Origin: Microbotryomycetes sp. JL201
Taxonomy: Eukaryota; Basidiomycota; Microbotryomycetes
Direction of reading: 5' to 3'
NCBI GenBank assembly: GCA_033819885.1
Contig: JAQYUZ010000053.1
Span: forward strand, 47,698 to 111,697
DNA: 64,000 nt
Shown here: positions 1-64,000 of the stretch, piece after piece
Layout: each line of letters begins with the position of its first letter
Position numbering within the stretch: position 1 is the stretch's first letter
The notes under the pieces: model-generated
The model's input: only the letters and a program-made list of their open reading frames with translations
Databases searched by the model: none
Told to the model about the DNA's origin: nothing
Program-made: the position numbers and the translations under genes

Positions 1-22874: not shown

Positions 22875-25053
22875 ATGAGTGCAATGCCACTCGATGGTCC
22901 TCGGCTCAGGCGCATCACGAGCGACGAAGATCTCGGCATGGCTGTCGTGCCAAAGGCCAAGCTCATCGTAACCGATCTCGACAATACTTTGTTTGCGCCA
23001 GCCCGCACCACACTGGAGCTCGTCAAGCCGCGACCGTTTCTCAGGACGTTCATCGAATACGTCATGCACTCGGAATCGCCATACCGCGTCAGTTGGCGGT
23101 TTCGTTCAAATTCTTTTCGAAAGGGGCGCTGATTTGGCTGGTGTTACAAGCTTGCAATCTGGACTTTTTCAGGAAGAATGTTTGGCATACAGCATTTGAG
23201 GTCATGCGGAGTCGGCGACTATTTGTTCGCGGACAACGATGCCATGCATCCAGCTCTACAGCCCGGTTGCGAGCTATTTTGGGGATTCGAAGACTCTATG
23301 ATCTCGGCTGAAGACAGGCTCAGAGGACATCCGCGATGCAAACCGCTGGATGAGGTAAGCGGGAATGTCCTTTTTCTTTTCTGAGCTCGCACTGAATGAT
23401 CTCACAGATCTGGCGCGTTATCAACTCTCGGCGAACGGGACGCTTCGATACGACAAACAGTTTTCTACTCGACGACCAGATCGTGAACGGAGACCCATTT
23501 CCATCGTCAATCATCGTTCCGCCACTTTACACGAAACAGTCGCCAGACGACGACTTTTTATTCCAGTTGATTGGCTACCTTGACGAGCTGGCGCCCTGCG
23601 CCGACTTGGAGTCTGAACTGCGGCTGGACGAAACCTTTGAAGGTCTCGATACTGAGCGCGCTGCCGAATATTCCGTCAGGGCTATCCAAGTTTGCAAGCG
23701 AATGGGTATCGCCATAAGGCACTCGGCACCAGTGCCGATCAACAGTCATTGCGACCTCTCGGTGCTCAACTCGATGTCTTCGGGACCTTCTCATGATGCT
23801 AACGACCTGCAAGATTACAACTCGCCAAGGGCTGAGCCCGCTGCCGAACACAAGACGCCACCTCGTCTCGCGCGCGGCATGACATTGTGTCCAAGCTCGA
23901 CTTACCTCCGTTCGGCGACAGTGACAAGTCGTTACGAGAAAGACGCCCATCCGCTGGTCGTGTTTGACCTCGACGGCACGCTGTATTGCCGTCCGCCACA
24001 GGCACTGGAGCATGACACTATCGGAAATCCTGCCGAACGACCGTACTTGCGCACCATGCTCGACTGGTTACTCAATTACAGCCCGTATCATGTTGCCATA
24101 TGGACGGGATCCCCGAAGCAGACGGCAGTGCATTGTCTCGATGATCTCGGCCTCGGTATCGTTAGCCCGACACTGGGTGAGTGAATGACTATATGACGTG
24201 ACTAATGGACACTGACGCCCTCTCGGCGTTTTAGGCGGTCCCCTACAAGATGAAGCGGATATGCTGCACCCGAAACTTGTCGCCTTCTGGGCGCGAGAAG
24301 ATTTTGGGTTGACGCCGAACGATTTTGACAGCTACGTGGCCGTCGTCAAAGATCTGGACAAGCTGGTAAGCCCCAGATCTAAGGATGTTCTGACTCTTTC
24401 GGTCGCTGACGCTTCGAAACCGCTTAGTGGCGATTCTTGGCACGTCCGCGGTTGATGACGTGGCACTCACAGATCGACTAATCTTGTTGCCTTGCCGACA
24501 GCATAATACTGGCGTCGGCAATTGGAACGAGACCAACACAATCATGGTTGACGACACACCTTCGAAGCTTCGAGCGCAACCTTTTACACTGATTGGAGCT
24601 CCCACTTTCAACTACCCAAAAACGGCAGACTCGTCCTCATTCTCGGCTCGCACCGCCTTGACAACATCCGACACGTTCCTCCTAGAGCTCGTCGCTATGC
24701 TCGACATGCTGTGCAACGAGAGCAACATGACGAACGTGATTCGCAACAGACGTTGGTGGGACGTCGCTAGAAAGTCTGACGCTACGTCAAAGCGCTGGCA
24801 ACAACGACTTGCCCAACTGGGAGCATCTATTCTGGCCAAGGCAGGTGTACCACTCCAAGTGCAAGGCAAGGGCAGGATACCAGTCAGGAACGTGCTGAAT
24901 GGACTCGTCAAGTACAGAGACGTCGGTCTCCTCGTGAGCCCGGTGATGAAGTCGCAATTCGCTCCTATCGGAATTCGCAGGTCAAGCGCGTACCAGCCTG
25001 CCAGACGCATGTCGACAGCTCCCTCGGACACGACAGACGAAGAGGATGAGTGA
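22875..25053 (+). CDS. Protein with two tandem FCP1-like (NIF/HAD) domains
   Basis: HAD-superfamily protein of the FCP1/NLI-interacting type, probably a Ser/Thr phosphatase. Exons 22875-23087, 23151-23354, 23408-24176, 24235-24365 and 24502-25053 give about 622 residues. A first catalytic DxDxT motif (LIVTDLDNTLF) lies at residue ~34, with LAIWTFSGRMFG and SFLLDD later. A second copy (VVFDLDGTLYCRPP) starts at ~326, followed by VAIWTGSPKQT and TIMVDDTPSKLRAQPF. Both halves keep the Asp pair, so both could be active. The C-terminus is a basic tail with TTDEEDE. The last intron may instead be two introns around a 12-nt exon (24428-24439). Confidence 0.82.
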
Positions 25054-25148
25054 GCGTTATCGCGCATGGAAAGCTCTGGTAGTTAGATGCTGTATTTGAT
25101 GCAATGCTGGTGTTTTGATATCATCGAGACCACTTGGACTACGATGAT

Positions 25149-27572
25149 TCACTCTCTACCTCGTATCGCCCTCAACAGCCACGCCACGCCGCCCCAAAGC
25201 CCAAGAGGACTGATGCCTATCCTATAGACCCATAACCGCGCACCCTCTTGAACCTTCCTGGCCAAGGTGTCCTGACCGGCTTGCTTGAGCACAAATGCAG
25301 CAAGCACGATAGGTGGCAAAAGCAAGTTGAGCGGACTCGGCAAAGGAGGCATGCCAAATGCGCTCGGTACAGATTCCAAGTTGCGATTCTGTGACGTCGG
25401 AGGTACGTACGAATAGTACCTGTTGATGGCGAGTCGTTCTCTTCTGGCTCGGAAAGCAACTTCACGGCCGTACCTATCCCATCCGTCCAAGTCGTCCAAT
25501 TCCTTGTGGGCGGGCCTTTTACTTTTCGGCGAAACGGACGGACGTCCACCCGCAAAGTATGCCAGAACAACGCCCAGAACGAGGGTGAAGGCCAACGTCG
25601 TTCGAGCTTCGAGCGGGGACACGGTTTGTTTGCCTTTGAGAGTGACGGTGACCTTTTCAATAACGGCGTCCCTTGCGATCAACGGCGAGAAAAACAAACT
25701 GGGGTAATCGAGTTCCCCCGATAACGACCACAAGAGCAGTATTCCGAATACTGCAAAGTACGATCCAAATTGGACAAGACCCCCGAGATGAGCTTCGAGA
25801 GAACGCAAGGCGCGATGTGACTCGGGAACGCTCTTTGGCGGCGGCCTGTAGCCTAGTTCCCGTCGCTTACGACCGTCTCGAATCTTTTCCCATCGCTGGT
25901 GAGTTGGCGCTCCGAACGCAGGCAGATTCTGTGGCAGAACGCGAGAAGCAGCCAGGAAAGGGATCGACCAAGCGAGGGCGGAAAGTGATGACGCGAGAAT
26001 GAAACCTGGTTTCCGCCGGAAACCGAGCAGAGAGAACCTGAGAAGAACAGAGGCGAAGACAAGGGCATGATGAATCAACGGCAAGAGAGTCGAAGGCGAG
26101 AGTGGTAGGGAAGGAACGGGACCGCGATGCCACTGCCATGAAGAGGTCAGTCAGTTCCAGCTAGATGCTTGTGCGGAGTTTTGAACTCACCCAAGCTCTC
26201 AACACTTCTCCAGCCCAGCCGAACACGCCTGCCACCCACAGCCACCATACGAGCGAGGTTCCGAAACTCCAGGTTTTTGGCGGACGACCTGGCCTTTCTG
26301 GAATGCCTGGCGGCCGAGGTGCGTCTGGAGCAAGAGGATTGAAAGCGTCAAAGTGCGTATACGAGGAGAACATCAGGATGTAGACCGTGATGGCGGCATG
26401 AATAGTCGAGAGAATGTAAGTTTGAGTGTGCAAGATGCTATGCAATAGAGGCAAAGACTGTTCAGTACACAGACGGCATCACAAAAAATGCGCAAGCTCA
26501 CCGAGGTATCGAGAAGCGATCGAGGCGCACGAACGAGTGCGCCAGGCTGAGCGAAGTGTCTACGCCGCGCTTTGGCTTGGGCAGCAGGCCGTTCCTCCAT
26601 ACGTATTCCGTGCTCGCGAGTACGACGGGATGTGAGACGAGGTCCTCGGCCTCGACGAGCGGATAGGATGACAGCTTGAGGAGCAAGTCGAGCGCTACAA
26701 CGCGGACAGTGTCAGTGTGGCCTCACCAGCCGAGAGTTGGACCACATACCACACGTTGCCCGGTCAGTCGAATCATAGTTGAGAGGAAAGTCGTGAAAGA
26801 GCAACGTGACGAGCGCATCCTCATCATCTTCGTCTGCGCGTTGATCGCCACTGAGCAAATAGCTGTCGAGCAAGCCGCCAACGACGGCGTACAGCCGTTC
26901 TCCCAGATCACGCCTTGCCTTGAACATGCGCAACTCTCCGTCTACGCCTTTGTCCGTCTCTTGCACGAGACTTGGCGGTGCGGCCTGCAGCGAGATCAGG
27001 AGCGCGAGCAGGCCAGACAACAGAAGCGCCGAAGGACTCGAGATGACGTCGTCCTTTTCGATCTGAGCGGACAGAGGACTGGGCCTGTAGCTTTGCGAAG
27101 ACGACGTGCTGGATGCGTGCAACTTTGGTGCATACGATGCCGCCGAATGGTCATGGTCTCGACCGTTTTGTACGCCATCTGTGGCGGATGATGCCACGCG
27201 CTTATTGGGCAAGTACTCGTCAAAGACGTTTCGGAGTCTTGGCACTTGAAAGACTGTCCTGAACACGGCCTGCTCGCTCTGCATCTCGTCCTCGGGCATG
27301 TCGTGCGGCAAGTCGACCAGGCCTGGCGGTACAACGTATCCTCGGTTCTCGAGCTCCGATATGATCGTGATGACCATCCCCTCGATTGCAATGTCGTCCT
27401 CCGTGTACTCTATGGTCGTGCTCGCTTGTAATGCAGCTCCGTACATTCGGCTGTCGTCATTCAGGCCGCGCGCGCTGCCGTCAGGGCCATTCCCACCAGT
27501 CATAGCGGCGTAGCTTCCCAGAGCCGACCCTGTGCTGGTCGGCAACAGCGGAGATCGCTCAGTGGGCGCCAT
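25149..27572 (-). CDS. Multi-pass membrane protein, function unknown
   Basis: Exons 27572-26750, 26694-26502, 26437-26191 and 26132-25149 give 748 residues. The first ~270 residues are soluble and acidic, starting MAPTERSPLLPTSTG, which contains a dileucine-type sorting signal. After that come several hydrophobic spans: LLLSGLLALLISLQAAP, TYILSTIHAAITVYILMFSS, SLVWWLWVAGVFGWAGE, LIHHALVFASVLLRFSLLGF, FAVFGILLLWSL, LAFTLVLGVVLAYFAGG and LNLLLPPIVLAAFVLK. The soluble loop FEEDLDGWDRYGREVAFRA-like region (as DGWDRYGREVAFRARRE) is basic. I do not recognise the family; vacuolar or endomembrane location is a guess from the dileucine motif. All joins close in frame. Confidence 0.75.
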
Positions 27573-27730
27573 CTCGGACGAATGCCGGAAGAGCGCAGGA
27601 GCGCAGGCTGCGTGGGGCCCAACTCATTCTCGGTGACTCGATCGTGTCCGAGTGCGAATACAACACAATCTCATTGCAAAAGACATTGCCAGCGCTTTTA
27701 GTTCTCGAGCCGGTCCCACCAGACTCGTGT

Positions 27731-30349
27731 CTAGTCCAACATTTTGATCGTGCCGTCAAAGCTGCTCGTGACCACCTTTGACTGCGGAACAAGACGAAGC
27801 TCAAATGTCAGACACGTATCGTCCCCCAGCACCGCGTGCTTGCAGCCCCAATCTGCAATGATGGACTCACAGTCTCGTGCGGCAACCAGGCGTGACTGAC
27901 AAGCGCCTTTTGATGCACTCGAATCCGATTCAAAATGCGTGACGTCTTGAAATCCCAAATGACGAGATTACCGTGAGAGTCACCGGACGAAAGATAACGA
28001 CCGTCTGGCGAAAAGTTGGGCTCGCAAGCATAGCCGGCAACCGTGTGACCGGCAAAGCGCTTTTTGCGCTGCGCTCGTGTTCCAGAGTCAGCAAATGGTC
28101 ATGCAACAGCGCAGTCTTGAACGATAAAACGCACATTCTGCTTGAAAGAGTCGGCACCAAAGAGCAAGATCTGATTGTCAAGCGATTGCGCCGCGAGCCA
28201 TTTGCCTGTGAAAGACCGATCGAAATTGAATTGCAAGCTCAATGTCTCACCCGCAATAACTGACCATTGGGGTGCTTGGTGACCGCAGGCATCGAGTGCA
28301 TCGTGGGATCGGCAATCAGCTTGATCGGCACAGGAATGTCGACGTCCCATACGCGCATCGTCTTGTCATCAGACGATGAAATGAACCTTCTGTTTTCATC
28401 AAGGAACGTGATAGTGTTGACCTGACAACCTCACGTGTGAGCCAGAGGCAAAAGCGATAACAATGCGCGCGAGCTACTTACAGGACCAAGATGCTGGTCG
28501 TACTCTTGCACGATCTCGTTCGAACGCATGTCATATTGAACGATTTTCTTGTCAGACATGCCAGCGAGAAACTGGTTTTCGTCGTTCGGGTTGAACACGA
28601 TGCAGTACGGGATCTTGCCGTTCGAGAACGCTTGCTTGCATGCGCCTGTACGGGCATAAAATTAAGCCATACTTTCAGCCGAGAGCAGTAGAATTGCTGA
28701 CCCGTTTCGGTGTCCCACAGTTTCATCTGCCTGTCAAAGCCCGCCGACAGGAACTGGCCACCATTGTGATCGAAAACGACGTCGTGTACAGCCTTTGAGT
28801 GGCCCATAAATGTTCGCAAGCATTTGCCTTCGTGATACACATCCCAGAGCTGGCGAAAAAACGCAATCAGCCTCAGTGGGTCCGACTTGTCCGGTTAGAC
28901 AATGGCGCACCTTGACGCGAGCATCCATGCTGGCGCTGAGAATCATGTGGCCCGACTGAGGAAACAGGCGGATCTTGCTGACAGCTTTGGTATGACCTGA
29001 CCAAGTATGTACGACCCGCTTTGGCAAAAAGTTTTCTTGCTCGCCAGGCTCGGCGTGCAGGTTGACGTCGACATCGTTCGGGATATGCATATAAGTCCGA
29101 CCCATGTAGTCGCGCAATTCTTTGCCTGGAGAGCGCACAAAGTCAGCATCTGCCCTTGCCGCACTTTGGTTGTGCTCTACCCACCGTGAAAAATGGACTT
29201 TTCTTGGCCAAACTGGATCTCGTTTTGACGACCAGAGTCTTTGAGGACCTCCTTGCGCTGCCTCTTGTTGAGAGGAGGGCCGCCGGCCTCCTCCTGCTCT
29301 TCGTACTCTTGCTCTGTTGGCGCGACCGTGCCAATGTTTTCGCCCTCCCAGCCGGCCCACGGTCCGAGGTATTCTTTCTGCACTTTTTCCTTTTTTTTCT
29401 TGACTTGGATGACGCTGCCGTCTTCTTGCACCTGTTCGTCCATCTCGCCTGCCTCGTCGCCGTCATCTGCTTCGTCTTCTGAATCAAACTCGCCGAGCTT
29501 GCCCTTTGCCTTTCGTTTGCGCTTCTGCGCCTTGTGGGCAGCCTTTGCCAATCGATAGTCGCCTGAGGTATCGAAATTGTTCATGTATGCTTTGTTCGCA
29601 TCGCCGACGATGCCAGCGTTCATGTCACCAGACAGGTTTGACGGGTTTGCGGCGTACCCGAGCACTTGAAAGTTGCGCTGCTGCGTCTTGAACGCGTCTT
29701 CCGAATACGTTTGTTGCTCGACGTGTCCTGCAAGTTGCAGACTGGTCAATCATCTGTGCGCATGCTATGGCGTGGCGTGATGGCGGATTGTAAACTTGCC
29801 CGTGATCGTGTTCATCTTGTCAATCTTGCGTTCGCTCCACGGGTTGGAGGGCCCCTGGACGGGTCTCGTCAGGTCTTGATACGTTGGATTGTAAAACACA
29901 ATGTTGTCGCTTGGTCGTGTGATCAGTGAGCCGGCGCCAGCGTCGCCGCCCTTTGCCAAGTCCTGCGCGAGAGCCGCAATGGCGCATCAGTGGTCAGCAA
30001 ATGGCACGCCATCATCCGGGTTGAATGCAAAACTGACCTGCACGAGGACGTCGGGTGCGCTCTTGACGACCTGCTGCTGTTGTGAGCGCGCGACTGTAGA
30101 TGCTTGCTGAGCGTTACCATCTGCGTCTGCGCCATCGTGCTGTATCCTGCCAATGCCAAAAGCGTCGTCGGGGTCGAATTGTGCGTCTTGGTCGTCGTCG
30201 GCGTCGCTGTCGGCCGGCGCATCCAGCTTGGCTCGTCTGCCGCCCGCTGAGCGTGTGCTGGCGGGTGCGGCAGCAGACGCTGCAGCTGACTTTGTTGTCG
30301 TCATCGGCTGCTCGCCCTCACTTTCGCTGTCGTAGCTGACGAGCGGCAT
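27731..30349 (-). CDS. CDC40: Pre-mRNA splicing factor PRP17/CDC40 (WD40)
   Basis: Second-step spliceosome factor. Ten exons: 30349-30038, 29962-29800, 29727-29185, 29125-28911, 28849-28702, 28645-28482, 28421-28265, 28205-28135, 28068-27871 and 27781-27731, giving 673 residues. The N-terminal half has a Gln/Asp-rich region, [12 protein letters not shown], the family motif PVQGPSNPW and [17 protein letters not shown]. Seven WD40 repeats follow (for example [53 protein letters not shown]). The protein ends [16 protein letters not shown]. The intron after NTITG needs a GC donor (GG|GCAAGT, 29799); a GT donor two bases later would break the conserved sequence. Confidence 0.94.
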
Positions 30350-30778
30350 CGAGGAGGACGTGCGCGCGTGCGGCAGAGAGCAGGCCGTTTGTGCACCCCG
30401 TCATGCTCGATAGCAAGTCTGACGGTCCTCCAAGCGACTTTCGATTACTTTAAGAGCACGATCCAACACACTGTCGAGTACGGCGCGAATTTTGCTGCGA
30501 AAATGTTTTCGGTGTGATGTGTGTGTGCGTGTGTGCGTAGTTGGGCGGGTGCGGGCGCTCGGGCCCCTAAAACTTGCGAGGACGCACGCACGAGCGGCCG
30601 CGCTTGGCGAGCGACGGAACCCTACTCGCAGCGTGCGCATCGGTCACCCGCTTGACCGGTCGCGCGTGACTGTCTGACTCGAAAGCGTTTGCTTGAGTGC
30701 CACCCGGGACCTGGTGTTGCCGTGCGTGGCGCGTGCTCTGGCGTCTGGTCGGCGCCCGAGCACAACTTTGATCAGACG
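30350..30778. other. Divergent promoter region PRP17 / zinc-finger gene
   Basis: About 430 bases. Contains a GT-rich microsatellite-like stretch (GTGTGTGCGTGTGTGCG, 30520-30537). No gene recognised; promoter role inferred from position. Confidence 0.4.
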
Positions 30779-33037
30779 ATGGACACGGCCACGGCAGACC
30801 ACCTGTTTGGCTTGGACAACACAGGATGGTCTCTCTCGTCTCGAGTAAGTGTCATTGCACCCGTTGCGCGCCGCATCTGCCCGCAGCGTCAGGCCACAAC
30901 CGGCGTCAAACGCACGCGCGGGCGCTCGCGGCCTGCGACGCTCGGTTGTTACCGGCACATGCACGGCTGCCTGGCAACGACAACGGGCACGGCAGCATCC
31001 TTCCAACTTTGACAACTGATGCGCGACGGTTTGTTGCATTCTCGGTGTCCGCAGTCGCCCATGACGTCGACATCCGCGCCGCTCTTTGGCAGTCCGCTGT
31101 TTTCGGCGGCCCAGCTAGGCACAAGCGAGCAGCTGCAGGCCCCGAGCTGGACGTTTGACGCTGGACTCGCCAGCTTGTCCGCCTCGGCCACGAGCCCGCA
31201 CCTGGGCGCACTCGGAATCCCGTTCCTGAGCCCGGTCGCCACCGCGCCAAAGTCGCTTCCGCTCGGCGACGAGGACGGCGCGAACGACGACCTCAACCCG
31301 GCAGCAGGTCTCGGCGACACAGACCAACAGTCGCCATTCGACAGCGCGTTTGACCGCTTCACAGCCTCAGGCGGCGGACAACTCGGCATCAGCTCGACTC
31401 TGACCGGCCCCGCTCAAGAATCAAAGACCGAAACGACCGCCGTCAGTGCAGGAGCGCTCGGCCTGCGAACAGACTCGATTTTGATGCCTGGGACGACCAT
31501 CGCCGGCGTATCAACAGCAGCAGCCGGACACAATCTCCTGTCTGCAGACACACACGTCGACTTTAGACCAGACTTGGCACAGCAGCGCGCCGCTGCAGAG
31601 TTTGACGAGACGGACGATGACGAGAACGATCGCGAAGATGATGACGAGGACGCGAGGAGCGCTAGCATGACTGCAAACATGCCAATAGCTTTCAACCCTG
31701 CAGCTTTCGAGTTGCAGCCCACTCAGGACGCAAAGGCGCTTCAGTGGTCTGTCGACAACGGACCGACCCCATTCTCTGCTCAGTCTTTTTCGCCCGCCGC
31801 GTTCAGTCTCGCACCAAGCGCAATTGATGCAGGTCTCGCACCTATGACGTACGAAATCCAGGACGACGATGGTGACGTGAGTGATAGTGGCACTTCAGGC
31901 GACGCATCGGGAGAAGAGGACGACACGCCAGCGACGTCGATTTCTTCGCACGGTTACCCATCACCGCATGACCTCAAGTCTGAAGACTATGCGTCAACGC
32001 GGGCGCGCGCAGCGCACATCGACTCAGCATACGTCACGAGTGATCAAGAGCTAGACCAATTGATGGCGAGCGCCGACCCAGATTTCGAGTTGCCCGGCTC
32101 GCGAAGGCGCGGAGGAGGAAACAAGAAGCGCAAACGAGCTACTAGTGCGCATGCTTCCATGGACGGCACAGTCTACGGCGCAGAGTGGGCGTCAGCTTCG
32201 TCATCAGCCCGTCGAACGAAATCGACCGAACGGCTCAACGCGGCGTCTCCGGCCGGCAGCTCAAACTCTCGCTCATCAAGCAGAGCTCGTTCGCGCAAAA
32301 AGTCGGCCGATTATAGACCGTCTGGACCGTACAACCTGGTGGATGCCGATGGCAAAGTCCGCCGTCGTGTGGACGTCCCTGCGATCGAGGACGATCCTAA
32401 CGTTCGGCCGTACGGCTGCAATTATCCGGAATGTCCAGCGCGCCTATACGAGCTCGGATTGTCTACAGAGCCGGTGCCACGAACAGGACCCGAGTCGTCT
32501 TCGAGCTGGCGAACTGTCCGCGAACTTCGAGAGCACGCGGCCGACCACGCCCATATGGACGGTGGCGAGTTTCCGTTCCGCTGCGCGCTTGATCCTTGCG
32601 GCAAATTGTTCAAGGTGAGATTCAAGGTGGTTTGCGTCCAGCCACGAGATCTGACCTCTCTCTTCAGTCGATTGCCGGCTTGCGCTTCCACTTTCAGAAC
32701 GCTTCGGCCAATGGCCACTTTTTCGTTTCGCTTGAAGACGGCGAAGAGCGACCATCCAAGAAATTCAAGACGACGGTATCGACGAACGAACGAACCGAAA
32801 AATGCCCGATCGAGGGTTGTACCAAGGCTTTCAAGCAAGCAGCTGGTGAGTGTCAATTGGTGCTCAGATCAGAGCGAGAATCACATCTGACCTTTTCTGG
32901 CTACAGGTCTTGCATATCATTTGGCTCACACGCCCGATCACGACGTAACGGAAAATATGCTTTCGACCTTTGGCGCCACGCTTCAATCAAAGACGCGTTG
33001 GTGGTACGCCAAGATGGGCAAGACGATCGGCCGATGA
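30779..33037 (+). CDS. C2H2 zinc-finger protein (Sfp1-like arrangement)
   Basis: Likely nuclear transcription regulator. Exons 30779-30844, 31055-32614, 32668-32845 and 32907-33037 give 644 residues. Most of the protein is low-complexity Ser/Ala/Asp-rich with acidic patches (EFDETDDDENDREDDDEDAR) and a basic cluster NKKRKR. Zinc-binding Cys/His groups sit near the C-terminus: YGCNYPECPARLYELG, REHAADHAH, FRCALDPCGKLFKSIAGLRF and CPIEGCTKAFKQAAGLAYHL. The last resembles the split fingers of Sfp1-type factors, but I would not claim orthology. The first intron (210 nt) is long for this region. Exon 1 (MDTATADHLFGLDNTGW) could be missing if translation starts at 31061. Confidence 0.75.
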
Positions 33038-33429
33038 GACGATTCTGTACATCATCAATACGTACTGTCACATATTCAAATCGGTTTCTCAGATGTTCCT
33101 GTTCTCGTCACGACAACTTTCTTTCTTTCTCAAAACGCCCATTTGCGCGGCGAAACGTTTATTCCTCGTCCTGGCTTGCAGTGCCGAGCCAGCACATTGC
33201 TCTTCTCTTCATGTTCTATTTGAATGTGTGTTTATTACAAGGAGCTCATGGTCTTCGTTTGTCGTAATTACTCGCGTGCCCCTCTATTTTTTACCGAATG
33301 CAATTCACAATTCAAGCGAATTTCTGAGCGAAGAGAGATGAACGACAAATTGCAATGTCATGGTACAGATGACACGGTGGAATGAACCTATGTATGTGTC
33401 TGAATGTTGATGTGCTATGTGGGATCCCT
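33038..33429. other. Convergent 3' region
   Basis: About 390 AT-richer bases between two convergent stop codons, with several T-rich runs. Read as 3' UTRs and terminators; nothing else recognised. Confidence 0.4.
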
Positions 33430-35644
33430 TCAAGACAAGGCGGCACTGAGAGCCTTGTGAGCTTCAGTCACGCCTTGGCTGACTCCTACAGTCGAATCCA
33501 ACGCAGAACTCAATCCTGATCTCCTCTTCAAACTAGGTGACGGCCTCAAGGACGGTGTGACTTTGGTCTTTTCAAACGTCAAAGCTTCCGCCACAAAGAT
33601 ACGAGGTTCGCCCTCGACGTCGCAATTAATCACGTCCCAATTCGATCGGTCAAAATCGTCTTGATCTTCTTGTTGAAGGCTGAACAATAAACCCTGAGGA
33701 CCGTTCAGGTGTTTTGCCACGCCATTCTCGTCTTCGAGGCCTGGACTGGCTGACCGAGACGAGATTGACGAGCACGTCGACAAGGAAGGCGCTTCTGATG
33801 AAGGGGTCTGAGCAATGGACGATTGAGACTCGCCAGTCGGGGACGATACAACATCGTGCGGGCGAGTTGCGAACGCTTGTTCGTCAGGATTCGTCGAACT
33901 CGGACCGCTCATACGTGGAGACGTATCACCGTCGAGGATCGTGGAAGCCGGTGCCAAAGCGGCAAACGAGAACGCTCCAAAGCTAGGCGCCGGGCCCTTA
34001 CTTGAACCGGCCTGCTGCGCAGAAAACGGTGTCGATGTCTGGACCGAAGTCAAGGACACGTTCGACGGTCGCCGTGTATATGTCGTCAAATTGGGCGACT
34101 CGTTTGAGGGTGCAGGCGAACCAGATCGACTACTGAACGAGAAACGAGGGATCGACCATCGCGCGAACGAAGCTCGGTTCCTCGGGGCCGGAGGCGGTAC
34201 CATGTTGCCCGTCTCGACCGGCATAGGCGGCAGCGAGATGGCATCGCTAGAGTCACTCCGTTGCGCAATAAAGTCTTTGAGCGCACGCAAGCAAAGTTCT
34301 GACGCGCGACGACCTTCCTCTGCCTCGGCGAGCTGAATCTTGAGCCCTTCGAGGCGCAACCGGAGCTCGTTCGGGTCGTTCGTGTCCAAGTCGTCATACT
34401 CGGACTCGTCATCGAGGAAGAATGGACCGGCATAGGCTCCCATAGACGAATCCGTTGACGAACGGCGACTCCAGTCTTCAAAGACGGCCATCGAGTTTTT
34501 GCGAGCGGCCCGCAGTGGCGCCGAAGGGGGCCTCTCGGCGCCACAACCTTCTTCGCTGATTGAACCGTGCCTGTAAGAGGCGGAGCTGCGTCGTCGACGG
34601 CCATCGTAGTCCAAAACGAAATCGTCGGCTGAAGAAAAGTCGGGCAAGCCCGATGCGAGCGAACCGCGACGGCTCGCAACCTTGAGGTAGTTGGTTCCGA
34701 AGCGCAGATCGCGCAGTTTCGACCTGCGGTCGTCCTCCTCGCGATCAGGGCCGCCGAGGCTGGCAGACGCTCGGCGTTGTGCGAGGCGATGAAGTGGCGT
34801 CGGTTTTCCGAGAGGGCTCGTCGACAGGGCGCTCACGCTCGGCGAGTCCACAGCGAGGCCAAGGCCCACGCCGTTGACAGGCTGGGGTATAACAGCCGTT
34901 GCTGGTCCGAGTGGGCCGAGGGAAGATCGTCGGCGAGGAGTAGAGTCGAACAAGGACACCCGGCGAGCACTGACGGCGTCAACGGACGGCCTGCGACCGT
35001 TGCCCGGCAGCGGTTTGCGAAGATCGTCGATTGTCTGCTGCAGGAAAGCCACCTTGACTTGCTCCTGGCGATACAAGGCGGCGAGCTCCTGAGCTCGTTC
35101 GCGTTCCAACTCGAGGTCGGTGGCGATTGACGCGAGCGATGTCTTCAAGACGTCGAGCTCTTTGCGCAAATCCTCGCTTTCATCCACCGAGTCAGACTCT
35201 TCTCGCGCCGTCAAACTCTCCCGTAGTTTGCGCTCGGCTTCGCTCTGAGCCGTTCGAGCAATCTGGAGGTCGAGCCGCAGAGACGCAACTTCGTCTTGGG
35301 CCTGCGACAAAAGCGGCTTTGGTGCAACAGAGGTGGAGGCGGCAAGCAACGCTCGAAGTCGAGCGTTCTCGACCGTGAGGGCGAGCATGTCGTTGATGCC
35401 AGACTCGATCGCGGCGAATGAATCTTCAGCCCTGGCCGTGTCGAAATAGATCTCTGTCAGTCGGAGGCTGCCTGAATGACCATCTATGAAAGCTCACATG
35501 ATGTCTTTGATACAGGTGTGGGAAAGCACAGGAAATGCGAGTAGAGCAGAAGCTGGCTTCGAAAAGGAAAAGTGAGGTTCTCGCGTGGAGGTTGCGCGCG
35601 GCGCTCTGCGTCAAGATCGACTTCAGCACATTGCGCAGGTACAT
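33430..35644 (-). CDS. Coiled-coil, Ser-rich protein, function unknown
   Basis: The main exon 35451-33430 encodes 673 residues and begins after a clean acceptor at IYFDTARAEDSFAAIESGIN. Heptad-like coiled coil follows (NARLRALLAAS, SEAERKLRESL, LELERERAQELAALYRQEQV). The long middle has many RRxS sites (RRVSLFDSTPRRRSSL), suggestive of basophilic kinase targets. A second coil is LRLRLEGLKIQLAEAEEGRR. The C-terminus is Ser-rich. Exon 1 (35644-35498, MYLRNVLKSILTQSAARN...) closes in frame through a 46-nt intron and resembles a mitochondrial presequence, but this join is tentative. I do not recognise the family. Confidence 0.65.
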
Positions 35645-38200
35645 GCGCCATGATGATCAAATGCACCCACAAACGAGGTTACAAAGGATGCACAAGGAAC
35701 GAACTGATAGCCGTGAATGGTCTAAACACCAGTGGACGCTGACCAAGCAAGCTGTGTTCTCGAGGCGGGCACGGAAGAATGAAAGTCGAAGCGGATCGGA
35801 CAACCAGTGTGCGCGATAGAAACACAAGGGACACGAAGCAGCCTGTGTCGTGGTTGAGTGGCAAGCTCTTGGCGAGATAAAGCTGGTCGACGTATGTAGA
35901 GAAAGAAAGAGGCAGGCAGACGACCGCTCTCGAAAGTCAGACAATCCGGTGAAAGCGTCTGTGCTCGCCTGCCAAAAGTCTCGAGAGCCCAGAATCGGCG
36001 GGCTGGTCGGCACAGGCAGGCAGCGATCGCCGTCGCGTGGCGCGCCCGCACCTGCCTGAAGCGGATAGTTGGCGCCACGCACTCGTTGCACGTGAGCCGC
36101 AGTATTAAACGGGACAAAGACTGCACGGATCTTCTCAGAAGCGCATTTCGGACCCAAACAGGCGGTACCCGCCGCTGTATGAGCGCGGAAGCCTGATGGC
36201 GCGCGTCACACGCAAAGCGCCACGTGGAAAGAACAAGGCTCGGGATCTGCACTGAGACAGCTATCTTGCGGACCTTGAAATCACCCGATGGATGCACCCG
36301 ATGCACAGCAAACATGCGCAGGCGCACGCGGGAAATTACGCTGCATCATGTGTGGATCCTTTCTTCGCATGAAGCATAATCGCTGGCCGAGCTTCGCAGC
36401 GGTGACGCCGTATGTCCGACGAAGTGGCAAACAGCTTGCTAGAGTCCTGGTTTCTAGAAACGTTACTAACCTCAGTGGGAATCATGCCATCGAGATCCAT
36501 CGGCGCGGCGGAGATGATTGTCGTAACGTCGGCCCACTGTCATCCGACAGCCTTAGAGTCCATTGGTTACAACGGTTACAGAATGAATGTTCTCAGTTCA
36601 TGAGCTAGCCGCACAGTGAAATTGCAAGCAACATCGCCTGGACGAATCGCAAAGCTTTCAACTAGGGACAGCCTCTGCTAGGCCTTTTGCTACCTATCCA
36701 ACTTGCATATTTGAGCGTCCAGCCCTTCGCGTGGTATGCTTTTGCCCGGGCAGCATGAATTTTGCGCTTGAACAAATCGCGCCCGTGATCTTCGAGTCAG
36801 ACGCTCCGACAACTTTGGAGGTTTGGTTGAGAGCGAGAGATTTTGTCAGCGATTGCCACTATGCATGGCATTGTCCCATCGCTCCATTCAGGGTCCTACA
36901 AAGCTGGCTGTGATCCGTAGCTGAAGGATGTCGGGCAAGTCGAGATAAAATTGCAACATGGGGGCGCGCACTCGTGCTGCCTTCTCCTGCCCCATGAACG
37001 AGGACCATTCGATGCGGCCGCTTCCAGGCATTGTTCAATGCATGCGTTGAAAAGGCCAGTCTCGATTCGTGATTCCGCTGTTTCGGCCTCGACTTTGGCT
37101 TCTCGCTTCATGAAATTGTTGCGACTTGATGGTTGCATGATGGTCCAAAATTGCCACCCTTCGACTTCGATTGGCATGTATGATCTGCTGGGAATTGCAT
37201 TGTGCCGGACCATTGTTTTGCTCAGGCGTCGAGACCACGAGAAAAATCATGCAAAAGCATTGACTTTCGAACACACAAAATGGCGCTCTCAGCCTCTGAA
37301 AACCATGAGAGTTCTCTCACTCGATGCCAGTGCATGTCAAGGCACGCAGTCTTGCGTGTCTCAAGGCATAGCAAACGCCGCTCGCCGCACTGCCAAGCTT
37401 GCGTTGGAATGGCATGATCTGGGCATGCCCGACAAGATCTTCAAAGAGTACACACTTTCCCGCGGAGTTCAACAAGAGTCTGGACCAATAGGCGTTTCAT
37501 ATAATCGAAATTCGCGTTCCTCGCACGCTGAAGCAGGTGTCTCACTTTAAATTAACGCCGAGCAAGGCCCCGGCGTCGAACCCACAAGGCTTGTTGTGTG
37601 GGCCTTGGTCAAAACGAGCACATCATAAAGAGTAAAGGGCAGGCCACAAGGCATTGCGGTATGCAGTGGACTGATATACACTCGCTTCTAACGTAACTTG
37701 GTACTTGCGCACGAACTCCCCCTGAAGCTGTTAACTTGGTACCCCTTATATCCCTCGAGGTAATCGCGTTGGTAAAGGCTCAGGTAAGGAAGCAAAGCGT
37801 CCCGCCGTAACCGTCTGAGGCGTTGTCACCTCCAGCAGAGAGACCAGTCGCAATACCGCACAGTCACGTGACGTGAGATGGGGCCACACGTCAAAGGACG
37901 GCCAGATGAAAGCATGCCTCACGATTGCGAATGGCGGTCATCCTGGCTCGGATCCTTTGAAACGCAAGTTCACCGTGATGCTAGCATGTCGGATGAAGTT
38001 ACTCTCTCCTCCCCGCTTCGCGCTTTGTTCTTTCGCCACAAAGCAACAGGGCGCGCTATCGGCCAGACACACGCAGCACAGACAATTTGACAAAGAGATC
38101 ATCAGTCTGCTTCATCGGGCGTGAGAAGCTTCAGAGAACCGCAGTTCGGCCTCGTTCCCGCTACTTCGTGCCACCGATCTACACTTGCGACGCACTCGCC
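35645..38200. other. Gene-poor interval upstream of CENP-A
   Basis: The longest stretch (2.5 kb) without a supported gene. Open frames of about 200 codons occur at 35722-36327 (minus) and 36951-37550 (plus). Both have erratic composition and no domain resemblance. An inverted repeat-like patch lies near 37566-37606 (ACAAGGCTTGTTGTGTGGGC and neighbours). No transposon, tRNA or repeat array was seen. It includes the CENP-A promoter. Confidence 0.4.
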
Positions 38201-38866
38201 ATGGCGCGACAGAAGGTTAAGGCAACAAAGTACGCCATGTCCGCCGGTACAGGTGGTAAAGGCAAAGGCAAGGAGAAGCATGGCAGGCATGCGACCCTGG
38301 ACGGCCAACAGCGCAAGTCTCGTTCCCTCCGCTTTGCCCCCACCCTTTGATCGTGCACGGACTGCCTCTCGAAAGATGCTGACTCCCGTCTTTTAGCCAG
38401 ACGTCGCAAGCCTCATCGCTTTCGCCCGGGCACTGTCGCCTTTCGCCAGATTCGTCGCTACCAAAAGTCGACCGAGTTGCTCATACGCAAGCTGCCGTGA
38501 GTCGGCTAGCGATTTCATCAGCTCTCTGTCGCGCAAGCGAAATTCATGCGTTCTGATTCTGGGTCCTTTCAAGCTTCCAACGTCTCGTTCGCGAGATCGC
38601 TCAAGACTATGCCCCTCGTGCTGCAGTTTTACGTTGGCAGGCCAGCGCAATCATATGCTTGCAAGAAGCGGCCGAAGACTACCTCGTTCACCTGTTCGAG
38701 GACACGAATTTGTGTGCGATCCATGCCAGGCGCGTCACCGTACAAGCAAGCCATGTCACTCCTTTTTCTTTCGGCAAGTCTTTGCTGATTTTTCTTTCGC
38801 CCCATATGACAGCCGAAAGACATGAGGCTGGCACGCAGATTGCGCGGAGAAATGAACCATACGTGA
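38201..38866 (+). CDS. CSE4: Centromeric histone H3 variant (CENP-A)
   Basis: Marks centromeric nucleosomes. Exons 38201-38316, 38401-38496, 38574-38745 and 38813-38866 give 145 residues. The histone fold is clear: [40 protein letters not shown] and [20 protein letters not shown], then [25 protein letters not shown] features against canonical H3: the tail ([20 protein letters not shown]...) lacks ARTKQTARKS. Loop 1 is altered ([16 protein letters not shown]), and helix 2 has [16 protein letters not shown], as in fission yeast Cnp1. The third intron needs a GC donor (CAA|GCAAGC, 38746) to keep the exact H3 spacing RVTVQPKD. Symbol follows yeast usage. Confidence 0.9.
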
Positions 38867-39195
38867 GAGCAACCTCAAGTCAAGAGCACCCATCCTCGGC
38901 GGTCCACTTTTGCTTGCATCCTTCGCTTGCCGTCTTTCGATTCTCTGCTAGAAACCCATCATTTCCGTCACTGCTTTCAGTTTTGTTGCGTGGACTCAGA
39001 TTTTCGTGTCATCCCGTTCTTCTCAACGTGTGTGGTGGCTCTTTGATCTGTCGCCTCTTGCACACAATGCCAAGAACGACAAACAAAAATTGCATTGCTC
39101 GAGCAGACTTGACGACACAACACTTCCGGGAACGAAATGTGAATGAAAAACCTTTGCTGGGAATGAAAGGTGAAATCCAGTCGCTGGGACCACTA
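38867..39195. other. Convergent 3' region
   Basis: About 330 bases between the CENP-A stop and the convergent stop of the next gene. T/C-rich near 38930-39010. Nothing beyond 3' UTR seen. Confidence 0.4.
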
Positions 39196-40715
39196 TCAGC
39201 TTTCGACGGCCAGCATCTTTACCGCTCTTGACCAACTTTCGTCCAACGTCCGCTGGACATCTGCAACAAGGTTCCTAGCCGCGTCTGCCTTGCTCTGTCT
39301 CGCCTTTCCGTTCTGCTGTTGCAGTGCCGCAAAGTCACGTTCAACAAAAGCTAAACTCTTCTTCAGGCTCGCCATTTCGTCTGCCACGCCGGCAACTTGG
39401 TTGCGAAAAGCTCTCATTTTGCGTCCAACGTCGGCCGCGGCCACAGAATTGACTTGAGTGACTTCATTGATTGATGACAGCGAGGCGATGAACGACGAGG
39501 TCGCTTCACGCAAGACGACCATTTCGTCCGAGATGGCTGGTGGACCTTGCTGACTAGGCAAAGAAATTTCGCTTGACAAGACTGAGGTTGTCGAGGAGCG
39601 CACAATAGCACCTCTTACACCCTCAGTCGAGGCGAGGGGCGAAACGTCGAGACACCAATCCGGCAACGGCTCGACACTGGCCATCGCCTGGATCCAAGCC
39701 GCGTCGCAACGATTTATGACCCTCTCAAACTCGACCAGCTCTTTCAGTTGAGCTTCTCGTCGGTGACTTTCGTCGTGCATGGCTCTGACGAGGTCTGACG
39801 CTAGCTTCTCGAGAAGCGGCTGCCTGTCTACAAAGTTCAGCATTGAATCGTCGTCGGGACGATCGCCAAGTACCGGGGCAATCGATGGAGTCCTGCTTGG
39901 TTCTGCTTCTCTCGAGGTATGAATGGCGAGTATCTCCGAGAAGCGCCTATTAGCGTGCCAAGTCTCGTCGAGCAACGCCACTGGGATGATATCCGTAGCT
40001 TCGATAGGGTCATCTAGAGCGCCGTTCAAGTCGTCCGATCCGAATCCGGACACAGATGTAGCCGTGGACGTGTCTTGTACGAACGAATGTGGTCGTCTCG
40101 TCGTGCTTGAGCTTGCGCTGGACAACGTCCACATTTGTTGGACGTGAACGCTCGACCGACGACGAGTACCGGCATGCAGCGTGTCTGTACTGTATTCCAT
40201 CCCACTGTGGTCTTCCTCGACGTCTAGTACTGCGATGAAGGGTGGCAGCAAGTCAGCCATTGTCAGACACTTAACTGCCGGCACTCAGTCAACTCACCAG
40301 CATCGCCTGCCTCCGTCAGCCCAGCTCGCCCGCCATCAGAATCAAAAGACAGATTCGGCCCGTGTCCGTAGCCGCTATCTGACTCGTTGTACTGCCCTAG
40401 TCGTTCCGCGTCGCGAGATCCGAGCGTCGTATCCTCGATTTGCTCGGCTTGTGCACCTTGATCGCTCCCATCAACGTCATCATCGTCTCCAATAATCTTT
40501 CCAAATCCGTCTCCGAGCAAATTTACCTCGTCAAAGTCGTCATGTCGTTGCTCAAACTCGAGCTCGTCCTCGAGCGTCAGGCGATGCACTGCATTACCAT
40601 CGCAATCGTCATAGCCGACCAGGTCGAGCACATGTTCGTCCAACGAAGGATTCAAATGCGTCGAACATTCGTCAAAGTGAGCGAATGCCGGGTCGAGATC
40701 GTCATCGCCAGACAT
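39196..40715 (-). CDS. Acidic protein with C-terminal coiled coil, unknown
   Basis: Exons 40715-40298 and 40229-39196 give 483 residues. Donor G|GTGAGT and acceptor ATCGCAG join phase 1. The N-terminal ~140 residues are very acidic ([31 protein letters not shown]) and Ser-rich. The centre has charged helices ([20 protein letters not shown]). The C-terminus is a coiled coil with [20 protein letters not shown] and [20 protein letters not shown]. It is adjacent to the CENP-A gene, and acidic/coiled-coil architecture occurs in many kinetochore proteins. This is only a neighbourhood observation; I do not recognise a family. Confidence 0.65.
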
Positions 40716-40807
40716 ATGGCTGCGGTCGAGAGTTGTCGAAAACGTTTCGCAAAGACAGGGCCTAAGAGAATTGCACAGACTCAACACGCTAGAATACAAC
40801 TATAGAT

Positions 40808-43800
40808 CTAGACATATGCCCAACCATCTTGTGCATCAGCCCATCTAGCCAATTCTGCGCCGGTCGCGTCTCTAAACCTGGCAGCATCCGGAACGGCAGA
40901 AAGCTCTGCTCCTCCTTCGGCAGACTCAATCGAGTTTTTGACAGGCCGAGTCGAGTCGTATAGCACACCAAAGCCAGAACCGCCGACGGTCGTCTCATAA
41001 GTATCAAAGCCATCGGCTGCCAGAGCTTGCTTGAGTTCATCCAATAAAGTTTCATCAAATTCTGCGATAGCACAAATTCGACGTCAATGCTGCGACTTTG
41101 ATTCCTTAAGCTGAGCATGACTTACTGTCTGGCACGATGGTTACTGCACACCCACCGCCGCCGGCGCCGGTCAATTTAGTGTGCAAGCCCCAAGGCTGCT
41201 GCAACGTCTTTGCTCTGACAGCTTCGAGTGACGCATGGCCGACGCCGAGAGACACGAGGTGAGAGTGGTTCTCATCGATCAACTTCTCGAGTGTCGCCAG
41301 TTGTGTTTCTCGGGGCATGTCCGTGTCAGTCAGACACCTCCGCGCCTCGTCAGCGATCCCTTGGATTGACCTCATGATCGGATTGACGAGATCGGGTTCC
41401 TGAGTCAATGAAAAGTGCCATGAGGACCAAGAAAGCCGTGCTTGGATGAGCTCGACGCACCTCTAGCTTTCGTCGTGCGACACCGGCAACCAGCGTCTTA
41501 GTGTCCCGCGGCACTTTAGTGTTGGTGATCAGGAACCGTATTGATTTGAAACTAAGGGTAAGGAATCGTCAGCTGGTCATCGAGTATGCAAACCGACCTC
41601 AACGCACCCGTGCAGTCCATCGAGACCGCCCGATCGACCTTTTACGGCCTTCGTGAACGCAATCGCACCGCCGAGACAAGACACCGTGTTGTCAACTCCG
41701 CTCGGAGTGCCATGGAGGATCTTTTCGGCAGTGAACGCCCATGAGTTGACGACTTCGGCTTGCTCCGAGGTTACAGCCCGTCTTCCGTGATGTGTTGCAG
41801 CTGCCGCTGGACTGAGGTGTGGCAGAGGCAGATGGGACTGCGTGTACAAGAGAGCCGAGCTAACGCAAACGGAGAAAGCGGCGGAGGAGCCCATGCCGGC
41901 GCCGATGGGTAAAGCTGATCGAACGGTGAACGTTTGGGATGCTCGCTTCTCTGCCGACAAGTGCATGTACAGGTACAAGAATGCAAGTTGCGAGGCAACG
42001 ACGGTAGGCTGGTCACCTTGCGTGTATTTCTGTGCGAGCAGGTCGAGCAAGCTTTGGTCTGGCTGAGATTCCGGTCGAGGTGCTTTCGACGCCATGATCG
42101 GGTCAACAGAGTTCCATGGGAGACTGGCGACGTCCCATGTTGCTTCGAATCCAAAGTCAGGCAAGACGAGCGAGACGCGGCCGTCCAACCGTGCCTCAGT
42201 GAGGCAATAACATCGCAAGTCTACAGATCCAGCAATGGCGGTCTGCATATCACGAGCTGTCAAACAGGCGTCTGAGGGCAAGGATTGGGATTTGATGCTT
42301 ACGACACCATGCACTACGGCGTGCTCGCCAAACAAGATGACCTTGCCCGGCGCAGAAACAATAAGTTGCTTGAAGCCGTCAGTGACAACATCTTCGAGGT
42401 CATCAGCGAGGCCGAGCTCGTCTCGTTCTTCCTGAGTCATTACCCGCTCCAGTTTCGCTCTCGGGCCGGCCTCATCGACAACGCGTACTGCGCCCGCTTC
42501 GAGCAAGGCCGCTTCGAGATCGTCGATCAAATCCTCTGGGTCTTCAATACCAACGCAGAGTCGGATCAAGTCTTCAGGCAGATTGCGTTCCTTGCGCACT
42601 TTTGGGTCGATCGACGCGTGGCTGGAGCGAAAGACAGGGTCAGACTCTAGGATCTTTGCGAACAGCGCATTTTCTGACCTCATGAGACATGGCATGCTAA
42701 TGAGCGAATTGATGCAGCCAAAGCTGACCGAGATGCCCCACAGCCTTGCTGCCCCGACTATGCGTTCACTCAGAGCCTTGTCACGCGTTTCAAAGCTGAG
42801 GACGGCACCAGCGCCAGAGGCTATCCGGTCGTGGATCTCTTTGCCAGGGTGACCAGGAAGACCGGGATAGTTGACTTTGAAGCCAAGATTGTGCAGATAC
42901 TGGGCAACGAGATGCGCGGTTGCTTGCTGCTTGTCGAGTCGCAGTGCGAGCGTCTTGACTCCGCGCAAAAGCAAGAACGAGTCGAATGGCGACAGACCGT
43001 TGCCGATTGAATTGATGACAAAACCAATTTGCTTGAATGCGGACTGTTGTCAGCCGCCTGAAAAAAACTCGCCTTGCTCGGCTCGGACTCACCTTTGCAA
43101 TCTCGTCCGAGTTGCAGCAGATGATGCCTGCCATCAGGTCGTGATGACCGCTGAGATACTTTGTACCACTGTCGTAAACAATGTCGCAGCCGAGCTCAAG
43201 CGGACGTTGCAGGGCCGGGCTCATCATCGTGTTGTCGACGACAACACATGCGTTTGGTGCGTGATCGTGGACCATGGTTGAGATGGCCTCGATGTCTGCG
43301 ATCTGCAGAAGAGGGTTGGTGGGTGACTCTAGCAAGACCATCGTGACGCGCTCTGACGGGTCCCGCAGGATGGGCAGCAGAGCTTTCGGGTCGGTCGTTG
43401 GCACGTGGTGAACCTTGATACCGTTGTGGGCTTTGAGGTACGTGAGTAGCCTGTTTGAGCCGCCATAGAGGTCGTTACCTGCAATAATAGAGTCCCCTGG
43501 CTTGAGCAGGCGGAAAATGACGTCGAGTGCACCCATGCCGGATGTGACTGCAAATGCGTGGCGTGCGGATGAAATTTTGGCAATGTGGTGCTCTGTGGAT
43601 GAGATTAGAGAGCAACTCGGTCAGCATGCGTGTTGTGAGTGAGTGAAATCGGGTTCTGTGTCGAGCATTCATGTGTACTGCAGCGTGCGCCGAGTGGTGC
43701 TGGGCTGGGGCGCGCGCGCGCGCAGCTCGATAACGCCATCGCGAACGCTCGACGCGGCCCGAGCGCGCGCACGATCATTGCAATCTCGCAAAGGCGGCAA

Positions 43801-44269
43801 GGGCACACGAATGTGATGTGTTCGACCATGTCTGCGCATGCTCAGAGCGTGCCACCGTGTCCGGACGAATTGTCGGCCGGTGCGGCCCCCGCCTTTTTGA
43901 CTCGCATTGGCCCGATGAGAGTGCTGCTTGCGGCTTACCCAGGTGGCTGCGAGTCGGGTTGCCGCTGCGTGTATAGTCGTACTGTCCACCCATGCCCTTG
44001 AACGTTGCCGTCTGATAGATTGGCACGCTTGACGAGCCGTACTGGTCCTTGTGCGACGGGTCGGGATTGTCGACCGTCGCGCATTGCGTCGCGAACCGGT
44101 AAGGCTTGGCTGACACGAGAGCATCCCAAGTCAGTCGCGAGCCCTGCACGGAGCGCCAGCGACTCTCTCGGCACTCACATCTCAGCAGCGACGCCGTCAA
44201 CGAGCCAGCGACGGATGAGCTAGAGTCGATTGGCGTCGAGGCGCCAGACCGGGGCGACATGGAAGCCAT
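40808..44269 (-). CDS. Cystathionine beta-lyase / mevalonate kinase fusion
   Basis: One frame encodes two enzymes. Exons 44269-44179, 44109-43939, 43592-43093, 43031-42303, 42242-41608, 41551-41461, 41399-41126 and 41061-40808 total 914 residues. An in-frame ATG at 44383 would add 38. Residues ~30-440 are a PLP-dependent cystathionine beta-lyase: QYDYTRSGNPTRSHLEHHIA, TSGMGALDVIF, VVDNTMMSPALQRPLELG, the PLP-lysine site SGTKYLSGHHDLMAG and SVSFGCINSLISMPCLM. Residues ~475-914 are mevalonate kinase (yeast ERG12): SAPGKVILFGEHAVVHGVTA, PIGAGMGSSAAFSVCVSSAL, GTPSGVDNTVSCLGGAIAF and KLTGAGGGGCAVTIVPD. The junction (GIEDPEDLIDDLEAALLEAG to RDELGLADDLEDVVTDGFKQ) is inside exon 43031-42303 with no stop codon. 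An internal ATG at 42440 might start the kinase alone. Confidence 0.88.
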
Positions 44270-44442
44270 CTCGGATTTGTACAGCTGCAAGAGGCGCTGA
44301 CAGAGACTGAGGCGGCCGTGTCGGCAATCAAGTGAAGCGGAAGGAGCCAAAAGCTGCGGCAGCTCGCATCGCAGCTCATCCACCTACTGCTCGGTCATTT
44401 GTTGCCCATCTCTCATCCCAAGTCGACCTTCCGCAAACAACA

Positions 44443-45222
44443 ATGTCAAAGGTATGGTAGCAGGCCACTTTCGCGACTCTGGCACCATTGCTGACACACT
44501 CGCTCGCTCGCTCGCTCGCTCGTTCACAGCATCACACGGATCTCGTCATGTGCCGAAAGCGTGAGTCGAATTTTGTCATCTTGAAATGGACCGTGTGCTG
44601 ACAAACTCGTCGTCTATCCGTACAGAGCCTGGCATCGGTGAGCTTCAACAGAGCGCGCCTGCGCTGAGCCGGTTTCTTGCACTCTCGTTGCTGACAGTCC
44701 CATTTTCCGTCTTCTTCAGCAATTGGGCGAACATGCGAAAAGTGCGATGGCAAATGGTGAGCACGGGCGCAACTACATCTGCCCTGCCTCAAGTCACGCC
44801 CAAGATCCATAGCTGACACTTGTACCGAACAGTCCAATCTGCGATTCTTATGTCAGACCGGCAGAACTTGTCAGGATCTGTGACGAATGCAACTTTGGCA
44901 CCTATGGCGGCCGCTGCATCGTCTGTGGGTCGAAAGGTCAGTCACGAGCTCATTCGTTTCGTGTGCATATCAACTAAGGCGATATCCCATTCTCTTCTTT
45001 GCTCAACGTTCAATGCTCGACAGGCATCTCGGATGCATATTACTGCGCAGTAAGCTTCCACGCTTCAGATCTCGCCACACCTCAAACTGACTTTGCTCCC
45101 AACAGGAGTGCGTTCGGTTAGAAAAGTCGCGAGACGGGTGCCCGAAAATTATTAATCTGGGATCATCCCGTGTCGACATGTTTTACGAGCGGAAACGGAC
45201 GGGCCAGTTCCAAAAAGGCTAG
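44443..45222 (+). CDS. RDS3: SF3b complex subunit RDS3/PHF5A
   Basis: Small zinc-knuckle protein of the U2 snRNP SF3b complex that contacts the branch-site helix. Exons 44443-44451, 44530-44560, 44626-44637, 44720-44756, 44833-44936, 45024-45049 and 45106-45222 give 111 residues, matching the family's ~110. Sequence features: [80 protein letters not shown] and [20 protein letters not shown]. The Cys pairs for three zinc sites are all present. Exon 1 codes only three residues and exon 3 is 12 nt. Divergent from the lyase-kinase gene. Confidence 0.95.
44498..44522. repeat. (CGCT)n microsatellite in RDS3 intron 1
   Basis: Six tandem CTCG/CGCT tetramers lie just before the acceptor of RDS3 intron 1 (acceptor at 44528-44529). 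They occupy the place of the polypyrimidine tract. Confidence 0.8.
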
Positions 45223-45372
45223 ACGTTTCGCCGATCCGTATGTCTGCATTCTTGGAGTATTTGTACATTGAATTAGTTGTAACAGAAGACGAGAGCTTCA
45301 AGAGAGCGTGTGCCACACCGGCGCAACAGGAGTCTGAGACCTATCGAACCGCGAGGAGTCACAAGGAAGCGA

Positions 45373-46549
45373 ATGTCGCCCCTACACACTCATGCTCAAC
45401 CAGGGCCCATGACGCTCTACGACATTCTCGGAGTCCCTGCGTCAGCTTCAACCGACCAAATAAGGACCGCTTACGTCGCCACAGTCAGTGCGCTTCAGCA
45501 CCGCTCGACAAGCAGTTAACGTTGGACGCTGTCCTTATACAATGACTGCAGGCCAAGCGTTACCATCCAGACTACGCTCCGACCCAGCTCCGGAGTGAAT
45601 ACGAGCAAAAGTTTCATGCTGTGACAAAAGTATTTCGAGTGCTGAGTGACCGTGAGTCGGTCAAACGAGTCGCTCAGGTTAAGACTGACGAGGTGTCTCA
45701 GCGAGAGCCAGGGAATCTTACGACAAGAGCCTTTCGTTGCAAGCAAGCTCGACTCAGCTCTCTGCTCCGCTTTCGCCCGCTGCGCTGAATCGTCTCGTCT
45801 CTCCCGTATCATCATCAGCCTGCACGGCTCTTGCTGCTACTCGACCGCAACAATCATCTGCCCTCGTCGTGCCCGGTGCTCACACGTCGATGAACAGGTC
45901 TTCCCCTCAAGCTTCGCTTAATTTGATGCAAGCGCTTGGATCTGTGGTCGATCCTAATGACCCACTTTTGCGCACGGTCAAGTACGGCACAGAGTGGACT
46001 CTTCCGGGCAGATACCCTTCTTCTAACCGACCTAGATCTGTTTCGCCACGTGTCGATCACGCATACAATGCCGGTATTGCCGCCGCTGTACCTTGCGGCA
46101 GCCCAATGAACCCAACAACGGTACAACCTCCCGAGCATTTCAGTTCAGTCCGCTCGAGTGCTGCCCGCCACCCTCAGCGAATCAGCGCAACTTTCAACAA
46201 CGGCGAACGGCTGCCGGATGGTAGACTCTTGGTCAGTCATCTCACCAGGTCCATTCGCATAATTTTTCTGAAGTAAGTCCGACAGACCCGTCGAGGCAGA
46301 GTAGAAGTCGAACGAGATCTTAGCGGCGCCGTCCGTTGGAATTCATCAAACATTCAAACAATCTATCAAAGCGACACCTTCGCTCAACCAGACTCTTTTG
46401 TTCCGCCGCATCTACACTCTGACTTGAACTCGCGTGCGCATACAGATAGAGGCCGACGTTCAAGCTGGCAACCCTTCACCTCGCCAAACGTGTCCAATGC
46501 TCATTCTTTGCCGCCGAATCAACTGAGCGAAGTGAAAAAAGAGCAGTAG
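45373..46549 (+). CDS. J-domain (DnaJ-like) co-chaperone
   Basis: Exons 45373-45483, 45552-45651, 45702-46231 and 46286-46549 give 334 residues. The J domain sits at the N-terminus: TLYDILGVPASASTDQIRTA, then AKRYHPDYAPTQLRSEYEQK with the HPD triad that stimulates Hsp70 ATPase. FHAVTKVFRVLSDPRARESY completes the fold. The remaining ~250 residues are Ser/Pro-rich without G/F or zinc-finger regions (type III J-protein). One recognisable island is DPNDPLLRTVKYGTEWTLPG. Start could also be the ATG at 45409 (MTLYDILGV). Location unknown; some short J-proteins of this form are mitochondrial. Confidence 0.83.
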
Positions 46550-46742
46550 ATGAGAAGGTCCTTCCGTCTTGCAATGTCAAGCATCAATTAGACAGCTTGC
46601 GCAGTCGAAAATGCCGACATTATCTGAAATGGGCGACGAGTGCGACACCCTTACACCCGTTAGCAAGAACTCCCCCACCAAGAAAACAAAAAGCACAACG
46701 ATGAAGGCGAAGCATGGATTTGTGCCAAAAAGATGGTGTGAA

Positions 46743-46831
46743 GGCCCTTGCCCGGGATCGAACCGGGGACCTCACCCAGATAAGATTGACGACAACCCTA
46801 AGGGTGAATCATACCACTAGACCACAAGGGC
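46743..46831 (-). tRNA. tRNA-Pro (AGG) with intron
   Basis: Minus strand. Acceptor stem GCCCTTG/CAAGGGC is 7 bp. The D-arm contains GGTCTAGTGGTATGATTC. The anticodon stem CACCC/GGGTG encloses TTAGGG with anticodon AGG, followed by an intron of about 18 nt (around TTGTCGTCAATCTTATC). The T-arm CCCGG TTCGATC CCGGG is perfect and the discriminator is C. A T5 run follows downstream as Pol III terminator. Confidence 0.93.
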
Positions 46832-47670
46832 GTGCCAAGGACACTTGCGTTTGTAATATATAATCATACAATTGTGCAAGCAAAATTTCCGAGGCAAGTT
46901 CTTCGCCCCCTTTTCATATGCCCAATACTCATTGGAATCCTGGTGACATTGGCGACGCCATATAAAATCTGGGTCGTGCGCCAGAGAACCTCGTCGTTTT
47001 CATCACGAAGATCGCTTTATCAGCATGTTTGAGCGTCAGATGAGACAATAAATTAGTGTGGAAAGGCAAGGTTCTGACCAAAGCCGTACTGGCCAACGCC
47101 TGACAAACGCAAAAGCTTAGAGCTCGCAAGGCTCGCAACGACATCGCAAGGTAAGTTTGACGGCTTTGGAAGGTATTCGCACGTCTCTTACTATCCCTTG
47201 ATAGATGTCCCGGATCTCCGGAGCTGTCGAAGTCCCACATTGTTGAAGCCGAAGCATGTGAAGCTGAGGACTCTTCTTCGTTCGTAATAGATTTTTGTTC
47301 TTCCCCCGTTCTATCTTGTTGAAGACCAAGTGATCAAATGCAATGGATAGTTTGTTTCGAAAAACCAAAAAAAAAAAAAAGCAACTGCTCAAGGGCGCAG
47401 TCACGGTTCATGAGCTTGGATTTACACTCCGAAGCCTTGCTCTGGATCAATCGCAGCTCGCAAGACGATGGGACGAGCCTTTGTGTGCACGATCACGATG
47501 TCATCGTCATCGGGGTCCGGCCGCAATACTCCATTCATTCGTGTGGGCGTGCAAACGAACGGCGAGGTTCGCCCAGATTGCTGCGAATCATGTCCGCATC
47601 GCTTGCATTCCCGTTCCTAGATCAAAGTTCAAGTGTAAAGCATGACTTTGTTGCACTACATCTCTTGCAT
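46832..47670. other. Intergenic with dispersed repeat
   Basis: About 840 bases between tRNA-Pro and the DBP4 stop codon. It holds repeat copy 2 (47225-47352) followed by an A13 run (47370-47382). The remainder shows no gene. Confidence 0.5.
47225..47352 (+). repeat. Dispersed repeat (copy 2, ~130 bp)
   Basis: Begins TGTCGAAGTCCCACATTGTT and ends TGCAATGGATAGTTTG. It aligns with 63408-63536 over its whole length (shared words ACATTGTTGAAGCC, TCTTCTTCGT, TTGTTCTTCCCCC, GACCAAGTGA). The TG start and the length suggest a degraded LTR or other short element, not proven. Confidence 0.7.
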
Positions 47671-50492
47671 CTAGTTCTTCTTGCCCAGAGCTCGCAACGC
47701 CAGTTCCTCAAGATCGACAGCAGGCGCTGCCGGTAGTTCCCTGTCGACTTTACGCCGCTTTGTGTCGGCTCGGGGCCTATAGACTCCGTTGTCATTCTCG
47801 TCGCCATCAGACGCATCAAAGTCAACGAGACCGTCGAACGTAGGTGACGTATAGCCATCGTCGTCATCGCCAGACTCGATCACTGCGCCCACCTCTTCTC
47901 CGTCCTGTGTAGATTCACGTGAGTCGGTGTAATGCTGCGATGAACCACAATCACACTCACATCGCGCTCTGCAGTCTTGCGTTTCCGCTTTTTCTCCCGC
48001 CGCTTCTCTTTCTGCCTTTCTTTATCGAGCACATCGGCCTTTGCGAGCGCCAATCGCTCCTGCTCCACAAATTTGGCCTGTTGCGATTGAACGTCGCCAT
48101 CCTTCTTGAATTCGTCTTCGTCCTTGAGTTCGTAGATCTCCCGTGCCGTGCCGTCGTCGTCAAACACCAGCTTGGTTGGGTTGCCTCGCTGCGAAAGCAT
48201 AGCTTTCTTGGACAGAGCCATCTTTTGCTTGCGCTTTGAAACGAAATTGGACTCTGGCAGCTCCGCCTCGTTCAATTCGTGATCCCGTCGCTTGAGTGTG
48301 ATGAAATCCTCTTCGTCGTTGCCAACATCTACTAGATCGTCTCTCTCGTCGTCTGATCGGTCAATAAGCTTGTTGTAATGGTCGGACAGAATCGTCTGAC
48401 TTTTTCGACCGAACATGCGATCGTACTTTGTCTTGACGCCATTTTCTCGTTTGGCAGGAGCTTCCTCGCCGTCGACACTGCTATCATCGCCAACATCGTC
48501 ATCGCGATCGTTGTCTGCGCCCAAATCGCTCTCGCCTGCCCCGCTGTCATCGTCTTCCGCGTCCGAGTCGTCGCGAAGACCAGCTCGCTCATCCCCATCT
48601 TCGTCTCCTTTGCCATCGGATTCGGCCAATTCTTTCTTGAGGTCTTCCACCTGCCTAACAGCATTTTTCTTGGCCGATGCCTCCTGCTTGCTGACAAACT
48701 TGATTTTCGGTGCTCCAGCGAGACCGAGCGACGACGCAAACGCCTCCAGCGGCAATTCGTCAATCTTGAACACGGCCTTGTCCTTTTGAAGGTAGACCGA
48801 ACGCACGTAAGATATGAATGCCTATCATTAATCAATTGTCAGCGTTATGATTGGTTGCAAGGGCTTCTTCGCCACAAACTCGCCCTTTGAGCCAAGAACT
48901 TGATTTCGGGAAACTGAAACGCAGCAGATTGCAGCTGTGCGGCAATGTTCTGCTTCTTCTTCGAGTTGGCGTTTACTTTCGTGATATCGACCTTCTTGTC
49001 TTGTAAGCGCTTGACCATGCCTGGTTCCTCGCTCGGCAAAAGGAACAATAGCGCCTTGCCCTTGCTTTCATATCTCGCCGTTCTACCGACGCGATGAATG
49101 TACGTCTCGACATCTTCCGGGCAATCGACTTGGACAACCCAGTCGATAGAAGGGAAATCGAGGCCGCGTGCAGCAATGTCGGTCGCAAACAAGATCGAAT
49201 GCTTGGCCGACAGGAAGCGCTGATAGATTTCAAGTCGCTGTGTTTGCTTCTGTTTGCCGTGCATATGCAAAAGAGGCACACCAGGCCGCATGTGGCGAAA
49301 GTTTTCGTAGACGAACCGAACCTGCTTGCCGCTTGATAGAAAGACGATAGTCTTCGTGAAAAGGTGAGTTTTGATAAAGCTCCACAAAACGTCCAATTTC
49401 TCTTCAAGTGGAACGACCATGTAGTGCTGCTCGAGGTTCTTTGGCGTCTCTGTCATTTCTTCTTCGTCATCGGCGCCTTCTGCCTTGCCCTTGCCCTTTG
49501 CGGCCGCAGACTGTGCAACTTCTCGCACTGCTACATACTCTGGATCGTGAAGCGACAGACGTGCCAGATCCTTGACCGACTTTGTCTGCGTAGCCGAGAA
49601 CAAGAGTGTCTGGCGGGTTCTGGGCAAGTTTGCGACAATGGCGTTGACACAGGACTGGAAGCCCATATCGAGGATGCGATCGGCTTCGTCGAGCACTGCA
49701 GCGGGAGATCATGTGAGCAAGCAGTACTTTTGCAAAACGTCAGAAGCCGTCATCTCACCAAGCATTTGCAAGTGATCGCAGTCGAACCCGAGCGTCTGGT
49801 CCATGTGCTGCAGGAGACGGCCGGGCGTCGCGACGAGGATATTCATGCGAGACAAGCGCTCCTGCTCGTCTTTCAAGTTCTTGCCACCAATCACGAGGCC
49901 GGCCGAGAACTGGTGTTTGTGGCCAATCTTGCGCAAAACTTCAAAGATTTGAACTGCCTAAGAAGCGATACAAGTCGAATCCCGGGTCAGCCGTGACACT
50001 TGAAACATCAACAGTGTCGCTTGTTTGACTTGCCAGCTCGCGCGTGGGCGAGATGATGAGAGCGCCGAGTCCGTCTGTCGGTCCCCATTTCTTGCGCAAG
50101 AGATTCTCGAGGACGGGGATCAGGAACGCCAGCGTCTTGCCACTACCTGTGCGTGCTGCTCCAAGAACGTCTTTGCCCTTGAGGGCGAGCGGCAGCGCGC
50201 GTGCCTGGATGTCTGTCAAGCGCGAGTAATACGCGGACCTGAGCACGTGGGTCAGCGTCTCCTGCAGCTCAGAAACGACACAACAGTCTTGGCACACCAC
50301 TCACTTGAGACCTTGGAGGGTCGCCTGTGACAGTGGCAGCTGTGCAAACTCTGTGGCGAGGCCGTGAAACTCGGCGACGGCATGCTCGAGTTGCTGCAGC
50401 TCGTGCTGCTCGCGCCGCTTGCGCTCCTTGCGCGGATTCGTCTTGCCTTGACTTGTGTTCGTTGTCTGCCGTCTCGGCTTTGGCTTGTCCAT
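47671..50492 (-). CDS. DBP4: ATP-dependent DEAD-box RNA helicase DBP4 (HCA4/DDX10)
   Basis: Nucleolar helicase for 18S rRNA processing. Exons 50492-50305, 50238-50030, 49953-49759, 49695-48884, 48821-47961 and 47904-47671 give 832 residues. Motifs in order: [13 protein letters not shown] (Q), [12 protein letters not shown] (I), SPTRELA (Ia), [10 protein letters not shown] (Ib), [12 protein letters not shown] (II), FSATQT (III), [20 protein letters not shown] (V) and [10 protein letters not shown] (VI). DBP4-specific [20 protein letters not shown] follows, then an acidic/KKRKRK C-terminal extension. The intron after FLAQR needs a GC donor (AGG|GCGAGT, 48883). Divergent from the Kar9-like gene. 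Confidence 0.96.
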
Positions 50493-50776
50493 GGCTGGCG
50501 CGCCGTTCAAAGCTGTCGCTGCGTTCGGCGCTCTCGCAAAAAAAGGCTCGAGAAACAGGAGGCAAGGTCACGTGCCAGAGTGCTGTCCACAACCATTAAG
50601 CAGAGGCCGCAGCAACTCACTGGCAGACACTCTAAAAACCGGCCCAAGAGACAGCCTGTCATTCTGAGAGCTGTCTCGATGTACGGCTGGTCAACGCTTC
50701 AGAGTATCTCGAGTCTTGCGCTGCCTCGCTTCAACCTACACAGCCAAGTGCCACAATCTCTGGCGCCCTGTCGCAA

Positions 50777-53350
50777 ATGACACCAGCAGACAGCGACCGT
50801 CGGTCTAGTCGCGTGTTTGACCTGGCAGGCCGCTTCGAATCGTCAGTCAACATCTCGCGCATCGATGCGCAGCAACAGACTGTTTCCGCCGACCTCGAGC
50901 ACCTGACAATGGCCAAAAGAGTCAATGGACTGAGATTGAGGTAAGCCTGACATTGGCGCGTGCTCCCTAGCATGGCGCTCTGACCGCTAACGCGTGCCTC
51001 GTCGTTGATCTCCGCCTCGCCCTGCCTCCAAACACAGCTATTCAGGGGGTGACAGCACACCAAAATCATCAATCAGTCCCACAACACCCACACAGTCCAA
51101 CTTGTCGCCGTGCGCCCGGAATGAGCCGTCTGTTGAAGCTCGGGCCGCGAATGGGGCAACACAGGAGGCGGCGGCAGCAACTAAAGGGCATGTGCGACTC
51201 CGTACTCCGCTCGAGAACTTAATCTCAACTTACAAGTCTGCGTCACACTTGTCTCACTGGTAGGTCGCTCGCCCAAGACATTCAAGCAGCCACTCGCGAG
51301 CTTGAATGCTCTATTCAAGATGTACAGACGCTCTTGTTCGAGATCCAGGTCAGTCAAATCTGACCAGTCTACTCTCACTGTGGCGCTCACGTTGTCTCCT
51401 CGCGCTGCAGGAGCTGCGCCACTCGGGCCAACTTTGCTCTCGAGAATCGAGATCCACAACGCCCTCCCACCAGGTTTCAGAACCCAGCTTGTCCTCGTCG
51501 CAAGGATCCCTGTCGCCCTCGTTATCGTCGACAGCAGAGAGCGTATCAACGAGAGCGACAACGGCAGCATCCCAAGACCGCTCGCCACTCGAGGGCGCCG
51601 TCAACAGGCTCAAATACAAGGCGGAGCTCATTAATCAGGCGAAGTGCCTCGTTGAGATTGATGTGAGAGCTCTAGATCAGCTTGCAGATGGCTCGCGCGG
51701 AAATGCACAAGCCCTGAAAGCCTGGACCGAAGTTAGAGCAAGCTGGACCGAGGTGCGGAGCGAAATCGAGGTGAGCTCATGCTGACAAGGAGCTTCGAAT
51801 CGGTCTGACAGAACTGTATACAGACGCTCTATACAGAATTGAATGAGGACAGATGGCTCACCATGTTTCGGACCGTTGCCTCTCAAGCGGATGACATGCT
51901 GCACTCACTCGAGAGCGTACTCGCGCAATGTGACGATACTCTTGAAAGTGCAGGACCAGACACCGAAACCGTCGTCAAAGGCCTTCAATCGAAAATACAA
52001 TCGTACGCGCCTGCATGCGAGCGAGTCATCCGTATCCTCGCCAAGAACATTGCCGACAGGTCGACAACGAATGGCGAGGCCTTGCGCACATACTCGGATG
52101 CCAAGCTCAGATGGGACAAGCTGAGGCGGCGCATAGCGAGCCAAAACGCACAGCCGGACGCGCCAATTCAACAGACCCCCTCATGCGCTTCTAGTTCTCA
52201 ACGAAGCTCGCAGGGATCACCAATCAATTCGCCGTCCAAAGATGGGAGCGCCGCGAGGTCTCGTGCCTATTCGCACAGTCGTAGCGCCGCCAGCCCGGAG
52301 AAGCCTCGCTGGAACGCTTCGAAGATACGAACGGACGCGAGCAGGTCATCGGGCAGGTCATCAGCTCTTGGACATCGCCGACCCTCGTCTAGACCATCCA
52401 TCTCTCTCGATGCATCTTACGGAGATCATAGACCCGTGTCGCCAGCCTTCTCGGATGCATCCTCGACTGTTAGCCGCGATCGACCATCAACGCCAAGCAA
52501 GATCCCCTTGCCGTCATCTAGCCGTCGCCAGAGCATTACTCCGTCTGCGCTCGGATCCGATACTATATCTTTGATGCAGCGAGCGCTATCTCCGACGCCG
52601 ACGTCTCGACGAGTGTCGGTGGGCCCTCTTCGTTCTCGACAGTCTCTGGGCTCTTCCGTCAATTCGTTGCGGTTGACTGGTCCAGGCCCGTCCATCACAT
52701 CTGTCATGTCTCGGTCGCGTACGCCGGAGCCGAGACGTGCAAGCGACAAGACCCGTCCGCCCCCCGTTCCTGCCTTGCCACTGTCGTACCGCTCCGACAA
52801 CCAATCGACTCCCCGCTCGGTCTCGGCCAGCGCTATTATGCCAGCCTCGTCTCGCAGGCAATCCTTGCTGCCCACGCCTCAGCCGTCTTCGAGACGGCGG
52901 TCCGTTTCGCCCATGCCTCCGCCGCTACCTAAGCTCGATCTGGGAATGCAGAACGACGGAATGTACACTGCAAATCCAGCAGATCCGCTGGACAAGCACG
53001 TGGCGGACATTGTCAACTCTGATGGGGCTTTCGGTCAAATAGACACTGTTCGATTGGATGCACCATTCACGATTGCTCAGGTCGCGATGCTCGAGCTCTT
53101 GTCTGCAAAATACCTTTTCAGGCCACGCTCAAACTCGTCACAAGGGGATTTTAAACCCGTCTTGTGCAAGCTTGTCGATCGAGTCGGTCGAGCGGCCGTC
53201 AAGGGGGAGAAAAAGGTTCTGATTCGCACCGCCACGGGCTGGCAAGACCTGGATCAGTTTGTCGCAACGATCGTTACGAGCGCGAGCACGCCGCCGCAAA
53301 CACAATCGGCTCGGAATGCACAAAGTCACGACGAATTCGAAACTTTCTGA
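50777..53350 (+). CDS. Kar9/GAS2-domain microtubule-associated protein
   Basis: Probably links microtubule plus ends to actin or cortex during spindle positioning. Exons 50777-50940, 51038-51235, 51264-51348, 51411-51770 and 51824-53350 give 777 residues. The Kar9-like helical region covers ~residues 120-420: IQDVQTLLFEIQELRHSG and TLYTELNEDRWLTMFRTVAS. A long Ser/Pro/Arg-rich basic linker follows (SxIP-like TPSKIPLPSSSR could bind EB1). The C-terminus has a GAS2 zinc-type microtubule-binding module: CKLVDRVGRAAVKGEKKVLI and RTATGWQDLDQFVATIV. The second intron (51236-51263) would be only 28 nt. A 137-nt alternative from 51127 also keeps frame. Confidence 0.8.
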
Positions 53351-53441
53351 TGAGCTCAACAAGACTGCAACAGGTTGTCGTGACTGTATATATGATGGAG
53401 GGGGTTTACTTTGCTTTGTTGACATTATGTGCAACTACGTC

Positions 53442-56314
53442 TCATGACTTTTTGTAAGCCACTTGGTACCCCGACTTTGCCTCGTTGCGTCCGGCGACTG
53501 TCGTTGTCGTCAAAGTTCTCTCGGACTGTTCTGGACTGGTCCACTCTTCGATCCACCTGGCCCGAGAGATGTCAGTATAGCAACGGATTGGGGCTAGTCC
53601 ATTGGATAGGACTCACTTGAGCACTTCCTCGTGCCATCTGATCGAGTTTTGAGGTTTCAAGACCTGCAAAACGAGTGTGAAGATCAGCCAAGTGTTGACT
53701 CGCACGTTTCCCGAGACTCTCCAACTCGCCCAATGGTTCTCGTTCTCAAAGTACAACAACCTTGAAGGAATGCCAAGCCTCTGCAATGTGTTGAAGACGC
53801 CGATGCCTTCACCTTCGATCAACCTAAAGTCTTTGCCGCCGTGAATGACCAACATTGGCGTCTTCCATTTGTGGATATGGTTCTGAGGATTCCAGCGACT
53901 GTAGTTTTCTGGAACTTCCCAAGGCGTGCCACCAAATTCTCGTTCTGGAAAGTACAACTCTTCGGTCGAGAACCAAGTGCCAGAGGTTGAAAACACTCCG
54001 TCGTGGTTGACAAACGTTTGGAAACCACAAGCGTCGTTGTGGCCTTGGAGCCAATTCATCATGTAGCCGCCATAAGACGCGCCGAGGCATGCCATGCGTG
54101 ACTTGTCAATTTCTGGGTACGCTTGTTGCACAAACTGCAAACCGGCGACGAGGTCCTGGAACGGATACCCGCCCCACTGGTTCTTGATACGGTCGGTAAA
54201 GTCTTGACCGTAGCCTGTGCTGCCAGTCGGGTTGATTGCGACAGTGATGAACCCTGCAGCAGCGTAGATGTTGGGGTTCCAGCGCGTTGACCAGCTGTCC
54301 GTCCAAGCGCCTTGAGGTCCGCCGTGAACGAGGAAGGCGAGCGGATATTTCTTATTTTTGCGCAGGCTTGCATCGCCAGCTCCAGGTGGGAACAGTATGA
54401 AACCGTGCACTTGAATGCCCTCGGCCCCTGCAAACCAGAAGCTCTCTCCACGGTCCAGCTCCTTTTCGGCAGCAAGATGCTTGGTCAAAGTGGCCAAAGG
54501 CACCTGCTCAACGCCATGAGGCGCTTTTCCAGAACCTTCTTGCCGGGCAGGACGCCCAGATAGATGCAAGAGTGACAGACGATTCGGCGACGTGAGCGAG
54601 TGCTGCGTCAACAGCAAGGTTGAAGTCGAAAGAGGCGAGACCGATGCCAGCGTGTGCGAGTGAGTCAACGTCTCGGGCTCAGAGGTGGCAGCAATCGTGT
54701 CGTCGTCACCTTTCGGGACCGGCACAGACAACTGGAACAGCTTGACAAAGCCCTGGTCCTGCGCGCAGTCACTGCTGAATTAGACTGCGAGCTTGTTCAT
54801 GCTCGAGTGCCACGCAAACATACCTCTGCAGTAAGATAAATCTTTGCGTTGCAAGGGCACCAATCAATGTGCGTTGGCGATCTGTCCCACTTCTCAGTCG
54901 CGCCCCATCGGCGACCGGAGTCGAGCTCGTAGACCATAACGCGATTGCGGTCAGCTTCGTAACCGTCTTCGCGCATCTCGAGCCATGCGACGCGTTTGCC
55001 ATCCGGAGAGATCGTTGGCGAGCTGCAAGCGCCTTGCGTGCCGACCGTGAGCGCTTTGGGTTTGCCGTCTTCTGCACTTCGCGGCGACAATGACAACGAG
55101 TAGACTACGGTTCGCGAGTGCCATGCAGGGTTCACATGAGGGTCTTTGGCGTGAAAGACGAGATGATCGGCTGTGAAGGCGAAATCACCTGCGCCACCGA
55201 AAGGACCAACGGGGCATTCCTGTCGATCAGTGGGTGAACATTGTCGGCGCGGCGGTTGTCAGCGCGATGAGAGCCTTGGCTCGTAAGCCGGGCTCACAAG
55301 CTTGGTGCCTGCCAGCGGCGACTTGACTGCAGGGCGCTTTGATTCTTTGCTCGACGACGAGGCCGACGATTCCGTCTCGACAACCCATTTGCCCTCCTCA
55401 GAACCGGGCGCCTGAACATGCTCAAAGTCGTCACTCTCGTCAGACGAGCTGATCGAGCCCGGGTTTCGGGCTAAATGAATGAAGTGTGGCTGCTTGATCT
55501 CGCCCGCTGTCGACTTCCAGCTGTCCCAATGGCGGATGAACAACGAGTCGTATACTGGGAGTGCGCAAAGTAAGCGATTGGCATAGCAGACATTGTTTCG
55601 GTACACCCCACCCCGGATGTCTGATCCATTGGCAGCCTCTTGCTTGCGCTTGTTGTGCTCTGGAACTTTCCAAATGTCGCCATCGGGATACACTGTTGCG
55701 CTGAAACCAAGCACGGCGTCCCTGCTACCCTTGTTCACGTGCACTTTGAGGTCTCCGACCCTGCGTGCGGGCCAATATGAGTTTCGGATGCCACTTGCTT
55801 CGGATTCGATGCCCACTTACTCGACAGGCAGGCTCGCGAGCAGGTAGCCGTCAGACTCGAGGTCGTTCGTGTCAAACACCCACAATTCCACGCCCGTAGC
55901 GTCGTCGTCGCCAGCGCGCTGCTTTTTGAAGGCAGAGTCGCTCACGCCACGCGGGTGGTCTTGTCGGCGGCCCAGGTTATCGCGAATGGCGACAACGCCT
56001 CTTGCGGCTGACGGCCTCATGTATACAAATGTGGTGTCGTCGAGCCATGCACAGTCTGTGTATGCCAAGTCTGTGAGGACCAAGCGGGGATCGTGAGTCT
56101 CGGAGAATGAGGTGGCGTCGTTTGCGGTTTCTAGGTTGACGAGGTAGATTGATTTTGATGTTCTGCCCTGGCCATCTGCCGCCTGCAGCGAGAACGTGGT
56201 GCTAGGCCACAGTGCGAGCGTGCCGCGTGGGTTGGCCATGGCCGCTTGCGGCCTCGGCAATTGCACTAGGTCATGGATCCTGAGCGTCTTGCCCTGTGTC
56301 AACGGAGTAGCCAT
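53442..56314 (-). CDS. S9 prolyl oligopeptidase-family peptidase (DPP5/acyl-peptidase type)
   Basis: Serine peptidase with beta-propeller and alpha/beta-hydrolase domains. Exons 56314-55821, 55760-55298, 55219-54824, 54758-53730, 53663-53617 and 53556-53442 give 847 residues. The propeller carries ACSSPTISPDGKRVAWLEMR and HIDWCPCNAKIYLTAED. The catalytic domain has FLVHGGPQGAWTDSWS and the nucleophile GASYGGYMMNWL. The acid HGGKDFRLIEGEG and His ENHWVLKPQ complete the triad. A Ser-rich insertion (VVETESSASSSSKESKRP) enlarges the propeller. No signal peptide is evident, so it is probably cytosolic, unlike secreted DPP V. The intron in ENHW|VLKP needs a GC donor (TGG|GCGAGT, 53729). Confidence 0.9.
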
Positions 56315-56587
56315 GGGTACCGAGCTGCGCCGTCGTGCCTGGAGTGTGGAAGCAAGACAGAGGCCTGCACGAGCGAAGCACGCGGCTTGGACTGGCTCAA
56401 CTTGGTTCGGACCATGTGGGGTGGGGTAATGGATGTACGAGCCCAGTCTCACACTTGGCACACTTCAGAATCAAAATTCACCTGTACTCCTCGTTCTGCT
56501 GCTTCCGCGCGCGCTGAGAGCTTGCACCCCCTGTTCGAGAGCCTTGTTCGCGGAATCTGACGGGTTCGCCTCAAAGCATCAAGCGCC

Positions 56588-58632
56588 ATGGTGCCCAATG
56601 AGGAACTGCCCATTCTCGAGCAGCTTGTCAAGTGAGTGAGGATTGCATCACGATGGAGCAACAACAAATACAAGGGATGGCGGGTTGGTGCCGCAGCGTC
56701 AATGTCGTCATACTACGACACTACTGCGCGCTGCGGCATAGCATCACGGTTGCTCGGCAGAAACTTTGACAATCGTGGTGACCGTGCGTGTGCCGCTGCT
56801 CGACCCGGCCGCAAGGCGCCCGATATCGGCATCCGAGGTGAATCCGCTGACTCGGCGTGCCACACCTACAGCATCCGCATGCGATTGACGCGCCTCAAGA
56901 AGGATCGCACAGACTATCTCAGACAGAAGGACGTGTTTGACATCTATGGCGCGCTCATGAACCAAGGTGAGAGGGGCCCGAGCGATGCTAAATTTGGGCT
57001 GCCTCCACTCCGTGGCTCTGCTGACGCTTCAGGCGCCAGTGCATCAACTTAACGAAGTCCGAGCCGCATCTCAACCTGACACCGACGTCGCTGCCGCCGA
57101 CGGACATGCATCCACGTCGACCGCGCCAGGTACAGCGGCAGCTGCTCACGAAGACAACCGTGTCGACACGGTTCTCAACGACGTCTTTTCGCTCCTTTCG
57201 CTCTTCTTCCTGCGCATCGGCAAGTCGAGGGAAAGTCCAGCCACATTCTGCCAGCTGTCGACCATGAAGCGCCTGCTCACTCACCTAAACGAAAGCGGCA
57301 TCTATACCGAGGCCGACCTGAAGCCGTATCAAGCCCGGCTGGCAGAGCTCAAGGGCATCATCGTCGAAGGACGGACACCAGAGGATGCGGAAGACGCCGC
57401 GCAAGAGGAGGCACTCAGAAAATTGTTGCTATCAAAATGGGCCATCTGTGGCAAGTTGGCTTCTTGCCCAGGGCGTGAAGGGATTGTGCTGACTGCAGAC
57501 CGTATCCAGATCGACTGTTGAAGAAGCTTGTCGGCTCTCTATCTTCAATGTCCACCGAACTCGCTCCTCTGCACCAACGTTTGATTACGCTGAGGCGACT
57601 GCTCGCATCAATCGCCGCTCGACCTCGACCGACAGCGTCAGACGTTGCCAACATTCTCGCCGAACTCCGACAGATAGACGATAGTCGAGCGCTTGGCAAC
57701 AAGTTTGTCGTTGAGGGTTCAGATGGCGAACCGTACGCCCCCGAAAAAGGACAAGAATTGCTGGCTGGTCTGCTCGAAGACAACTTTGAAATTTGCCAGG
57801 ATATCCAGGCTAGGGAAGCAGCAGAGGATGTAGCACGAGGTCCATTGCAGCCAATATACGACAGACTGAGCGAGCTCAGGGCACAGCTGGAACGTCTTGT
57901 CCTCACCCACCGATGGACGCTTAGAGAAACGGTGAGCGCGCAAAGTTGTCCTTGCTCAAGGATTCGGTCAGCTGACACAGTAAGTTTGCAGGACCTTTAC
58001 AACTTTCAAATGGCTCTGCAAGAAATTGACAATATGCGCGTCGACGGCAAGTTCCGGGATTCGGAGGGTAATGTACCGGAGGGACAACTGGTCAGCGCGT
58101 CTGTTCACCTCACCATGGAGCCAAATTGACGGAATGTCTGCAGGTTTTGCTGTACCTGCTGCGACGATGTTACGGCTTGTGCTACCGCCTGATGTCGTCG
58201 AGCGAGCCGATCTCTGAGGAACTGATGCCGGTAGCCAATGTGTGTCCCTCTCGTATCCCTTGCGACGCTTCTGCTCACGCGCTCGCCGTTGCAGAAACTG
58301 ACAACGGTCAAGCGTTGTCTGAGTACGCTCGTTCCCACGGTGACTTGCTCGAACTCAACGCTAACATGACGTTCATCGCAGTCGAGGTTGCGAAGCATGG
58401 AGGTCCTTATTCTGCACGCGACTTGTACCCTTACCAGCTGGCTCTGGCACAGATCGACAACCTGCGTGTTGACGGCCGGTTCGAGGGCCATGACGGCTCG
58501 TGTCCAGAAGGACAAGCAATCTTGAATGCTCTATTGTCAGAGGCACACGAGATTGTTTCGATGATGCAGGAGGAAAACGAACAGATCGAGGCAGAAGAGA
58601 GAGCAGAAGAAACCGAAGCGGCAAAAGCTTGA
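56588..58632 (+). CDS. UPF0662 / DUF2408 family protein
   Basis: Conserved fungal protein of unknown biochemical role. Exons 56588-56631, 56872-56966, 57040-57450, 57510-57931, 57992-58090, 58144-58239, 58295-58322 and 58382-58632 give 481 residues. Family blocks: RMRLTRLKKDRTDYLRQKDV, LLHLxES-like segment LTHLNESGIYTEADLKPYQ, YDRLSELRAQLERLVLTHRW, LYNFQMALQEIDNMRVDGKF and GPYSARDLYPYQLALAQIDN. The same YQ...ID..RVDG(K/R)F pattern occurs twice, showing an internal duplication. The third intron is ambiguous. A GC-AG form (57451-57509) places the branch point sensibly; a GT-AG form (57455-57498) also keeps frame and changes three residues. Confidence 0.85.
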
Positions 58633-58727
58633 TCGCTCAGTCTGACAATCTTTGTGTTGCAAAATAAAGAAAGATACTGTCTCAACAACGAATCATTTGG
58701 GGGAGAATTGAGATCAAAATTGGCTCG

Positions 58728-61264
58728 TTACTTTCGTTTCTTGTGCTTCTTGGGTACTAAAATGCCATCGGCAGCACCGGAAAACACGGCCTTGCTCCTC
58801 TTTTTGATTTTGCCGCTGTTCCATGGCGTCGCAACATTCTGCTTCTTAATCTCAACGTCGCTAGGGATATCGTCGTCGCTGCTGTCACCAATGACAGCTC
58901 GCAGCTGGGCAACTTTCTGACTTGTCATAGCTTGTTCCTTTGCGCAGGCAGTGTCCTTTTTGTGTGACGAAGCCTTGTCGACGTGTTCTCTCCGCTTCGT
59001 TCTTGGCGGAGACGACACTTGAACGCTGTCTGAATCAGAATCGTTCCGAGCACTGGCCATGCTCGCAGTCGGTTTCAGTACCTTTTGGTCGGATGCTGGA
59101 TTCTTGATACTAAGTGCAGACTCGTTCTCGCTCGAACTCATGCAAGCAGGCGTGTCTCTCGTTGCTACCGGTACGTCCAAAGTCTGCTGCAAACCAAACT
59201 TCTTGAAGATGGCAGCCGACTTATTCTGGGCCGTTTCTGCAGTCACCGACTCTTGCTTGCGATCCATTCCTTCACCGAGCCCAGGAGAAGGCTGACGAAT
59301 TGAACGCTTTTCCGACAAGTCGATTTCGCAGGCCAAGCTCTTCTGATCTCCCACTTCTTCATCCGACTCGCGAGGTCGCTGAGTTGCAACCAGGCTGAAT
59401 TCGGCGTCGTCGTCTTTCGCAGATACTGACGGAAACATGGCTCGACCGTATGCTCTACTTTCCTCGCACAACACTCGACCCTCTTCCGCGTCTTCTAAGC
59501 CATTGTCTTGCATGATGAGCATAACAGCCGTCTCGGGGACAAGCACGCGTCGCATGAACCAGTCCTTGTCGAGCGGCGCGATTCTCTTGCTCGTCACTAG
59601 GTCACAGTCGTTGTAAAACATCTGAGCGAGGTGGTCCGACAAGAAGTCTTTGCCTCTCGAGCCATAGCTAAAATGTCGCAGTCAGCTTGCTGCGTTTCCC
59701 GACATACACGCACAACTCACTACCCAGGCTGTTCAATCTCAAAAGACTCGTATTCGCTCATGACAGTCTTGACTTTGCGACCCTTTGCTAACCATTCGTT
59801 CTTCGCGATTTCGAAAAAGTGGCTTGGTTGTTCGCCGCGGATAATATTCAAGATGCGATCTTGCAAGCGATCGATACGCCTGATCAAGCAATTCTCAGTC
59901 ATCCGTAATGTCTCATTGCGCTTGAGCTCCATACCGCGAAAGATTTTGCCAGTCAATCGACTTTGGCCAGCCTCTGGCCTTGCCTTCGGGAATGACGACC
60001 GCTTCGTCCTCGTGCATTCGGCAAAAGCTGGCTGTTTGAGCAGAAGGCAGTCGCTTTGCCAAAGGATTCAAAGCTGTCGGCCTGTCCTCGACGAGGTCGA
60101 GACTGAGCAGATAATTTTTTAGTTTGAGCAACGTTGGCGACGGTTGCGATGGCATTGTTCGGCTACAGAAAGGACAAAGAGTTCTCGGATCGATTTGAAT
60201 GTCTGCATGGAGGACGTGGGTTTCAGCAGCGGCTGCTCACCCATTGAGATCCGAAGTTTACCCTCAGCCAGCAAAGGATCGAGGCTCTTTTCGCGCTTGT
60301 TCTGGGCTTCGTCATCAGACTCGATCACGCGTTGCTTCAGCCGCTTGTCCTTTTGTTCAATTTCCCTTTGGTGCTCGAGCTCTGCATCGTAGGCTCGAAG
60401 CTGTTGCTCCTTCTCTTTGTTAAACATTGCGCGCAAGTTGTACTTGTCATCGTTCTTCTCCTCCGATGCCGACGTGGCGCCTACCTGGGGCGACTTTGGC
60501 GGAGAGTTGCTGACGAAGACAATTACGATCACCTCCACAGCCCAATGTAGTACCGAAAAGAGAGCTTACCAGAGGTCGATTTCGACAGGCTCGCCGCCCA
60601 ATTTGGCCTTGTTCTTGGCGACTGTTTCAGGTGCGGACTGAAACTTAGTCGGCATTGTGACTGAAGTCTTTGTTGAAGACGTTGATATGCCGTCAAAACT
60701 TGGGCTTGCGAACGAAACAATATCGCTGCTGCCACCTGCCGAAGACGACAGTCGCTCGGCTTCGCGTTTGCGCTTGCGTTCCTCTGCCTTGCGTCTTTCG
60801 GCTGCCTGCCGCTTAGCTTCTCTTTCGTTGAGACTATCGAGCTTGGCGTCTTGTTCCCTCCGAGCCAATGCCAGCTTTCTCGCCTCTTCGAGGTCTCGCC
60901 TCGCGGTAGATTCTCGTGCTGCAGCGTAGGCGTGTGACATGTCAAAGTCGTTCTCCATCGTGTATGCGTTTCCAGTCTGAGTGTTGCGATGATACGAAAT
61001 GTCTTGTCGGTGCTGTGAGGCCTGCCGGTAGTCCTGCCGGTCCTCATGCGGTCGTGAGCTTCTCCAGCGGTGTCCATCATGTCTAGTATTGTTGGAGCTG
61101 CCGTCTGCTCTACTGTGATGGTGTGCCGGCGCGTTCCTGTGCTCCTGCGGATCGCGAGAGCCTTCTCGAGGGACGGCGATTGGCTTGCCGTTCGCGGGGC
61201 CGGGCCTCTTGTACTGCTGCCACTTGGTCATGCCCTTGCCGAGCGCCTCTTTGTGGGCGTACAT
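58728..61264 (-). CDS. RTC4: RTC4-domain protein
   Basis: Related to yeast Rtc4 (restriction of telomere capping), a nuclear protein of unclear mechanism. Exons 61264-60570, 60509-60241, 60202-59935, 59879-59724 and 59667-58728 give 775 residues. The Rtc4-like domain is in the middle: CPFCSRTMPSQPSPTLLKLK, FCRMHEDEAVVIPEG, ARGWPKSIDWQNLSRRIDRL and the terminal YGSRGKDFLSDHLAQMFY. Flanks are long and charged. The N-terminus has an Arg/Glu coiled coil (LEEARKLALARREQDAKLDS). The C-terminus is Ser/Lys-rich and ends PKKHKKRK, a nuclear signal. The intron 60203-60240 is 38 nt. Orthology to RTC4 is by domain only. Confidence 0.75.
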
Positions 61265-61489
61265 GGCCTGTGGCGCGCACCGCGCCCTGTCGGACCGAAA
61301 GATGTCGTGGAAAAGCACTCGCGTCGCGTCGCGTGACTGGCTTTGCAAAGACGCCGTGGTCGGCTTACCCAGTAGCTTGCATGTGAAAGCCTGTATCGTA
61401 GCTACATACTGTAGGCCCGCTGAATATTTGCGTAAAGTTGAGGTTCTAAGCACGTGACTCTGTTGCTTTCGCCGTCGACACCTGCAACG

Positions 61490-63123
61490 ATGCAGGGCTA
61501 CACTGTCGACGCAAACAGCGTATGTCATGCTCATCCATGCGACGAAATTATCTGCTCACGAGTGTAAGGGACAGCCGGCGATCGCGCCGCCTCCCATCGC
61601 CAAGGACTCGCCATACGCGGCAGCGCAGATTGCGTTTCAGCAAGAGGCTGCATTTCTCCCGCGATCGGCAATACTTCAGCCGCCACCGGCGGTACAGAAG
61701 CACGCGGCTGACTCGCCAGCTCCTCAAGAGTCTGCCGTTGGCTATGCAACGAGTGACGACGGCTCAGAACTGTATATTCCCGGTCTCACGTCGACCAGTC
61801 TTTTTACAGAGATTCCCGATGCAAGCCTTGCACCCCATTCTGGACCGGCTTAAGCTGACCTCGCTCGCTGCCAGTCGGATTCTATTGCTGCTCTGGTCGA
61901 AAAGTATATTCCACCGCAGAACCGTCCAGCAAGAGACTTGTCAGGAGATTGGCAAGGACACACGATCGATGAACTGATAGTACGCCGAACGATTAATCGC
62001 CGAGAGACGGTGTTGACGCAGGCGCCCTCAGGCCGCGCGCAAGTGGCGCGCAATCGCCAGATATTGCCACGATACAATCTTGGACGCGTCACCCGAACAG
62101 ACTTCTTATCTTTTAGCCGTGCGTTGTGACTATCCGCCAAAGACGAATGACGAGCTGACCGTCCGCTTTCGCAGTTGTGGTGCCTGCGCTTGCAAGCAAT
62201 CTTACGCTTGCGTCTCGTCGAACAGTTCGCGGCCGAGGTCGTGGCAATAGCTGCGCTGATGCCCGAACCGCCGCAAGGCCGCAACTTTCACGCCCTCGTG
62301 CCTTTCGAGCTCCGCGTGTACCAAGTCAACGTTCTCGCTTTGCGCGGCAACAGCAAGGCGGCCCTCACTGAATACAGCTTTCTCATCAAAGCTTGCAAGG
62401 CAGAAATGTGGGCCGCTCAGGATGCACACGACGAGGTATCTACGGAAACGTGGCGGAAACGCGCGGACCGTGTAGCCGGGATGCTTTGCAGTGCCATGCA
62501 AGACATGCAGGTACGTGTTGAGCTGAATTATTTACCTACAGTTGCTGATGTCGCCCTTTTACAGGCAAATGCTTCATGTCTCAATCAGCTTCGCACGAGA
62601 GGCGATATCACACGGTCTCCGGCCCTTCTGCAAGCTGTGACGAGATATCACGTTGCCACTGGTAATGTGACGACCGCTCAAAACGTTTTCACGCCTGCAG
62701 ACGCCTCCACGTCCAACGTACAAGTGCAGAAAGCACAAGTGTTGGCTCACGTTGGTAATGGCGCCTGGACCGAAGCGGAGAAAGCGCTGAGAATGCTGGT
62801 CAAGGTCGATCCTCGCGATGTTGAAGTGAGCTGTACCCAATCCGTTCGAGAACCTTTGTTGACACTTGAAGCAGGCGCGAAGCAACCTCGCTGTCGTCCT
62901 CTTGTTCATGTCACGCTTACAAGATGCCATTCAAGTCTACCAAGAGCTCATCAAAGATATGCCTGAAGCGGCATACGCATCAGAGACGGTCTTGTTCAAC
63001 TTGGCGACGCTACTCGAGCTAAGAACCGAGGCTGCAACGGCGAGCAAGATAAGGTTGCTCAATGGCGTGGCCGCACGAGGTGTTCAAGGCTTGCGTGCCG
63101 GCTGTCTCAAATTGATTTTATGA
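61490..63123 (+). CDS. TRAPPC12: TRAPPC12-like TPR protein
   Basis: Likely subunit of the TRAPPIII tethering complex acting in ER-Golgi and autophagy traffic. Exons 61490-61519, 61569-61820, 61875-61979, 62032-62118, 62175-62510, 62565-62825 and 62875-63123 give 439 residues. Markers: DSIAALVEKYIPPQNRPARD, ARKWRAIARYCHDTILDASP, LWCLRLQAILRLRLVEQFAA, HALVPFELRVYQVNVLALRG and the C-terminal VLFNLATLLELRTEAATASK. TPR-like helices fill the second half. The intron after IPD lacks any nearby GT and uses GC (GAT|GCAAGC, 61821). Divergent from the RTC4-domain gene, 225 bases apart. Confidence 0.85.
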
Positions 63124-63407
63124 TCCTGGCTGTATGCTTGTTGTTGTATTTGAAAAGGCGGATCTTGGAAGGTTGAGGAGGGCACGAAAGACGAGCGCCT
63201 ACGGGGTGCGGCATGCATCGGGTTTTCGGTCTGTTCGAGGCAACCTTTTACGATCACTTATGGGTGGGAAGTACATCGTAACCGTTCATGCACAGATGGT
63301 CGAGATGTCACGCGAAACCTAGAGCTTGCTTGATTGGACACAATCACGAACCCGCTGAACACGAGGCAACACCAATTGCGGCAGAGAAGCCGTTGACTGT
63401 CTACCAC

Positions 63408-63536
63408 CTGTCGGAGTCCAACATTGTTGAAGCCAAAGCTCGCAAAGCTTAGGAATCTTCTTCGTCCGTAATGGATTTGTTCTTCCCCCAATCTATCCTG
63501 TAGATGACCAAGTGAGCAATTGCATTGGATAGTTTA
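63408..63536 (+). repeat. Dispersed repeat (copy 3, ~130 bp)
   Basis: Starts TGTCGGAGTCCAACATTGTT and ends TTGCATTGGATAGTTT. Matches 47225-47352 along its length with scattered substitutions. A fragment of the same 3' end is repeated 165 bp downstream. Confidence 0.7.
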
Positions 63537-63667
63537 ATTAGAGAAGAAAAATGGATGCGGCGAACATTCGCCGAGTTCCTGAGCGCTGGTTGTCGGCGCG
63601 GTCACGCGTTCATAGGCCTGAGAAAAAGGCTGACCTTCTTTGCACGAATTGGATGGTTTGATTGGAC

Positions 63668-63702
63668 AGATGACCAAGTCATCAATTGCCATGGAAAGTT
63701 TG
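63668..63702 (+). repeat. Dispersed repeat fragment (copy 4)
   Basis: GATGACCAAGTCATCAATTG followed by CCATGGAAAGTTTG matches the 3' end of the repeat found at 17193, 47322 and 63504. Confidence 0.6.
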
Positions 63703-63757
63703 TTTAGGGAAAAAAAAACGACAATGCACTGCCCGCCCCGTCGTGGCAAAAAAGGTT

Positions 63758-63864
63758 TGACATCAGTGGGACTCGAACCCACGCCTCTTGCGAGACCAGG
63801 AAGTTCGCTATGCGAACAAGCTGAAGCTTGAATCTGGCGCCTTAGACCGCTCGGCCATGATGCC
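63758..63864 (-). tRNA. tRNA-Leu (CAA) with intron
   Basis: Minus strand. Acceptor stem GGCATCA/TGATGTC (one G-U pair), discriminator A. The D-arm GGCCGAGCGGTCTAAGGC is typical of class II leucine tRNAs. The anticodon loop starts CCAGA TTCAAG, anticodon CAA, followed by an intron of about 24 nt containing CAGCTTGTTCGCATAGCGAA. The variable arm TCTCGCAAGAGGC and T-arm GTGGG TTCGAGT CCCAC are intact. The base pair closing the anticodon loop reads A-C. A T6 run downstream is the terminator. Confidence 0.93.
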
Positions 63865-64000
63865 CATGGAAACAAATTGGTTACAAACATATATATACCT
63901 GCTATACTTTTCTTGCAGCAAAATAGGCAATCAAGATTCTCTTGATTGGAGCCCCACAGTGTTGGACTGTGCCTTGCATGTTCCTTCCTGCATAACTGCA

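Follow-up and report, generated by a model that had tools for sequence, protein, structure and literature searches.

The cystathionine beta-lyase-mevalonate kinase fusion of basidiomycetes: gene structure, distribution and probable bifunctionality of the copy in Microbotryomycetes sp. JL201

Background

The fusion of a cystathionine beta-lyase to a mevalonate kinase is an already published trait that is common to many basidiomycetes. It is described in the available portions of PMC3342255, PMC3468542, PMC4129116, PMC3720577 and PMC3846667, and the statement in a preliminary description of the locus considered here, that no such fusion was known, is therefore wrong. According to the accessible text of the first report (PMC3342255, May 2012), the fusion, there named metC-MVK, is present in 12 basidiomycetes, all but Laccaria bicolor, and is the sole mevalonate kinase homologue as well as the sole best match to metC among the genomes analysed. 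The same text places the origin of the fusion in the basidiomycete ancestor, states that in 2012 the reason for it was under study, and records a 16-residue insert in the kinase half of seven of the 12 species, which is not a required feature. As far as its available text goes, PMC3468542 (October 2012) describes STR3 with a fused mevalonate kinase in all Basidiomycota examined except Postia placenta, finds no stand-alone kinase in those Basidiomycota, and holds that among fungi the stand-alone kinases are limited to Ascomycota. This STR3-kinase fusion is the same as the one discussed below. The accessible parts of PMC4129116, PMC3720577 and PMC3846667 extend the fusion to three further fungi, and each of these papers cites or echoes that first report; PMC3720577 and PMC3846667 document it in transcript data from species other than the present fungus. 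No mention of the fusion was seen in the available portions of PMC3224108, PMC8058980 and PMC11506715, and no biochemical or functional study of it was found among the search matches listed from the openly licensed papers of PubMed Central, a collection outside which most subscription journals lie.

The protein encoded at the present locus shows a domain order identical to that of metC-MVK and a length of 895 residues, against an average of about 886 aa given in the available text of PMC3342255. There is no essential difference between the two, the protein studied here being the representative from a Microbotryomycetes species; its host, Microbotryomycetes sp. JL201, belongs by taxonomy to the Pucciniomycotina and thus to the Basidiomycota, like the other carriers of metC-MVK.

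Results and discussion

Gene structure and the junction between the two halves

The window, that is the whole stretch of 64,000 nucleotides that was analysed, contains the fusion gene at 40808..44269 on the reverse strand, from start codon to stop. The model derived from the window DNA has nine exons and eight introns and encodes 895 residues with a computed mass of about 96 kDa. Exon 1 (44179..44269) opens with the start codon at 44269 and is followed by three further exons, namely exon 2 (43939..44109) and exon 4 (42679..43031), both coding for the lyase, and between them exon 3 (43093..43592), which active-site alignment identifies as the lyase core with the presumed PLP lysine K232. Exon 5 (42303..42621) is the junction exon and contains the C-terminus of the lyase, the linker (residues 417-460) and the first kinase motif. 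The remainder of the kinase is encoded by exons 6 (41608..42242), 7 (41461..41551), 8 (41126..41399) and 9 (40808..41061), the last of which supplies its C-terminus and the stop codon. The translation agrees letter for letter with the deposited protein of the same organism (P0001, 895 residues). Because P0001 was annotated on this same DNA, the agreement checks the model rather than independently proving the splicing.

The preliminary description had given seven introns and 914 residues and had treated 43031-42303 as one exon. This segment actually comprises two exons, 43031-42679 and 42621-42303, with an intron between them at 42622..42678 (reverse strand) that is recovered by the alignment to P0001, by the nine-exon model and by comparison of the PCxMSHASI motif across the family. 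The intron is 57 nt long (GTCAGA...CTCCAG), a multiple of three, and lacks an in-frame stop. Of 120 fusion proteins, P0001 among them, 117 have the motif unbroken at this site; of the remainder, P0035 and P0045, which we take to be Agaricales models, contain unrelated inserts at the site and P0026 has no match to the pattern. The inserts in P0035 and P0045 look like retained introns. The TIGR01329 profile scores the 895-residue protein at 542.7 bits against 513 for a 918-residue read-through form, which also differs from the former by 4 residues at the acceptor of intron 3. The unbroken motif and the higher score together provide independent support for the 895-residue model. The seven-intron, 918-residue alternative is ruled out by P0001 and the family scores, which reveal the stop-free 57-nt intron and the acceptor of intron 3; the end of that intron at 43032, as originally positioned, agrees with the alignment to P0001.

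The C-terminus of the lyase, the linker and the start of the kinase all lie within exon 42621-42303, and joining them requires no splice, exon skip or frame correction. The fusion is thus genuine, one gene in one frame, and in this central respect the earlier reading is borne out, both halves also exceeding curated family cut-offs (see below).

As an observation in its own right, a short, stop-free and frame-preserving intron such as that at 42678-42622 constitutes a trap for annotation.

Identity and completeness of the two halves

The N-terminal half matches the NCBIfam equivalog TIGR01329, a cystathionine beta-lyase of the eukaryotic type, above its cut-off of 487.5 bits (E = 3.5e-163), and the C-terminal half, which follows in frame from within the junction exon, matches the mevalonate kinase equivalog TIGR00549 with 209.2 bits against a cut-off of 163.05 (E = 8e-62). 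These E-values exclude a chance match. The Pfam domains PF01053, PF00288 and PF08544 are likewise each recovered above their own cut-offs. The closest solved structures by sequence are 1ibj, a cystathionine beta-lyase, presumably the Arabidopsis enzyme, which aligns with residues 47-410 of the lyase half, and the mevalonate kinases 2r3v and 1kvk, which align with residues 457-844. All three are stand-alone enzymes, unlike the fused halves to which they correspond.

Each of 15 active-site positions is conserved in 120 of 120 fusions. In the lyase half these are K232, which we take to be the PLP lysine, and Y76, R78, S105, Y130, D207 and R392, which family knowledge leads us to assume are substrate- or cofactor-binding residues; in the kinase half they are K465, E471, H472, S597, S598, E651, D662 and T797, presumably the catalytic residues of a GHMP mevalonate kinase. 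In a wider set of 175 fusions, substitutions are absent from 14 of the 15 positions (the gaps at Y76, R78, Y130 and T797 fall in a few truncated models). The exception, S105, varies, with 149 Ser, 11 Thr, 10 Cys and 5 gaps. Judged by these residues and by the family matches, both halves look like complete enzymes.

The variation at S105, the Ser of an SGM motif, has its own distribution. In the Malassezia-like group P0241-P0263, in which 7 of the 23 proteins are named Malassezia, 10 have Cys at this position, 4 have Thr and 9 have Ser, and the other lyase positions checked are unchanged. Thr is also found in Jaminaea-type fungi and in Cryptococcus depauperatus, and P0270, P0271, P0278 and P0291 are further proteins to which the S105 observation extends. 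The change may mark an altered lyase activity in the Malassezia-like, Jaminaea-type and Cryptococcus depauperatus lineages.

Copy number in the assembly

We searched the assembly (17,152,241 bases in 92 contigs, possibly incomplete) exon by exon in six frames for a second intact copy of either gene, as the preliminary description had proposed. The PF00288 profile recovers four loci. Apart from the fusion, one of these matches homoserine kinase, one diphosphomevalonate decarboxylase and one, weakly, galactokinase. When the kinase half serves as query, this gene alone is matched, in five pieces. These two exon-by-exon searches revealed no further mevalonate kinase in the assembly, and the fusion thus contains the sole mevalonate kinase detected in this genome.

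The PF01053 profile matches 14 times, distributed over five gene loci. Eight ORF pieces from the four other loci have their best NCBIfam matches among the O-acetylhomoserine sulfhydrylase, cystathionine gamma-synthase, cystathionine gamma-lyase and BesB models, mostly far below the curated cut-offs, so that these subtype names are weak. None of these eight pieces is best matched by TIGR01329, and no second cystathionine beta-lyase was found in the assembly; within the limits of the weak subtype names given to ORF pieces, the fusion is the sole best match to this enzyme in the genome.

Phyletic distribution and origin

Relatives with the same domain order had been proposed as a means of dating the fusion, and these are abundant: all of the best 120 of 747 matches to the full protein contain both PF01053 and PF00288. 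The matches listed include Microbotryomycetes, Mixia, Atractiella, Calocera, many Agaricomycetes and Bartheletia. A divergent fragment (P0144) used as query likewise recovers both domains in all of its best 120 of 7220 matches, and adds, among the matches listed, Malassezia, Jaminaea, Parajaminaea and Cryptococcus depauperatus, all fused. Taxonomy look-ups of listed examples place the fusion in species of the Pucciniomycotina, Agaricomycotina and Ustilaginomycotina. These statements apply to the best 120 matches of each search, below which exceptions may lie, and to a set of species that leaves out Laccaria bicolor, the rusts, Wallemia and Ustilago itself. The Postia placenta exception in the available text of PMC3468542 looks like a matter of gene models, because a 909-aa fusion from this species (P0074) is present among the full-protein matches listed.

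With the kinase half as query, the best 120 of 3069 matches include full-length stand-alone kinases from Mucor, Umbelopsis, Geosiphon, Basidiobolus, Synchytrium and mammals. The fungal examples stand against the restriction of stand-alone kinases to Ascomycota stated in the accessible part of PMC3468542. No ascomycete kinase was seen among these 120 matches, and the only candidates there for a stand-alone kinase in named basidiomycetes are partial models, alongside many unnamed fragments that cannot be judged. Four of the partial basidiomycete models (P0123, P0130, P0131 and P0134) retain lyase sequence; the 287-aa P0209 from Rhodofomes roseus is without the lyase domain, and the same species also has a full fusion (P0051). 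In a tree of kinases picked from the matches (19 fused and 16 stand-alone, with no ascomycete among them), the fused kinases fall together on one side of a single branch with support 100/99. As far as sequence comparison goes, this pattern fits a single fusion event before the split of the three subphyla.

The linker and the predicted structure

The linker was originally described as acidic and about 35 residues long. It is indeed net acidic in this protein, acidic residues outnumbering basic ones by 6; its length is 44 residues (417-460), and acidity is not common to the family. Net charge across 120 fusions is acidic in 63, basic in 35 and neutral in 22, which rules out acidity as a family-wide trait. 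Among 174 relatives the lyase shows a median identity to P0001 of 74% and the kinase one of 53%, compared with 16% for the linker, and linker length in the aligned fusions varies between 31 and 75 residues with a median of 44. A segment that is nearly free in sequence and yet bounded in length resembles a tether. The structure predicted from an alignment of 38 sequences has a mean pLDDT of 78.2. Both domains are ordered, and confidence is low for the N-terminal tail, for lyase segments 53-80 and 354-368 (pLDDT < 50) and for the linker at 443-453. The pTM of 0.53 leaves the relative placement of the two domains open.

The in-frame ATG noted previously within the linker does exist, at 42438..42440 on the reverse strand (first base 42440), where it forms codon 433. 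It is preceded by 11 Met codons, and its alignment column is Met in only 3 of 175 fusions, P0001 included, which rules it out as a conserved second start. A Met occurs somewhere in the linker in 34 of 120 fusions.

Functional implications and alternative interpretations

These comparisons suggest that the gene is very probably the basidiomycete metC-MVK (STR3 with its fused mevalonate kinase), a bifunctional gene that descends from an early basidiomycete ancestor and whose halves work independently on a flexible tether. The N-terminal half would split cystathionine to homocysteine for methionine, and the C-terminal half would phosphorylate mevalonate for sterols and other isoprenoids; the two would be expressed from one promoter and would fold and act without depending on one another. 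Mevalonate kinase catalyses an essential step, as in yeast, and the fusion would have been retained since the sole copy of this enzyme resides in it. Its persistence is sufficiently explained by an essential, single-copy kinase locked to its neighbour. The preliminary description had called the two pathways unrelated. This wording is overstated, because the methyl group at C-24 of ergosterol comes from SAM, a product of methionine. The fusion serves as a marker of an old gene-joining event common to the basidiomycetes sampled. It also conceals a mevalonate kinase in proteins that, among the matches listed, the databases mostly label only as cystathionine beta-lyase.

Merged neighbours are frequent in gene prediction, and this gene contains one frame-preserving intron able to mislead. 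The possibility that a hidden stop, a splice site or a sequencing error has joined two adjacent genes can nevertheless be given hardly any credence, as the junction lies inside one exon, the domain order is identical in all of the best 120 matches to the full protein, and the fusion is found in transcripts of other fungi in the available text of PMC3846667; such an artefact is already refuted in substance. Separation of the halves after or during translation, whether by initiation at the internal ATG or by proteolytic cleavage of the linker, is improbable. The ATG is in frame, 34 of 120 linkers contain a Met, and the low predicted confidence of the linker suggests that it is probably exposed; against this stand the rarity of Met in the ATG column and the upstream Met codons, and a single fused transcript or unigene is described in each of two other species in the accessible parts of PMC3720577 and PMC3846667. 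A kinase-only product from this ATG, as originally proposed, thus has little support.

Less easily set aside, though still unlikely, is a selected role for the tether, in which the fused enzyme would couple the homocysteine/methionine state to mevalonate flux or unite both activities in one regulated oligomer. The occurrence of the fusion in all three subphyla looked up, the bounded length of a linker whose sequence drifts, and the joint preservation of both active sites are in its favour. However, persistence of a sole-copy kinase accounts for the same pattern without any role for the tether, and PMC3846667, in the part available, states that the biological relevance of the fusion remains unknown. 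The specific form of this proposal, a single oligomer that senses the homocysteine/methionine state and controls mevalonate flux, having become fixed in the basidiomycete ancestor and been maintained thereafter, would similarly be a long shot; were it true, sterol synthesis would be gated by sulfur supply and, through it, by the SAM needed for sterol methylation. The preferred reading, independent halves on a flexible tether, does not need such a selected role, at which the length-bounded tether could hint.

Neighbouring features in the window

An ORF on the forward strand (45283-45519) adjoins the fusion gene in the opposite orientation and weakly matches the start of a DnaJ domain, below the Pfam cut-off. 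Beyond it lie two reverse-strand ORFs (47883-49708) that match the C-terminal parts of a DEAD-box helicase with an SPB4-type extension, a forward-strand ORF (51809-53347) that matches the yeast cortical protein KAR9 family, and a reverse-strand ORF (53616-54779) that matches the prolyl oligopeptidase family S9. On the other side of the fusion, a forward-strand ORF (9278-11242) encodes the NAT domain of N-acetylglutamate synthase. Two tRNA genes were recovered with Rfam, both on the reverse strand, at 16697-16788 and 63758-63864.
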